The notes under the pieces were generated by a model. It had not been told where the DNA came from, ran no database searches, and worked only from the letters and a program-made list of their open reading frames with translations. Below are positions 1-52,299 of a stretch of 52,299 nucleotides of DNA, piece by piece. The stretch is from Patescibacteria group bacterium. Its GTDB lineage: Bacteria > Patescibacteriota > Patescibacteriia > Patescibacteriales > WJLG01. The position numbers and the translations under genes were made by a program. The stretch is from assembly GCA_028716485.1 (NCBI GenBank), contig JAQUPS010000011.1, forward strand, positions 1-52,299. Direction: 5' to 3'. Numbering within the stretch: position 1 is the first letter of the stretch; each line of letters begins with the position of its first letter.

Positions 1-120
1 ATCAAAAAGTACATCGATGACCAGCGGCAAGCGGATGAGCGGGAATTTTTGAACAAATGGGAAGATACGCAGGGCGAAGCCCGTTACCTAACTAATTCCA
101 CCGGCGAAGCCGGTGTGTAA
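1..120 (+). CDS. C-terminal fragment of an unrecognised protein
   Basis: An open frame runs from the window edge to TAA at 118-120, giving 39 residues rich in charged amino acids and ending STGEAGV. I do not recognise the family. The last codons are formed by a perfect 7-bp hairpin (99-105 with 109-115, GAA loop), so the C-terminus is shaped by a palindrome overlapping the stop codon. The gene lies 15 bp upstream of pheS on the same strand and could share its transcript. Confidence 0.45.
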   Translation: MKKYIDDQRQADEREFLNKWEDTQGEARYLTNSTGEAGV

Positions 121-135
121 TTTAATTACATATTT

Positions 136-1164
136 ATGAAGAACAAGCTTGAAGATTTGAAGAAACAGATATTGGATGAATTGGCCAAGGCCAAGAGCGG
201 GGAGCTGCTGCGGGAATTGGAAATAAAATATCTCGGCCGCAAAGGCGAACTGTCCAATATTTTGCGCGGCGTCAAAGATTTGGGCGCCGAGGAGCGGCAG
301 GAGATCGGCGCGCTGGCCAATGCGATTAAAACCGAAGTGACCGCAAAATTCGAAGAAATAAAAAAAGAAACCGAGAGCAAGGAGACGGCGACCGGTTTTG
401 TCGATGTCACTCTGCCGGGCAAGAAAATCGTCAGAGGCCATCTCAATCCGATCTCGATAATTCAGGCCGAACTGGAAGATTTATTTATCTCTCTGGGATT
501 TATGGTGGCGGATGGTCCGGAACTGGAAAGCGATTATTATAATTTTGAAGCGTTGAATATTCCCAAAAGTCATCCGGCGCGCGATATGCAGGACACTTTT
601 TATATCGACAAGAAAAATGCCGAGGGCGAATATGATTTGCTGTTGCGGACGCATACCTCGCCGGTGCAGGTGCGGGCGATGCAGAAATACGGCGCGCCGC
701 TTAAAGCGGTAGTGCCGGGCCGCTGTTTCCGTTCCGAGGCGACCGATGCGCGCCATGAACATACTTTATATCAATTTGAAGGTTTTATGATCGATAAAGA
801 TATTAATTTTTCCCATCTCAAAGGCGTGCTGGAATTGGTGGGCAAGAAATTATTCGGCGAAGAAACGAAATTGCGGATGCGCCCGAAATTTTATCCGTTT
901 GTCGAACCCGGCACCAACGGCGAATTCACCTGCCTGTTATGCAAGGGCAAAGGTTGCCGCCTTTGTAAAAATTCCGGCTGGCTGGAAGTTATCGGCGCGG
1001 GATTGATCCACCCCGAAGTTTTAAGGGCCGGCGGAATCGATCCGGAAATATATTCCGGTTTTGCTTTCGGTTTCGGCTTGTCGCGCCTCGCGCAATTGAA
1101 ATACGGCATCGACGATGCGCGCCTGGCGATGAGCGGAGATCTTAGATTTTTACAACAATTTTAA
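136..1164 (+). CDS. pheS: Phenylalanyl-tRNA synthetase alpha subunit
   Basis: This is the catalytic alpha subunit of the (alpha-beta)2 class II synthetase that charges tRNA-Phe in the cytoplasm. The N-terminal ~85 residues are the coiled-coil tRNA-binding arm. The class II core carries the motif HPARDMQDTFY at residues 146-156, and the C-terminus has the glycine-rich GFAFGFGLSRLAQLKYG motif 3 region. A CxxC-x4-CxxC knuckle (about 266-277) followed by SGWLEVIGAG is seen in many bacterial PheS proteins. The length of 342 aa is normal. There is no Shine-Dalgarno sequence before the ATG. pheT follows after a palindromic repeat, so the pair probably forms one operon. Confidence 0.97.
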   Translation: MKNKLEDLKKQILDELAKAKSGELLRELEIKYLGRKGELSNILRGVKDLGAEERQEIGALANAIKTEVTAKFEEIKKETESKETATGFVDVTLPGKKIVRGHLNPISIIQAELEDLFISLGFMVADGPELESDYYNFEALNIPKSHPARDMQDTFYIDKKNAEGEYDLLLRTHTSPVQVRAMQKYGAPLKAVVPGRCFRSEATDARHEHTLYQFEGFMIDKDINFSHLKGVLELVGKKLFGEETKLRMRPKFYPFVEPGTNGEFTCLLCKGKGCRLCKNSGWLEVIGAGLIHPEVLRAGGIDPEIYSGFAFGFGLSRLAQLKYGIDDARLAMSGDLRFLQQF

Positions 1165-1230
1165 TAGTAGTAAGTAGTATGTAGTAGGTAGTATGGGCTT
1201 AGACCATACTACATATTCCATACTACAAAT
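1165..1230. repeat. AGTAGTATG-family inverted repeat, copy 1
   Basis: The pheS-pheT spacer is built from iterations of AGTAGTATG and TAGTAGGTAG on the left and their complements (CATACTAC, CCATACTAC) on the right, forming one imperfect hairpin that ends just before the pheT ATG. Related copies lie at 4254-4346, 33166-33260 and 42250-42333. Confidence 0.85.
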
Positions 1231-1233
1231 AAT

Positions 1234-3663
1234 ATGTATTTATCTCTCAACTGGCTTAAGGACTTAGTTAATATTCCCAAATCAACAACCCCAGAAGAAT
1301 TAGGAACAAAGCTGACTAATTACACCGTCGAGGTAGAAAAAATTGAAAATCAAGCGGCGCATTTTGATAAGGTGGTAGTCGGCAAAGTTTTGGAAGTCAA
1401 AAAGCACCCCGGCGCCGATCGTTTAAGCGTCACAAAAGTTGATGTTGGTGAAAAAGAGCCCTTGAATATCGTTTGCGGCGCGCCCAATGTTTCGGCCGGG
1501 CAGCTCGTGCCGGTGGCGTTAGTCGGCGCGGAGTTGCCGAATGGGATGAAAATAGAGGAGCGTGATGTGCGGGGCGAAAAATCTTTCGGGATGATTTGCG
1601 CCGAAGACGAACTCGGACTTGGCAATGACCACGCCGGAATCATGGTTTTGGACAAGAAAGCTAAAATCGGCCTGCCCTTCAGCCAATATTTAAAATTAGA
1701 TGATGTGGTTTTCGAAGTCGATAATAAAACTTTGAGCAACCGGCCGGATCTTTGGGGGCATCTGGGCATTGCCCGCGAAATTGCGGTAATTTTGGAAACA
1801 AAAATCACTAAGGAATTCCAGCGTATTTTGGCAGAGAAAATAATAAATGACGAAAATTTGGAAAAATTGGGAGTCAAAGTCGAGGACGAAGATCTTTGCC
1901 CGCGCTACGCGGCGATAAAAATATCCGGCGTGGATATCAAGGAATCGCCGGAATGGATGCAAAAAAGATTATCGGCCGTGGGAATGCGCCCGATTAATAA
2001 TATTGTCGACGCGACCAATTATGTGATGCTGGAATTGGGCGAACCGATGCACGCTTTTGACGCGAGCCTGGTTCCGGAAATCGTGGTGCGGCTGGCTAAA
2101 AAAGGCGAAGCCATCAAGACTTTGGACGGCGAAAATCGGGTTTTGGATAATTCAATGCTGGTTATCGCTGACCGCGAAAAGGCCATTGCGATTGCCGGCG
2201 TGATGGGTTCGGAAGGCAGTGAAATAAATCCGTCGACCAAGACGATTATATTAGAAGCAGCTAATTTTAACGCGGTTTCGATCAGAAAAACTTCCACCAA
2301 ATTGGGTTTGCGCACCGAAGCTTCGATGCGTTTTGAAAAATCTTTGGATCAGAATATCTGCGAAGCGGCGCTCGCTCGCTGCCTGGAATTGATCAGGGAA
2401 ACCTGCCCTGCCGCCGCGGCCGCTAGCCAAGTCGCCGATATGAAAAAGCCGGCTCCGAATATCTCGCCGATTGAATTGGACTTGAATTGGGCAGCCAGAA
2501 AATTAGGCGAGGATTTGGGCAAGAAAAAAATCGTTAAAATTTTGGAATCGCTCGGCTTTGAAGCGGAAAACGCCGGCCCGCATCTTTTAAGAATAACCGT
2601 GCCGACCTGGCGCGCCACCAAAGATATTTCCATCAAGGAAGATGTCTTGGAGGAAATTATCAGGATTTACGGCTATAACAATATCAAAGCGGCGATGCCG
2701 ATGGCGGAAATGAAAGCGCCGCTGGAAAATGCGGAAAGAAAATTGGAGCGCCGGATAAAAAATATTTTGGCGCTGGGAGCCGAGCTTACCGAAGTTTATA
2801 ATTATTCTTTTGTCGGCGAGGAAAAATTAAGCAAGTTGAAAATAAGCCCCCTGGATTATCTGCGTTTGAAAAATCCGCTCACTAATCTGCAGACTATGCT
2901 GCGGCAGAATCTGTTGGAAAATTTAGTCGACAATATCAAGTCCAATCAGGCAAAATATGAGCGCGTCAGCCTTTTTGAAGTCGGCAGTGTTTTTTGGGAC
3001 GCGGTCGGCCGCATCAACAAGGATTCCCAGCGCAAAGAAAATCTGCCTTTTCAGATCAAGCATCTGGCTCTGGTTGAAGCCGGTACGCCGGCCGCCGATG
3101 TTTATGATCAAGTTAAAGGAAAATTTGAATATCTTTTGGAAAATTTTGATTTGACGGCGCGTTTTGAGGCCAGCGAAATGGTTCCGGAATGGGCGGACAA
3201 GAAAACCTTTGCCAAAATAATCGTGCGCGGCGAAGAAATCGGTTCGGCCGCCAATTTGGCCAAAGCTGTTTTAAATTCGCTCGGCATCAAGAAAGAAGCG
3301 GCTATCGCAGAGGTAGATTTGGAAAAATTGGCGAGAATAATTTTGTCTTCGGCGGAAAAGACTTATGAGAAACCCAATAAATATCCGGCGCTTGAGCGCG
3401 ATTTGGCTTTTGTGGTGAATGAGAATGTGCTGTATAATAACATCAAAGCCGAGATTGAAAAATTCAACGCGTTAATCGCTAAAACCGAGCTGTTCGATGT
3501 TTATCAGGGAAAAAATCTGCCAGCCGGCCAAAAGAGCCTGGCTTTCCATGTTACCTATTCTTCTCCGCACCGGACGCTGGAATCGGCCGAAGTCGACGCG
3601 GTGCAGGAAAAATTAATCGCCCAGCTCAAACAAAAATTTGATGCGCAAATCCGCAACTTTTAA
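1234..3663 (+). CDS. pheT: Phenylalanyl-tRNA synthetase beta subunit
   Basis: This is the beta subunit of PheRS, needed for tRNA binding and editing. It has the N-terminal MYLSLNWLKDLV start, a tRNA-binding (EMAP/OB) domain around residues 40-150 with the motif KKHPGADRLSV, the B3/B4 editing domain, a B5 domain with the KEDVLEEIIRIYGYNNI segment near residue 470, the catalytic-like core, and a C-terminal FDX-ACB domain ending ALERDLAFVV...SPHRTLESAEVDAVQEKL. The 809 aa length is typical of the full-length form. The ATG directly follows the repeat at 1165-1230 and has no SD. Confidence 0.97.
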   Translation: MYLSLNWLKDLVNIPKSTTPEELGTKLTNYTVEVEKIENQAAHFDKVVVGKVLEVKKHPGADRLSVTKVDVGEKEPLNIVCGAPNVSAGQLVPVALVGAELPNGMKIEERDVRGEKSFGMICAEDELGLGNDHAGIMVLDKKAKIGLPFSQYLKLDDVVFEVDNKTLSNRPDLWGHLGIAREIAVILETKITKEFQRILAEKIINDENLEKLGVKVEDEDLCPRYAAIKISGVDIKESPEWMQKRLSAVGMRPINNIVDATNYVMLELGEPMHAFDASLVPEIVVRLAKKGEAIKTLDGENRVLDNSMLVIADREKAIAIAGVMGSEGSEINPSTKTIILEAANFNAVSIRKTSTKLGLRTEASMRFEKSLDQNICEAALARCLELIRETCPAAAAASQVADMKKPAPNISPIELDLNWAARKLGEDLGKKKIVKILESLGFEAENAGPHLLRITVPTWRATKDISIKEDVLEEIIRIYGYNNIKAAMPMAEMKAPLENAERKLERRIKNILALGAELTEVYNYSFVGEEKLSKLKISPLDYLRLKNPLTNLQTMLRQNLLENLVDNIKSNQAKYERVSLFEVGSVFWDAVGRINKDSQRKENLPFQIKHLALVEAGTPAADVYDQVKGKFEYLLENFDLTARFEASEMVPEWADKKTFAKIIVRGEEIGSAANLAKAVLNSLGIKKEAAIAEVDLEKLARIILSSAEKTYEKPNKYPALERDLAFVVNENVLYNNIKAEIEKFNALIAKTELFDVYQGKNLPAGQKSLAFHVTYSSPHRTLESAEVDAVQEKLIAQLKQKFDAQIRNF

Positions 3664-3721
3664 CCTATTGCTGTCGCGAGATTTTTTCCCATACTCCGTG
3701 CCTTGGGCGCAAACCTCTCTC

Positions 3722-3848
3722 TTTTTGTCATCCCGAGCCCCTGGCGAGGGATCTATTAAGAAGAACTCGAATGTTCGCAATAGGATTATTTGATTAATTT
3801 AAATATAGCTTGCAGGCAGATCCCTCGCTGATGCTCGGGATGACAAAA
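3722..3848. repeat. GTCATCC-family long inverted repeat, copy 1
   Basis: The arms TTTTTGTCATCCCGAGC (from 3722) and GCTCGGGATGACAAAA (to 3848) are complementary, with inner arms GCGAGGGATCT and AGATCCCTCGC, so the whole unit folds into one long hairpin. Other copies are at 15966-16127, 33430-33520, 41692-41785 and 44265-44416, with a half copy at 5004-5046. Confidence 0.88.
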
Positions 3849-3854
3849 TGTCGT

Positions 3855-4253
3855 ATGACAGAGATAAAAAAAATCAAAAAAATTTCCGCGGCCAATATCG
3901 TCGCCTTGCTCTACGCGCTCTTCGGTTTTACCGCTTCTTTTATTACCTCGATTTATTCTTTAATCGTTTTCGTCCGGGAAAAACAACTTGCCGACAAATT
4001 ATCTATTTATATTCTGACTAATCTTGGCCTGAGTTTTCTGATCGCTCTGGCGGCCGCCATCGCCGCTGGCATCGCCGGCTGGCTGCTCGGATTTATTACG
4101 GCCGCCTTCTATAATTTTTTAGCCAAGAATATCGGCGGAGTGAAGATTGAATTGGCGGACGAAACGTTTGACGAGCTAAAAAAGGACGAAGAAATAAAAA
4201 AATCCCCCTTCGCCAAGGCTGCGGGGGACAAGCAAGAGCTTTTTAAATATTAA
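3855..4253 (+). CDS. Two-helix membrane protein, DUF3566-like in appearance
   Basis: A 132-residue protein starting MTEIKKIKKISAANIV. An upstream in-frame TTG at 3810 lies inside the preceding repeat, so the ATG at 3855 is preferred. Two hydrophobic segments are visible: about residues 13-40 (ending SIYSLIVFV) and about 55-85 (LGLSFLIALAAAIAAGIAGWL and the following helix), after which comes NFLAKNIGGVKIELAD. Two helices followed by a GGI-V/K-I/V-E-L tail recall DUF3566 proteins; that link is a resemblance only. The C-terminal 30 residues are charged and cytoplasmic-looking. The role is unknown. Confidence 0.7.
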   Translation: MTEIKKIKKISAANIVALLYALFGFTASFITSIYSLIVFVREKQLADKLSIYILTNLGLSFLIALAAAIAAGIAGWLLGFITAAFYNFLAKNIGGVKIELADETFDELKKDEEIKKSPFAKAAGDKQELFKY

Positions 4254-4346
4254 ATAGTAGTATGCAGTAAGCAGTATGCAGTATGCAATTAAGGAAAACC
4301 TTGGTTGCAACTCCATACGCCATACTACATACTGCATACTGCCAAT
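4254..4346. repeat. AGTAGTATG-family inverted repeat, copy 2
   Basis: The left arm is made of AGTAGTATGCAGTAAGCAG and GTATGCAGTATG units and the right arm of CATACTACATACTGCATAC, with a short AAGGAAAACCTT hairpin in the centre. It fills the whole gap between two small genes and ends one base before the next ATG. Confidence 0.85.
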
Positions 4347-4715
4347 ATGTTCTCAACCAGCCACGACATCTTGCTCTTAACCATCGCCGCCTGCGTCGCC
4401 GCTTTCACTATTTTTCTTTGCTGGGGCATGTTTTATCTCATCGCGATGACGCGCAACGTTTTCAAAATTGTCAAAGACATCCGCCGGATCATCGACAAGG
4501 CGGAAGGGATTTTAGATGCTATCAAAGAGAAAATTAATTCCAGCGCCTCTTATCTTTTTCTCATCGGCGAAGGTCTGAAAAAAATCGTCGAGATCGCCAA
4601 AGCCTGGCACGCCAAGCAGGATTACCGCGGCGATGAAGAGCCGATCGACGCTGAAGCCGAATCAGAATATTCCGCCAAAGAAAAACCGCGGAAGGTCAAA
4701 GTTAAAGAAAAATAA
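4347..4715 (+). CDS. Single-pass membrane protein of unknown function
   Basis: A 122-residue protein beginning MFSTSHDILLLTIAACV. One strong membrane helix spans about residues 8-32 and is followed by an amphipathic helix, KIVKDIRRIIDKAEGILDAI, and a charged tail rich in Glu and Lys. The upstream in-frame start at 4305 lies in the palindromic repeat and is discarded. Its position just after another small membrane protein suggests cotranscription, but nothing shows a function. Confidence 0.65.
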   Translation: MFSTSHDILLLTIAACVAAFTIFLCWGMFYLIAMTRNVFKIVKDIRRIIDKAEGILDAIKEKINSSASYLFLIGEGLKKIVEIAKAWHAKQDYRGDEEPIDAEAESEYSAKEKPRKVKVKEK

Positions 4716-4721
4716 TAAAAA

Positions 4722-4772
4722 AATTCCCCTCTTGGGAGGGGTGGCGCCGCCTCGGCGACGGGGTGGGTTTAT
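4722..4772. repeat. CCCCTCC/GGAGGGG palindromic element, copy 1
   Basis: The unit has a CCCCTC-TT-GGGAGGGG hairpin followed by a GC-rich arm (GGCGCCGCCTCGGCGACGG). In inverted orientation the same pattern occurs at 28197-28247 and, strikingly, inside the tsaD reading frame at 27322-27371. Confidence 0.8.
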
Positions 4773-4805
4773 TCCTGACAGTATTTACAATCTAATATTA
4801 AAAAT

Positions 4806-4997
4806 ATGGGTATCTCACAAATTTTAGCTTTGTGTATAGTCGTTGTTCTGATAATATTAGCTTTGGCCATTAAGCCTATAAGAAAAGCAATAGGTTTGTT
4901 GCTTGTTATTCTTGGCGGCCTTGCCTGCATGACAGTCATAGGTGTAATTATCGGGATACCCATGATAATTGTTGGCGGAATTTTTTTATTTGTTTGA
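4806..4997 (+). CDS. Very small two-helix membrane protein
   Basis: The 63-residue product MGISQILALCIVVVL... is almost entirely hydrophobic, with two membrane helices (about 5-22 and 29-62) joined by the basic turn KPIRKAIG. There is no clear SD. The second hydrophobic stretch is glycine- and isoleucine-rich. It could be a real small membrane protein or a chance hydrophobic frame; the clean start and terminator downstream favour a gene. Confidence 0.5.
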   Translation: MGISQILALCIVVVLIILALAIKPIRKAIGLLLVILGGLACMTVIGVIIGIPMIIVGGIFLFV

Positions 4998-5003
4998 TAA
5001 TTT

Positions 5004-5046
5004 TGGAAGGATCAGATACTTCGCCAGGGGCTCAGGATGACAAAAA
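5004..5046. repeat. Half copy of the GTCATCC-family repeat
   Basis: GGAAGGATCAGATACTTCGC followed by GGGGCTCAGGATGACAAAAAC matches the right arm of the long inverted repeats seen elsewhere, but the left arm is missing. Confidence 0.65.
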
Positions 5047-5083
5047 CAAAAACCGCCAGCATTGCGCTGACGATTTTTTTATT
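5042..5083. terminator. Bidirectional terminator, upstream small genes / topA
   Basis: GCCAGC pairs with GCTGAC with one mismatch. There is a T7 run on the plus side and a matching A-rich run on the left, so it can end both the plus-strand small genes and the convergent topA. Confidence 0.6.
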
Positions 5084-5119
5084 CCAAATTCCTTGAGCCT
5101 TAAGCCATAAGCCCTTTGC

Positions 5120-7378
5120 CTATTTTTCGTATTCGCATTCTTTGCTCGAACATTTCACGCCGCCATTCTTGCCTTCCATCAATAAGGCGCCGCAGTCGGG
5201 GCATTTCTCGGCGAGCGGTTTGCCGGAGTAGGCGTTTTTGCAGGCCGGATAATTGGAGCAGGCATAGAAAAGTCCGCGGCGGGAGCGTTTTTGGACGATT
5301 TCGCCTTTGCCGCAGGCAGGGCAGGCGATGCCGGTGCCGACTTTATTTTCTTCCATATTTTTGATGTTCTTGCATTTCGGGTAGGCGGAGCAGGCCAGGA
5401 ACATGCCGAAGCGGCCGTTGCGCACCACCATCGGCGAGCCGCATTTTTCGCAGACCTCGGCTTTGTATTTTTCTTTCAATTTTTCCATCGCTTCGCTGAT
5501 CGCTTTGTCCTTGCCGTCAATCACGCCGTCCTTGTTCTTGTCCATCGATTTGATATTCTTGCATTTGGGGAAGCCGGAGCAAGCGAGGAATTTTCCATAG
5601 CGGCCGCGCTTAATGATCATCGGCGAGCCGCATTTTTCGCAGACCTCGTCGGATTTTTCTTCCGGCATCACCGCGTTCTTGTCGACTTCTTCGTATTTGG
5701 CGGTTAAATTTTCGTGGAATGGCTTATAAAAATCGGCGATGACCGGCTGCCATTTCTTTTCGCCTTCGGCTACGGCATCCAAATTATTTTCCATATCGGC
5801 GGTGAATTTGAAATCAACGATCTGCGGAAAATGTTTCACCAATAAATCATTGACGACAAAAGCGATTTCGGTCGGCTTTAATTTTTTGGCATCGTCGCGT
5901 TCGACATAGTTTCTCTCAATAATCGTGGCGATGGTCGGCGCGTAAGTGGAAGGACGGCCGATGCCGTATTCTTCCAATTGTTTGACTAAAGTAGCATCAG
6001 AATAGCGAGCCGGCGGCTTGGTAAAATGCTGTTCGCCGTTCAAATTTTCCAGCTTAACTTCTTCTTTTTCCGCCACGACCGGCAGAACATTGTCGGAAAT
6101 TTTTTCCGGATAAAGTTTCAGATAGCCGTCAAAAACCAAAGTTTGGCCAGTGGCGCGGAATTGGTAGGGCGTATTCTGCGCGTCGATATTAATAGAAGCC
6201 GAGTTGACAATCGCTTCCGGCATCTGCGACGCAACCGCCCGCTGCCAGATTAGTTTGTATAATTTATATTGATTGGGGGTGAGCGAAGCTTCCAGGGCTT
6301 CCGGGGCGCGGCTGGCTTCGGTGGGGCGGATGGCTTCGTGCGCTTCCTGCGCGCCCTTGCTTTTGGTCTTGAATTTTCGCGGCTCGGCAATCTGATACTT
6401 GCCGTCAAAATTATTTTTAAGATAAGTCTGGGCGTCAGTCAAGAATTTCACTGACAAATTAAGCGAGTCGGTTCTCATATAAGTGATCAAACCGACCTGG
6501 CCCTCGCCGGCGATTTCCGCGCCTTCATATAATTGTTGGGCGATCATCATCGTCTGTTTGGCGGAAAAACCCAAGATTGAGTTGGCGGCCTGCTGTAAAG
6601 TGGAAGTGGTGAACGGCGCGGGCGGATTTTTTTTGCTCTGTTTCTGCTCTACGCCGGCAACGATATATTTGGCATTGTTCAAAGCGGCTAAAATTTTGTC
6701 AGCCTCTTCCTTGTTTTTGATCGCCAATTTTTCCACGGTCTGGCCGCCGATTTTATTAAGCGAGGCCTCGAAGCTTTCGTTTTTGGCGGTCAAAAATTTG
6801 CCCAAAACATCCCAATATTCTTCCGGTTTGAAGGCGAGTATTTCCCGTTCTTTTTCCACGATCAAACGCATGGCGACTGACTGGACGCGTCCGGCGGATA
6901 AGCCGCGGGCGACTTTTTTCCAGAGGAAAGGGGAGAGTTCATAACCGACCAATCTGTCCAAAATTCTTCTGGCTTGCTGGGCATCAACTAAATTTAAATC
7001 CAGTTCGCGCGGATTTTTCAAGGCTTCATTGATAGCTTCCTTGGTGATTTCATGGAAAGCGATGCGTTCGGTTTTGCTTTCCGGAATATGCAAAGCTTCC
7101 AGCAGATGCCAGGCGATCGCTTCTCCTTCGCGGTCTTCATCGGTCGCGAGTATAATCTTCTCCGCCTTGGCCGCCAACTTCTTCAATTTGGTGACGTTTT
7201 TCTTGGCCGCGGTCGGTATAATATAGGTAGGCGAGAAATTTTTGGTAATATCAATACCCATCTCGCTTTTAGGGAGATCGCGCACGTGGCCGTAGGAAGA
7301 TTCAACGACAAAGTTCTTGTCCAAAAATTTAGTGATGGTCTTGGCTTTAGTCGGAGACTCGACGATGATTAAATCCAT
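5120..7378 (-). CDS. topA: DNA topoisomerase I
   Basis: Type IA topoisomerase that relaxes negative supercoils. The TOPRIM domain is at the N-terminus (MDLIIVESPTKAKTI, then ATDEDREGEAIAWHLLEAL with the acidic DxDxE cluster). The catalytic tyrosine lies in GLITYMRTDSLNLS. The C-terminus holds three to four Cys4 zinc ribbons (CEKCGSPM...CSGFPKC, CEKCGSPM...CSAYPKC, CPACGKG...CSNYPAC, CPDCG). The length of 752 aa is normal. An unusual insert between the first two ribbons carries DKNKDGVIDGKD (residues 613-624), which fits an EF-hand/dockerin calcium loop. There is no SD; a palindromic repeat separates it from dprA upstream. Confidence 0.97.
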   Translation of the reverse strand: MDLIIVESPTKAKTITKFLDKNFVVESSYGHVRDLPKSEMGIDITKNFSPTYIIPTAAKKNVTKLKKLAAKAEKIILATDEDREGEAIAWHLLEALHIPESKTERIAFHEITKEAINEALKNPRELDLNLVDAQQARRILDRLVGYELSPFLWKKVARGLSAGRVQSVAMRLIVEKEREILAFKPEEYWDVLGKFLTAKNESFEASLNKIGGQTVEKLAIKNKEEADKILAALNNAKYIVAGVEQKQSKKNPPAPFTTSTLQQAANSILGFSAKQTMMIAQQLYEGAEIAGEGQVGLITYMRTDSLNLSVKFLTDAQTYLKNNFDGKYQIAEPRKFKTKSKGAQEAHEAIRPTEASRAPEALEASLTPNQYKLYKLIWQRAVASQMPEAIVNSASINIDAQNTPYQFRATGQTLVFDGYLKLYPEKISDNVLPVVAEKEEVKLENLNGEQHFTKPPARYSDATLVKQLEEYGIGRPSTYAPTIATIIERNYVERDDAKKLKPTEIAFVVNDLLVKHFPQIVDFKFTADMENNLDAVAEGEKKWQPVIADFYKPFHENLTAKYEEVDKNAVMPEEKSDEVCEKCGSPMIIKRGRYGKFLACSGFPKCKNIKSMDKNKDGVIDGKDKAISEAMEKLKEKYKAEVCEKCGSPMVVRNGRFGMFLACSAYPKCKNIKNMEENKVGTGIACPACGKGEIVQKRSRRGLFYACSNYPACKNAYSGKPLAEKCPDCGALLMEGKNGGVKCSSKECEYEK

Positions 7379-7380
7379 AA

Positions 7381-7466
7381 ATTGTTACATTGTTAAATTG
7401 TTACATTGTTACGCGACGAAGTTAAGATGTTTAACAATGTAGCAATGTAACAATAAAACAATAACG
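7381..7466. repeat. TGTTACATTG inverted repeat before topA
   Basis: Repeated TTGTTACATTGTTA units on the left mirror TTTAACAATGTAGCAATGTAAC on the right. The element fills the dprA-topA gap and resembles, in design, the AGTAGTATG elements. Confidence 0.75.
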
Positions 7467-7499
7467 GTTTTATGAAAGAAATTTATTATTAAAATTTTT

Positions 7500-8600
7500 T
7501 TATAATGTTGCTATGTAATTTCCTCCCCCTACATTTCTTACGGCTTTTTTGATTTCTAATATAGTCAGTGTACTATTTATTATTTTTGTGTCAAGTTGCG
7601 TGGCGCGGATTAGTTCGTCAAGATGCAACGGTTCGCAGGATAATTTTTTTAAAATTTTTTGTTCGTCAAGGTTGAATTGCGATAAATCTTTGGTGGCATT
7701 ATCCGGATTTTTTTCCGGAAAAAAGCCGAATGATTCCAGGATATCGACGGCGGAAAATATCGGTTTTGCCCCTGATTTTATTAAGCTATTCGGCCCAGCC
7801 GAGGCTGGGGAAAAGATATTGCCCGGCACAGCCATCACTTCGCGGCCTTCTTCCAGGGCAAAGCGCGCCGTAATCAGCGAGCCGGATTTTTCATTAGCCT
7901 CGACGACGAGCGTCGCTTGGGCAAGTCCGGCGATAATCCGATTGCGTTGGGGAAAGTTCTGTTTTAGCGGCGGAGTACCGGGTGGAAATTCGGAAATGAT
8001 CGCTCCGCCCGAGGCGATAATCTGTTCCGCCAGTAGCAAATTTTGCGCCGGATAAATACTTTGCTTATCAATTCCCGAGCCGAGTACGGCCACAGTTCTG
8101 CCGCCGGCTTTTACTGTTTCCAGCTGCGCCAGAGAATCAATGCCGATGGCCAAGCCGCTCGTTATCAATATTTTTTGGGCGACCAGCGGCGGGATTATTT
8201 TTTCAACAGCCTGTTGGCCGTAATATGTGCATTTGCGCGCGCCGACCACGGCCAAAGCTTTTAAACCGTTAATCGACAGATTACCTTTGTAAAATAATAA
8301 AAAAGGCGGGTAAAAAATTTCTTTAAGCAATTCCGGATAACCGTCTTCTTCCAGTGAGATGGTCTTGATATTTTCGCGCGCCAAATCCTCGGCAATCCTT
8401 TCCGGGATGATATTTTTTCTGGCCGCTTGAAATTCTAAAGCTATTTTTTCCTCAATACCTGAGCGGATAATTTCCTCCTCCGGCGCTGAAAAAATATTTT
8501 GCCAAGACGGAAAATAATTTTTCAACTTTTTCAAACTTACCGGGCCGAATTTGCGGAAATAACTTAGAGCGACCAGATAATTTTTATCCGAGAAACTCAT
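7500..8600 (-). CDS. dprA: DNA-processing protein DprA (Smf)
   Basis: DprA loads RecA onto incoming single-stranded DNA during natural transformation. The N-terminal helix-hairpin-helix/SAM-like region is about residues 1-70. The extended Rossmann fold follows, with AVVGARKCTYYG, LITSGLAIGIDSLAQ and AVLGSGIDKQSIYPAQN, then SEFPPGTPPLKQNFPQRNRIIAGLA and SGSLITARFALEEGREVMAVPG, all characteristic of the family. The C-terminal DprA winged-helix domain is present (about residues 305-366). The length of 366 aa is normal. There is no SD. It lies upstream of topA on the same strand. Confidence 0.96.
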   Translation of the reverse strand: MSFSDKNYLVALSYFRKFGPVSLKKLKNYFPSWQNIFSAPEEEIIRSGIEEKIALEFQAARKNIIPERIAEDLARENIKTISLEEDGYPELLKEIFYPPFLLFYKGNLSINGLKALAVVGARKCTYYGQQAVEKIIPPLVAQKILITSGLAIGIDSLAQLETVKAGGRTVAVLGSGIDKQSIYPAQNLLLAEQIIASGGAIISEFPPGTPPLKQNFPQRNRIIAGLAQATLVVEANEKSGSLITARFALEEGREVMAVPGNIFSPASAGPNSLIKSGAKPIFSAVDILESFGFFPEKNPDNATKDLSQFNLDEQKILKKLSCEPLHLDELIRATQLDTKIINSTLTILEIKKAVRNVGGGNYIATL

Positions 8601-8647
8601 AATATTTGGCTAATATTATAAATAATATCGCAATAAACTTTATGCCC

Positions 8648-8678
8648 TTGACGGGATTTTTTACTATGTTAATATAAT
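8648..8678 (+). promoter_or_regulatory. Promoter of candidate ncRNA (8685-9022)
   Basis: TTGACG at 8648-8653 precedes an AT-rich -10 region TAATATAAT (8670-8678; spacer 16-19 depending on register). It points away from dprA, and no plus-strand CDS follows before the terminator at 9001-9022. Confidence 0.55.
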
Positions 8679-8684
8679 ACAACT

Positions 8685-9022
8685 AACAGCACATCAAAAT
8701 TTTTTAGCATTCGGTTTGCTGCCTGTTTTATCGGTTAATAGATGTATTCCTCCTTGTTCATCTATCAGCCGTAAAGCAAGCGGCAAAGCGAATGCTATTA
8801 TTGTATCATAATTTTACGACAGCCTGGAGGGGCCTGGCGTTTGGAATTCTGCTTGAAAGTAGCTTTGCTGGATCGCCCCTCCTTGATTCGACTTAGCTTT
8901 AAAAAGGGCAACCTTGCTTTTAAGCAGAATTGTGAACGGCAGACTTCGGAAATTAAAAATTACAAATTAAGAATTACGAATTATTATTTTAAATAAAAAT
9001 CCGGCTTGAGGCCGGTTTTTTT
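8685..9022 (+). ncRNA. Candidate structured orphan RNA with CCUCCU loop
   Basis: The 440-bp dprA-pth gap holds no convincing ORF but does hold a promoter, strong secondary structure and a terminator, all on the plus strand. Domain 1 (8706-8796) closes with AGCATTCG/CGAATGCT and ends in ATAGATG/CATCTAT around a 14-nt loop that contains CCTCCTT (8749-8755), the core of the 16S anti-Shine-Dalgarno. Domain 2 has GGAGGGGC (8826-8833) pairing GCCCCTCC (8875-8882) and AATTCTGCTT (8845-8854) pairing AAGCAGAATT (8922-8931); these interleave, so they form a pseudoknot or two alternative states. I could not match it to tmRNA, RNase P, SRP or 6S RNA. Confidence 0.5.
9001..9022. terminator. Bidirectional terminator, ncRNA / pth
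   Basis: CCGGC-TTGAG-GCCGG is followed by T7 on the plus strand and by ATTTTTATTT on the minus strand, so it can end both the plus-strand RNA and pth. Confidence 0.85.
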
Positions 9023-9041
9023 GTATAAAAAGGAAGTTGAT

Positions 9042-9581
9042 TTATATTTTTATATTTTTTATTACCTCGTTGAGTTTATTTTTTTCTTCCGCATTGAATT
9101 TCATCAGGACGAATTTGTCGGCGGGAATTTGGCCTTTTTCTTCTGGCTTGATGCCGAGGCGGATACGCTGGAAATTTTTGGTTTTGAGATGGTTGATGAT
9201 CGATTGAACTCCTTTATGTCCGGCTGAACGCGAATCAGTAGAAATTTTATAGGCGCCGAAATCGATATCCAGATCGTCGTGGGCGACAGTGAGGATTTGG
9301 GAAAGATCCGCACCTTTGGTTTTTAAGATTCCCAAAGTTTTTGGCAGTAATTTATAATAAGAGAGAACGGCGGCGACCGCCACACCCGATTCATTCATAA
9401 AGGTTTGCGGTTTCACGAAAAAAACGCCGCGGCTTTCGGCGATTTCCGCCTTGAAGCGCTTATTGAATTGCCAAACGGCTCCGGCCTCGGCGGCCAATTT
9501 ATCAATCAGCATAAAACCGGCATTGTGGCGGGTATTATTATATTCTTCCCCGGGGTTTCCTAAACCAACTATTATTTTCAT
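9042..9581 (-). CDS. pth: Peptidyl-tRNA hydrolase
   Basis: Releases tRNA from peptidyl-tRNA that drops off stalled ribosomes. It has MKIIVGLGNPGEEYNNTRHNAGF with the catalytic histidine at residue 20, then FMNESG and HDDLDIDFG with the catalytic aspartate. The substrate-binding GHNG motif of the family reads GHKG here, so the usual asparagine is replaced by lysine. A short extra segment (about residues 82-92, GILKTKGADL) sits before the Asp motif. The length of 179 aa is slightly under the usual ~190. It is divergent from the flanking ncRNA and lies downstream of der. Confidence 0.95.
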   Translation of the reverse strand: MKIIVGLGNPGEEYNNTRHNAGFMLIDKLAAEAGAVWQFNKRFKAEIAESRGVFFVKPQTFMNESGVAVAAVLSYYKLLPKTLGILKTKGADLSQILTVAHDDLDIDFGAYKISTDSRSAGHKGVQSIINHLKTKNFQRIRLGIKPEEKGQIPADKFVLMKFNAEEKNKLNEVIKNIKI

Positions 9582-9615
9582 ATTGAATTACAGATTACAA
9601 ATTATAAATTTGTAA

Positions 9616-11112
9616 TTATTTTCTTCTCGCGGCGCGATATCTTCTCGGCACGGCCGGCGGGCGGCCGGGGATGGCGCGCTTGCGGCCGGGCAGGCCCATC
9701 TGGCCGTGGACTTTCGGCTTGTTCTCGATGTAAATTTTTATCGGTACGCCGTTGAAGCCGTATTTTTCGCGCAATTGATTGATGATAAAACGAGTGTAAG
9801 AAAAATGCAGATTATCGTCAGGGCCGATGCGGACGGCGAAAGCTGGCGGATTAGTATCTTCCTGCTTGAGTTCATAGATATGCGGCGGCCGCGTGCCCGA
9901 ACCTTTGGCCGGCCGATGGATTTTGACAATTTTGGATAAAAAATGAGACAATTGCGAATCGGATAATTTTATTTTTCTCGCCGCGTCCAATTCCAAAATC
10001 AAATCGAATATTTTTTGCACTTTTTCGCCGGTCTTGGCCGAAGTGAATTGGATCGGCGCCCAATTGGCAAAAGAAAAATGGTCGCGGATTATGGCGGTGA
10101 ATTTTTTAGTATCTCTTTCTTTGACCAAATCCCATTTATTGGCGATGATGATCAGGCTTTTTCCGGCGTCGACGATTTCTTCCACTAATCTGGCGTCTTG
10201 ATGGGTCAAGACTTCGTTGATATCCAAAACCAAAAGCGTGATATCCGCCCGCCTTAACGCGCCTAATGATTTTTCCACGCCGTATCTTTCCAGGCCTTCG
10301 GCTTTGTCCGTGTGATGGGCTATCCCCGCCGTATCGATCAAGACTATCTTGCGGCCAAGATATTCCAGCTCGGTATTCTGCGGTTCGCGGGTGGTGTGCG
10401 GGATCGGCGAGACGATTACTTTTTCATAACCTAAAAGCGAATTCAACAAGGATGATTTGCCGACGTTCGGCTTGCCCAGCATGCAGACGGAAATTTTTTC
10501 CTCCTCATCCGCCACATCTTTGACCGATAATTTTTTCTTTTTTAAAAATTTGACGATCAAGTCCAAGAGATCGCCCGTGCCTGAACCGGTAACGGCGGAA
10601 ATATGAATCGGTTCGCCCAGGCCGAGCTTATTGAATTCAGCCGCGTCCGCCGCTTGCGCCTGCGAATCGACTTTGTTGGCGATTAAAAACATCTTATCTT
10701 CGATTTTGCCGGTTAAATTTTTCCGCAGCACGGTAACCATCTGCCGGTCGGCCGGCATCACCCCGATTTTATTATCAACGACAAAAAGTACCAGGTCGGC
10801 GGTCTTTAGATAATTAACCGCCTGCTTCTGAACCTTGATATTTATTTCCTCGACTGTTTTTGTTTCCTTGCCGCCTTTCGGTTTCTTGAAGAGAACCTGC
10901 TGGTCAGGATTGATGATTCCGCCAGTGTCGATCAATTGAAAAGCAAAACCGCCCCAGCGGACGACATTGGCGTTGCTGTCGCGGGTCGTGCCGGGGATGT
11001 CGGAAACAATCGCCTGTTTTTTCTCCACCAGTGTATTAAACAGGGTGGATTTGCCCACATTAGTCCGGCCGAAAATAACGACCAAGGGCATTTTTTTCTT
11101 AGTTTTTGGCAT
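9616..11112 (-). CDS. der: GTPase Der (EngA), ribosome assembly
   Basis: A double-GTPase protein that acts on 50S subunit assembly. Two tandem G domains are visible: the first with GRTNVGKST (the usual Pro of GRPNVGKS is Thr), DTGG and NKVD; the second with GKPNVGKSS, DTAG and NKWD. A C-terminal KH-like domain follows (PIKIYIENKPKVHG), and a basic tail rich in Arg and Pro ends it. I chose the ATG at 11112 (MPKTKKKMPLVV) rather than the TTG three codons upstream. Length is 498 aa, somewhat long because of the tail and an insert around residues 75-90. Confidence 0.96.
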   Translation of the reverse strand: MPKTKKKMPLVVIFGRTNVGKSTLFNTLVEKKQAIVSDIPGTTRDSNANVVRWGGFAFQLIDTGGIINPDQQVLFKKPKGGKETKTVEEINIKVQKQAVNYLKTADLVLFVVDNKIGVMPADRQMVTVLRKNLTGKIEDKMFLIANKVDSQAQAADAAEFNKLGLGEPIHISAVTGSGTGDLLDLIVKFLKKKKLSVKDVADEEEKISVCMLGKPNVGKSSLLNSLLGYEKVIVSPIPHTTREPQNTELEYLGRKIVLIDTAGIAHHTDKAEGLERYGVEKSLGALRRADITLLVLDINEVLTHQDARLVEEIVDAGKSLIIIANKWDLVKERDTKKFTAIIRDHFSFANWAPIQFTSAKTGEKVQKIFDLILELDAARKIKLSDSQLSHFLSKIVKIHRPAKGSGTRPPHIYELKQEDTNPPAFAVRIGPDDNLHFSYTRFIINQLREKYGFNGVPIKIYIENKPKVHGQMGLPGRKRAIPGRPPAVPRRYRAARRK

Positions 11113-11159
11113 ATATTTCAAGTATAGGTGAAAGAGTCGAGAAATACAATAACAGATGT

Positions 11160-11262
11160 TTTAAATTTTCAATTTTGAATTTTCAAATAATGATTAAATT
11201 TTTCAATTTTTAAAAATTTTAGCATTAAAAAATTATTTAAAAATTCAAAATTTAAAATTAAA
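11160..11262. repeat. AT-rich self-complementary spacer
   Basis: The gap is made of TTTTAAATTTTCAATTTTGAA-like words on one side and their complements on the other. Similar low-complexity palindromic spacers lie at 32668-32765, 41085-41187, 44764-44829 and 47042-47180. I see no gene in it. Confidence 0.6.
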
Positions 11263-11271
11263 TTCAGCCCT

Positions 11272-11301
11272 TTAAAAAAGCAGGAGTCGTTATCCTGCTT
11301 T
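11272..11301 (-). terminator. Terminator of the LytR-CpsA-Psr gene
   Basis: On the minus strand a perfect AAGCAGGA/TCCTGCTT stem with a 7-nt loop is followed by T6, shortly after the stop codon at 11326. Confidence 0.85.
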
Positions 11302-11325
11302 GTGTAATCATTTTTTTATTGAGCG

Positions 11326-12816
11326 CTATTGCGTATTCGCCGTTCCCGAATTGGTTTTATCGGCGTCTTGTCCGAGCACGAGGACGAAATCCGGTTTTTC
11401 TTTGTCAGCCATTTTATTCAGTTCGGCGGATAAGTCGGTTTTCAGCCAATCGGGCAGATCAAAAGTGACGGTGGCGCCGGTTTTTTCTTTCAGCACGGCA
11501 AGCGCGCTGATCTTTTGCCCCATGGTTAAATCATAGATAATCGACTTGTCAAAATTCTGCCGGCTGGAATTGGCGACCGTGACGACTTTGAAGCCGTATT
11601 TATCCATATCGATGGCGGCGCGCTGAGCCAGGCCGTTGATCCAAGTGCCGTTCAAGATTTCCAGCGAGGCGCTGTCGGTGGCGACGACAGCCTTGGTTTG
11701 CGGCGGTACTTGGGTAAAAATATTTTGCGCCAGATATTGGATTTCGGAAAAGTCGCCGTTTTTGGGAAGCAGAACGTAAGCGCCTTGCTCATTGATTTTT
11801 TGGTAAAGCAAACCGTCCGGACTGTTGTCGATGACCTTGGTGAGGATATTCTCCCGCGTGGTATCTTTAAACATCGACCAGGCTTTGATGATTTCCCAGA
11901 CTTTGAGATTGGTGCTGACATGCTCGGCCAGTTGCGTGATGATTTCAGTGATTAAAACCGGATTAAGCAAGACATTGGCAGTAAGGAGTTTTTCTTTAAC
12001 CGCCTGTAAAACCAGTTGCTGGCGATGAGCGCGGGCAAAATCCGAACCCTCGGCGCCGGCGCCGTGGCGCGAGCGGGCGAATTTCAAAGCTAAACTGCCA
12101 TCCATATGCTGCCAGCCTTTATTGACATGCAGATGCTCGAAGCGGGCGTAGTAATCAGGGTTGTCTTCCTGCCCGTCGATCGGATAACTGTAATCATCCA
12201 AAGTATTTTCCACGTTGACGTCGATGCCGCCGATTTTATCGATAATGTTTTGGAAAGCTTCAAAGTCGACGCGAACGTAATAATCAACCGGCACGCCCAA
12301 AATATCGGCTACGGCCTCGGAAGAAGCCACGCCGCCCGAGCCGGGTGTTTTGGCCTCGGCAAAAGCGTCGATATTATTTATTTTGGTCCAATCAGCGGAA
12401 TTTTCGACCGGAATGGAAAGGTCGCGGGGAATGGAGAGCAGAGCGATTTTTTTATCAGTAACATCAAGCGAGGCGAGCATAATGGTGTCGGTCAGGTAGG
12501 GGCCGTCGTGATTTTTTCCGCCAATTCCCAAGAGCAGGATATTTATCCTTCCGGTCGCTTCGTCTTTCAGCTGGCGGTCGGAGCTGTTGACCAGGTGCCG
12601 CAATTGCCCGAGCAAAGGGATTCGATCGATAAAATAATTGGTTTGATCGGAAATCGGCCCGCGGCAGGAAAAAAGCAGAAAAATCAACAATAAAAAAACA
12701 ACCGCGGAGAGGAAAATTTTCAAGAATAATTTTTTTCCGCCGGCTTTGGTTTTTTTCTCTTTCGGCTCGGTGGCTTCGTCCGAGGGCTCAATATTTTCTT
12801 TATTTAAATCAACCAT
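11326..12816 (-). CDS. LytR-CpsA-Psr family glycopolymer ligase
   Basis: Membrane-anchored enzyme of the family that transfers lipid-linked glycopolymers to peptidoglycan. A cytoplasmic charged N-terminus (1-28) is followed by one membrane helix (about 29-50). The LCP domain shows INILLLGIGG, TDTIMLASLD, LLSIPRDLSIPV, the IGGIDVNVE segment and the arginine-rich KFARSRHGAGAEGSDFARAHRQQ motif. The C-terminal part (about 375-485, LEILNGTWINGLAQRAA...) matches the LytR_C domain. Length is 496 aa. No SD is seen. It suggests that this cell decorates its wall with a secondary polymer. Confidence 0.92.
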   Translation of the reverse strand: MVDLNKENIEPSDEATEPKEKKTKAGGKKLFLKIFLSAVVFLLLIFLLFSCRGPISDQTNYFIDRIPLLGQLRHLVNSSDRQLKDEATGRINILLLGIGGKNHDGPYLTDTIMLASLDVTDKKIALLSIPRDLSIPVENSADWTKINNIDAFAEAKTPGSGGVASSEAVADILGVPVDYYVRVDFEAFQNIIDKIGGIDVNVENTLDDYSYPIDGQEDNPDYYARFEHLHVNKGWQHMDGSLALKFARSRHGAGAEGSDFARAHRQQLVLQAVKEKLLTANVLLNPVLITEIITQLAEHVSTNLKVWEIIKAWSMFKDTTRENILTKVIDNSPDGLLYQKINEQGAYVLLPKNGDFSEIQYLAQNIFTQVPPQTKAVVATDSASLEILNGTWINGLAQRAAIDMDKYGFKVVTVANSSRQNFDKSIIYDLTMGQKISALAVLKEKTGATVTFDLPDWLKTDLSAELNKMADKEKPDFVLVLGQDADKTNSGTANTQ

Positions 12817-12920
12817 GAATTAATTACGAAATTTTTTAAATATAGTTTCATTATAAGGATAAAATTTTGTTTTGGCAAGCCGGATATTTTGGCTTAGGTT
12901 GGTGTTATCATTCATGAAAA

Positions 12921-12950
12921 CAAAAAACGGCCAGAGAGCCGATTTTTGTT
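12921..12950 (-). terminator. Terminator after tRNA-Gly
   Basis: Reading minus: CGGC-TCTCTG-GCCG followed by T6, eight bases past the tRNA 3' end. The other side is also T-rich. Confidence 0.75.
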
Positions 12951-12957
12951 TTATGTG

Positions 12958-13028
12958 AGCGGGTAAGGGGAGTCGAACCCCTCTCATCAGCTTGGAAAGC
13001 TGGGGTAATACCGATATACGATACCCGC
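12958..13028 (-). tRNA. tRNA-Gly (anticodon UCC)
   Basis: Acceptor GCGGGTA/TACCCGC, anticodon loop TTTCCAA in a CCAGC/GCTGA stem (one mismatch at its outer pair), and T arm GAGGGGTTCGACTCCCCTT. CCA is not encoded. Length is 71 nt. Its own terminator follows at once. Confidence 0.95.
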
Positions 13029-13143
13029 CATCTCAAATTACGAATTTCGAAGCGCGAATTTCGAATTAATTTTTTAACATCAAAATTTTAACAATAAATT
13101 TATAAAATATAATCTATCAAGATTTTTTGCGTCAGGCAAGAGG

Positions 13144-13172
13144 TTGACCGGTAAATATTTGTCTGGTATACT
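13144..13172 (+). promoter_or_regulatory. Near-consensus promoter of the tRNA-like RNA
   Basis: TTGACC (13144-13149), a 17-bp spacer, then an extended -10, TGG-TATACT (-10 at 13167-13172). The start point should be near 13179. The next plus-strand feature is the tRNA-like hairpin set; there is no CDS. Confidence 0.75.
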
Positions 13173-13178
13173 GACATA

Positions 13179-13348
13179 AAATTCAGGCAGAGGCGGTAGG
13201 TGCGGGCCGAGGAGTCATTTCCTCGGGCTCAAGGTTCGATTCCTTGGGCTTCTGCGAAATGTGGGGGGTGGGCTTTTGCCGAAGTATATGCCCTCTACGT
13301 TTTTTCCGGAGGAGCGCGTTATCTCAACGCCTCCTCCCTTTTATTTTT
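13179..13348 (+). ncRNA. Candidate tRNA-like small RNA
   Basis: A 170-nt unit with promoter and terminator but no ORF. Residues 13187-13255 fold as a reduced tRNA: an 8-bp acceptor GCAGAGGC (13187-13194) with GCTTCTGC (13248-13255), a T arm CAAGG-TTCGATT-CCTTG (13230-13246), and a single hairpin CCGAGGA-GTCATT-TCCTCGG (13207-13226) where D and anticodon arms should be. The span between acceptor and T arm is about eight bases too short for a normal tRNA. A G-rich segment that can pair with GCCCTCTAC follows, then the terminator. It resembles in design the tRNA-mimicking part of bacterial Y RNAs; this is an analogy only. Confidence 0.55.
13308..13348 (+). terminator. Terminator of the tRNA-like RNA
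   Basis: GGAGGAG...GCGTT pairs with AACGC-CTCCTCC around ATCTC and is followed by TTTTATTTTT. The hairpin overlaps the antisense 3' end of lgt, whose stop is at 13319-13321. Confidence 0.85.
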
Positions 13349-14134
13349 GGGAAAGAATAAAATGATGAGCGAAATGATTATTATCGCCAGGCTGATCACT
13401 TGCGGCCAGCGGTAGCCGAAAAAATAAGCGGTCGTGTCGGTGCGCAAGAACTCCGTGGAAAATCTTAAGGCCGAGTATAAAACAAGATAAGTCAAGATGA
13501 CGATTTTATAATTGGTTGATTTCTTTTTAAGGAATTGCCTGACGATCAAGATTAAAATAATGAATATCATCAGGTCGCCAAGCGATTCATAAAGAAAAGT
13601 CGGGTGAAAATAATTCGAGGATAAATAACGATCAGGTCGGCTCATAAAATCAATCGGGATCCCCCAGGGCAGATTGGTCGGCCTGCCGAAAAGTTCCTGG
13701 TTAAAATAATTTCCCCAGCGGCCGATCGCCTGGCCCAATACGACTCCGGGCGCGAAGATCGCCGCGATCAGCCAAAAATTAACTTTTTCTTTCCAGCAAA
13801 AATAAATCACCACCAATAATCCGCCGATTAAAGCGCCGTGAATCGCCAATCCGCCCTGCCAAACTTTTAAAATACTCCAATAATTCTGGCTGTAATAACT
13901 CCATTCCAGCAAGACGTGATAAATCCGGGCGCCGACAATGCCGGCAATAATCATCCAAAAAGACAAGTCAAAAATCTTGTTCGGCGATAAGCCGAATTTT
14001 TTGGCCAGCTTGAGCGAGACGGTCAGGGCGGCGAGGACTCCCAGAACGATAAACAAGCCATACCAATAGACGCGCAATGAGCCAAAGGAAATGAGGATGG
14101 GCGTGGGCGAAAAAGTATGTAGGAAATTGAACAT
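13319..14134 (-). CDS. lgt: Prolipoprotein diacylglyceryl transferase
   Basis: Integral membrane enzyme that attaches diacylglycerol to the lipobox cysteine of prolipoproteins. About seven membrane helices are visible. The family motifs are all there: YGLFIVLGVLAA near the start, ARIYHVLLEW, GGLAIHGALIGG, GQAIGRWGNYFNQE with the key arginine, and HPTFLYES. The length of 271 aa is normal. It begins at ATG 14134 without an SD. The lipoprotein cassettes at 18-23 kb would be substrates. Its last codons lie antisense to the small-RNA terminator. Confidence 0.96.
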   Translation of the reverse strand: MFNFLHTFSPTPILISFGSLRVYWYGLFIVLGVLAALTVSLKLAKKFGLSPNKIFDLSFWMIIAGIVGARIYHVLLEWSYYSQNYWSILKVWQGGLAIHGALIGGLLVVIYFCWKEKVNFWLIAAIFAPGVVLGQAIGRWGNYFNQELFGRPTNLPWGIPIDFMSRPDRYLSSNYFHPTFLYESLGDLMIFIILILIVRQFLKKKSTNYKIVILTYLVLYSALRFSTEFLRTDTTAYFFGYRWPQVISLAIIIISLIILFFPKNKREEALR

Positions 14135-14207
14135 ATGGTTATTTGTTATTTGATTGTCGCTTCTATTATTTTGGCCTTTTTTTACAGAGAAGTCAATGAT
14201 TTAGTAT

Positions 14208-14278
14208 GGGGCATAAGGCGCAGGGCTCAAGGATTTCTTATTCACGGGCAATCAGCAGCAGCCCGGCGCCTTGCGCCC
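14208..14278. other. Strong hairpin upstream of pgi/pmi
   Basis: GGGC-ATAAGGCGC (14208-14221) pairs with GCGCCTTGC-GCCC (14266-14278) around a 44-nt interior. It lies in the divergent lgt / isomerase gap, about 50 bp before the start of the isomerase. It could be a leader structure or another palindromic repeat; no T-run follows. Confidence 0.5.
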
Positions 14279-14329
14279 AAATTATATTTTTATGATATAA
14301 TGGATATATTGATTCTAAACACCAAACAA

Positions 14330-15361
14330 ATGAAGAATTCGGATAAAGGAAAAGTGGCCGATTCGATCCGGCTTTTGCCGCAGCAGATTGAGGATGCGCT
14401 GACGCAGGCGAAAAAATTCAAATTGCCCGAGAGCTATAAAAAAATCAATCGCGTGGTGGTGAGCGGCATGGGCGGTTCGAATTTGGGCGCGCGGATTATC
14501 GCCGCGGTTTTTAAAGATGAAGCTCGGGCGCCGATTTTGATTGAACCCGGCTATCAAGTTCCGGCTTATGTCGACCGCGATACTCTTTATATAATTTCTT
14601 CCTATTCTGGCAATACCGAAGAGCCATTGAGCACTTTTGCCGAAGCTAAAGCAAGAGGCGCGAAAATCGTCGGATTAACAGAGGCGAGCGTTAAAAATAA
14701 GTTAGCGGCATTGCTGGAAAAAGAATCTTTGCCAGGTTTTATTTTCAGTCCGGCGCAAAACAATCCGTCGCGGCAGCCGCGGCTGGGTTTGGGTTATTCC
14801 ATTTTCGCCTTGCTGGCTTTATTGGCTGAGGTCGGCGTGATAAAAATCGATCGGCAGGAAATTACGCGGATTATTTCCGCCTTGGAAAAAAATAATTTGA
14901 GTTTTGATATTGCCGCTCGGCAAATCGCCAAAAAAATTTCCAACAAAGAAATAATTTTAGTCGGCGCGGAATTTTTGGCAGGCAGTTTGCACGCCCTGCG
15001 CAATCAATTCTGCGAAACCAGCAAAAATTTTTCCGCTTATCTGGTCGTGCCGGATATGAACCATTACGCGCTGGAAGGATTAAGCAATCCGGCGAGCAAT
15101 CGGAAAAATCAAGTTTATGTTTTTTGGCAGAGCGATTTCTATCATCCGCGGGTTGCCAAACGTTTAAGATTGACGGAAGAAATAGTCAGAAAAAATAAAA
15201 TCAGCGTTCTGAGCATAAAATTAAACGGCAAAACCAAATTGGGTCAGGCGGCGGAAATGCTGCAGCTGGGTTCCTGGCTCACTTTTTATCTGGCCATAAT
15301 TAATCAAGTTGATCCGATTGCCATCAAGTCGGTGGATTGGTTTAAGAAAAAGTTGAGTTGA
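14330..15361 (+). CDS. Bifunctional phosphoglucose/phosphomannose isomerase
   Basis: SIS-domain sugar isomerase interconverting fructose-6-P with glucose-6-P and probably mannose-6-P. The first SIS domain shows VVSGMGGSNLGARI and IISSYSGNTEEPLS; the C-terminal half is the bact-PGI_C type with LRNQFCETSKNFSAYLVVPDMNHYALEG and ending VDPIAIKSVDWFKKKL. Upstream in-frame ATGs exist (14135, 14300), but a TATAAT box at 14295-14300 would place the transcription start after both, so the ATG at 14330 is chosen, giving 343 aa, normal for this family. No SD is seen. Confidence 0.93.
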   Translation: MKNSDKGKVADSIRLLPQQIEDALTQAKKFKLPESYKKINRVVVSGMGGSNLGARIIAAVFKDEARAPILIEPGYQVPAYVDRDTLYIISSYSGNTEEPLSTFAEAKARGAKIVGLTEASVKNKLAALLEKESLPGFIFSPAQNNPSRQPRLGLGYSIFALLALLAEVGVIKIDRQEITRIISALEKNNLSFDIAARQIAKKISNKEIILVGAEFLAGSLHALRNQFCETSKNFSAYLVVPDMNHYALEGLSNPASNRKNQVYVFWQSDFYHPRVAKRLRLTEEIVRKNKISVLSIKLNGKTKLGQAAEMLQLGSWLTFYLAIINQVDPIAIKSVDWFKKKLS

Positions 15362-15428
15362 AAGTTTTAATGTTATAAAGTGAAAAGTTATAAAATTTTA
15401 AAGTCCGCAACTTTATAACTAATCTGCT

Positions 15429-15959
15429 ATGAAAATTTTTGTTTGCAGCATCTGCGGGGAAGTTTATCTGGGCAGAGCCATGCCGGCGTCCTGTCCTTTT
15501 TGCGGCGTCACGGCCAGATATTTAAAATTTGCCCATGACTGGGAAGATGTCAATGCCGGTGTTATATTGAGCGAAAAGAGCCGGAAGAATTTGGAAGAAG
15601 CAATGCAGCTGGAATTATCCAATACTGCTTTCTATTTTTGCGCCGCCGATAAATTGACCAACAAGGAAGCATCCAAGATGTTCAAAGGCTTGGCCAAGGT
15701 CGAGCGCGAACACGCTTCGATTTTTCGTAAATTACTTAAAATGGAAAGCGCCTCGGAATTTAAAGAGGAATGCCCGGCTGATCCGGCCGACTGTATCGAG
15801 CAATCCTATCAGCGGGAAGTCCGCGCTGTGGCTTTCTATGCCCGCGCCTTGACCGAAGCCACCGAAGCCCGCATCAGAGAAGTTTTCGAGGCAATCATGA
15901 ATGTGGAAAAAGATCATATCGCTCTGGACGAAGAGATGAAGAAAAAATTTGAGAAATAA
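15429..15959 (+). CDS. Rubredoxin-rubrerythrin-like protein
   Basis: Cytoplasmic peroxide- or oxygen-detoxifying non-haem iron protein. An N-terminal rubredoxin-like iron knuckle has Cys6, Cys9, Cys22 and Cys25. A four-helix ferritin-like domain follows with the carboxylate and histidine ligands in LELSNTAFY, KVEREHASIF, REVRAVAFY and NVEKDHIAL. The domain order (rubredoxin first) is the reverse of classical rubrerythrin. The 176 aa length fits. It lies directly before a superoxide dismutase, so the two may form an oxidative-defence pair, although a long palindromic repeat separates them. Confidence 0.92.
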   Translation: MKIFVCSICGEVYLGRAMPASCPFCGVTARYLKFAHDWEDVNAGVILSEKSRKNLEEAMQLELSNTAFYFCAADKLTNKEASKMFKGLAKVEREHASIFRKLLKMESASEFKEECPADPADCIEQSYQREVRAVAFYARALTEATEARIREVFEAIMNVEKDHIALDEEMKKKFEK

Positions 15960-15965
15960 TTTATT

Positions 15966-16127
15966 TTTGTCATCCTGAACGGAGCGTAGCGGAGTGAAGG
16001 ATCTATTATCAGCGAAGTTCGCATTTCAACTCTGAAAATTTTTGTCGAAAAAATTTGAGCTTCCTGCGAAATAGATCCCTGCCTGCCGGCAGGCAGGCTT
16101 CGCGCGGCGCCCAGAATGACAAAAAGC
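15966..16127. repeat. GTCATCC-family long inverted repeat, copy 2
   Basis: The outer arms TTTTGTCATCCTGAACG and GCCCAGAATGACAAAAAG and the inner arms GGATCTAT and ATAGATCC pair. It also holds the exact 20-bp palindrome CCTGCCTGCCGGCAGGCAGG (16078-16097) close to its right end. Confidence 0.87.
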
Positions 16128-16137
16128 ATAAAAATTT

Positions 16138-16734
16138 ATGTCTCCAAAAGAATATAATTTTTCCAAAGTGACGGGAATTTCTCAAAAGACTTTGGACATT
16201 CATTACAACAAACTCTATAAAGGTTATGTCAATAAGGCCAATGAGATTGGCGAAAAATTACGCGTTTATGCTTTGGGCGGCGGCGACGTGGAAACCGTTA
16301 ATCCGACTTTTCACGACCTGCGTTCTTTGCGCGATGCCGAAACTTTCGCGGTCAACGCGGTCTATCTGCATGAGCATTATTTCGACGCTTTGGGCGGCGA
16401 CGGCGTGCCGGGCGGAGAACTGAAAAAAGCCATCGAGGAGAAATGGGAAAGCTATGCCAATTTCGAACGGTATTTCAAGGTTTCCTGTCTGGCCGCCCGT
16501 GGCTGGCTGGTCTTGGCTTGGAACAACAACACCAAAAAAATAAATATCTATATGGCCGATGCCCATAATCAGGGCGGCGTCTGGGGTTGCGAGCCGATTT
16601 TAGTTTTTGACGCCTACGAGCACGCCTACTTCATTGATTACGGCTCGGATCGCAAATCCTATATCAACGATTTCTTCAAGAATCTTAACTGGGATGCGCT
16701 GAATAAGAAATATAAGGAAGCAACAGGAGAATAG
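16138..16734 (+). CDS. Superoxide dismutase, Fe/Mn type
   Basis: Converts superoxide to peroxide and oxygen. Metal ligands can be placed: His22 in DIHYNKLYKGY, the second His in LHEHYFDAL, and the Asp-x3-His pair in VFDAYEHAYFIDYG. The core GWLVLAWN strand is also present. The usual NHTFYW motif around the second ligand is replaced by HEHYFD, so the family match is real but divergent. The length of 198 aa is normal. The N-terminus (MSPKEYNFSKVTGIS) is atypical. No SD; the ATG follows 10 bp after the repeat. Confidence 0.93.
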   Translation: MSPKEYNFSKVTGISQKTLDIHYNKLYKGYVNKANEIGEKLRVYALGGGDVETVNPTFHDLRSLRDAETFAVNAVYLHEHYFDALGGDGVPGGELKKAIEEKWESYANFERYFKVSCLAARGWLVLAWNNNTKKINIYMADAHNQGGVWGCEPILVFDAYEHAYFIDYGSDRKSYINDFFKNLNWDALNKKYKEATGE

Positions 16735-16756
16735 ATTATCAGAAGATTTTAAATAA

Positions 16757-16787
16757 AAAATCCGGCGCAAGGCCGGGTTTTTGTTTT
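16757..16787. terminator. Bidirectional terminator, sod / acyltransferase
   Basis: CCGGC-GCAAG-GCCGG with GTTTTTGTTTT on the plus side and ATTTTTTATTT on the minus side. Confidence 0.85.
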
Positions 16788-16851
16788 CAGCTTTTTGAGT
16801 ATTCTTTTTTACTGCTTGCCACGCGCCAGGCGATTTTTTTTACACTTGGGT

Positions 16852-17940
16852 TTAATTTGATATTTTTTTTATCAAATTTTTCCCCAAGCTTATCCCCGGT
16901 TTTTCTATCAATTCATACGAAATCGCGGAAATCGCTATAACAATAATCAACGCTCCGAAAATTCCCGCCATTCTTGTGCCGATATTTTGATTAAAAAATG
17001 TTAAATTAGGGTTTATAATTGATTTGGCCAATAATGTTAACACCATATAATGCGTTAAATACATTGAGTAGCTTATTTTTCCAACAAATCTGGTCGCTTG
17101 GTTATTTAAAAGACGGGCTAGCGGAAAATCGTAGCGCGTTAAAAGAACAAGCAGGGATAGCGGCAAAGCCATGAGCGCCGCAGCATAAGCCGGCAGAGCC
17201 GATATTAAAAATATTGAAAAAATACAAACGCACCAGCCGCTGATTAGCGCCTTATGATTATATTGCTTATTCTCTTTAAATAAAAAAAACAGGATAATTC
17301 CAAAGGTAAAATAAAAATAATTGCTTAATATGAAAAACGTTGACCATTCGTGCATCAAAGCATCGCCGGGAAAAAAGAATGAAATAAGCTTTTTAAAAAC
17401 AAAGGCTATCAGAATGGAAATTACGGCCAGCTTAACGGCCCCTTTCTTGTTTTTGATATGCCTGAATAATAATGGCAAAGAAAGATAAAAACAAACCTCG
17501 CAGAAAATTGACCACTCAACTCCGACAACGCTGTCTATCCAATATTTATTGAAACCAAAAAGAAACAGAAAATGAGACACTATATTGCTTATGGTAATTC
17601 CTTGGACCGGCAATCTATTTCCCACTCCCCCTACATACAGCCACGAAACAATTACAGCGGCATAAAACAGCGGAGCAATCCGAAAAAAACGGCGCAAGAA
17701 AAATTTAAGGGATGCTTTGCTCTCTGAGGCGAATCTTTGAGATGAGCTTAAAAATAAAGTTAAAGCGCTCAAAATATAAAACAGCTTAACTCCGTAAACG
17801 CCAAAACCAAAACCTTTTCCGTTAAAAAGATCCACCAGCAACGGCAGATGGACGGACAGAACCAATAAAGCCGCCACCCCTCTTAATCCGTCCAGATATT
17901 TGTAATGCTCTATCGCAATCTCCGGTTTGCCGCTATCCAT
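16852..17940 (-). CDS. Acyltransferase 3 family membrane protein
   Basis: Integral membrane O-acyltransferase family that acetylates or acylates surface sugars. The signature YLDGLRGVAALLVLSVHLPLL near residue 14 contains the catalytic-type His. Ten or so membrane helices follow, with RRFFRIAPLFYAAV, VVGVEWSIFCEVCFYLSLP and the late GKISYSMYLTHYMVLTLL segment, all in the family order. Length is 362 aa. A likely job is modification of a cell-surface polymer. Codon composition is more AT-rich than the neighbouring housekeeping genes, which hints at acquisition. Confidence 0.88.
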   Translation of the reverse strand: MDSGKPEIAIEHYKYLDGLRGVAALLVLSVHLPLLVDLFNGKGFGFGVYGVKLFYILSALTLFLSSSQRFASESKASLKFFLRRFFRIAPLFYAAVIVSWLYVGGVGNRLPVQGITISNIVSHFLFLFGFNKYWIDSVVGVEWSIFCEVCFYLSLPLLFRHIKNKKGAVKLAVISILIAFVFKKLISFFFPGDALMHEWSTFFILSNYFYFTFGIILFFLFKENKQYNHKALISGWCVCIFSIFLISALPAYAAALMALPLSLLVLLTRYDFPLARLLNNQATRFVGKISYSMYLTHYMVLTLLAKSIINPNLTFFNQNIGTRMAGIFGALIIVIAISAISYELIEKPGISLGKNLIKKISN

Positions 17941-18092
17941 AGATTATCAATTTAATTTTAGGCTTTATTTAAAAATATCACAAAATTATTAAAGGAGCAA
18001 AAGTATAAGCGCCCGGGCGGCTTGATCGCAGCTGGGAATCGGCGCAAAAGCCGCCTCGCTCGCAACCAGTTCGATTCCCAAACTAGAGGATG

Positions 18093-18135
18093 ACTAATTT
18101 AAAAACTCGGCGAAAGGCCGAGTTTTTAAATTAGT
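18093..18135. terminator. 19-bp perfect hairpin before cassette 1
   Basis: ACTAATTTAAAAACTCGGC, a GAAAG loop, then the exact complement. A- and T-runs lie inside the stem, so it can terminate in both directions. Identical copies occur at 22111-22153 and 24052-24094. Confidence 0.8.
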
Positions 18136-18259
18136 AGACTACTGTATTGAGAATTTACACCCCATAATCCAGGATATTCGAAAGTGGAAGTTGCTTGCGC
18201 CAGTAAAATTTTAGGCTGAAATTATTGAAAAATTTGAAGAATATCGTTTTTTTTTGCTA

Positions 18260-18301
18260 CCCTGTTAATAGTTAACAATAAATCGTATAATCTTAACAGG
18301 G
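18260..18301 (+). promoter_or_regulatory. Operator-promoter of cassette 1
   Basis: CCCTGTTAA (18260-18268) and TTAACAGGG (18293-18301) form a 9-bp inverted repeat that encloses a second palindrome, GTTAA-TAG-TTAAC, and a consensus -10, TATAAT (18286-18291). The layout is that of a repressor site covering the promoter. The same site occurs at 19880-19921 and 22278-22319. Confidence 0.7.
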
Positions 18302-18310
18302 AGAAGAAAA

Positions 18311-18325
18311 ATGGATTTGAGTTAG
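18311..18325 (+). other. Four-codon upstream ORF (MDLS), cassette 1
   Basis: ATG-GAT-TTG-AGT-TAG sits 9 nt after a GGGAG motif in the leader. Cassette 3 has the same ORF at 22329-22343; cassette 2 has a different one (MKANTS, 19930-19950) after the same GGGAG. It may be a leader ORF that couples translation to downstream folding. Confidence 0.4.
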
Positions 18326-18418
18326 GTGTTGATTTATTTGTTCTTTTAGTATCGTCCTTTTTAAAATTGATTACTATTGTCAGAAAACTAAACTATCTAA
18401 ACCAAAGGAGGATTAGCT

Positions 18419-19048
18419 ATGAAAACTAATCTATTTCTGTCTCTTGTTTTGGCGGTTGCTATTTTCGGATGCGGAAACGGCAATTATTCTGTAAATAGCA
18501 GCAAGGAATCATTGTCGAAAACCGAAGCTGTTGCAAGTGTTTCTGGCTGCACGATAACGCCAGCTATGCAGGCTTGGAATGCTTTGTCACAATCGGCGAA
18601 GGATTTAAAGCTTTTTAGTGTCGCGTTATATGATAACGGGAAGAATTTTTGCGCGGCTGACATTGAATGTAAGCAGTGGGTGTCGAATGTTGTTTTTGTG
18701 GCAAGCGGAATAAGACTTCCCGCCAATACAAATGGCGATCGTTCTTGGGGTTCATATCCTTGCCCAAACATTGTAAGTAGGGGTTCAATTTCCCCCGCAA
18801 GCGTTAACGGTATGGATATTATACAAATGTGGTGGAGATGTCCTAAAAAAGGTGGAGGATACTCAACTGGACCGCACACGGCCATTGTAATAAGTAAAGA
18901 TGCTACCAGCATGCAATGGATAGATTGCAATTATCTTGGCTGTTGTTTAGTTGGTATACATACGGTAACTTTTGCCAACTTTTCTGCATACACAGGGCCT
19001 AATTCAGGAGCTCCTGGGACGGGATATACTGTCTATCACATTCAGTGA
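18419..19048 (+). CDS. Lipoprotein with CHAP/NlpC-like Cys-His-Asn core, cassette 1
   Basis: A 209-residue secreted protein. The signal MKTNLFLSLVLAVAIFGC ends in a lipobox-like cysteine (Cys18), so it is probably lipid-anchored by Lgt. The mature part shows ECKQWV (Cys84), MDIIQMWW, GPHTAIVIS (His153) and WIDCNY (Asn171). That order, Cys near a helix, then a D-I/V strand, a G-H strand and a W-x-N strand, is the CHAP/NlpC-P60 papain-like layout of peptidoglycan amidases and endopeptidases; I infer the fold from motifs only. Several extra cysteines could form disulfides. A strong AAAGGAGG precedes the ATG. Paralogues are at 20036 and 22437. Confidence 0.75.
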   Translation: MKTNLFLSLVLAVAIFGCGNGNYSVNSSKESLSKTEAVASVSGCTITPAMQAWNALSQSAKDLKLFSVALYDNGKNFCAADIECKQWVSNVVFVASGIRLPANTNGDRSWGSYPCPNIVSRGSISPASVNGMDIIQMWWRCPKKGGGYSTGPHTAIVISKDATSMQWIDCNYLGCCLVGIHTVTFANFSAYTGPNSGAPGTGYTVYHIQ

Positions 19049-19067
19049 TAAAAGTAGTCAATCATTT

Positions 19068-19108
19068 TTGGTGCGACGTTTAATCCATAAACGCTGCACC
19101 AATTTTTA
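19068..19108 (+). other. Intercistronic hairpin, cassette 1
   Basis: TTGGTGC...CGTTTA pairs with TAAACG..GCACCAA and is followed by TTTTTAAA, between the lipoprotein and its partner. It may be a partial terminator or mRNA-stability element that sets the ratio of the two products. Cassettes 2 and 3 have hairpins at the same place with different sequence. Confidence 0.6.
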
Positions 19109-19139
19109 AAATTTAAAATAAATTAATATAGCTCTTAGT

Positions 19140-19691
19140 ATGAAAAAAATTTATATTTTAGCGGTGGTTGTAGTTATCTTAGCCTCACTTGGTTTTATTA
19201 CAAGGGGCTACTTAATAGAAAGAAAATTACGCCAAGAAATTTCGATTTGTCAATTATCAAGCAAGCAAGTTGTTTGTGATTGTCCAAATTGCAAGACGGG
19301 TGATGGAAAAGCGGCCAGTAGCACCGGAGTTTATTTTAATGAGAAGTATCATTATTCAATCAACTACTTTTCATATCTTAATGTTGATGATTTCAATCAG
19401 GAATCTGTTTCTTTTAGGGAGCCTAATGGTGGGCCGTGGGATATTGATGTTTCAGTTAATCCTGGAATTAGCGTTGAACAATATTTAAAAAATTCAGGCA
19501 CTAAAATAGAAAAAAAATTGGTTGTTAATGGCAATGAAATGACGATAGTTTCTCATATGGGTTCTGATAAAAACGAAAATGAGAGATTTGCGGTGGTCGA
19601 GAAGCAAGGAGTGTTATTTATTATTGCAGTAGCTTATCCTGAAATTAGCGATCAGATATTTAGCAGTTTTAAATTTTTAGCCAATCTGTAA
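19140..19691 (+). CDS. Membrane-anchored partner protein, cassette 1
   Basis: A 183-residue protein with an N-terminal membrane helix (residues 4-25) and an outside domain. After a cysteine cluster (CQLSSKQVVCDCPNC, about 37-51) that the other two partners lack, it has YHYSINYFSYLNVDD and a beta-rich region ending SDQIFSSFKFLANL. The layout (anchor, linker, Y-x-Y/F-x-I core, final helix with F-K-F) matches the partners of cassettes 2 and 3, which look PsbP-like. Function is unknown; as second gene of the cassette it could be an inhibitor, chaperone or receptor for the lipoprotein. Confidence 0.75.
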   Translation: MKKIYILAVVVVILASLGFITRGYLIERKLRQEISICQLSSKQVVCDCPNCKTGDGKAASSTGVYFNEKYHYSINYFSYLNVDDFNQESVSFREPNGGPWDIDVSVNPGISVEQYLKNSGTKIEKKLVVNGNEMTIVSHMGSDKNENERFAVVEKQGVLFIIAVAYPEISDQIFSSFKFLANL

Positions 19692-19718
19692 TTATAATTT
19701 TTATAGTCTGGTCAAAAA

Positions 19719-19750
19719 TAAAATACTCGGCAAATTGCCGAGTATTTTTA
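19719..19750. terminator. Terminator of cassette 1
   Basis: ATACTCGGC-AAAT-TGCCGAGTAT type hairpin followed by TTTTTA, 30 bp after the partner gene. Confidence 0.85.
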
Positions 19751-19753
19751 TCC

Positions 19754-20035
19754 GTAGACCACTGTATTGAGAATTTACACCCCATAATCCAAGATATTCG
19801 AAAGTAGAAGTTGCTTGCGCCAGCAAAATTTTAGGCTGAAATTATTGAGAAATTTGACGAATATCGTTTTTTTTTGCTACCCTGTTAATAGTTAACAATA
19901 AATCGTATAATCTTAACAGGGAGATTGAGATGAAAGCGAATACCAGTTGATTTCCGTTCTTTTGCGCTTGTTCTTTTCAAAATTGATTACTATTGTCAGA
20001 AAACCAAAATATTTTAAACCAAAGGAGAATTGGTT
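19754..20035 (+). repeat. Leader repeat of cassette 2
   Basis: From GTAGACCACTGTATTGAG to the SD this copies the cassette 1 leader (18134-18418) with scattered changes; the section after the operator is the most diverged. Confidence 0.85.
19880..19921 (+). promoter_or_regulatory. Operator-promoter of cassette 2
   Basis: The 42-bp CCCTGTTAA-N24-TTAACAGGG site with internal GTTAA-TAG-TTAAC and TATAAT (19906-19911) is identical to cassette 1 although flanking leader bases differ, which argues for selection on the site. Confidence 0.7.
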
Positions 20036-20728
20036 ATGAAAACCAATCTATTTCTGTCCATCGCCTTGTCGGCTGCTATTTTCGGATGTGGAAATAGCAA
20101 TTATTCCTTGAATAGCAACAAACAATCATCGGAACCGTTGGCCAAAACCGCAGTTGCGGCAGTTGCCACCACTTGCACAATAACGCCAACCATACAGGCT
20201 TGGAATGCCTTGTCGCAAACACAAAAAAACACGAAGATTTTGGCCGTTGCGCAAACTATGAATGGTTGTAATTACAGCCGATATATTCCGCCTGTGGAAT
20301 GTAAGCCGTGGGTGCAATCATATGTTGTTTTACCGGCCAGCGGTCTTACAATCGGATCAAATACTTCGGGCAATCCCAACTATTTTTCCTGGAACAGTGC
20401 CACTTGCTTCAACAACCAGATCGTGAAGCTTTATAGTAATTCTTCGTCGCTTCCCTGGGTTGTTCCTGGCCAAATAATTCAAATGTGGTGGACGCCGAGG
20501 TTAGCCAGCGGATCCTTGGGCGCCCCAGGTCCGCATACCGCCATTGTTGTAAGTAATACGAGCGGCTATATAGATGACACTAAAAATTATATGATATGGA
20601 TTGATTGTAATTTTAGTCCGAAGTATACGGTGAGTGTTCATAAAGTGACCTACGCGGACTTCAAATTATTTACCACTGCCACGGTGAATTATCCCCAATT
20701 AGGTTTCTCCGTTTATCAGATTCAATGA
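20036..20728 (+). CDS. Lipoprotein with CHAP/NlpC-like core, cassette 2
   Basis: A 230-residue paralogue. The start is the ATG at 20036, 8 nt after AAAGGAGA; an upstream TTG adds nothing. The signal ends AAIFGC (Cys18). The motif set is kept: ECKPWV (Cys89), GQIIQMWW, GPHTAIVVS (His167), IWIDCNF (Asn192), then HKVTYADF and a C-terminal GFSVYQIQ. It is about 21 residues longer than copies 1 and 3, with insertions around residues 110-165. The divergence is greatest between the Cys and His motifs, where substrate-contacting loops would lie in this fold. Confidence 0.75.
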   Translation: MKTNLFLSIALSAAIFGCGNSNYSLNSNKQSSEPLAKTAVAAVATTCTITPTIQAWNALSQTQKNTKILAVAQTMNGCNYSRYIPPVECKPWVQSYVVLPASGLTIGSNTSGNPNYFSWNSATCFNNQIVKLYSNSSSLPWVVPGQIIQMWWTPRLASGSLGAPGPHTAIVVSNTSGYIDDTKNYMIWIDCNFSPKYTVSVHKVTYADFKLFTTATVNYPQLGFSVYQIQ

Positions 20729-20746
20729 CAATGGTAATTAATTAGC

Positions 20747-20785
20747 TGGAATGGTGTTTAGCAATAAATACCATTCCAATTTTTT
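20747..20785 (+). other. Intercistronic hairpin, cassette 2
   Basis: TGGAATGGT (20747-20755) pairs exactly with ACCATTCCA (20770-20778), followed by ATTTTTT. Same place as in the other cassettes, different sequence. Confidence 0.65.
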
Positions 20786-20810
20786 AAATTTAAATAATTT
20801 TAATATTTAT

Positions 20811-21488
20811 ATGAAGAAAAAAACAATCTTAATCTGGCTGGTAGTTATTTTGCTTATCGTAATCGGTGTAGTTGTTTTAAAAGAGCATCAATCAAAAAAA
20901 AGTTATCAAAAAATTGGAATAAATCAGGTCAATAAAATTGCTTCTTCGAGCCCTCTAATTAACAATCAGGATAATGTTGCTAGCAGTTCAAATTCGGAGA
21001 CGACAGCGTCTTCGTCTTCAAATTTAGTATATCCGACCTTTGCTGAAATAAATTCCGTAAAAATCAACAATAATAATTGGCAGACTTATAAGGATAAAAA
21101 ATACGGTTTTGAAATCAGCGCTCCAGCGGGATGGAGTTTTAGCGGGAAACTTGATCTTTTAAATGGCACTGAGTTGTTGATAATGCCAAATAGCGACGGA
21201 AAATTTAACGCCCCTACAGCCATTGGCATTCTTTATGACACTTCATCGCCGAAAGTTTGGCTTGAAAAATATCATCAGGAAGCGAAAGATAAACCCGAGC
21301 AAATAATGGAAATAAACATTCCTACGAGTGATGGAGCCTTTGTCGGCTTGTCTCACGGAATTTATGGTGCTTACATCAGGAAGGGTAACGAAATTTTCGC
21401 TTTTGGTGCCATAGATTTGACCAGTAACTTACTTGATCAGTATGCGATGATGAAGGCAATAATTGAAACTTTCAGGTTTACAAAATAG
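20811..21488 (+). CDS. Membrane-anchored PsbP-like partner, cassette 2
   Basis: A 225-residue protein starting MKKKTILIWLVVILL; the upstream in-frame ATG at 20751 lies inside the hairpin and is rejected. One membrane helix (5-24), a Ser/Asn-rich linker (about 45-80), then WQTYKDKKYGFEISAPAGWSF, the typical opening of a PsbP-like alpha/beta domain, and the end DQYAMMKAIIETFRFTK. It shares the IPTSDGAF segment and C-terminus with the cassette 3 partner. No cysteine cluster. Probably sits on the outer face of the membrane. Confidence 0.75.
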   Translation: MKKKTILIWLVVILLIVIGVVVLKEHQSKKSYQKIGINQVNKIASSSPLINNQDNVASSSNSETTASSSSNLVYPTFAEINSVKINNNNWQTYKDKKYGFEISAPAGWSFSGKLDLLNGTELLIMPNSDGKFNAPTAIGILYDTSSPKVWLEKYHQEAKDKPEQIMEINIPTSDGAFVGLSHGIYGAYIRKGNEIFAFGAIDLTSNLLDQYAMMKAIIETFRFTK

Positions 21489-21502
21489 TTGACGAAAGCG
21501 TA

Positions 21503-21536
21503 AAAAAAGACCGGCAAAATGTCAGTCTTTTTTTAT
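21503..21536. terminator. Terminator of cassette 2
   Basis: AAAAAAAGAC-CGGCAAAATGTCA-GTCTTTTTTT with a short stem and long T-run. Confidence 0.75.
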
Positions 21537-21541
21537 ATCCA

Positions 21542-21600
21542 TAGACCACTGTATTGAGAATTTACACCCCATTATCCAAGATATTCGGAAATGGAAGCAA
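21542..21600 (+). repeat. Truncated cassette leader
   Basis: TAGACCACTGTATTGAGAAT and the following ~40 bp match the start of the other leaders and then stop, just before a minus-strand gene. It marks a lost or interrupted cassette. Confidence 0.8.
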
Positions 21601-21610
21601 CTCTTATTTA

Positions 21611-21865
21611 TTAAATGTTAGATTTTTTTGTTTCCAAAAAGACTTTTTTGTTATACTTTACAACAATCCAAGAAAAAACAATCCAAGCAATAATTGCTAT
21701 TAAGTCGATATAATTTTTTGAAAAAGAATGCGTCATTTGAAATCTTGAAAAATCGGTAAAAATATCGTGAAAATACTCATAGGCGATAAAAAATACGCCT
21801 AAGCTAAAAATTAAATAAATAAAATCCACAACAGTGACGATTGCTTTTGATTTAATGTTGTTCAT
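21611..21865 (-). CDS. Small two-helix membrane protein
   Basis: The 84-residue product MNNIKSKAIVTVVDFIYLIF... has two membrane helices (about 9-30 and 52-72) and a lysine-rich end. It is inverted relative to the cassettes and interrupts a truncated leader, so it may have arrived by insertion. No SD and no recognised family. Confidence 0.5.
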   Translation of the reverse strand: MNNIKSKAIVTVVDFIYLIFSLGVFFIAYEYFHDIFTDFSRFQMTHSFSKNYIDLIAIIAWIVFSWIVVKYNKKVFLETKKSNI

Positions 21866-21950
21866 ATTTTTTGCGTTAATTTTTTAAAAAATAGAGGCAA
21901 GAAGTGCTCTTGCCTCTATATAATACAACAGATGGTGGAAAATGTTAGTA

Positions 21951-22091
21951 GTCGCAGTCGCTCGGCGGCGGAAACCGCCTCACTCCTTTGTCCTGGGTTG
22001 CCGCCAAACGCTCCCGTTGGTCGCGTCTGGCGTCGCTCGACTGCCGTTCGATCGTTCCCTCGCGAACGTTGTCTCGCTCGCAACCAGTTCG
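21951..22091. repeat. 141-bp GC-rich repeat, copy 1
   Basis: Far more GC-rich than its surroundings, with a GGCGG-AAA-CCGCC hairpin and many CGCTCG words. It matches 23892-24032 with two differences. The end (CGCTCGCAACCAGTTCG) is also seen at about 18058-18073. It ends in a T-arm-like GTTCG. No ORF or tRNA fold could be made from it. The rest of the 21866-22436 gap is leader sequence. Confidence 0.85.
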
Positions 22092-22106
22092 GCTCCCGCG
22101 ATAGAA

Positions 22107-22645
22107 GATGACTAATTTAAAAACTCGGCGAAAGGCCGAGTTTTTAAATTAGTAGACTACTGTATTGAGAATTTACACCCCATAATCCAGGATATTCGAA
22201 AGTGGAAGTTGCTTGCGCCAGTAAAATTTTAGGCTGAAATTATTGAAAAATTTGAAGAATATCGTTTTTTTTTGCTACCCTGTTAATAGTTAACAATAAA
22301 TCGTATAATCTTAACAGGGAGAAGAAAAATGGATTTGAGTTAGGTGTTGATTTATTTGTTCTTTTAGTATCGTCCTTTTTAAAATTGATTACTATTGTCA
22401 GAAAACTAAACTATCTAAACCAAAGGAGGATTAGCTATGAAAACTAATCTATTTCTGTCTCTTGTTTTGGCGGTTGCTATTTTCGGATGCGGAAACGGCA
22501 ATTATTCTGTAAATAGCAGCAAGGAATCATTGTCGAAAACCGAAGCTGTTGCAAGTGTTTCTGGCTGCACGATAACGCCAGCTATGCAGGCTTGGAATGC
22601 TTTGTCACAATCGGCGAAGGATTTAAAGCTTTTTAGTGTCGCGTT
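22107..22645. repeat. 539-bp exact direct repeat, copy B
   Basis: Identical to 18089-18627 (see there). It includes the terminator hairpin 22111-22153 and the first 209 nt of the cassette 3 gene. Confidence 0.9.
22278..22319 (+). promoter_or_regulatory. Operator-promoter of cassette 3
   Basis: Same 42-bp nested palindrome as in cassettes 1 and 2, with TATAAT at 22304-22309. The upstream ORF MDLS is at 22329-22343. Confidence 0.7.
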
Positions 22646-23066
22646 GTATGATGACGGCAAAGATTTTAGCGCGAGCAAATTGCAATGCAAGCCATGGGTT
22701 CAAAAAGTTGTTTTTGCCGCCAGCGGCATAACGGTTCCTGGCACCCAATCAGGTGATTGCAGTTGGGGCAATGATCCTTGCGGTAATATCATTAGCCGCG
22801 GTTCAGCTGCGCCTTCAGACATAAACAGTATGGATATTATACAGATGCGCTGGAGATGTCGGTTGTCTATCGGGGGATATGAAACCGGGCCGCATACAGC
22901 CATCGTTATAAGCAAGGATGCTACCAGCATGAAATGGATCTATTGCAATTATGTAAAAGCCTATACAGTAGGTATGCATACTATAACTTTTGCCGACTTT
23001 GCCAAATTTACTGGTCCAAACTCTGGCGCCAGCGGCACTGGATATACCGTCTACCATGTTCGGTGA
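22437..23066 (+). CDS. Lipoprotein with CHAP/NlpC-like core, cassette 3
   Basis: A 209-residue paralogue whose first 69 residues are encoded by DNA identical to cassette 1, after which the two diverge. Cys18 is the lipobox residue. Core motifs are QCKPWV (Cys84), MDIIQMRW, GPHTAIVIS (His153) and WIYCNY (Asn171). The Asp before the Cys-Asn in the other two copies is Tyr here, which leaves Asn171 as the more likely third catalytic residue. The mixed pattern suggests gene conversion of the 5' half or a swap of the 3' half. Strong SD AAAGGAGG. Confidence 0.75.
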   Translation: MKTNLFLSLVLAVAIFGCGNGNYSVNSSKESLSKTEAVASVSGCTITPAMQAWNALSQSAKDLKLFSVALYDDGKDFSASKLQCKPWVQKVVFAASGITVPGTQSGDCSWGNDPCGNIISRGSAAPSDINSMDIIQMRWRCRLSIGGYETGPHTAIVISKDATSMKWIYCNYVKAYTVGMHTITFADFAKFTGPNSGASGTGYTVYHVR

Positions 23067-23084
23067 CAAAAGTAATCAATCATT

Positions 23085-23128
23085 TTTGGCGCGGCGTTTA
23101 ATTATTTAACGCTGCGCCAAACTTTTAA
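23085..23128 (+). other. Intercistronic hairpin, cassette 3
   Basis: TTGGCGC..CGTTTAA pairs with TTAACG..GCGCCAA, followed by ACTTTTAAA. It is related to the cassette 1 hairpin, with changes on both arms that mostly keep pairing. Confidence 0.65.
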
Positions 23129-23158
23129 ATTTATAGAAAATTAAAATAATTTTATTTT

Positions 23159-23809
23159 ATGAAGAAAACAGCATTTTTAATCTTTATCAGTCTATTGATT
23201 TTAGCGAGCCTGTTTGTCTACAAAGAGCGCCAGCCAAAAAATATTCCCCAAAAAAATGAATTAATTCAAAAAATTGAAGAAAAAAGCAGCTCGTCCGCCG
23301 CAACCGCCCTAACTTCAGAGCTAACTGGTATAGTCCATCCAAGCTTTTCAGAGATAGATGCTGTTGCAATAGATAAAAGCAATTGGCAAATTTACGAAAA
23401 TAAACAGTATGGTTTTAAAATTAGCGCGCCAAAAACTTGGTCAATAATTCTTTCTGCCGATGACGGATCATTGGAGAATGGCGGGCAGCTAATGATAAGA
23501 CCCACTAATGATAACGATCCTCTTAACTCTCCAGTGGCTTTGCAAGTGCAAATTGATAATTCTTCAGCAAGAGACTGGTTGCTAAAAGCTGTCGAGCAAG
23601 CCGCAACTGACCATGAAAAATTTATAGAAATAAGCATTCCTACAAGCGATGGAGCGTTTGCCGAAACATCGGTTATGGGACTTTATGGTTATAACATTAA
23701 AAAGGGGGATAAGGTTTTTGGTTTTGGCGCTATGGATGTATTAAGTGATATAAAAAATCAAGACGCGATGATGAAAGCGATAGTAGAAACCTTAAGATTT
23801 ACGAAATAG
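23159..23809 (+). CDS. Membrane-anchored PsbP-like partner, cassette 3
   Basis: A 216-residue protein: membrane helix (4-20), charged and Ser-rich linker, then WQIYENKQYGFKISAPKTWSI (PsbP-like opening), IPTSDGAFAETS and the end QDAMMKAIVETLRFTK. It aligns closely with the cassette 2 partner over the outer domain. The separate evolution of partner and lipoprotein (partner 3 is closest to partner 2, lipoprotein 3 closest to lipoprotein 1) shows reassortment between cassettes. Confidence 0.75.
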   Translation: MKKTAFLIFISLLILASLFVYKERQPKNIPQKNELIQKIEEKSSSSAATALTSELTGIVHPSFSEIDAVAIDKSNWQIYENKQYGFKISAPKTWSIILSADDGSLENGGQLMIRPTNDNDPLNSPVALQVQIDNSSARDWLLKAVEQAATDHEKFIEISIPTSDGAFAETSVMGLYGYNIKKGDKVFGFGAMDVLSDIKNQDAMMKAIVETLRFTK

Positions 23810-23844
23810 TTTGAGAAAATTTAGAGCATTTCTATAAAAAAATA

Positions 23845-23867
23845 TTGACTTTTTAGTCAGTTTTTTT
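23845..23867 (+). terminator. Terminator of cassette 3
   Basis: TTGACT-TTTT-AGTCAG followed by T7. Confidence 0.75.
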
Positions 23868-23873
23868 ATATTA

Positions 23874-23891
23874 GTAGTCCCTATGGGAGTC
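23874..23891 (-). pseudogene. tRNA 3'-end remnant
   Basis: TAGTCCCTATGGGAGTCG matches, with one gap, the 3' acceptor and T-arm part of the tRNA-Glu at 26533-26604 read in the same orientation. Only this fragment is present; the GC-rich repeat begins immediately after. Confidence 0.45.
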
Positions 23892-24032
23892 GTCGCAGTC
23901 GCTCGGTGGCGGAAACCGCCTCACTCCTTTGTCCTGGGTTGCCGCCAAACGCTCCCGTTGGTCGCGTCTGGCGTCGCTCGACTGCCGTTCGCTCGTTCCC
24001 TCGCGAACGTTGTCTCGCTCGCAACCAGTTCG
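23892..24032. repeat. 141-bp GC-rich repeat, copy 2
   Basis: Two mismatches against 21951-22091. With the following terminator and leader start, the shared block runs to about 24128, 1941 bp from copy 1. Confidence 0.85.
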
Positions 24033-24051
24033 ACTCCTAAACTAGAGGATG

Positions 24052-24128
24052 ACTAATTTAAAAACTCGGCGAAAGGCCGAGTTTTTAAATTAGTAGACTA
24101 CTGTATTGAGAATTTACACCCTATAATA
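24052..24128. repeat. Third terminator hairpin and truncated leader
   Basis: The 19-bp hairpin (24052-24094) is followed by GTAGACTACTGTATTGAGAA and then breaks off after CCCTATAAT, where unrelated sequence leading to the radical SAM operon starts. It is the right boundary of the array. Confidence 0.8.
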
Positions 24129-24183
24129 GCCAATATAAAGCTATTTTATACGGCTCGTCATAGTTTTTCCAATCCTTAAGTCG

Positions 24184-24212
24184 TTGATATAATAAAAATT
24201 TTGTTTTATAAT
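24184..24212 (+). promoter_or_regulatory. Promoter of the radical SAM pair
   Basis: TTGATA (24184-24189), 17-bp AT-rich spacer, TATAAT (24207-24212), 45 bp before the first start codon. Confidence 0.7.
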
Positions 24213-24256
24213 GAAAAGTTCTTTACAATTTAAAACCTTAACACTGGGAGGCATAT

Positions 24257-25168
24257 ATGTATGCAATTTGGAATTTAACCAATGTTTGTCCGTGGAATTG
24301 TTCTTTTTGTTGTATGTCGGCAGTTGGAAGCAAAAACATAACTCACCAAACCAAATTATTGAATTTTGATGAAAAAATGGATGTTTTAAGAATTTTAGCT
24401 TCCAATAATGTAAAAATTGATTTTTCAGGAGGAGATCCTCTTTTTTATTCTGATGATTTTTCTATTGTCGAGGAGGCGACAAAGCTTTTGCCAAAGGAAA
24501 TGATTGACGTTAGCATGACCGGCGTTGATTTTACTCAGAGGAAGCTCTCACTCGTTAAAAAAGTTGGTAAGGTTGAGGTGAGTATTGATAATCCGCCGGG
24601 CACGCTAAACAAATTTCGACCAGCAGGATTCAATATTTCTGCAATAGCAGTTCTTGAAAAAATGGCCAAAGAGGGAATTTTTTGCTCAGGAGTAACAACC
24701 CTTTATCCGGAAACAGTGAAGAAAGAAAATTTGTTGGCGGTTTATGAGTTGCTGTGCGAAAAAAAGGTTCCCAAGTGGAACATTCTGCGTTATTATCTTG
24801 TTGGCAGAGGTTCTAATTTATCGGAATTGGAGCTTTCGGAAGAAGAACTTTTAAGAACGATGGATTTTCTGGATTCCTTTAAAGGTTTTACTGAGATAGC
24901 TTTCCAGCACTCACTCAGGATTTTGAGAGGCCAATATCGGTGTCATGCGGCGAATAAATCCATTGGCATATTGCCAGACGGAATAGTTATTGCTTGCGGT
25001 TGGGCGTTAGATGGGAATAGCCGTCCGCTACGCGGGTTTAAATTGGGGAAATTGCCCCAGGACGATTTTGGCGGTATCATAGAAAGAGCTAAAAACAAAC
25101 TTGGCTATGGTGAGTGCAAAAATGTTTGTCGAATAATATCTTATTTAAAGGAGAATACGCCAGTATGA
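24257..25168 (+). CDS. Radical SAM protein
   Basis: A 303-residue radical SAM enzyme. The [4Fe-4S] motif CPWNCSFC (CxxxCxxC) is at residues 11-18, followed by a FSGGDP motif near residue 57 that binds the methionine amino group. The C-terminal part has CHAANKSIGILPDGIVIACGW and a final GECKNVC, so an additional cluster of the SPASM/twitch type is possible. The substrate is not evident. GGGAGG precedes the ATG. It overlaps the next gene by ATGA and starts just after the cassette array, which raises the possibility of a role in modifying the cassette products. Confidence 0.85.
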   Translation: MYAIWNLTNVCPWNCSFCCMSAVGSKNITHQTKLLNFDEKMDVLRILASNNVKIDFSGGDPLFYSDDFSIVEEATKLLPKEMIDVSMTGVDFTQRKLSLVKKVGKVEVSIDNPPGTLNKFRPAGFNISAIAVLEKMAKEGIFCSGVTTLYPETVKKENLLAVYELLCEKKVPKWNILRYYLVGRGSNLSELELSEEELLRTMDFLDSFKGFTEIAFQHSLRILRGQYRCHAANKSIGILPDGIVIACGWALDGNSRPLRGFKLGKLPQDDFGGIIERAKNKLGYGECKNVCRIISYLKENTPV

Positions 25169-25950
25169 TAATAAAAGAAGTGCAATGCAAAAGTATTTTG
25201 ACTAAAAGTAATTTACCGGAAGTTGAATACTGCATAAATCCTTATATCGGGTGCACGCATAATTGTGTTTATTGTTACGCGTCTTTCATGAAGCGTTTTA
25301 CTGGTCACACCGATGAGGACTGGGGTGATTTTCTTGACGTGAGAGTTAATTCTGTTGAAGTTCTTAAAAAGCAGATTACTTCAAAAAAGAAGAGGGGAGA
25401 CATTTTGATTGGGAGCGTAACTGATTCATATCAACCAATCGAAAATAAATATCGCCTCACTCGTCAAATACTTGAGGTTTTGGGTGGAAAAGGATTTCCC
25501 GTTTCAGTTTTGACTAAGTCGGATTTGGTAGTTAGAGACATTGATGTTCTTAAAAAAATTGAGGATTGCGAGGTTGGTTTAACCATTACATCTCTCGGCG
25601 AGGGTATTTCAAGGATTTTTGAGCCAGGAGCGTCCATCCCCTTAAAGAGGGTTAACGCTCTAAGGGTTTTGAAAGAAAACGGAATACGAACCTATGCGTT
25701 CATTGGCCCTATGCTTCCCGGGATAACACAGATAGAAGAAATTGTTAAAGCCTTGGAAGGTAAAGTTGATTTTGTAATGTTTGAGACGTTAAATCTTAAC
25801 AAAGTTAATCGGGAAAGGACATTGAAAGCTTTTCTAAAGGCTGGCGTTGCCTTTTCACCAAACTCAATTAATTGGGGAGAGGTGGAGAAAAAAGCAAGAA
25901 GAATTTGCGGTGAATATGGGATTCCTGTCAAAGGTTTTTACAAACACTAA
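25165..25950 (+). CDS. SPL-type radical SAM protein
   Basis: A 261-residue protein with YCINPYIGCTHNCVYCYASFMKR near residue 26, the cluster motif of the SplB/Rv2578c-type group (COG1533-like), then GSVTDSYQPIE, VLTKSDLVVRD and the late AFIGPMLPG strand of the TIM-like barrel. The ATG at 25165 overlaps the previous stop (ATGA) and has AAAGGAGA upstream, so translation is coupled; a more distal in-frame ATG at 25114 is rejected. Members of this group include spore photoproduct lyase-like repair enzymes but many are uncharacterised. The specific reaction here is unknown. Confidence 0.85.
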   Translation: MIIKEVQCKSILTKSNLPEVEYCINPYIGCTHNCVYCYASFMKRFTGHTDEDWGDFLDVRVNSVEVLKKQITSKKKRGDILIGSVTDSYQPIENKYRLTRQILEVLGGKGFPVSVLTKSDLVVRDIDVLKKIEDCEVGLTITSLGEGISRIFEPGASIPLKRVNALRVLKENGIRTYAFIGPMLPGITQIEEIVKALEGKVDFVMFETLNLNKVNRERTLKAFLKAGVAFSPNSINWGEVEKKARRICGEYGIPVKGFYKH

Positions 25951-25955
25951 TATTA

Positions 25956-25996
25956 CTGTCATCGTCCATTTTGGGTGGTGACAGTTTTTCTTTTTT
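25956..25996 (+). terminator. Terminator of the radical SAM operon
   Basis: CTGTCA..GTCCA-TTTT-GGGTGG..TGACAG followed by TTTTTCTTTTTT. Confidence 0.88.
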
Positions 25997-26017
25997 CAGA
26001 TATAATATTTATAAAAT

Positions 26018-26473
26018 ATGAAAAACTTAAAGAAATTTTTAGTAAAAGCTAAAAAAAATACTTATGCCTCAAATGGTGAATTTGGCGAAAAAAGACTTGC
26101 CGATGGGGCTAAAGAGCTAACCTTTAAAAGGGGAAATTTTTTTTATCGTGATCGATATTATGGCTCAAATAAATTTATTGGGCAGGAAGTAGTTTTTTAT
26201 GACAAAAAATCTATTTGGGCAATGAATTACTCAGGTAGATGCTTTAAAAGCGATATTTCAGTAAAAGAAATTTATGTATTTTTAAAAAAATGCTTAAAAA
26301 AAGTTAGTGTTAAAAATATTTTTAGAGGGCCGGAGAATTATAAATTAGGCGATTTTAAATATAAAAATAAAAGTAGCGGTAATGTTGATGATTTTTTTGG
26401 AGAAGAAATTATTTATTTTAAAAATAAAAAAGTTTACGAACTTAAATATCACGGCGGCCTTGTTGTAAGGTAA
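26018..26473 (+). CDS. DUF5680-like protein
   Basis: A 151-residue soluble protein starting MKNLKKFLVKAKKNTYAS. The order LKKFLVKAKKNTYA, then a GAKELTF strand, FFYRDRYYGSNKFIGQEVVFY and WAMNYSG matches the DUF5680 pattern as I recall it; the second half (Lys-rich, ending YELKYHGGLVV) repeats the strand-turn layout. No membrane segment. It is strongly AT-rich. Function is unknown; it has its own terminator on both sides, so it is monocistronic. Confidence 0.7.
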   Translation: MKNLKKFLVKAKKNTYASNGEFGEKRLADGAKELTFKRGNFFYRDRYYGSNKFIGQEVVFYDKKSIWAMNYSGRCFKSDISVKEIYVFLKKCLKKVSVKNIFRGPENYKLGDFKYKNKSSGNVDDFFGEEIIYFKNKKVYELKYHGGLVVR

Positions 26474-26496
26474 AATTTTTTTGAAATGATAAAAAT

Positions 26497-26527
26497 AAAA
26501 ATGACTGATATTATCAGTCATTTTTAT
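26497..26527. terminator. Terminator between DUF5680 gene and tRNA-Glu
   Basis: AAAATGACTGATA-T-TATCAGTCATTTT, an exact palindrome ending in TTTTTATA; works in either direction. Confidence 0.8.
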
Positions 26528-26532
26528 ATACG

Positions 26533-26604
26533 TAGTCCCTAGGGGAGTCGAACCCCTCTTACCAGGATGAAAACCTGGTGTCCTAACCGATAGACGAAGG
26601 GACC
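26533..26604 (-). tRNA. tRNA-Glu (anticodon UUC)
   Basis: Acceptor GGTCCCT/AGGGACT, anticodon arm CCAGG-TTTTCAT-CCTGG, and T arm AGGGGTTCGACTCCCCT. CCA is not encoded. The last 22 bases of the GIY-YIG gene overlap its 5' end, and its first 22 bases are duplicated at 26898-26919. Confidence 0.96.
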
Positions 26605-26843
26605 ATGGTGCTAATTAAAATTTCAATCATCTTTCTGCTTTTCCAACTTTTTATTTTATATTCTTTTTTTTGGGCCTCTGCGCGAGTCTCGTGATATTCT
26701 TGAAAAACTAATTCTACGGGCAACTTATCTTTAGTGCTTTTAACTTTGCCAAAGCGATGCATTTTTAACCTTTCCTTAATGTCTTCGGTGCTTCCGATGT
26801 AATAAGTTCCTTTGGCTGTTTTAAGTATATAAGTATAAGCCAT
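26583..26843 (-). CDS. GIY-YIG single-domain endonuclease
   Basis: An 86-residue protein with the GIY-YIG nuclease core: TYILKTAKGTYYIGSTEDIKERLKMH contains the Y-Y-I-G strand pair, the catalytic arginine (KERLKMH) and a later conserved glutamate (EYKIKSWKSRKM). It belongs to the small UPF0213/COG2827-like group. Its last codons and stop lie inside the tRNA-Glu gene, and the 24 bp there are repeated upstream of its start, so the gene looks inserted into the tRNA with target duplication. No SD. Confidence 0.9.
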   Translation of the reverse strand: MAYTYILKTAKGTYYIGSTEDIKERLKMHRFGKVKSTKDKLPVELVFQEYHETRAEAQKKEYKIKSWKSRKMIEILISTMVPSSIG

Positions 26844-26860
26844 TTTTATAAAAGGTGTCT

Positions 26861-26896
26861 CCCGACGTAAAGTCGGGATGCCGACCTTGCGTCGGC
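26861..26896. repeat. Twin hairpins beside the duplicated tRNA end
   Basis: CCCGAC-GTAAA-GTCGGG is followed by GCCGAC-CTTGC-GTCGGC: two hairpins of nearly the same stem, between the GIY-YIG start and the partial tRNA copy. Confidence 0.75.
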
Positions 26897-26897
26897 A

Positions 26898-26921
26898 CTA
26901 ACCGATAGACGAAGGGACCAT
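26898..26921 (-). pseudogene. Duplicated 5' end of tRNA-Glu
   Basis: These 24 bp are identical to 26583-26606, covering the acceptor 5' strand, D arm start and two flanking bases of tRNA-Glu. The rest of the tRNA is absent. Confidence 0.9.
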
Positions 26922-27062
26922 AAATCAATTAAAAATTAAGAATTAAGAATTACGAATTGATTTTGATCAATTCGGTAAAATAAAATTCAGCGCGAAGCTG
27001 GATTTTTTTCGTAAACTATGATAATAATATAAACTATAAATTAAGATAAGTCAAGCAAGCTC

Positions 27063-27106
27063 TTGATATTCGCGAAATTCGCATCATTCGCGAGATTAGC
27101 ATTATA
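27063..27106. repeat. TTCGCGAATGATGCGAA dispersed repeat, copy 1
   Basis: The reverse complement of this stretch matches 47927-47969 almost base for base (ATAATGCTAATNTCGCGAAT then GATGCGAATNNCGCGAATATC). It lies directly before the tsaD start codon. Confidence 0.8.
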
Positions 27107-27108
27107 TT

Positions 27109-28167
27109 ATGATAGTTTTAGGCATAGAAACTTCTTGCGACGAAACGGCTGCCAGCGTTATAGAGGGCAAGGGCGATAGCGTTAGAATTTTGTCTAATGT
27201 TGTTTCTTCGCAGATAGAGATACATAAAAAATATCACGGCGTGGTGCCGGAAATCGCCGCTCGGGAGCATATTTTGAATATCTTGCCGGTGATAAATGAG
27301 ACGATAGAAAAGTCGGGAATATATTCTCCCCGTATTGCGCGGCGCGAGCCACCCCTCCCAAGGAGGGGACTTAAAAAAATTGATGCAATTGCGGTGACCA
27401 CCGGGCCGGGATTGATCACGTCTTTGATTGTCGGCGTAGAAACCGCTAAGACATTGGCTTGTGTTTGGCAGTTGCCAGTAGTGGCGGTTAATCACATTGA
27501 AGGACATGTTTATGCTAATTTCATCGGCAAGGAAAAGATAAAATTTCCGGCTCTGATTTTGACGGTTTCCGGCGGGCATACCATGCTGATATTAATGAAG
27601 GGCCACGGAAAATTTCAGACCATCGGCGAAACGCGCGACGACGCGGCCGGCGAAGCTTTTGACAAGGCGGCCAAACTTTTGGGTTTGGGTTATCCGGGCG
27701 GGCCGGCAGTTTCAAAAATGGCCGCAGAATTCAAGGGAACTGGCGAAATTATTCTGCCGCGGCCGATGTTAAATGATCCCAATTTTGATTTTTCTTTTTC
27801 CGGCTTGAAAACCGCCCTGCTTTATAAAATTCAGAAAGATAAAGATTGGCGTAAGAGGGTTCCGGAATATTGCCGCGAATTCGAGCGCGCCGTGGTCGAA
27901 ACCTTGGTGGGCAAGGCGATTAAGGCGGCGCGAAAATATAATGTCAAAACAATGATGCTTTCCGGCGGCGTTTCCGCCAATCTGGTTTTGCGCGAAGAAT
28001 TTCAGAACGCGGTGGCGAAGATCGGCGTGGCTTGCCATATTCCGCCCCTGGAATATACTACCGATAACGCGGCGATGATTGCCGCGGCCGGATATTTCCG
28101 GGCGCGGAAAAAAACTTTCACGCCCTGGCAGAAATTAAAGGCGGATTCGAATTTAGAATTCAAATAA
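27109..28167 (+). CDS. tsaD: tRNA N6-threonylcarbamoyladenosine transferase TsaD
   Basis: Catalytic subunit that makes t6A37 in ANN-decoding tRNAs. ASKHA-fold motifs are MIVLGIETSCDETAASV, PEIAAREH, VTTGPGLITSLIVG, the metal-binding HIEGHVYANF, VSGGHTML, GEAFDKAAKLLGLGYPGGP and LSGGVSANLVLREEF. The 352 aa length includes an extra ~15 residues (about 72-87, SPRIARREPPLPRRG) between SGI and KKIDAIAV that other TsaD proteins lack; this is coded by a palindromic repeat. No SD; the ATG follows the dispersed repeat. Confidence 0.96.
   Translation: MIVLGIETSCDETAASVIEGKGDSVRILSNVVSSQIEIHKKYHGVVPEIAAREHILNILPVINETIEKSGIYSPRIARREPPLPRRGLKKIDAIAVTTGPGLITSLIVGVETAKTLACVWQLPVVAVNHIEGHVYANFIGKEKIKFPALILTVSGGHTMLILMKGHGKFQTIGETRDDAAGEAFDKAAKLLGLGYPGGPAVSKMAAEFKGTGEIILPRPMLNDPNFDFSFSGLKTALLYKIQKDKDWRKRVPEYCREFERAVVETLVGKAIKAARKYNVKTMMLSGGVSANLVLREEFQNAVAKIGVACHIPPLEYTTDNAAMIAAAGYFRARKKTFTPWQKLKADSNLEFK
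27322..27371. repeat. CCCCTCC/GGAGGGG element inside tsaD
   Basis: CTCCCCGTATTGCGCGGCGC then GAGCCACCCCTCCCAAGGAG and GGGA copies the intergenic element at 28197-28247 and the inverse of 4722-4772. It keeps the reading frame and adds about 15 codons to tsaD. Confidence 0.75.
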
Positions 28168-28196
28168 GCGCGAAAGCGCGATTATAATTTTATCGG

Positions 28197-28247
28197 TAAC
28201 CCACCCCGCCTCGCCGGGCTCGGCACCCCTCCCGCGGAGGGGAATTT
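28197..28247. repeat. CCCCTCC/GGAGGGG palindromic element, copy 3
   Basis: ACCCACCCCGCCTCGCCGGG, CTCGGCACCCCTCCCGCGGA, GGGGAATTT: the intergenic form of the element, 30 bp after tsaD. Confidence 0.8.
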
Positions 28248-28264
28248 AAATAAGGAGGAAAAAT

Positions 28265-28486
28265 ATGAGAACCAATTCGCCGTTCAACATTGATAATCCT
28301 TTTCCGAATCCGGAACAAGTGCGGCCGATTGAGCCGAAAGCGAAAATTCCGCCGCTTAACTGTAAAAAAGAAGAACCGGAAAAGAAAAAAAATAAAAAAA
28401 GGGAAAAGCCGGATTTGCCGACTGTCAAACTGCCGCCGCCTAATCCTTTCGGCGAAAAAGGGAGAGATATTGATCTCCTCGCTTGA
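28265..28486 (+). CDS. Small proline- and lysine-rich protein
   Basis: A 73-residue protein, MRTNSPFNIDNPFPNPEQVRP..., low in hydrophobic residues, with PNP, PPL and PPPNPFGEKG segments and a run of Lys/Glu (about 38-52). It looks intrinsically disordered. The SD AAGGAGG at 28252-28258 is perfect and well spaced, and a terminator follows, so I take it as a gene. No family recognised. It is followed by another small SD-led protein with a similar PP-rich start. Confidence 0.65.
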   Translation: MRTNSPFNIDNPFPNPEQVRPIEPKAKIPPLNCKKEEPEKKKNKKREKPDLPTVKLPPPNPFGEKGRDIDLLA

Positions 28487-28488
28487 AT

Positions 28489-28519
28489 TAAGGGCTGTAT
28501 TAATTGCAGCTCTTTTTTA
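28489..28519 (+). terminator. Terminator of the proline-rich gene
   Basis: AGGGCTG..GCAGCTCT stem followed by T6. Confidence 0.75.
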
Positions 28520-28531
28520 ATGATTCGTCGC

Positions 28532-28560
28532 TTGACACAATTTTAATTTTGTATTAAGGT
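28532..28560 (+). promoter_or_regulatory. Possible promoter of the 28705 gene
   Basis: TTGACA (28532-28537), 17 bp, TAAGGT. The -10 is poor. A TTTCCC-TTTC-GGGAAA hairpin (28570-28585) follows in the leader, and TATAAT at 28686-28691 offers an alternative, short-leader start. Confidence 0.4.
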
Positions 28561-28704
28561 CGTAGTATAAATTTCCCTTTCGGGAAACAAGTTCGGAGCT
28601 CGTTCATTAAATTTTGCCGCATTTTTTCGCTAATCTCTCGCGCCCCAATATCCTAATTTTCCTTGCTTAAACCTTGTTTTTTTCCTATAATTTAAGGAGC
28701 CTAT

Positions 28705-28962
28705 ATGAATACCGCTGTCGCGATAAGACCGCCGCTTAGGCCGCCCAATTTTTTAAGAATTATGCAAAGAAAAAAACCGACTCTGCAATCATCGAGGTTG
28801 ACCGAAAAATTCCAGCCAAAAGGTCCGGATCTGATGGGAGAACCGCCAAGCTGCATGCATTTGGAAATTTTTAAGTCCGAAAGCAGCCCAAAAGGGATGC
28901 AGAAAAGAGTAAACAGAATTTTTAAAAACGCGCTGGCGGCAAAAAAGAAATCAGGCCGATAA
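28705..28962 (+). CDS. Small basic protein of unknown function
   Basis: An 85-residue basic protein, MNTAVAIRPPLRPPNFLRIMQRKKP..., with an RPP-rich start and a helical Lys/Arg-rich end (MQKRVNRIFKNALAAKKK). AAGGAG lies 7 nt before the ATG, and a terminator follows. No family recognised. The basic C-terminus could bind nucleic acid; that is a guess from composition. Confidence 0.6.
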   Translation: MNTAVAIRPPLRPPNFLRIMQRKKPTLQSSRLTEKFQPKGPDLMGEPPSCMHLEIFKSESSPKGMQKRVNRIFKNALAAKKKSGR

Positions 28963-28972
28963 TTTATAATTG

Positions 28973-29002
28973 GGCAGCTTATTTAGAAGCTGCCTATTTT
29001 AA
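28973..29002 (+). terminator. Terminator after the small basic protein
   Basis: GGCAGCTT-ATTTAG-AAGCTGCC followed by TATTTTAAT; it lies only 13 bp before the next ATG and could act as an attenuator for it. Confidence 0.65.
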
Positions 29003-29006
29003 TAAT

Positions 29007-30230
29007 ATGAAAAATTTCGGAGAAAATATCTTTAACGCCGGCGCGGAAGTAAGGCCGGAAAAAGAAATGTCGGCCAAGGAGGTTTATGAATTGGCTTCGG
29101 CGAAAAAAATCGAATATGAAAAAGAAATCGCCGCTGACATGGAAAACATGGAAACCAGAAATCTGCTGGATAAATTGGTCGCCAGTTTCCCTTCGAATTT
29201 AAAAGATACGATGATGGATGATGCCAAGCGCTGGTTCGGGTATCAAGAAAAAGGAAAATTAGGCAAGGCGGATATCAACCGCGAAGTGGAAATCCAAGCC
29301 AAACGGGTGCGGGAAAGCTATATCGACGGTTTCGGCATGCTTAATGGCGAGTATGGGAAAATGGTAATCATGAACGAGATCGACCGTCTGCTTGATAATG
29401 AAAAAAAGAGCGCGGAAAATTTAAAGCGCATCGCGATGGTCAATATGGATCTTAACGGACTCAAGGCCGTCAATGATTTGAATGACCATAGCGTCGGTAA
29501 TGAATATTTGAATCTGGCAGTGGATGTTTTGAACAGCCGCGAGCTGACTGTTTGGGCGGATACCCGCCGCTTAAAAATTATTCCGATTCATGACAGCGGC
29601 GATGAATTCAGTTTGATAGTTGTCGGGGAGGAGTTGGTTAAGGATGGCGATTTGGAGGAGCTGGCCGCGATGGTGGAAAAAGAAGTTTACGGAAAAAGAG
29701 AAGCGGCTCAGCTGGTTGATTTGAATGACGATAAAGTTTTATATAAGCTTTACGAAATAGAAGCGAAATCGGCCGGCGAGCCGGCAGAAAAGCCGAGTGC
29801 CGGACTTTTTACCCGCCTGCGCGCGGAAATTCCCGAGGGATTCGAGTTTCGCGCGGCGATTTCTTCCGGCGCCATTAATCTTTACCATGCCCTGGATATG
29901 GACAAAACCGGCAAAAACTCCGTAAAGAAGTCCGATGGTTATGAAAAAGTTTTGGCTAAAATGATGGGCTCGTTAAAAACCGTGTCGGACGAGAAAATGG
30001 GCGAGAAGAAAAATGCCGGCAAGGAAAAGTTATCGATAGACCCTGATCCGCGCAAGAAAATGCTGGCTCGTATTTACAATATCCGCGAAGCCGGCGCGAT
30101 GAAAATGAAGCAGAAAAAAGAAGCGGCGGAAAAAGCCTTGTCGGCCGAGGAGGAGAAAAAGCAAACCGCCCTAAAAATGCGGAAGGCTGGCATGTCTGCC
30201 GAAGAAATCATAAAATTTTTACTCGGATAA
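29007..30230 (+). CDS. GGDEF-like protein with SGDEF signature
   Basis: A 407-residue cytoplasmic protein. Residues about 140-230 carry the diguanylate cyclase core: MVNMDLNGLKAVNDLNDHSVGNEYLNLAVDVL (metal-binding D-x-N and substrate N-D-x-x-x-H), then IPIHDSGDEFSLIV, where the first Gly of GGDEF is Ser. A long insertion (about 235-275) splits the domain before FRAAISSGAI. The N-terminus (1-120) is helical without a known sensor, and the C-terminus is a charged coiled coil ending AGMSAEEIIKFLLG. Some SGDEF variants are active cyclases, so c-di-GMP synthesis is possible but unproven. Confidence 0.75.
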   Translation: MKNFGENIFNAGAEVRPEKEMSAKEVYELASAKKIEYEKEIAADMENMETRNLLDKLVASFPSNLKDTMMDDAKRWFGYQEKGKLGKADINREVEIQAKRVRESYIDGFGMLNGEYGKMVIMNEIDRLLDNEKKSAENLKRIAMVNMDLNGLKAVNDLNDHSVGNEYLNLAVDVLNSRELTVWADTRRLKIIPIHDSGDEFSLIVVGEELVKDGDLEELAAMVEKEVYGKREAAQLVDLNDDKVLYKLYEIEAKSAGEPAEKPSAGLFTRLRAEIPEGFEFRAAISSGAINLYHALDMDKTGKNSVKKSDGYEKVLAKMMGSLKTVSDEKMGEKKNAGKEKLSIDPDPRKKMLARIYNIREAGAMKMKQKKEAAEKALSAEEEKKQTALKMRKAGMSAEEIIKFLLG

Positions 30231-30242
30231 TAATATTTGAAA

Positions 30243-30282
30243 TAAAAAACCCGCTTCGTTATCGGCGAGGCGGATTTTTTAA
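30243..30282. terminator. Bidirectional terminator, GGDEF gene / ppsA
   Basis: CCGCTTCG pairs with CGAGGCGG with one wobble; T6 on both sides. Confidence 0.8.
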
Positions 30283-30291
30283 TTGTGAGAT

Positions 30292-32667
30292 TTATTTTTT
30301 TGATTTTTTCTCGACTTTCAAAACATTGATGGTCGTGTCGATGACCGTATCGGGAATAAGAGAAATGGAATCGATGCCGAGCTTGACGAGGAATTCGACG
30401 AAATCCGGGAAGTCGGACGGCGCTTGGCCGCAGATGCCGACTTTGGTCTTGGTTTTTTTGCCCACCTCAATTAATTTTTTGATGAGGATTTTAACCGCTT
30501 CGTTTTTCTCGTTGGAAACTCCGGCCACGCCGAGCATCGAGCCGGAATCGCGGTCGATGCCTAAAGTCAATTGGGTCAGATCGTTGGAGCCGATAGAAAA
30601 GCCGTCGAACTCGGCCGCGAATTTTTCCGCCAGAATTATGTTGGCCGGTATTTCCGCCATTACGTAAATCTGCAAACCGTTTTTGCCCTGGATCAATCCG
30701 TGGCGAGCCATGATCGCTTTGACGCGCTGGCCTTCCTCGATGGTGCGGCAGAACGGAATCATGATTTTCAAATTTTTCAAACCCATCCCGTCGCGGACTT
30801 TTTTCATCGCCTCGCATTCCATATCAAAGGCCGGCACGAAACGCGGCGTGTAATAACGATTGGCGCCGCGCCAGCCGATCATCGGATTGGATTCGATCGG
30901 TTCGTAGGCAGTGCCGCCGATCAAGTTGGCGTATTCATTGGTTTTGAAATCAGAGAGGCGGATGATGCAATCTTTGGGATAAGCCGAGGCGGCGATCATC
31001 GCCACGCCTTCCGCCATTTTGTCGATGAAGAATTGCCGTTTGTCGCGATATGGCGAAGTGATTTTTTCGATTTGCGCTTTGACGGCCGGAGTCTGCTTGT
31101 CGAAATTCAGCAGCGCCAGCGGATGGATTTTGATGTAATTATTGATGATGAATTCCAAGCGCGCCAGGCCGATGCCGTCATTGGGGATGAAAGAAGTCTG
31201 GAAGGCCATATCCGGCTCGCCGACGTTCATCATTATTTTTGTTCTCGGCCGCTTGAGATTTTTGACGTTGGTCCGTGTTACTTTGAAAGGCAAGATGCTC
31301 TGATAGACGTAGCCGTGTTCGCCTTCGGCGCAGTTAACCGTAATTTTCATGCCAGTGGACAGTTTGCGCGTCGCATTTTCCGTGCCAACGACGCAGGGAA
31401 TCCCCAGTTCGCGGGAAACGATGGCCGCATGGCAGGTGCGTCCGCCTTTGTCAGTCACGATGGCCGAGGCGATTTTCATAATCGGTTCCCAGTCCGGATC
31501 GGTCATGTCGGTTACCAAAACTTGTCCCGGCTTGAAAGTCTTGATGCCGGAAACTTCCATGATGCGATTGACGACTCCCGAGCCGATCTTGCTGCCGACT
31601 GACTGGCCAGCGACGAATATTTCACCGCGTTTGACCAATTTGTATTTTTCAATGATGTTCGGGTCTTTGATGCTCTCCACGGTTTCCGGGCGAGCCTGAA
31701 TGATATAAAGTTTTTTCTCGTGTCCGTCGAGCGCCCATTCGATATCCATCGCCTTGCCGTAATGCTTTTCGATTTCCATTCCCCAGGCGGCCAGCTGTTT
31801 CACTTGTTCGTCGTTTAAGGAAAATTTATTTTTTTCCGCGGCTGGGACGCTGATATTCTTGGTCGGCTTGTTGCGGTCGGAATCATAAATCATCCGCAGA
31901 TCTTTTTTGCCCATCGCGCGGGAAATTATCGCGCCGGTCGGCTTGAAGACGTAGAATTCGTCCGGGTTGACGCGGCCCTGCACGATATTTTCGCCCAAGC
32001 CGTAAATGGAATGGATGAGCACGGTATTCTTGAAGCCGGATTCGGTGTCGATAGTGAACATCACGCCGGAGGAGCCGACATCGGAGCGGATCATCCTTTG
32101 CACCCCGACCGACAAGGCGATGGCGAAATGGTCAAAGCCTTTGTCGGCGCGATAAGAGATGGCGCGGTTGGTGAAAAGCGAGGCGATGCATTGTTTGACC
32201 GCCAAAAGCAGATGCTGTTCGCCGCGGATATTTAAGAAAGTTTCCTGTTGGCCGGCAAAAGAAGCGTCCGGCAAATCTTCGGCCGTGGCCGAAGAGCGGA
32301 CGGCGACATCCAAAACCGGGCGGCCTTCGGACTGGCAAAGCTTTCGGTAGGCGGCAATTATTTCCTTATTTAAAGCTTCGGGAAGATCGGCTTTCATGAT
32401 CGCGTTACGCACCGCTTTGCCGTGCGCCATCAGATTGGTGACGTCCTTGGTTTTCAAATCGGCCAGGATGTCCTTGATCTGTTTTTTCAGGCCGGATTTG
32501 TCCATAAAAAAACGATAAGCGTCGGAAGTGGTGGCAAAACCATTGGGCACGCGGATTTTTTTCTTAGCGAGCAAAGAATACATTTCGCCCAGCGAAGCAT
32601 TTTTTCCGCCCACCTGCGGCACATCCTTAATGCGCAGCTCGTGGAAAAATTTGACGAATTTAGACAT
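30292..32667 (-). CDS. ppsA: Phosphoenolpyruvate synthase
   Basis: Converts pyruvate and ATP to PEP, AMP and phosphate. N-terminal ATP-grasp domain: VPQVGGKNASLGEM, VAVRSSATAEDLPDASFAGQQETFLN and IEWALDG. The swivelling phosphohistidine domain has KGGRTCHAAIVSRELGIPCVVG with the catalytic His. The C-terminal PEP-binding barrel shows RLSDFKTNEY, GWRGANRYY, SIGSNDLTQLTLGIDRDSG and the catalytic Cys in GICGQAPSD. The length of 791 aa is normal. No SD. It implies gluconeogenic carbon flow, or recovery of ATP from PEP in the reverse sense. Confidence 0.96.
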   Translation of the reverse strand: MSKFVKFFHELRIKDVPQVGGKNASLGEMYSLLAKKKIRVPNGFATTSDAYRFFMDKSGLKKQIKDILADLKTKDVTNLMAHGKAVRNAIMKADLPEALNKEIIAAYRKLCQSEGRPVLDVAVRSSATAEDLPDASFAGQQETFLNIRGEQHLLLAVKQCIASLFTNRAISYRADKGFDHFAIALSVGVQRMIRSDVGSSGVMFTIDTESGFKNTVLIHSIYGLGENIVQGRVNPDEFYVFKPTGAIISRAMGKKDLRMIYDSDRNKPTKNISVPAAEKNKFSLNDEQVKQLAAWGMEIEKHYGKAMDIEWALDGHEKKLYIIQARPETVESIKDPNIIEKYKLVKRGEIFVAGQSVGSKIGSGVVNRIMEVSGIKTFKPGQVLVTDMTDPDWEPIMKIASAIVTDKGGRTCHAAIVSRELGIPCVVGTENATRKLSTGMKITVNCAEGEHGYVYQSILPFKVTRTNVKNLKRPRTKIMMNVGEPDMAFQTSFIPNDGIGLARLEFIINNYIKIHPLALLNFDKQTPAVKAQIEKITSPYRDKRQFFIDKMAEGVAMIAASAYPKDCIIRLSDFKTNEYANLIGGTAYEPIESNPMIGWRGANRYYTPRFVPAFDMECEAMKKVRDGMGLKNLKIMIPFCRTIEEGQRVKAIMARHGLIQGKNGLQIYVMAEIPANIILAEKFAAEFDGFSIGSNDLTQLTLGIDRDSGSMLGVAGVSNEKNEAVKILIKKLIEVGKKTKTKVGICGQAPSDFPDFVEFLVKLGIDSISLIPDTVIDTTINVLKVEKKSKK

Positions 32668-32765
32668 TAGATTAAAATTTTAAAATCACAATTTTAAATT
32701 TTAAAATAGGCATTAAATTTAAAAATTGGGATTTTAGATTTATTTGAGATTTTAAAATTGAAAAT
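32668..32765. repeat. AT-rich self-complementary spacer
   Basis: AAAATTTTAAAATCACAATT and TTAAAATTGAAAATTTAAAT words mirror each other across the ppsA upstream gap. The words AATTGGGATTTTAGATTTAT also occur in inverse form at 41085-41187. Confidence 0.65.
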
Positions 32766-33104
32766 TTAAATTTTAATCTTCTCGCTCCAATCGTAGACGA
32801 AAGGAATCTTCCAGTATTCGCCGTTCAGGACTTTGACGATGCCGATGATGGAAACGATGGCCAGCGCCAGCATTAATAATTGGCCGATGAGGGGAATCCA
32901 CATGAACAAGCTGGCGATGATATCAACGACAAAAAGCACCAAGCCTTGTTTGGCGTGGAATTGGCAGAATTTAGAATCGCGTTTGGCCAAAAGCGGAATC
33001 AGAAAGAGAATATAGATGTAAGAAAAAAGAGCGGTGTACTTATTCTCTTGCGCGTCGCGGTCGTCAGCCGATGCCGGCGCTTGGTTTTGATTGGCAGTTT
33101 CCAT
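32766..33104 (-). CDS. DUF4870/Tic20-like small membrane protein
   Basis: A 112-residue protein with an acidic, polar N-terminus (1-22) and three membrane helices. The sequence KYTALFSYIYILFLIPLLAK, then FCQFHAKQGLVLFVVDI, a WIPLIGQLLMLAL helix and VLNGEYWKIPFV at the end is the DUF4870/Tic20-like pattern (the F-H-A-x-Q-G/A-L signature is clear). These are small membrane proteins of unknown role found in many bacteria. No SD. Confidence 0.8.
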   Translation of the reverse strand: METANQNQAPASADDRDAQENKYTALFSYIYILFLIPLLAKRDSKFCQFHAKQGLVLFVVDIIASLFMWIPLIGQLLMLALAIVSIIGIVKVLNGEYWKIPFVYDWSEKIKI

Positions 33105-33165
33105 AAATTTTGATTAAGAATTAGATTAATGTTATCGATTATAGTATAATTATAGCATAAAGAGT

Positions 33166-33260
33166 TGGTAGTATGTAGTAGGTAGTATGTAGTATGGTTT
33201 TTGGTTTGATCTCTTGCTTTTTCCACCCCCATACTACGTTTACCATACTGCATGCTACAA
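33166..33260. repeat. AGTAGTATG-family inverted repeat, copy 3
   Basis: GGTAGTATGTAGTAGGTAGT and ATGTAGTATGG on the left, CCATACTACG and CCATACTGCATGCTAC on the right; imperfect hairpin of about 95 bp. Confidence 0.85.
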
Positions 33261-33324
33261 TCGTTTTTTTGACATCTTGCGTAAATTGTAGGAATATTAA
33301 AATCACTTCTTGAACGCTGAACGC

Positions 33325-33406
33325 GCTGGGGTGGCGAAATTGGCAGACGCACTTGGTTTAGGGCCAAGCACCGCAAGGTATGGAGGTTCAAGTCCTCTCC
33401 CCAGCA
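33325..33406 (+). tRNA. tRNA-Leu (anticodon UAG)
   Basis: Type II tRNA of 82 nt: acceptor GCTGGGG/CCCCAGC, anticodon arm CTTGG-TTTAGGG-CCAAG, variable arm ACCGCAAGGT, T arm GGAGGTTCAAGTCCTCT. CCA is not encoded. Confidence 0.96.
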
Positions 33407-33429
33407 CAAATTAAACTAATATTATCTTT

Positions 33430-33520
33430 GTCATTCCGACCGAGCGCGTCGAGCGCGAGCGGAGGAATCGCTTTCGCCTGGCGGGAAAGGGATCCCTCGG
33501 CAGGGCTCGGGATGACAAAC
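33430..33520. repeat. GTCATCC-family inverted repeat, copy 3
   Basis: TTTGTCATTCCGACCGAGCG on the left and GGGATCCCTCGGCAGGGCTC, GGGATGACAAA on the right, between tRNA-Leu and tyrS. Confidence 0.85.
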
Positions 33521-33526
33521 AAAAAT

Positions 33527-34738
33527 ATGCCTAAAGTCATATTGGACAAGGAATTGATTGAAAAATTTTTAACTCGCGGCGTCGAGGCGGTTTATCCGAG
33601 CGTTGACGCGCTAAGGGAAAAATTAATGTCCGGTGAAAGGCTGCGCGTCTATCAGGGTTTTGATCCGACCGGAAAATATCTGCATGTCGGGCATGCGATG
33701 GGCATCCGCGCCCTGCGGATTTTGCAGCAGCTCGGCCATGAAGTTATTTTTCTGGTGGGCGATTACACCGCCCGCGTCGGCGATCCGGACAAGGAATCCG
33801 TCCGGAAAATGCTGACCGCCAAAGAAATCGAGGAAAATCTGCAAGGCTGGAAAGAACAGGCCGCGCAATTGATTGATTTCGAGGGCGACAATCCGGTGCG
33901 GTTCAAAAGAAATTATGAATGGCTGGCGCAATTGAAACTGGACGAGCTGATAAAATTAATGTCGCATATGACTGTCCAGCAAATGCTCGAGCGCGATATG
34001 TTCGAGCGGCGTTTGGAAGAGGGAAATCCGATCGGTTTGCACGAGTTCATTTATCCGTTATTGCAAGGTTATGACGGCGTGGCGCTGGACGTTGATATGG
34101 AAATCGGCGGCGCCGACCAGACTTTCAATATGCTCACCGGCCGCGAATTGTCCCGCGTTTATTCGGGCAAGGAAAAATTCATCCGCGCCAACAAGATGAT
34201 GGATGCGCCGGACGGCCGGACAATGTCCAAAACCAAAGGCAATGGCATCAATTTGGGAGATTCATCCGAAGATATGTACGGCAAAGCTATGTCCTATTCC
34301 GATGATCATATTGCTATGGGTTTGGAATTATTAACCGACGTGCCGCTGGAAGCCATCAAAGAAATCCAGAGTGAAATCAGTAAAGGCGTCAATCCGATGA
34401 ATTATAAAAAAATGATGGCGTTTGAAATCGTCAAAACCATCCGCGGCGAAGAAGAAGCCGTCAAAGCCCAGCGCAGTTTTGAGGCGACCGTACAAAATAA
34501 AGAAGTTCCGGCCGATATTCCGGTGTTAAAAATAAAAGCCGGCAATCATCGCCTCACTGATCTTCTTGTCGAATCAGGCCTGGCGCCGTCCAAAAGCGAG
34601 GCCGGCCGGTTAATCGCCGGCGGCGGCGTGAAAGTCGATGGCCAAAAAATTGACGACAAAGACGCGGAGGTCGCGGTCGCGGATAAAGAAATCTTGATCC
34701 AGAAAGGCAAGCGCGGGTTTGTGAAAATAAGAAGTTAG
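33527..34738 (+). CDS. tyrS: Tyrosyl-tRNA synthetase
   Basis: Class I synthetase for tRNA-Tyr. The HIGH-type motif is HVGH in GFDPTGKYLHVGHAMG, and the KMSKS-type motif is TMSKTKGN. The C-terminus is an S4 RNA-binding domain (LTDLLVESGLAPSKSEAGRLIAGGGVKVDGQKI). 403 aa from the ATG at 33527. The reading frame stays open upstream through the repeat into the tRNA, but those codons are repeat sequence, so the later ATG is used. The long N-terminal region before the HVGH motif (~40 residues) is usual for the TyrRS subgroup with TMSKTKGN. No SD. Confidence 0.95.
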   Translation: MPKVILDKELIEKFLTRGVEAVYPSVDALREKLMSGERLRVYQGFDPTGKYLHVGHAMGIRALRILQQLGHEVIFLVGDYTARVGDPDKESVRKMLTAKEIEENLQGWKEQAAQLIDFEGDNPVRFKRNYEWLAQLKLDELIKLMSHMTVQQMLERDMFERRLEEGNPIGLHEFIYPLLQGYDGVALDVDMEIGGADQTFNMLTGRELSRVYSGKEKFIRANKMMDAPDGRTMSKTKGNGINLGDSSEDMYGKAMSYSDDHIAMGLELLTDVPLEAIKEIQSEISKGVNPMNYKKMMAFEIVKTIRGEEEAVKAQRSFEATVQNKEVPADIPVLKIKAGNHRLTDLLVESGLAPSKSEAGRLIAGGGVKVDGQKIDDKDAEVAVADKEILIQKGKRGFVKIRS

Positions 34739-34776
34739 AAATTATAAAGTTGTGATGTTAGAGGCCAAATATATTT

Positions 34777-34815
34777 ATAAAGAGCGATGTTTTACCCTTG
34801 CTCTTTATGTTTTTA
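34777..34815 (+). terminator. Terminator of tyrS
   Basis: ATAAAGAGC (34777-34785) pairs exactly with GCTCTTTAT (34800-34808), followed by GTTTTTA. Confidence 0.75.
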
Positions 34816-34823
34816 GTGTGTAC

Positions 34824-34852
34824 TTGACTTTTTTTATAATTTATGATAAATA
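34824..34852 (+). promoter_or_regulatory. Promoter of the 34944-36066 gene pair
   Basis: TTGACT (34824-34829), 17-bp T-rich spacer, TAAATA (34847-34852). Confidence 0.6.
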
Positions 34853-34943
34853 TAAAGCGATCAGAATAATTTGTTGTTTTATGCTGATTGGTTAAAAATT
34901 ATTGTTCCTTACAATTTAATAAGTATTAAAAGAAAGGAAATTT

Positions 34944-35249
34944 ATGGAAAAAAGAAATGATGAAAAGATTTATGATCTGGCGACAGTGGTTTTTAAGTAT
35001 TTGTTGTTATTTTCAGCTTTCGTTATAGGGGGTCGAACATTATTTAAAGATTCGCGGGGTTTCCGCAATTCGTTGAGGCTATTTGTTAGTAATCCTATAA
35101 AATACCGAAAAACTACCGTCAGTGAAGGAAATTACTCGATGAGAAAATTTCAGGAGTTCAGCGCGATGATAAAATTATACTTTAACCAAACAAAAAAATT
35201 TGTTCAAGAAAGGACGAATTATGAGAACGCCAACCATCCAAAAAGTTAA
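34944..35249 (+). CDS. Small membrane protein of unknown function
   Basis: A 101-residue protein with one membrane helix near the N-terminus (about 14-32, VVFKYLLLFSAFVIGG) and a basic, soluble remainder. GAAAGGA lies 8 nt before the ATG. Its final 29 bp overlap the next gene, which has its own SD inside this frame, so the two are translationally linked. The N-terminal portion (K-I-Y-D-L-A-T-V-V-F-K) resembles the start of the next protein (KVVSKIFKGMLFFSAIAVG), which suggests related anchors. Confidence 0.6.
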   Translation: MEKRNDEKIYDLATVVFKYLLLFSAFVIGGRTLFKDSRGFRNSLRLFVSNPIKYRKTTVSEGNYSMRKFQEFSAMIKLYFNQTKKFVQERTNYENANHPKS

Positions 35250-36066
35250 TAAAGTCGTCTCCAAAATTTTTAAAGGCATGCTGTTTTTTTCAGCTATTGC
35301 CGTTGGAGTAATAATTATTTTCGCCATAATCAAGTTGTTATTCATCGTGTCCGTGTTTAATTTTTTTGTGCTAAGATTTCAATCAATATTTGGCATGGAT
35401 ATTATGGCAGCCAGATTTTTTTCCGTTATCGCCACATCCGCAATCATAATTATTACTCCATGGATAATTTTATTTTTGACTTTTGGCAAAAAGAAAAAGG
35501 AATTGCTATTTGTTGGATTGTTTGCTTTTGCCGTCCTTGTCCCCGGGGTTTATCTTGGAACAGCAAATACTTTTTTTGATCGTACTACGGGCAAACCCGC
35601 TAAATATTACGTTAAGACCCTTGAAGGCTTCAAGTTTTCTTCCAGTGAAAATTTTGACCCAAAATTCGGAGTTAAATTTAAACCAATTACCGCTCAGATC
35701 ATAAAAGAGTATTATTTATGGGAAAAAACTGGGAAAATGCAAGGGGGATTAGTGGTTGTTCCGGGTAAATATTTTGATGCTATCACTGGTGAGCCGATTG
35801 CTTGGTATGCCAAAAGAGCAGACGGGGAAATTCAACTATTTTCACTTCCAGGTTACGATCCTGTAACCGGCGATTTGCTTAAACCGATAACTAAAGAAGT
35901 GGCGGAAATGATTATTCCCCAGAATGACACTGTAATAGAAACAAGAGCGAAAGAGAATGATCATTTTTGGAGTGATAATATGGGTTTAATAATTTTCTAT
36001 GGATTATGTTTTGTTGCAGGATCTTTTTTTATAATGATTAACCATGCTTATAGGGGAAAAACGTGA
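35221..36066 (+). CDS. Membrane protein with duplicated TG-x-P / DP-x-x-G motif
   Basis: A 281-residue protein from the ATG at 35221 (AAAGGA upstream). Three membrane helices (about 17-45, 60-85, 92-113), a domain of ~120 residues, then a last helix (about 252-273). The middle domain has two copies of one unit: FDRTTGKPAKYYVKTLEGFK...DPKFGVKFKPIT and FDAITGEPIAWYAKRADGEI...DPVTGDLLKPIT. No family recognised; the repeat looks like a small beta unit. It is in an operon with the preceding small membrane protein. Confidence 0.7.
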   Translation: MRTPTIQKVNKVVSKIFKGMLFFSAIAVGVIIIFAIIKLLFIVSVFNFFVLRFQSIFGMDIMAARFFSVIATSAIIIITPWIILFLTFGKKKKELLFVGLFAFAVLVPGVYLGTANTFFDRTTGKPAKYYVKTLEGFKFSSSENFDPKFGVKFKPITAQIIKEYYLWEKTGKMQGGLVVVPGKYFDAITGEPIAWYAKRADGEIQLFSLPGYDPVTGDLLKPITKEVAEMIIPQNDTVIETRAKENDHFWSDNMGLIIFYGLCFVAGSFFIMINHAYRGKT

Positions 36067-36112
36067 CCCCATACCCGACAAATTATTCCCAAATATTTTA
36101 TAGCAACACAAA

Positions 36113-36147
36113 CAAAAGGAAGAATGAAAATTCTTCCTTTTTTATTT
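36113..36147. terminator. Convergent terminator
   Basis: AAAGGAAGAAT-GAAA-ATTCTTCCTTTTTTATTT; works in both directions, between the plus-strand pair and the minus-strand pilin-like gene. Confidence 0.85.
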
Positions 36148-36170
36148 GTGGTAATTGATAGTTGAAAATT

Positions 36171-36635
36171 TTATGTTCCGCCCTTAGTAATGGCGCTGAT
36201 GACAAAGCTGACCAGCGAATAAGAGGCGAAGATGACCACCAGGCCGATGGCCGCCCACATTAGAATATTTTTGCCTTTTTCCACCGCCTGCTCATTGCCC
36301 GCCGCCAGCATCCAAGTGAACCCGCCATAAATAAACATTACTAAGGCCAGCGACCCGACAATGCCGAGCGCGGCATTGATGATATTGCCAATCAGCTGTG
36401 GCACACTGTTAATCGTCCCCGCCGGATTTCCAGTTGTTCCGCCTAAAGGGTTGATCAAATTAACATTATTGTTGGCGGCAGGAGGAGTTTCTGAGCCGCT
36501 GGCGGCTCCACCATTTTGTTCTGTGCCACCAGCCCCGCCTTCCGCTAAAACAATGCTACCGCCCGAAAATAATAAAGAGGAGTAAAAGAAAACCAAGCTA
36601 AGCGTGAAAAAAAACAAAATAATTTTTTTAGTCAT
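36171..36635 (-). CDS. VirB2/TrbC-like pilin candidate
   Basis: A 154-residue secreted or membrane protein from the ATG at 36635 (MTKKIILFFFTLSLVFF); the frame is open further upstream, but that part is the previous gene's terminator. The signal peptide ends near SIVLAEG. A Gly/Asn/Pro-rich linker (about 25-75) precedes two membrane helices, IGNIINAALGIVGSLALVMF and NILMWAAIGLVVIFASYSLV, with YGGFTWMLAAGNEQAVEKGK between. This two-helix layout is that of VirB2/TrbC-type pilins and of many candidate-phyla proteins. No other T4SS genes are in the window. Confidence 0.65.
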   Translation of the reverse strand: MTKKIILFFFTLSLVFFYSSLLFSGGSIVLAEGGAGGTEQNGGAASGSETPPAANNNVNLINPLGGTTGNPAGTINSVPQLIGNIINAALGIVGSLALVMFIYGGFTWMLAAGNEQAVEKGKNILMWAAIGLVVIFASYSLVSFVISAITKGGT

Positions 36636-36686
36636 ATTTTTTAGTTTATTTTTTATATCCAATCCTATTATAGTATATTTAGCCAA

Positions 36687-36719
36687 AATAAAAAAGGGAA
36701 GCGGTAAAACCACTTCCCT
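36687..36719 (-). terminator. Terminator upstream of the pilin-like gene
   Basis: Minus strand: GGGAAG-TGGTTTTACCG-CTTCCC then T6. A second hairpin (36724-36750, GACTATCTGGT / ACCGGACAGTC) overlaps the preceding stop. A TATAAT box on the minus strand (36667-36672) lies between the terminator and the pilin-like gene. Confidence 0.75.
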
Positions 36720-36739
36720 CGTAGTTGACTGTCCGGTTT

Positions 36740-37480
36740 TTACCAGATAGTCAATTTAATGTCGCGCATTGGGGCGAGCGCTAATAGTATCAGAGAATCA
36801 TGTCGGCCATTCCAGTGTTGGTTCGGCAACCATGTTCGCAGAGTATCCCCCTTTCCAATAATAATCAGAGAGTCGTTTCCACACCTTTCTTTTTTTGTGT
36901 CGACTGCCCAGTTTGTGGTTTTTCCGGCTGGAAAGTGAATTACCTTGCTGCCGCCAGAGTCAAGAGAAAAAATATTTTCCCCTGGTTCGTATCCCGTAAA
37001 CTGCGTGTAGTTAGTCATCGGAATTTTATCTTGCTGATTTTTTTGACCATGTTGCTCATCGTGCTTCGGGATCAACATCATTACAACAACCACGGTTACA
37101 ACCAGCCAGAGAATGACGTTGGTCATTTCCAGCTTGCTTTTTCCGGTAGCCATTGAGTAGCAGACGCTGATCAAGCACCCAAGAGCGAAAATGCAGAATA
37201 ACGGATGACTGACAAAAGCGGTGAAAATATTCCCGATGCTTAAAATCGGATGGTTGAAATCTATGCTCAAGAAATCTGTAACTCCTTTTATGTGCATAAG
37301 CAAAAGAGTCACGACTATAAATACCCCGATCTGGAATACCCCCGACCAATACGAACGAATTTTTTCGTCTTTCGGTTTGGCCGACTTGCATTCTTCGCTC
37401 AGTTTGGCGTCCGGTTGTTTGGCAGCCGGATTTTTTTCACTTTCCGGTGCTTGGCACCCGTGCTTCCTTTTTGGTTTCAT
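36740..37480 (-). CDS. Three-helix membrane protein with outer domain
   Basis: A 246-residue protein. Lys/Pro-rich cytoplasmic start (1-42), three membrane helices (about 48-63, 82-110, 120-138), then an outer domain of ~105 residues with YTQFTGYEPGENIFSLDSGGSKVIHF, two widely spaced DSLI segments and the end DIKLTIW. AGGAAG precedes the ATG. The start overlaps the end of the SPFH gene by 44 bp, so the two are translated in a coupled way. No family recognised. Confidence 0.65.
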   Translation of the reverse strand: MKPKRKHGCQAPESEKNPAAKQPDAKLSEECKSAKPKDEKIRSYWSGVFQIGVFIVVTLLLMHIKGVTDFLSIDFNHPILSIGNIFTAFVSHPLFCIFALGCLISVCYSMATGKSKLEMTNVILWLVVTVVVVMMLIPKHDEQHGQKNQQDKIPMTNYTQFTGYEPGENIFSLDSGGSKVIHFPAGKTTNWAVDTKKERCGNDSLIIIGKGDTLRTWLPNQHWNGRHDSLILLALAPMRDIKLTIW

Positions 37481-38921
37481 CGTTCTTCCTTTCTTTTTTT
37501 AGTTCTGTATTTTTGTTGTTATTGAACATACTTATGCCAGCGGCAATTCCTACTCCTTGCGAGGCGGCATTGTTGCCGGAACCTTCGTCAATCAGAATGG
37601 TATTAGCTCCCTTAGTGACAGCTTCATACTTTTGCCGACGATTCAGGAAACCAAGCACTTCGGATCCGCTCGCATTGGAAGATTTGATGGCCACGTCAAT
37701 TTGATTGCCAAGGCCATATCCTTCCAAGGTAAGCTCTTGCTTGGCCGCTTCCGCCAGTTTTATCCGGCTAAGCTTTTGCTGCTCAGCAATCTCGACTTCA
37801 ACTTTCGATACTTCCAACTGCTGCTTGGCCTTGAATTTTGCTTCCCAGGCCTTGACATCGTCGTCGGAAAAAATCAAATCAGTAATAACCAGGTCATTAA
37901 TCTCAATGCCCCAATCTTCCCGAATGTCCATCCAATTTTTCGATTTGCTGAGTCTTTCATACATCTCAGCATCCGACCAATCATTTTGGGTTTCATCGCC
38001 GCTTATCTTAAAGAGGTTTAGCAATAAACTTTTTCCTCTTAAAGAATTAACTTTGCTAAAAGATAATTGGGCGACGTGCGCTCTTAGCATGCTGTCCAAC
38101 ATTCTGTTCAAGGCCTTTTCATAACCGTTAGCCTCAAATGCGTTAATGTTGAAAAGCGCCATGTGCGCGCCTTCGGTAAGGATTTGATAGTAAACCGTGG
38201 CCGTGATTCCGATCGACACGTTTTCCTCAAGCTCGACATCGCCATTTTCTTCAGTGGTCAGATTTAATGGCATTGTCTGCTCGCCGACTGGAACCTCTTC
38301 ATACTCATTGATACCCGGTATGAAAAAGCGCAAGCCCGAATTGACTGTCCCAGAATACTTTCTAAAGGTTGTAACTACTCCGACATAGCCCGCGGCTACT
38401 GTCGAAGCGCCTTTAATGATAAGTATTGCCAGACTAATCAAAACCGTGGTGATTGCCAAACCGGGAAAAATTTTCCACCATCCGCCAAGACTTAACAAAG
38501 TAATGGTTGAGATAAGAAGAATGATTCCGGCGATAACGTAGATTGCTATCCACCAGCCGACATTTCCCGCGCCTTCATGATATTCGCCGATCGGATTGGA
38601 ATCCGTGGCGATATCAGCGGCGGTGTGCTTGTCCTTGGCTGCGCCTTTTTTTTGCTTCCTCGCAATTTTTTCCTGTTGCTCGATAGTTTCACTGACGCGC
38701 GTGACGGTTTCTTTTAAAGTAACAGACAGCGCATCCAGATTTTTCCCCGCGTCTTGCAGATTTCGCGATTTAGCCACGGCGGCAAAAGATTGCTCCTCCG
38801 CGTTTAAGCCGACATCTTTTTTCTTAGAGAAGAAAATACGGATGAGGAATAAAACCATAAAGACAACAAAAGCCAAAGTGACGACAATGATCGCTCCAAT
38901 CAATAACCAAGTAGACATCAT
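37437..38921 (-). CDS. SPFH (band 7) domain membrane protein
   Basis: A 494-residue member of the stomatin/prohibitin/flotillin superfamily, which scaffolds membrane domains. N-terminal helix (5-29), a coiled linker, two membrane helices (about 120-170), then the SPFH domain (about 175-385): AAGYVGVVTTFRKYSGTVNSGLRFFIPGINEYEEVPVGEQTM, SIGITATVYYQI, LRAHVAQLSF, DWGIEINDLVITDL. A Glu/Ala/Lys-rich helix (about 385-425) and a Gly/Asn-rich tail follow. GAGGAGG lies before the double ATG. The extra N-terminal membrane part is unusual for the family. Confidence 0.85.
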   Translation of the reverse strand: MMSTWLLIGAIIVVTLAFVVFMVLFLIRIFFSKKKDVGLNAEEQSFAAVAKSRNLQDAGKNLDALSVTLKETVTRVSETIEQQEKIARKQKKGAAKDKHTAADIATDSNPIGEYHEGAGNVGWWIAIYVIAGIILLISTITLLSLGGWWKIFPGLAITTVLISLAILIIKGASTVAAGYVGVVTTFRKYSGTVNSGLRFFIPGINEYEEVPVGEQTMPLNLTTEENGDVELEENVSIGITATVYYQILTEGAHMALFNINAFEANGYEKALNRMLDSMLRAHVAQLSFSKVNSLRGKSLLLNLFKISGDETQNDWSDAEMYERLSKSKNWMDIREDWGIEINDLVITDLIFSDDDVKAWEAKFKAKQQLEVSKVEVEIAEQQKLSRIKLAEAAKQELTLEGYGLGNQIDVAIKSSNASGSEVLGFLNRRQKYEAVTKGANTILIDEGSGNNAASQGVGIAAGISMFNNNKNTELKKERKNDETKKEARVPSTGK

Positions 38922-39013
38922 AACTCCTCCTCGTTTGGGTAATAATATTTAGTTGTAAAGATCAGTTTTTGTCTTAAGAATCGGGGAATAAATCCTTAAT
39001 TCTTAATCATCTA

Positions 39014-39042
39014 AATATAGCATAAAATGTTAAAAAAGTCAA
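39014..39042 (-). promoter_or_regulatory. Promoter of the SPFH operon
   Basis: Minus strand TTGACT, 17-bp spacer, TATATT (39019-39014), about 90 bp before the start codon. Confidence 0.65.
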
Positions 39043-39112
39043 TAAGAAATGGTTGGATAATTTTATTTATAAAATTATTGATCAAAAGGCGCAATTTAAA
39101 AGCTAATTTTAG

Positions 39113-39145
39113 ATAAAAAAAGACCCCGATTTTTTATCAGGGTCA
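39113..39145 (-). terminator. Terminator of the coiled-coil gene
   Basis: Minus strand GACCCTGAT-AAAAA-ATCGGGGTC followed by T7. Confidence 0.85.
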
Positions 39146-39166
39146 GGTTAGAGGGTTTAATGTTTT

Positions 39167-40213
39167 TTATGACGCGAAGATGTCCGCCATCGTTGGGGTT
39201 TTGGGAATGAATCGCGCGGCAGCTTTGATGGCTTTGCGCGTATCTCGAGGCGAAACGTTCGTGGCGCTCAATTGCGCAATCGCCATTTGCCTTGTTGCCT
39301 CGGCCAGCTTTGCTGCTTCTTTGGCGACTTTGGCGCGTTCCTTTATCGCGTCGCAGAGAGCCGGACTGACTTGATGAGCTTCACGGAGTAGGCGAGTTAC
39401 ACGATCTCCGTTGCAGGAATGGATTTTCTGCTCCATTGTTTTCTCTTCCTCTGCCAATTCCCGACGGGCGATGGCATTGGCTTTTTGCTTTTGGAGGAGC
39501 AGATTTTTCTTTTCGGCCAAAGAGATTTGTCGATCCATCTTCTCTTCTTCTGATGGAACAACCTCCGGCGAAGGGCGCTGACTTTCATTAGCTGATACGC
39601 CCGGTTCAGTATCCTTAATCAGCTCATCAATCTTCTGACGAATATCGCTGCCGTCATCGACGGGCGCCATTTGCTCGGCCCTTTCAATAATGATCGGTTT
39701 GTGCTCGGGAATCGGAGTTTCCGCCACCCGAACGCGCAGTTCGCTGACAATCGTTTCCATGGGTTGTTCCGCGGGTTCGGTTTTCTGTTCATCCGCCAAG
39801 ACAATAGCCTTCGTGGCAATTGTCTCAACCGGCGAGCCGAACAAACAATGGCAAACCGCTTCCCATCTTTTTTGCGCCTCAAGGCCATATGACCCATCAG
39901 CGGGAAAAATTTCATCAAGCAAGCGGGCGCCGATTTGCGTTTGGAAAAATCGGTCCAGCGGCAGGCAGTCTTCCCCTAATTTCAGTTCAAACCGGGTAAA
40001 GGTTTCCTGCGGGGTGATTTCCGGGGCGCTTTCGGTTTCAATATTTTCCACAACCGAATCGATCCGCGCTCCAGAGCTTAAAATCTGCTCGGGCATACCT
40101 TCGGGACAGCCACTCTTTTTATAAGTTTGCCAAACAAAATAGCCTATCAAAGCCAAGACACCGCCGAAAACACTGAAAAAAACCAGACAAAAACCTACAA
40201 ACTGCTGTGACAT
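39167..40213 (-). CDS. Membrane-anchored coiled-coil protein
   Basis: A 348-residue protein: one membrane helix at the N-terminus (about 6-30), an acidic region (40-80), a small domain around FELKLGEDCLPLDRFFQTQIGARLLDEIFPADGSYGLEAQKRWEAV (about 74-120), a long Glu/Pro-rich linker, and a helical coiled-coil C-terminus (about 225-325; KKNLLLQKQKANAIARRELAEEEKTMEQKI and AKVAKEAAKLAEATRQMAIAQL). GAGGAGG precedes the ATG. No family recognised. Its place before the SPFH gene suggests a shared membrane-organising role, although each has its own promoter. Confidence 0.65.
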   Translation of the reverse strand: MSQQFVGFCLVFFSVFGGVLALIGYFVWQTYKKSGCPEGMPEQILSSGARIDSVVENIETESAPEITPQETFTRFELKLGEDCLPLDRFFQTQIGARLLDEIFPADGSYGLEAQKRWEAVCHCLFGSPVETIATKAIVLADEQKTEPAEQPMETIVSELRVRVAETPIPEHKPIIIERAEQMAPVDDGSDIRQKIDELIKDTEPGVSANESQRPSPEVVPSEEEKMDRQISLAEKKNLLLQKQKANAIARRELAEEEKTMEQKIHSCNGDRVTRLLREAHQVSPALCDAIKERAKVAKEAAKLAEATRQMAIAQLSATNVSPRDTRKAIKAAARFIPKTPTMADIFAS

Positions 40214-40284
40214 AAAACCTCCTCTTTAAATTGTGAAATGTGCAATTAAATTGATATTTTAGAAAAGATATTCTAAAACAGTTC

Positions 40285-40313
40285 AGCATATCATAAATTT
40301 GCATAAATGTCAA
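40285..40313 (-). promoter_or_regulatory. Promoter of the coiled-coil gene
   Basis: Minus strand TTGACA (40313-40308), exactly 17 bp, TATGCT (40290-40285). It is back to back with the CIRCE promoter, 18 bp away. Confidence 0.7.
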
Positions 40314-40330
40314 TAGGCAGGGGTAATGTT

Positions 40331-40369
40331 TTAGCACTCTTGACAGCCGAGTGCTAAATAAAGTATTAT
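40331..40369 (+). promoter_or_regulatory. CIRCE operator and heat-shock promoter
   Basis: TTAGCACTC-N9-GAGTGCTAA (40331-40357) is a perfect CIRCE element, the HrcA binding site. The -35 TTGACA (40340-40345) lies in the CIRCE spacer, and TATTAT (40364-40369) is the -10 after 18 bp, so bound HrcA would directly occlude RNA polymerase. The predicted start (~40376) rules out an in-frame ATG at 40368 for hrcA. Confidence 0.92.
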
Positions 40370-40394
40370 GTTAGTAGCTTTGGATTATATTTTT

Positions 40395-41087
40395 ATGGAT
40401 CGAAAAAAACAAATTTTGGAGGCCATTATCAAAGAACACATCACGACCGGCGCGCCGGTCGGGTCTTCGAATTTGGTGGAAAAATATAAATTGGATTGTT
40501 CGGCGGCAACCGTGCGCAATATTATGGCTGAACTGGAAGAAGACGGTTTTGTCCGAGCGCCGCACACTTCGGCCGGCCGGGTGCCCACCGAGGCGGCTTA
40601 TAAATCCTATCTGGCGGAAGTTATCAATAAGAAGAAAAGCAAAAAAATCAAAGATAAAGATTTGCAGGAAATCAATCTTGCCTTGGGCGGCGCGAATGAA
40701 TTGGAAATGCGCGAGGCGGCGAAAACTTTGGCCGCGCTCACCGATTCGGCCGTGTTCTGGGCATTCCATAAAAATAATCTGTATTACACCGGCCTTTCCA
40801 ATCTTTTTCAGCAGCCGGAATTCGCCAACAGCGGTTTGGTCTATAATGTTTCGGCGGTAATCGACCGGATGGATGAGATTATCGACCATATTTTTGAAAC
40901 CACCACTGATTCGGCGCAAATCTTGATCGGCGAAGAAAATCCTTTCGGTAATTTTTGCGGGGCGATCCTGGCCAAATACAAGCGCGGCAATCAATCGGGA
41001 TTATTCGGGATACTTGGGCCGATGAGGATGGACTACGAGCGGAATCTGGCGATGGTGGAATATATATTGAATAAATTAAAGAAATAA
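40395..41087 (+). CDS. hrcA: Heat-inducible transcription repressor HrcA
   Basis: Represses heat-shock genes through CIRCE. N-terminal winged helix: MDRKKQILEAIIKEHITTGAPVGSSNLVEKY and CSAATVRNIMAELEEDGFVRAPHTSAGRVPTEAAY. The rest is a shortened GAF-like dimer region ending GLFGILGPMRMDYERNLAMVEYIL, the usual C-terminal signature. At 230 aa it is well below the ~340 of Bacillus HrcA, with the central inserted domain reduced. The start is set by the promoter. It is first gene of the operon and thus autoregulated. Confidence 0.94.
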   Translation: MDRKKQILEAIIKEHITTGAPVGSSNLVEKYKLDCSAATVRNIMAELEEDGFVRAPHTSAGRVPTEAAYKSYLAEVINKKKSKKIKDKDLQEINLALGGANELEMREAAKTLAALTDSAVFWAFHKNNLYYTGLSNLFQQPEFANSGLVYNVSAVIDRMDEIIDHIFETTTDSAQILIGEENPFGNFCGAILAKYKRGNQSGLFGILGPMRMDYERNLAMVEYILNKLKK

Positions 41088-41187
41088 TTTTAAAATCACA
41101 AATCTAAATTTTAAAATAAATCAAAAATCCCAATTTTAAAATTGAGTTTTGAGATTTATTTTAAAATTTAAAATTGAGATTTTTGTT
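41085..41187. repeat. AT-rich self-complementary spacer, hrcA-grpE
   Basis: TAAATTTTAAAATAAATC and GATTTATTTTAAAATTTA mirror each other around CAATTTTAAAATTG. Confidence 0.7.
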
Positions 41188-41190
41188 GAT

Positions 41191-41679
41191 ATGTCTGACA
41201 AGCACAAAAAAGAAGAAGTTAAAGATGATGTTAAATCCGAGGAGGAAACCGCCGAAGAGAAGGTTATGCGTTTGGAATCCGAACTGAAAGAAGCCAATGA
41301 CAAATATCTGCGAGTTTTGGCTGAAGAACAGAATTTGATCAAGCGGCAGGCCGCGGAAAAAGAGGATTTTGTCCGCTATGCCAATCAGGAAGTTATTTCC
41401 GAATTTTTAATGGTCTATGACCATTTGAAATTATCTTTGGTGCACGCCGACGAAGCTGTCAAAAACAGCGCTTGGGCGAAAGGTGTGGAATTAACGGTTA
41501 AGCAATTCAAGGATTTATTGGCGGTGAATGGCGTGGAAGAAATAAAAACCGTGGGTGAAAAATTCGACCCCAACACGATGGAGGCGCTGGAAGGGTCGGG
41601 CGAGAAAGTTATGAAAGAAATTTCTACTGGATATAAATTAAATGGCAAAGTAATCCGCGCCGCGCGCGTAACCCTATAA
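41191..41679 (+). CDS. grpE: Nucleotide exchange factor GrpE
   Basis: Releases ADP from DnaK. The acidic, helical N-terminus (1-50) forms the long dimer coiled coil with KYLRVLAEEQNLIKRQAAEKEDFVRYANQ; the C-terminal beta domain has GVEEIKTVGEKFDPNTMEAL and GYKLNGKVIRAARVTL. 162 aa from MSDKHKKEEV; the upstream in-frame ATG (41149) lies in repeat sequence. Normal length for a short GrpE. Second gene of the CIRCE operon. Confidence 0.95.
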   Translation: MSDKHKKEEVKDDVKSEEETAEEKVMRLESELKEANDKYLRVLAEEQNLIKRQAAEKEDFVRYANQEVISEFLMVYDHLKLSLVHADEAVKNSAWAKGVELTVKQFKDLLAVNGVEEIKTVGEKFDPNTMEALEGSGEKVMKEISTGYKLNGKVIRAARVTL

Positions 41680-41691
41680 TAATAAGTAATT

Positions 41692-41785
41692 TTTGTCATT
41701 CCGACCGGAGCGCCTCTGGCGCGAAGCGGAGGAATCGCTTTCATTCAGCAGAAAAGGGATCCCTCGACAGGGCTCGGGATGACAA
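41692..41785. repeat. GTCATCC-family inverted repeat, copy 4
   Basis: TTTTTGTCATTCCGACCGGA to GGGATCCCTCGACAGGGCTC, GGGATGACAA. Nearly the same sub-type as 33430-33520. Confidence 0.85.
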
Positions 41786-41796
41786 GGTAAAAAAAT

Positions 41797-42228
41797 ATGT
41801 CAAATTTAATAAAATGGTCTCCGTTCTTCGATGGTTTTGAAGATGCGGATAAGATGTTTTCCGAATTCGTGCCTATGATCCGGCGCGCTGATTCGGCCGG
41901 ATTTGTCCCGGCGATCGATATGTATGAGGACAAAAATAATCTGATTGTGGAAACGCAATTGGCCGGCACTGACCCGGGAAAAGTCAGTATTGCTATTGAA
42001 AACGATGTTTTAACGATAAAAGGCGAAAGTGAAAAGAAGAGCGAGGTTGAAGATAAAGATTATTACCGCAAAGAGATTCGCCGCGGTTCATTCTTCCGCT
42101 CCATTCCCTTGCCGGCGCATGTCAACGGCGACAAAGCCTCGGCCATTTCCGAATCCGGCATTTTGAAAATCAGTATTCCAAAGAGGGAAGTAACGCAGCC
42201 GAAGACGATTAAGATTGAAAAAAAGTAA
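41797..42228 (+). CDS. Small heat-shock protein Hsp20
   Basis: ATP-independent holdase chaperone. The 143-residue protein has a short N-terminal arm with PFFDGFEDADKMF, the alpha-crystallin domain from about residue 36 (FVPAIDMYEDKNNLIVETQLAGTDPGKVSIAIENDVLTIKGE) and the closing motif SGILKISIPK, then a tail with TIKIEKK. It lies between grpE and dnaK, an uncommon place, so it should share CIRCE control with the DnaK machine. Confidence 0.93.
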   Translation: MSNLIKWSPFFDGFEDADKMFSEFVPMIRRADSAGFVPAIDMYEDKNNLIVETQLAGTDPGKVSIAIENDVLTIKGESEKKSEVEDKDYYRKEIRRGSFFRSIPLPAHVNGDKASAISESGILKISIPKREVTQPKTIKIEKK

Positions 42229-42249
42229 GGATTAATAATTAAAATAATG

Positions 42250-42333
42250 GAATAGTAGTAAGTAGTAAGTAGTATGCAGTAAGGTTTAATTTTATACCAT
42301 ACTACATACTACATTCTGCATACTGCAAAATAC
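42250..42333. repeat. AGTAGTATG-family inverted repeat, copy 4
   Basis: AATAGTAGTAAGTAGTAAGT and AGTATGCAGTAAGG on the left; ACCATACTACATACTACATT and CTGCATACTGC on the right; ends just before the dnaK ATG. Confidence 0.85.
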
Positions 42334-42334
42334 T

Positions 42335-44239
42335 ATGAGTAAAATATTAGGTATCGATTTAGGAACGACTAATTCCGCGATGGCGATTGTTGAGGGCGGA
42401 CAGCCGAAGATTTTGGAAAACGCAGAAGGCATGCGCACCACGCCGTCTATCGTCGCGATTTCCAAATCCGGCGAATGGCTGGTGGGCGCTTCCGCCAAGC
42501 GGCAAGCCGTCACTAATCCGGAAAATACGATTTTTGAAGTGAAGCGTTTGATCGGCCGTCATTTCAATGACGCCGAAGTTCAGCGCGATCTGAAAAACAT
42601 GCCTTATAAAATCGTCAAAGCCGGCGAAGGCGTGAAGATAATTATTTCCGGCAAGGAATATACGCCGCAGGAAATTTCCGCCAAAATTTTAGGGAAATTA
42701 AAAGCTGATGCCGAGGCCAGATTGGGTGAAACTATTACCGAAGCGGTTATCACCGTGCCGGCTTATTTTGATGACGCGCAAAGACAAGCGACCAAAGACG
42801 CGGGCAAAATTGCCGGTTTGGATGTGAAACGGATTATCAATGAACCGACTTCGGCCGCGCTGGCTTACGGAATGGACAAGAAGCACGGCCATCATATCGT
42901 GGTTTATGATTTGGGCGGCGGAACTTTCGATGTTTCCATCTTGGATGTTTCCGGCGACAGCGTGATGGTGAAAGCCACCAATGGCGATACGCATCTGGGC
43001 GGCGCGGATTTTGATCAGCGCTTGATCAATTGGATTTTGGAAGATTTTAAAAAAGAAAATGGCGTGGACTTGTCCCGCGACCCGCTGGCGTTGCAGCGCA
43101 TCAAGGAGGCGGCGGAAAAAGCGAAGATCGAATTATCTTCCGCCGTGGAAACCGAGATCAATCAGCCTTTCATCACTGTCGGCGCCGAAGGTCCGAAACA
43201 TTTGGTGAAGAAAATTACCCGCGCGAAGCTGGAAGAATTGGTCGGCGATTTGGTGCAGAAAACTATCGAGCCTTGCAAAAAAGCGTTGAGTGATGCCGGT
43301 ATGAAAGTCGAGGATTTGCAGGAAGTCGTTTTGGTCGGCGGCCAAACCCGGATGCCGATGGTGCAGAAATTAGTTAAAGATTTTTTTGGCAAAGAGCCGA
43401 ATATGTCCGTCAATCCGGACGAAGTCGTGGCGGCCGGTGCCGGCGTGCAGGGCGGCGTGTTAAGAGGTGAAGTGAAAGATATATTATTGCTTGATGTGAC
43501 GCCTTTGACCTTGGGCATTGAAACTTTGGGCGGCGTGTCCACTCCGCTGATCGAACGCAACACAACTATTCCGACGCAGAAATCGCAAGTTTTTTCTACT
43601 GCCGCCGACGGCCAGACCAGCGTGGAAATCAAAGTTCTGCAAGGCGAGCGGGCAATGGCCGGTGATAATAAAGTTTTGGGAAATTTTATGCTTGATGGCA
43701 TTCCGCCGGCTCCGCGCGGTGTTCCGCAAGTGGAAGTTAAATTCGATATTGACGCCAACGGCATCCTGAATGTTTCAGCCATGGACAAAGCCTCCGGCAA
43801 AATCCAGAAAATTACCATTACCGCTTCTTCCGGTTTATCCAAAGAAGAAGTTGAGAAGATGAAGAAAGAGGCCGAATTGCATGCCGAGGAAGACAAAAAG
43901 AAAAAAGAAAGCGTCGATACCAAAAATCAGGCCGAGGGCGTAATTTTTCAAACCGAAAAATTAATCAAGGATATGGGCGAGAAAATGAACGCCGACGACA
44001 AGAAATCTTTGACCGACAAAGTCGACGAGCTCAAAAAAATCAAAGACACCGACGATGTCGAGGCGATCAAGAAAAAGCTGGAAGAAATGAATCAGCTCGC
44101 GCAAACCATCGGCGCGAAGATGTATTCGCAACAGCAACCCGGACAACCCGGTGCCGGCGCTCCGGGAACTTCGGCGGGCGATGGAAAAAAAGACGAACCC
44201 CAAGGACCCGTTGAGGGCGAGTATCAAGAAAAGAAATAA
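42335..44239 (+). CDS. dnaK: Chaperone protein DnaK (Hsp70)
   Basis: ATP-dependent foldase. The nucleotide-binding domain has [73 protein letters not shown] and [14 protein letters not shown]. The linker and substrate domain show [18 protein letters not shown] and [31 protein letters not shown]. The C-terminal lid is helical and ends in a Gly/Pro/Gln-rich tail with acidic end ([11 protein letters not shown]). The length of 634 aa is normal. A repeat precedes the ATG; no SD. Confidence 0.98.
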
Positions 44240-44264
44240 AATCGCGTAATGCGTAACACTTTAA

Positions 44265-44416
44265 TTTTTGTCATCCTGAGGAGTGAGCCGCCTCGGCGAA
44301 CGAGGAAGGATCTATTGTCCGAGAAGTTTGAAGCTACGCGTTTAAAAATTTTGATTGAAGAAGCCCGCATTACCTTTAAGATAGATCCTTCGCGCGGCGC
44401 TCAGGATGACAAAAAA
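44265..44416. repeat. GTCATCC-family long inverted repeat, copy 5
   Basis: TTTTTGTCATCCTGAGGAGT and AAGGATCTATTGTC on the left; AAGATAGATCCTTCGCGC and GGCGCTCAGGATGACAAAAA on the right. Confidence 0.88.
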
Positions 44417-44471
44417 GTATAGGGTGACAAAATTCATCATTTATAATTAATAATTTATAATTTTTTATCCT

Positions 44472-44759
44472 ATGGAAAACAACCAAGCGAAGCCGATGGA
44501 AATTAAGATCGCGGACAATATGCCGGGTGGGGAGTATAGCAACGCTATGCAGGTCGTTTTCAACAAGGATGAATTTACTTTGCCGTTTTTTAATCTGGTC
44601 GGCCAGAACGGCCGGGTGGTGGCGAAGATCATTTCCAACCCCGGACATTACAAGCGGATGATCGCCGTAATGGAAAAAGCGCTGAAAGAATATGAAGCGA
44701 AATTCGGAATGATCAAAGAAGCGGAAGAATTAAATAAGGAAATCGGATTCAAAGCCTAA
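44472..44759 (+). CDS. DUF3467 protein
   Basis: A 95-residue protein: KIADNMPGGEYSNAMQVVFNKDEFTLPFFNLVGQNGRVVAKIISNPGHYKRMIAVMEKALKEYEAKFGMI. The Y-x-N, D-E-F-x-L-x-F, I-x-x-P-x-H-x-K and final Y-E-x-x-F-G pattern is DUF3467. The family's role is unknown. It lies between dnaK and dnaJ, inside the heat-shock operon, so it may be heat-induced and work with the chaperones, though the spacer repeats could also carry other signals. Confidence 0.85.
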   Translation: MENNQAKPMEIKIADNMPGGEYSNAMQVVFNKDEFTLPFFNLVGQNGRVVAKIISNPGHYKRMIAVMEKALKEYEAKFGMIKEAEELNKEIGFKA

Positions 44760-44763
44760 CGGT

Positions 44764-44829
44764 CAATTAAAAATTAAAAGATAAAAAAGAAAAAATATTT
44801 TTTATTTTTTAATTTTTCTTTTTTAATTG
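44764..44829. repeat. A-rich/T-rich inverted spacer before dnaJ
   Basis: AATTAAAAATTAAAAGATAA and AAAAGAAAAAATA on one side, TATTTTTTATTTTTTAATTT and TTCTTTTTTAATT on the other; a long A:T hairpin. Confidence 0.7.
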
Positions 44830-44832
44830 AGT

Positions 44833-45936
44833 ATGTCCAAGGATTACTATAAAGTATTGGGCGTGGAAAAGACGGCGACCGCTGACGAGATCAAGCGGGC
44901 GTTTTTGAAATTGGCGCACCAGTATCATCCGGATAAGAACGGCGGCAAGGACGATAAGTTCAAGGAAATCAATGAAGCTTATCAGGTTTTGGGCAACGCG
45001 GAAAAGCGCAAACAATTCGATCAGTTCGGCGCAAATTTTAATGGCGCGGGCGGATTCGGTGGCGGCCAAGGTTATGGCGGATTCGGCGGATTTCAAAATG
45101 GCGGAATGAATATCAATATGGATGACTTGGGCGATTTAGGCGAGATGTTCGGCGGCTTGGGCGATATTTTCGGCTTTGGCTCCGCCCGAGGCGGACAAGG
45201 GCGGCGAAGGGAACCGCAACGAGGAAGCGACATCGAAGCGGCGATGACGATTGATTTTCTGGAAGCGGTTTTTGGCGCGGAAAAAGAAGTGACGCTCAAA
45301 AAGAAAATCACCTGTGCGCATTGTGGTGGCACGGGCGCCGAGCCGGGCGCAAAGATCGAGGAATGCCCGACTTGCAAAGGCCATGGCCGCGTCCGCCGCG
45401 TCCAGCAGACTATTTTGGGCTCAATCCAAACCGAAGCTTCTTGCCCGTCTTGCGGCGGCGAAGGAAAAATCGCCAGCAAAAAATGTTCCGAGTGCAACGG
45501 CGCGGGCACGGCATATGATACGGCCAAGTTCAAAGTGCGGATTCCGGCCGGAGTAGACGACGGCGGCCGTATCAGAATTCCCGGTTATGGCGAAGCCGGG
45601 GATAGGGGAGCCGGCGTTGGCGACCTTTACCTTAATATAAGAGTCCGGCCGAGCGATAAATTCGCCCGCGACGAATACGACATCTTAACCAAGAAAGAAA
45701 TTAGTTTTACCCAGGCGGCTTTGGGCGATAAAATCGAAATCGAAACCGTGCACGGCAAAGTCGAATTGAAGATCCCCGAAGGCACTCAATCGGGCACTGT
45801 TTTCAAATTGAAAAACAAAGGCGTCCCGCATACTTCCGGCCGCAATATCGGCGACCATTTGATCGAGGTTGTCGTTAAAACTCCTAAGAATTTAAATAAA
45901 AGACAGAAAGAATCGTTAAAAGAACTTGGGATATAA
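44833..45936 (+). CDS. dnaJ: Chaperone protein DnaJ (Hsp40)
   Basis: Type I J-protein that stimulates DnaK. J domain at 1-65 with the HPD motif in LAHQYHPDKNGG, a Gly/Phe-rich stretch (about 70-125), four zinc-binding repeats (CAHCGGTG, CPTCKGHG, CPSCGGEG, CSECNGAG) and the C-terminal substrate domain (KFKVRIPAGVDDGGRIRIPGYGEAG; GDHLIEVVVKTPKNLNKRQKESLKEL). 367 aa from ATG 44833; the TTG two codons upstream is less likely. Normal length. Last gene of the operon. Confidence 0.97.
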   Translation: MSKDYYKVLGVEKTATADEIKRAFLKLAHQYHPDKNGGKDDKFKEINEAYQVLGNAEKRKQFDQFGANFNGAGGFGGGQGYGGFGGFQNGGMNINMDDLGDLGEMFGGLGDIFGFGSARGGQGRRREPQRGSDIEAAMTIDFLEAVFGAEKEVTLKKKITCAHCGGTGAEPGAKIEECPTCKGHGRVRRVQQTILGSIQTEASCPSCGGEGKIASKKCSECNGAGTAYDTAKFKVRIPAGVDDGGRIRIPGYGEAGDRGAGVGDLYLNIRVRPSDKFARDEYDILTKKEISFTQAALGDKIEIETVHGKVELKIPEGTQSGTVFKLKNKGVPHTSGRNIGDHLIEVVVKTPKNLNKRQKESLKELGI

Positions 45937-45965
45937 AAATTCCTTTCACAAGGGATTTTTATATC
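45931..45965 (+). terminator. Terminator overlapping the dnaJ stop
   Basis: ATATAAAAATTCCTT-TCAC-AAGGGATTTTTATAT; the stop codon lies in the left arm. Confidence 0.8.
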
Positions 45966-45977
45966 ACGACATTTTTT

Positions 45978-46012
45978 GACCTGCTCGGCAAGATTGACGC
46001 AGGTCTTTTTTG
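45978..46012 (+). terminator. Second terminator after dnaJ
   Basis: GACCTGC (45978-45984) and GCAGGTC (45999-46005) followed by T6. Two terminators in tandem isolate the heat-shock operon. A TATAAT box at 46099-46104 then serves the ABC operon and would give an almost leaderless mRNA. Confidence 0.8.
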
Positions 46013-46114
46013 TTTGGTAAAATTATCTATAATCTGTCACATTTTGTCACCGTCAATCGTATATATAATTTAGGGCGATTTTCCAAGCCCCGATAATGTA
46101 TAATCTTCTTTTCT

Positions 46115-47041
46115 ATGATCGAAATAAAAAATCTCACCAAAAAAATCGGCGAGAATCAGATTCTGAATGACATCAGCTTTACGGTCAAAACCGGGGAAAT
46201 TCTTGGTTTTCTCGGGCCGAACGGCGCGGGAAAAACCTCGACGATGAAAATCATCACTTCCTATTGGCAGCCGACTTCGGGCAGCATTACGATCGATGGC
46301 ATCGATGCGGTTAATGATTCTTTGCAGACCAGAGCCAAAATAGGCTATCTGCCGGAAACCGTGCCGCTTTACGAAGATATGAAGGTGAGCGAATATTTGA
46401 AATTCGCCGCCGAAATGCGCGGACTTTCAGGCGAAAAATTGAAAGCGCGCTTGAATGAAGTGGCGGCGGCTTGCGGCGTCAGTAATGTTTTGCAGAAACC
46501 GATCGATGAATTATCCAAAGGCTATCGGCAGAGAGTCGGACTGGCGCAGGCGATCATGGGCAATCCGGATGTTTTGATTTTAGACGAGCCGACGACCGGC
46601 CTTGACCCGAATCAGATCGTGGAAATCCGCGAGCTGATCAAAAAAATCGGTAAAGAAAAAACCGTAATTTTTTCCACGCATATTCTGGGCGAAGTGAGCG
46701 CGGTCTGCGATCGCGTCATCATCATCAATAACGGCAAAATTGTCGGCGAGGGCAGTCCGTCAGAATTAATCGGACAGGCCAAATCAAAAGAAATTATCAA
46801 CGTTAAGGTTGAGGGAAACAAGGAAGCGATTTTGGCGGTTTTGAATAAAATCAGTGGTGTGGCCGGAATTTCTTTGGTAAAAACCGAAGGGACGATTATG
46901 ATTTATAAAATAGAGGCGGCGGCCGGAATAGATATCCGCGCCAGCCTTAACAAGGCCTTGATAATGGGCGGCTTCAATGTTTTGGAAATATCCAAGACTG
47001 AAGCGAATTTGGAAGACGTGTTCAGGGAACTGACGAAATAA
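46115..47041 (+). CDS. ABC transporter ATPase, GldA-like
   Basis: Nucleotide-binding subunit of an ABC-2 type exporter. Walker A GPNGAGKT, Q-loop region YLPETVPLYEDM, signature LSKGYRQR, Walker B VLILDEP with the D-loop TTGLDP, and the switch histidine in STHIL. The C-terminal 80 residues form an extra regulatory domain as in GldA and NatA-type proteins. 308 aa. It is followed by a permease, a GldG-like protein and a DUF4340 protein, the set known from Gld-type transporters. Confidence 0.93.
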   Translation: MIEIKNLTKKIGENQILNDISFTVKTGEILGFLGPNGAGKTSTMKIITSYWQPTSGSITIDGIDAVNDSLQTRAKIGYLPETVPLYEDMKVSEYLKFAAEMRGLSGEKLKARLNEVAAACGVSNVLQKPIDELSKGYRQRVGLAQAIMGNPDVLILDEPTTGLDPNQIVEIRELIKKIGKEKTVIFSTHILGEVSAVCDRVIIINNGKIVGEGSPSELIGQAKSKEIINVKVEGNKEAILAVLNKISGVAGISLVKTEGTIMIYKIEAAAGIDIRASLNKALIMGGFNVLEISKTEANLEDVFRELTK

Positions 47042-47180
47042 AATTTTTAAATTTTTGCAATTTTTAATTTTTAAATAATTTTTAATGCTTAATTTTTAAA
47101 AGATTATTTAAGTCTAAGTTTAAAAATTAAAAATTAGTGCTTATTTTAAAAATTATAAAATTAAAAATTTAAAAATTAAT
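47042..47180. repeat. AT-rich self-complementary spacer
   Basis: TTTTTAAATTTTTGCAATTT and AAAATTATAAAATTAAAAATTTAA words form a long A:T hairpin between the ATPase and permease genes. Confidence 0.65.
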
Positions 47181-47186
47181 ATAGCT

Positions 47187-47921
47187 ATGAATAAAAAGCA
47201 ATATTTAAAAATAATCTGGGTGCTCTTCAAAAAAGAACTGATGTCCTATTTCAATTCCCCGATCGCTTATATTTTTATCGCCGTGTTCTTGGTGGCGGGC
47301 AACTGGCTTTTTTTTCAGAATTTTTTCATCTATCAGCAGGCGACGATGCGCGAATATTTCGCGCTGCTGCCTTGGATTTTTCTTTTTCTTTCTCCGGCCG
47401 TGACGATGCGGCTCTGGTCGGAAGAAAAAAAATCCGGCACGATTGAATTCTTGCTGACTTTGCCGATTACCACCTGGCAGGCGGTGCTGGCCAAATTTTT
47501 CGGCGCGCTGGCGTTCATGGTTATCGCTTTGCTTCTGACCTTCACCATTCCGGTTTCTATTTCCTTTTTGGGCCATATGGATTTCGGGCCGATGATTGGC
47601 AGTTATCTGGGTTCGATCTTTTTGGCCGGAGCGTATTTATCGCTCGGGCTTTTTATGTCGTCGCTCACCCGCAACCAGATTATCGCTTTCGTGCTCGGCC
47701 TGGTCGCTTGTTTTGGCGCTTTTATCATCGGTTCGGGTTTCGTGCTAATCGCCGCGCCGGATTATATCGCGCCGCTTTTGTCTTTTCTCGGTTTGGGTAC
47801 GCATTTTGACAGTATTGCCCGCGGCGTCATTGATTCCAAAGATATTGTCTATTACTTAACTTTTATTTTCTTGTTTCTCTGGCTTAATGCGCAGGTTATC
47901 CAGAAGAGGGCCTGGAAATAA
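47187..47921 (+). CDS. ABC-2 type permease, GldF-like
   Basis: A 244-residue membrane subunit with six helices: FKKELMSYFNSPIAYIFIAVFLVAGNWLFF at the start, then LLPWIFLFLSPAVTMRLWSEEKKSGTIEFLLTLPITTWQAVLAKF, a hallmark of GldF-type ABC-2 permeases, and the LGTHFDSIARGVIDSKDIVYYL loop before the last helix. No SD. It would form the channel with the preceding ATPase; in gliding bacteria this complex is linked to motility, but elsewhere its substrate is unknown. Confidence 0.93.
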   Translation: MNKKQYLKIIWVLFKKELMSYFNSPIAYIFIAVFLVAGNWLFFQNFFIYQQATMREYFALLPWIFLFLSPAVTMRLWSEEKKSGTIEFLLTLPITTWQAVLAKFFGALAFMVIALLLTFTIPVSISFLGHMDFGPMIGSYLGSIFLAGAYLSLGLFMSSLTRNQIIAFVLGLVACFGAFIIGSGFVLIAAPDYIAPLLSFLGLGTHFDSIARGVIDSKDIVYYLTFIFLFLWLNAQVIQKRAWK

Positions 47922-47926
47922 AAAAA

Positions 47927-47969
47927 TATAATGCTAATTTCGCGAATGATGCGAATGCCGCGAATATCG
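47927..47969. repeat. TTCGCGAATGATGCGAA dispersed repeat, copy 2
   Basis: Inverse copy of 27063-27106, again just before a start codon (47991). Confidence 0.8.
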
Positions 47970-47990
47970 AGAAATTAATTATTTTCATAT

Positions 47991-49577
47991 ATGGAAATAT
48001 TAAAAAAAATACTTGCCAAGATAAAATCATGGAAATTGTCCAGACGGGGCGATAATTATATAACTGTGGCAATCATCATCGGCTTGCTTTTGGTGGTGAA
48101 TTTTATTTTCAGCCAGATCCATTTCCGCGCCGACCTGACGGCCAACGGCGATTATTCGCTTTCCGATGTCAGCAAAAAAACCGCGGCCAATCTTGACGAT
48201 GTCGTCAATATCAAAGCCTATTTCAGCAAAAATCTGCCGGCGCAATACCTGAATCTCCAGCAGGATGTCAGCGATATGCTGGCCGAATACGCCAATTATT
48301 CCAATGGAAAAATAAAAGTTCAGATGATCGATCCGGCGTCTTTGACGGACGCGGCGAACGAATTGGCGGCCAAAGGGATTCCGACTTTGCAATTTAATGT
48401 TTTGCGCAATGATTCTTATCAGGTCGTGAACGGCTATTTGGGAATCTTAATCCAGTTCGGCGATAAGACGGAAGTCATTCCCGTGGTGAGCGATACTTCC
48501 AATTTGGAATACCAGATCACTTCGGATTTGAAAAAATTGACTGGAAAAAGTTTGCCGGTTATCGGTTTAGTAACCAGCAATAAAACAGTCCCGACCACCG
48601 GCAATGTCAACAATGGCGACACGTTGATGACGCAGGCCTATGCCAAATTAACCGCGCTTTACCAGGTGAAGAATCTTGATTTGAGCAAAGATAAAATTAC
48701 CGACGATATCACGACGTTGATGATTGTCGGGCCCAAAGATAAATTTACCGATGATGAATTGAAAAAAATTGACGCCTTTGTGATGAAGGGCAAATCATTG
48801 ATTCTCTTGGCTGACGGCGTGAACGTGGCCAAGGGTTTGGGCGCTACCAAAAATGATTTAAATTTGGATAAATTGTTATCGGCTTACGGTTTGAAAATAA
48901 ACAATAATCTGATCACCGATACTTCCAACGGCCGCGCGTCTTTTTCTTCCAATGGCGGGGCTTATACGATGACTTATATGATAAATTATCCGCTCTGGCC
49001 GAAAGTTCTGCCGAACAATATGGATAAATCGAATGTCATTGTCGCCAATCTGCAAAGCATAATTTTTCCCTGGATTTCCAGCATCGACGTGACGCCGAAA
49101 GACGGTGAAAATATAGTTTATCTGGCCAAGACTACCGGCGAAGCAAGAGCGCAAACGGATAATTTTGTGCTTGATCCGCAAGCAGTCGGAAACGCCGGCG
49201 GCACGGCCGGACAATTCAATCTGGCGGTTTATGTTTCGGGAAAATTGACCAGCGCCTTCGGAGCCGGTTCGACCGACAAGGCCCGCCTTGCGGTTATCGG
49301 CGACAGCGATTTTGCCACCGATATGTTCACCGGCAACGGTTCGGATAATATGATTTTTTTCCAGAACTTGGTTGACGGCTTGTCTCTGGACAGCGGTCTG
49401 ATCAATATCCGCGCCAAGACGGCGACCGAACGGCCGATAACTTTGCCGGACAATAATGCTAAAACCGCGATCAGATATTTGAATATTTTCGGAGTTACCG
49501 TGATAGTTTTGGTTGTTGGTTTGTTGAGATATTTTTTGCGAAGAAGGAGTAAGCGGCATGTAGCAAGTAACATGTAA
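47991..49577 (+). CDS. GldG-like ABC transporter auxiliary protein
   Basis: A 528-residue protein with one helix near the N-terminus (about 23-42), a large outer domain and a C-terminal helix (about 496-515) followed by RRRSKR. The outer part begins FRADLTANGDYSLSDVSKKTAANLDDVVNIKAYFSKNLPAQY, as in the ABC_transp_aux (GldG) family, with a DUF4350-like region around LMIVGPKDKFTDDELKKIDAFVMKGKSLILLADG. The last residues (HVASNM) are encoded by an inverted repeat that flanks the next gene, so the original C-terminus may have been altered. Confidence 0.9.
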   Translation: MEILKKILAKIKSWKLSRRGDNYITVAIIIGLLLVVNFIFSQIHFRADLTANGDYSLSDVSKKTAANLDDVVNIKAYFSKNLPAQYLNLQQDVSDMLAEYANYSNGKIKVQMIDPASLTDAANELAAKGIPTLQFNVLRNDSYQVVNGYLGILIQFGDKTEVIPVVSDTSNLEYQITSDLKKLTGKSLPVIGLVTSNKTVPTTGNVNNGDTLMTQAYAKLTALYQVKNLDLSKDKITDDITTLMIVGPKDKFTDDELKKIDAFVMKGKSLILLADGVNVAKGLGATKNDLNLDKLLSAYGLKINNNLITDTSNGRASFSSNGGAYTMTYMINYPLWPKVLPNNMDKSNVIVANLQSIIFPWISSIDVTPKDGENIVYLAKTTGEARAQTDNFVLDPQAVGNAGGTAGQFNLAVYVSGKLTSAFGAGSTDKARLAVIGDSDFATDMFTGNGSDNMIFFQNLVDGLSLDSGLINIRAKTATERPITLPDNNAKTAIRYLNIFGVTVIVLVVGLLRYFLRRRSKRHVASNM

Positions 49578-49580
49578 CAT
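49557..49580. repeat. Left flank repeat of the four-helix gene
   Basis: CATGTAGCAAGTAACATGTA-ACAT. Its complement occurs, with a gap, at 49943-49977 (GTATGTTACTTGATACCTGA then TACATGCTACTTAAC), so the gene between is bracketed by inverted repeats. Confidence 0.65.
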
Positions 49581-49593
49581 AAAAAAGGAGGGC

Positions 49594-49938
49594 ATGGAAA
49601 ACTATTGCGAAATATTAAAATTAAAGATGGATGATTATGTTCATTCGGTTTATTCGCTGACTAAGAATTTTCCCAGGGAAGAGCTTTTTGGAACAGTAAC
49701 GCAGTTAAGAAGGGCGGCGCTTTCGGTAATTCTGAATTATATCGAAGGCTTCGCCAGAAGAACGGGAGAAAATTGCCGCACCTACAAATATTTTTTAAAT
49801 ATTTCTTACGGTTCTCTGAAGGAATCTCAATATTTAGTCGATTTTTCGTTTAAAGAGAAGTATCTGAATTCTGAAAGTTACGCAAAGTTATCAAAATTGG
49901 CCGACGAAATCGGCGCGATGTTGTATAAGCTAAAATAA
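49594..49938 (+). CDS. Four-helix bundle protein, S23/IVP family
   Basis: A 114-residue helical protein: MDDYVHSVYSLTKNFPREELFGTVTQLRRAALSVILNYIEGFARR...YKYFLNISYGSLKESQYLVDF...YAKLSKLADEIGAMLYKLK. The F-P-x-x-E-x-x-x-T-x-Q-x-R-R-A-x-x-S-V/I-x-x-N-x-x-E-G signature is that of the four-helix bundle proteins first seen in 23S rRNA intervening sequences. AGGAGGG precedes the ATG. It breaks the usual GldG-DUF4340 gene order and is flanked by inverted repeats, which suggests insertion. Confidence 0.92.
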   Translation: MENYCEILKLKMDDYVHSVYSLTKNFPREELFGTVTQLRRAALSVILNYIEGFARRTGENCRTYKYFLNISYGSLKESQYLVDFSFKEKYLNSESYAKLSKLADEIGAMLYKLK

Positions 49939-49942
49939 ATAA

Positions 49943-49977
49943 GTATGTTACTTGATACCTGATACATGCTACTTAAC
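49943..49977. repeat. Right flank repeat of the four-helix gene
   Basis: Complementary, imperfectly, to 49557-49580; see there. Confidence 0.6.
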
Positions 49978-49980
49978 ATC

Positions 49981-50889
49981 ATGAGTAAAAAGAATTTAAT
50001 TTTAGGAATAATTCTAATCGCGCTGGTCGCTTTCGCCTGGATTTGGAGCGGACCGCTGAAAGATTGGAAACAAACCAAAAGCCAGGAAAAGAATTTTTTG
50101 GCTAGTGTCGCGCCTGCCAAAATAGAGAAAATAATTATTGACAAAAGCGGCGTAAAAACCGAATTGGATAAGAGCGGCGGCAGCTGGGCGATCAGCGGCG
50201 AAAAAAAATTCGGTATTGATAAAATAGCGGCCGGAGCTTTGGATTCGGCGCTCGCGGAAATCGGCACTTTGCCGGTGGAAACTGTCAGCGCCAATGCCGA
50301 CAAGAAAAGTTCTTTTGGCACGGACGACCAGGGCTTAAAAGTTGAAATCAGCCAGGCCGGAACGGTTTTTAATTTTGTCGTCGGCAAAAGCACGCCCGAT
50401 TACGCCGGAACTTACTTTGCTCAGCCCGATTTTGGCAAAACATACCAGATTGCTTTGGATTTGAACAGTATTCTTGGACGCGCTGAATGGCGCGACCTGA
50501 CGATTTTTTCCTTCCTGAAAGAACGCAGCGAAAAAATTCGTTTTCAATATCCGAACCGGCAATTCACCGTCGAAAAAGTCAATAATAAATGGACGGGCGG
50601 CAAACCGAATGTTTTTACGGCCAGCAGCACTAAAATCGACGCGATGTTGAGCGTGCTGCAAAATCTGGCTGCCGTGAAAATTCCGATGCAGACTTTCGCG
50701 GGCACCGGTTTGGAAAAACATAATATCATCGTGCAAGTTGCGGGCGCTGGATTTGATAATACGATCATGATCGGCGATTGTACCAAAGATAATCTTTGCT
50801 ACGCCAAGTCCGCAGCCAGCGATAATATATATTTAATTTCCAAGTCTGACCGCGACGCGCTGGACAAAAAAATTGCCGATTTGAAATAG
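49981..50889 (+). CDS. DUF4340 protein of the Gld-type transporter
   Basis: A 302-residue protein with an N-terminal membrane helix (about 5-22) and an outer domain: LDKSGGSWAISGEKKFGIDKIAAGALDSALAEIGTLPVETVSAN, FGTDDQGLKVEISQAG, FNFVVGKSTPDYAGTYF and WRDLTIFSF are characteristic of DUF4340. This protein commonly follows gldG in such operons. The ATG at 49981 is used; five upstream in-frame residues come from the repeat. It probably works with the GldG-like protein on the outer face of the membrane. Confidence 0.88.
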   Translation: MSKKNLILGIILIALVAFAWIWSGPLKDWKQTKSQEKNFLASVAPAKIEKIIIDKSGVKTELDKSGGSWAISGEKKFGIDKIAAGALDSALAEIGTLPVETVSANADKKSSFGTDDQGLKVEISQAGTVFNFVVGKSTPDYAGTYFAQPDFGKTYQIALDLNSILGRAEWRDLTIFSFLKERSEKIRFQYPNRQFTVEKVNNKWTGGKPNVFTASSTKIDAMLSVLQNLAAVKIPMQTFAGTGLEKHNIIVQVAGAGFDNTIMIGDCTKDNLCYAKSAASDNIYLISKSDRDALDKKIADLK

Positions 50890-50918
50890 TAATTTTACAA
50901 CCCGCCAAGGAGGGATAA

Positions 50919-51266
50919 ATGGATACGTTTGAGAAGAAGGCTCTTTATGCCCAGGGAGTGGATTTTTACAACAGCAAACAACATCAGGAGGCGATAAAAT
51001 GTTTTGGCCGCCTGGCTAATGATGCGGATGCGCAAAATTATATCGGACTGATTCGGTTAGGCTCGGGAGAGTTTGAAATGGCTCTTGGTAATTTTTCACG
51101 GGCGGAAGATCTTTTGTCCGTCTCCGGATTTTCCGCCAAAGAAATTGAAGATCGAAAAACAATTTTCGCCTTCAATCGAGCTTATTGCCATCATCAGTTG
51201 GGGAACTACAAAAAATCCAGTGAAATTCTGATTGAAGAAATGAACAAATTACTCGATAACGCCTGA
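50919..51266 (+). CDS. TPR-like helical protein
   Basis: A 115-residue protein with helical-hairpin repeats: ALYAQGVDFYNSKQHQEAIKCFGRLAND, AQNYIGLIRLGSGEFEMALGNFSRAEDLL and FAFNRAYCHHQLGNYKKSSEILIEEM match the A-x-x-x-G/A-x-x-x-x-x-x-x-A pattern of tetratricopeptide repeats. AAGGAGG lies before the ATG. Probably a protein-protein adaptor; the stop codon lies inside the terminator hairpin. Confidence 0.8.
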   Translation: MDTFEKKALYAQGVDFYNSKQHQEAIKCFGRLANDADAQNYIGLIRLGSGEFEMALGNFSRAEDLLSVSGFSAKEIEDRKTIFAFNRAYCHHQLGNYKKSSEILIEEMNKLLDNA

Positions 51267-51288
51267 CATTCGGTCGGGCGTTTTTATT
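51259..51288 (+). terminator. Terminator of the TPR gene
   Basis: ACGCCTGAC-ATTCG-GTCGGGCGT followed by T5. Confidence 0.82.
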
Positions 51289-51307
51289 TATAAATTACCG
51301 CGCAAAA

Positions 51308-51336
51308 TTGACAAGAAGTAATAATAGCGGTAGTTT
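51308..51336 (+). promoter_or_regulatory. Possible promoter of the 51386 gene
   Basis: TTGACA (51308-51313), 17 bp, TAGTTT (51331-51336), 50 bp before the ATG. Confidence 0.45.
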
Positions 51337-51385
51337 GAACTGATTTAGTTCTTTCCAATTTTTCCACAATTTTTCAGGAGGCTTT

Positions 51386-52096
51386 ATGAAAGTTTCAGCC
51401 GGAATGCTTGGTGGTTTGGTGGCGGCGATTATTTTTTTGGTTATGTTATTTTTCTTTCCCGACGAGGTGGCGGCGCAAGAGCCGATTGCCAAAAAAGACG
51501 CCAATTGCAATATGTCGTTAAGCCGCGAGCGGGCGCGTATTTCTTATCCTTCGCTGAACGACAGCCAGGAAGTGGCAGTGTTCGGTGATTACGGCGTTTA
51601 TTATCGCGGCAAAAAGAAGCCGGCGGTCAGAGTTGTCGCCGACACAGCCTTGTCTATCAAATATGATCTGCCTGCCGATAGCGGTTATTGGCTTACAGTC
51701 CGCCGCTGGTTTGCCGGCATCAAGGACTTGGCTTCTTGCGGCGGCGTTAAATTTAACTGGAAAGTCGAGGCGCCGGGAGAGGCCTGTCTGCGCTTCGTCA
51801 TCTGCGATTTGAACAAGCGCGAAGATTTCAGCGGCAAAAAAACCGACCGCACCTGGAATTATGATTTCGATACATATATTCTGGGTAACAGCGCCGGCGG
51901 CTGGAACGAAAGCAAGATTCCTTTTTATGAATTGAAAAAGGATTCCTCCTATGGCGGCCGGCCGGCTCCCGACAGCGGTATTTTCAATCCCGGGCTGATC
52001 GCCGCTTTCGAAATCTGCGTTTACGTGCCGATAGAGACGGGACGGGAAACGACTGGGAAATTTTACATCAAAGACGTCCGCACTTTCAAGCAGTAA
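51386..52096 (+). CDS. Secreted beta-sandwich protein, carbohydrate-binding-like
   Basis: A 236-residue protein with an N-terminal signal or anchor helix (about 7-27) ending DEVAAQE. The mature part is beta-rich: SQEVAVFGDYGVYYR, GYWLTVRRWF, VKFNWKVEAPGEACLRFVICDL, SSYGGRPAPDSGIFNPGLIAAFEICVYVPI and the final GKFYIKDVRTFK. A closing I-K/D-D-V strand after a G-x-F/L-Y segment is seen in CBM11/CIA30-like jelly-rolls; I make this link by pattern only. AGGAGG precedes the ATG. Confidence 0.7.
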   Translation: MKVSAGMLGGLVAAIIFLVMLFFFPDEVAAQEPIAKKDANCNMSLSRERARISYPSLNDSQEVAVFGDYGVYYRGKKKPAVRVVADTALSIKYDLPADSGYWLTVRRWFAGIKDLASCGGVKFNWKVEAPGEACLRFVICDLNKREDFSGKKTDRTWNYDFDTYILGNSAGGWNESKIPFYELKKDSSYGGRPAPDSGIFNPGLIAAFEICVYVPIETGRETTGKFYIKDVRTFKQ

Positions 52097-52115
52097 ACAG
52101 GATTTTTCCAAACAT

Positions 52116-52146
52116 AAAAGCGTAGAAAATATTTCTACGCTTTTTT
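52116..52146. terminator. Terminator after the secreted protein
   Basis: AAAAGCGTAGAAA-TAT-TTTCTACGCTTTT, a perfect 13-bp stem followed by TT. Confidence 0.88.
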
Positions 52147-52179
52147 AAAATTCAAGAGTGTTTTCGGCAATGCCGTTTT

Positions 52180-52299
52180 CTATCCAATAGCTTGGAAACG
52201 ATTTATTAAATAATTTGGCGTTTTGAATTCAATGCCCATATGCAATCTTTCGGCATTATAGTATTCCAAGTAATTAGGCAATTTATTATTTAGCATTCT
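52180..52299 (-). mobile_element. C-terminus of an IS481/IS3-like transposase
   Basis: On the minus strand the open frame entering from the window edge encodes 39 residues with PNYLEYYNAERLHMGIEFKTP, the end of the rve integrase core (Y-N-x-E-R-x-H-x-G-x-x-x-x-T-P), then LINRFQAIG and a stop. The rest of the element is outside the window. No terminal inverted repeat was found between the stop and the terminator at 52116-52146. Confidence 0.85.

Follow-up and report, generated by a model that had tools for sequence, protein, structure and literature searches.

Organization of the Cassette Array

The window considered here is a contig of 52,299 nucleotides (JAQUPS010000011.1) from the genome of a tiny, uncultured member of the Patescibacteria, and it carries three two-gene cassettes in tandem, in each of which a lipoprotein gene (A) is followed by the gene of a membrane-anchored partner (B), all on the + strand (Table 1). 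The original prediction had described three cassettes of one plan with leaders, A-B hairpins and two leader fragments, and all of these are present. Three more pairs lie on one other contig of the genome (C1), and all six pairs are linked in the same A-B order. Chance does not account for the pattern, given these three further linked pairs, the six promoter blocks that all stand before A genes, and the A relatives in other genomes of the class. No tRNA genes were found in the window copies of the GC-rich repeat. The presence of Lgt in the window was also confirmed (13319-14134; PF01790, 1.6e-74), and LspA is encoded in the genome.

Table 1. Features of the three cassettes and their flanks in the window.
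Feature	Position	Strand	Basis or remark
19-bp hairpin, head of leader 1	18093-18135	.	Identical copies at 22111-22153 and 24052-24094
A1 promoter block, TTTGAAGAATATCG-T9-GCTA	18233-18259	+	Genome-wide pattern match (6x) and alignment
Operator-like inverted repeat CCCTGTTAA...TTAACAGGG, overlapping A1 promoter	18260-18301	.	Sequence alignment
Tiny upstream ORF MDLS-stop, leader 1	18311-18325	+	Sequence
A1 lipoprotein, predicted CHAP-type cell-wall hydrolase; Cys84, His153, Asp169/Asn171	18419-19048	+	Predicted fold and residues
A1-B1 intergenic hairpin	19068-19102	+	Hairpin search
B1 PsbP-like membrane-anchored partner, divergent from B2-B4	19140-19691	+	Sequence comparison
A2 promoter block	19853-19879	+	Pattern match
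Operator-like inverted repeat, leader 2	19880-19921	.	Sequence alignment
Tiny upstream ORF MKANTS-stop, leader 2	19930-19950	+	Sequence
A2 lipoprotein, predicted CHAP-type hydrolase; Cys89/His167/Asn192	20036-20728	+	Sequence comparison
A2-B2 intergenic hairpin	20747-20778	+	Hairpin search
B2 PsbP-like membrane-anchored partner	20811-21488	+	Sequence comparison
Leader fragment without cassette	21530-21597	+	Repeat comparison
GC-rich repeat 5' of cassette 3	21942-22110	+	Second copy at 23883-24051
A3 promoter block	22251-22277	+	Pattern match
Operator-like inverted repeat, leader 3	22278-22319	.	Sequence alignment
Tiny upstream ORF MDLS-stop, leader 3	22329-22343	+	Sequence
A3 lipoprotein, predicted CHAP-type hydrolase; Cys84, His153, Tyr169/Asn171; 5' part as in A1	22437-23066	+	Fold and residues
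A3-B3 intergenic hairpin	23086-23120	+	Hairpin search
B3 PsbP-fold membrane-anchored partner	23159-23809	+	AF2 pLDDT 82; fold matches PsbP, Tsi3
GC-rich repeat copy 2 and truncated leader (leader fragment 24049-24127)	23883-24127	+	Direct repeat with 21942-22186 (245 nt, 95%), flanking cassette 3

Within 1.15 Mb, the block TTTGANGAATNNCG-T9-GCTA was found at six sites with up to 3 mismatches allowed, all of them upstream of an A gene, compared to none in the control. Counts of consensus promoters were at chance level, and the promoter assignment is therefore based on this conserved block and on the TTGACA-18-TATAAT version of it that another operon (C7) has in its leader. The operator-like inverted repeat is found at A1-A4 and is absent at A5 and A6. 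A tiny upstream ORF of 4-6 codons (MDLS, MDSS or MKANTS, then a stop) had been proposed for every cassette, which holds in the window; however, it is missing at two A genes of C1 and also precedes an unrelated operon. SD sequences stand before 15 of 18 A genes versus 0 of 18 B genes (P = 3e-7), and 12 of 16 pairs have a hairpin between A and B. The two genes appear to be transcribed separately, B most likely from a short leaderless promoter. An Rfam search returned only tRNAs, so the leaders and hairpins belong to no known RNA family.

The Lipoproteins Have a Predicted CHAP-Type Fold

Structure models were built from small alignments (6 and 8 rows) that comprised window proteins and related loci only. 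In the AF2 model of A (pLDDT 78), Cys is placed at the N-terminus of a helix with His and Asn on neighboring strands, and a Foldseek search of PDB and viral libraries gave CHAP or endolysin structures as nearly all top matches, including PDB ranks 1-10, at E-values of only about 1e-3. The papain-like fold that had been anticipated, with Cys, His and Asn placed together, is thus supported by the model as one of CHAP type, resembling the endolysins LysGH15, LysK and Ly7917. In LysK the catalytic residues are Cys54, His117 and Glu134, with Asn136-Trp137 adjacent (PMC4126393), and the predicted layout of A is the same, Cys at the helix start and His and [DE]-x-N on strands; the [D/E]-x-N-[W/Y/F] motif follows His by 16-18 residues in A and by 17-19 in LysK. 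On the other hand, A is a bacterial lipoprotein and not a phage lysin, shares about 11-15% identity with these enzymes, and in A3 has Tyr in place of the acidic residue.

Among 19 A relatives the Cys, Lys, Gln, His, Thr and Tyr are invariant and Asn is kept in 18, such that 18-19 of the 19 retain the Cys, the His and the [D/E]-x-N-[W/Y/F] motif. The numbering Cys84/His153/Asn171 given in the original prediction applies to A1 and A3 but not to A2, and for the third catalytic residue position 169, which is D in A1 and Y in A3, is a likelier choice than Asn171. A was matched by no model of Pfam or NCBIfam, and the CHAP model PF05257 scored below the Pfam cut-off, at best 0.006, in 2 of the 19 relatives. 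Endolysin Lys2972 was matched in one profile comparison (9e-4), but the match vanished with a larger alignment and was set aside. Peptidoglycan cutting would be the activity expected of A.

The Partner Proteins Are Predicted to Resemble PsbP and Tsi3

The AF2 model of B3 (pLDDT 82) has 15 fold matches with E <= 0.001, nearly all of them PsbP or PsbP-like and the rest BT_1490 (3hlz); in the ranking PsbP comes first, followed by Tsi3 (3.7e-3, prob 1.00). Scores against Pfam PsbP_2 are below the cut-off for B3 (E 0.04) and B6 (3e-5), and above it for a partner in another genome, G161 (1e-8). B is predicted to have a single N-terminal helix anchor and to lie outside the cytoplasm, in the compartment of A. 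The original prediction had suggested an inhibitor, receptor or chaperone; the predicted fold of B is common to PsbP, to the immunity protein Tsi3 and to the EagT6/SciW chaperones, and proteins with a PsbP fold have many further functions as well. Tsi3, for its part, has 3hlz as its best DALI neighbor and is also PsbP-like (PMC3792639), and both of these are among the top matches of B.

The Tse3-Tsi3 pair of the T6SS likewise has an enzyme gene followed by a partner gene with both products in one compartment, Tsi3 guarding against a peptidoglycan-cutting effector, and the A model is weakly similar to the amidase effector Tae2. In contrast, A is lipid-anchored with no T6SS link, and Tse3 is a muramidase that is not CHAP-like. 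B differs from other PsbP/MOG1 fold proteins, including EagR chaperones, by its N-terminal anchor and its pairing with a predicted wall hydrolase. The likeliest role of B, which we would give about an even chance, is that of an immunity protein or inhibitor of A.

Distribution and Module Exchange

A class-wide search for the cassette, suggested with the original prediction, found A relatives in 13 of about 380 other genomes, often with adjoining partner genes; A is absent from about 96% of the genomes and from the one genome of the same genus tested. The gene following a distant A encodes a membrane- or lipid-anchored outer protein in 12 of 16 cases, PsbP-like in at least 4, while 4 of the 16 lack a B (two in G012, one each in G043 and G046). 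PsbP_2 genes next to or one gene from A were seen 4 times against 0.06 expected (about 70x). Together with the six home pairs, these counts bear out linkage of the two families outside the window. PsbP-like B relatives without A are common (17 of 60 genomes of the order). Single-protein scans of genome contigs gave no relatives, nor did a scan of viral contigs, so there is no sign of phage origin.

On the 5' side, A1 and A3 have a 540-bp block in common without a single difference; it has an abrupt edge, beyond which their catalytic halves have diverged to saturation (dS 1.4), and B1 shares only 27% identity with B3. The shared 5' half with different catalytic halves and B genes indicates module exchange within the genome. 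In two other genomes (G161 and G100) the A-type promoter-plus-signal-peptide block is joined to an M23 peptidase, the shared DNA amounting to 285/317 and 193/222 nt (87-90% identity) with the remainders unrelated, and PsbP-like genes lie behind these M23 genes as well. Known M23 members cut peptidoglycan peptides. Hence a launch module of promoter, ribosome-binding site and lipoprotein signal is shared and recombined with different domains, predicted to be wall-cutting. The A-type launch block on M23, and the A1/A3 block with its diverged catalytic halves, are new here.

The set had been called diversifying, which module exchange supports; yet dN is well below dS in every comparison, denoting purifying selection and giving no arms-race signal. 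Divergence of A and B is correlated without pair 1 (r 0.83, P 0.017), whereas for all six pairs r is 0.28 (P 0.09), and simple mirror-tree co-evolution of A and B fails with all six.

Possible Roles of the Cassette

Gene pairing, module exchange, predicted folds, conserved catalytic residues and purifying selection are the directly supported parts of our best explanation, in which A is a modular wall hydrolase and B its immunity or inhibitor protein; doubt and acceptance of it are evenly balanced. A would be a CHAP-type enzyme that cuts peptidoglycan and is held by its lipid anchor at the outer side of the cytoplasmic membrane; its gene would have a promoter to itself, a strong ribosome-binding site and a hairpin at the end, and its 5' launch module would have been recombined with diverged CHAP-like halves or, in two other genomes, M23. 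B, a PsbP-fold protein held in the same compartment by one N-terminal helix and most likely driven independently of A by a short leaderless promoter, would bind A and spare the wall of the producer, leaving A to act where the cell touches a host or competitor.

The cassettes share with polymorphic toxin systems a constant N-terminal module with exchanged, in their case putatively toxic, C-terminal domains and an adjacent partner gene; in those systems, too, catalytic domains are swapped behind a constant 5' module and a variable partner comes next. In the cassettes, however, the constant part is very short (promoter, signal peptide and about 40 residues), and trafficking domains and repeats are lacking. 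The VanZ-2 operon of Patescibacteria (PMC12419801) likewise has swappable papain-like and glycyl-glycine peptidases behind a shared N-terminal region, but there with VanZ-2, an ABC transporter, Lamin-tail proteins and a coiled-coil anchor, whereas A carries a lipoprotein signal and is paired with a PsbP-like protein. More tentatively, the cassettes could represent an undescribed polymorphic-toxin-like system of Patescibacteria, joining a launch module, wall-cutting domains and PsbP-fold immunity under separate leaderless expression, to attack the walls of hosts or rivals on contact. Counted against the best explanation are the lipid anchor, which keeps A on its producer, and the lack of a fused secretion-system marker, as no secretion or trafficking Pfam domain (PAAR, WXG, RHS etc.) was found in A proteins, only the lipoprotein signal. 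The B relatives without A, the four distant A genes that lack a B, the A-B correlation that is good only without pair 1, the missing arms-race signal, the modest Foldseek E-values of A with no CHAP model match in the window, and the diverse functions of the PsbP fold count against it as well.

That same anchor, together with purifying selection, would suit an enzyme that cuts the producer's own peptidoglycan in growth, division or pilus passage, with B regulating or localizing it; a PG_binding_1 domain in one A relative (9.4e-8), which favors the best explanation too, and a weak A-like domain inside a large membrane protein (genome G598) also point this way. We consider such self-remodeling unlikely, given the sparse distribution of A, which is absent from the one same-genus genome tested, and because housekeeping enzymes would not be expected in six copies whose launch modules and partners are exchanged. 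Dependence on host bacteria is considered widespread among Patescibacteria (PMC12102498), and PsbP/MOG1 proteins adjoining toxins have been proposed as adaptors (PMC3482391), so that A might instead loosen a host wall for attachment or uptake, with B as an assembly factor, adhesin or EagR-like chaperone rather than an immunity protein. EagT6 and SciW do have the predicted fold of B; however, the cassettes carry no injection apparatus gene, and EagR chaperones reside in the cytoplasm, whereas the predicted anchoring of B is outside it, making this a doubtful reading. It is improbable that the papain-like fold serves another chemistry (protein amidase, protease or transpeptidase): the window A proteins have no CHAP or NlpC/P60 Pfam match, and other enzymes such as phytochelatin synthase, one of the weaker fold matches, use this fold, but the top matches are nearly all wall lysins and the launch module also carries M23 domains. 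Finally, repeat misassembly in a metagenome bin could create 540 bp of perfect identity with an abrupt edge and so inflate the number of cassettes, though this is very improbable considering the divergence of the A1/A3 catalytic halves and of B1 from B3, the independence of cassettes 2, 4, 5 and 6, and the like module sharing in two other genomes.

The cassettes add a PsbP-fold candidate immunity family outside the T6SS. From their gene anatomy, wall-cutting enzymes and cognate guards are predicted across several lineages of a single class, which gives concrete proteins for studying how the walls of partner cells are breached or handled by Patescibacteria.

Cassettes and Their Genomic Setting

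The home genome comprises 1.15 Mb in 28 contigs, of which the window is one whole contig (C11). The cassettes A1-B1, A2-B2, and A3-B3, each a lipoprotein gene (A) followed by a gene for a membrane-anchored PsbP-like partner (B), lie together between an acyltransferase gene and a radical-SAM gene, the latter being the first of two adjoining genes for likely iron-sulphur enzymes. This gene order bears out the tandem array of the original prediction, and contig C1 adds three further A genes, each followed by a same-strand B gene, making the linkage 6/6 in this genome. An ORF for a small membrane protein lies between cassettes 2 and 3, immediately behind a leader fragment.

Features of the cassette region and its flanks
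Feature	Position	Strand	Remarks
Acyltransferase gene	16852-17940	-	left flank
Tiny leader ORF, cassette 1	18311-18325		MDLS*; own ribosome-binding site
Tiny leader ORF, cassette 2	19930-19950		MKANTS*; own ribosome-binding site
Small membrane protein ORF	21611-21865	-	between cassettes 2 and 3
Tiny leader ORF, cassette 3	22329-22343		MDLS*; own ribosome-binding site
Radical-SAM gene	24257-25168	+	right flank; Radical_SAM match; Shine-Dalgarno sequence
Two adjoining genes, likely iron-sulphur enzymes	24257-25950		first is the radical-SAM gene

Predicted Folds and Catalytic Residues

All six A proteins begin with a short hydrophobic segment ending in Cys, the signal of a lipoprotein, and the processing genes are present, Lgt inside the window and LspA elsewhere in the genome. 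Pfam and NCBIfam gave no match to the A proteins of the window, yet the expected papain-like fold emerged from structure prediction: the catalytic part of A3, modelled by AF2 (six-sequence alignment; pLDDT 78, pTM 0.77), had only CHAP/endolysin structures among its ten best Foldseek matches in the PDB (best E 1.4e-3, probability 1.00), and endolysins and CHAP proteins also ranked first in a viral structure library (best 2e-4). In the model Cys starts a helix, His is found in the strand region that comes next, and Asn ends the following strand. Alignment to relatives encoded in other genomes shows six residues (Cys, Lys, Gln, His, Thr, and Tyr) kept in 19/19 and Asn in 18/19. In LysK, Cys54 (helix) and His117 (strand) are followed by Glu134 on the next strand and then Asn136-Trp137 (PMC4126393), a layout with which the A motif [DEYH]-x-N-[YFW], 16-18 residues past His, agrees. 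Hence Cys84 and His153 of the proposed catalytic set stand, whereas Asn171 corresponds to LysK Asn136, and the acidic third residue more likely falls at position 169, which is Asp in A1 and Tyr in A3. Since LysK Glu134Ala is strongly reduced in activity, not abolished (PMC4126393), A3 may by analogy be a weaker enzyme.

Every B protein combines an outer domain with a single membrane helix at its N-terminus. The best fold matches of the B3 model (pLDDT 82) are PsbP structures (4e-5), followed by BT_1490 (3hlz), Tsi3 (3.7e-3), and the EagT6/SciW chaperones; in the Tsi3 structure paper, 3hlz is likewise the best neighbor of Tsi3, and MOG1p and PsbP are also named (PMC3792639). Because this fold is common to PsbP, Tsi3, and EagT6/SciW, the modelled structure alone allows B to be an immunity protein, a chaperone, or another binder.

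Expression Signals

All six A genes carry a common promoter block, for which the genome has no other site with 3 mismatches or fewer; an inverted repeat overlies it in A1-A4. A Shine-Dalgarno sequence precedes 15/18 A genes vs. 0/18 B genes, B being counted as the next anchored gene (P = 3e-7). The majority of the 25 gene starts in the window lack one as well, so A is the exception, and their AT-rich, TATAAT-like upstream regions suggest many leaderless mRNAs. A hairpin separates A and B in 12/16 pairs of unrelated sequence, and a -10-like box lies close upstream of the B start in 7/18 (3.1 expected, P 0.012). The likeliest reading of these signals is that A and B form two separate transcription units. 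The tiny ORF preceding A1-A4, MDSS* at A4, may be a regulatory leader peptide.

A related leader of clear TTGACA-18-TATAAT form (C7:61244-61359), with the ORF MNSS*, precedes another operon on contig C7 (L069:133-1409). This operon encodes a secreted Cys-His protein with NCHSYAW and GDHSG motifs, without match in Pfam or NCBIfam; it is possibly another papain-like enzyme.

Distribution and Linkage in Other Genomes

An A profile search found A in 13 genomes besides the home genome, of about 380 in the class (4 of about 110 others within the order), with a single weak match outside the class; A was absent from the one same-genus genome examined. Downstream sequence could be read for 16 distant A genes; in 12 of these the next gene encodes a membrane- or lipid-anchored outer protein, extending the expected linkage beyond the home genome. 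This partner is PsbP-related in G086, G061, G082, and G368 (profile alignment or PsbP_2), as is the gene after next in G161, and shows weak PsbP kinship in G100; for the remaining downstream genes compared, kinship was not significant. In G119 and G161 the gene following A encodes a larger protein, propeller-like in G119 (weak WD40-like match). PsbP-like proteins are widespread without A too; PsbP_2 genes adjoining A or one gene away number 4, against 0.06 expected (P about 5e-7). In one relative, from G043 (L013:5081-6205), PG_binding_1 and a TSP1-like Cys-Trp stretch precede the catalytic part; it adjoins a pilin-like gene, without B.

In the literature, covered mostly without subscription papers, no paper joins Patescibacteria, CHAP domain, and peptidoglycan, or links Patescibacteria to wall enzymes that have a PsbP partner; the nearest idea in print is the patescibacterial VanZ-2 operon, in which papain-like and glycyl-glycine peptidases are interchangeable (PMC12419801).

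Module Exchange and Possible Cassette Turnover

A1 and A3 share about 540 identical bp (18090-18630), spanning the leader, the signal peptide, and almost the whole of the first 70 codons, which differ by one synonymous change. Past this block they diverge under purifying selection (dS 1.4, dN 0.28), and B1 and B3 are far apart. In G161, the promoter and signal region of a CHAP-like A gene matches that of an M23 peptidase gene (PF01551) at 285/317 nt, and the two genes share nothing beyond it; G100 has a second such pair (193/222 nt). The M23 genes are likewise followed by PsbP-like genes. That two unrelated, predicted wall-cutting domains are served by one launch module is the strongest new evidence.

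Direct repeats of 245 nt (21942-22186 and 23883-24127, 95%) flank cassette 3, and the window retains two leader fragments that have no cassette, as expected if cassettes were gained and lost through recombination. A GC-rich repeat, possibly a small mobile one or a site of recombination, occurs at 21942-22110, 23883-24051, and C13:26684-26832, with one copy near tRNA-Gly, tRNA-Leu, and tmRNA genes.

Possible Function

The predicted hydrolase A very probably cuts peptidoglycan. That B restrains A or protects against it has an even chance of being correct, and the odds are just as balanced that the target is the wall of another cell. Expressed separately, B could be a guard already in place before A is induced; other roles would fit separate expression too. 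The lipid anchor and the lack of a secretion marker argue for A acting at contact range or in self-remodelling.
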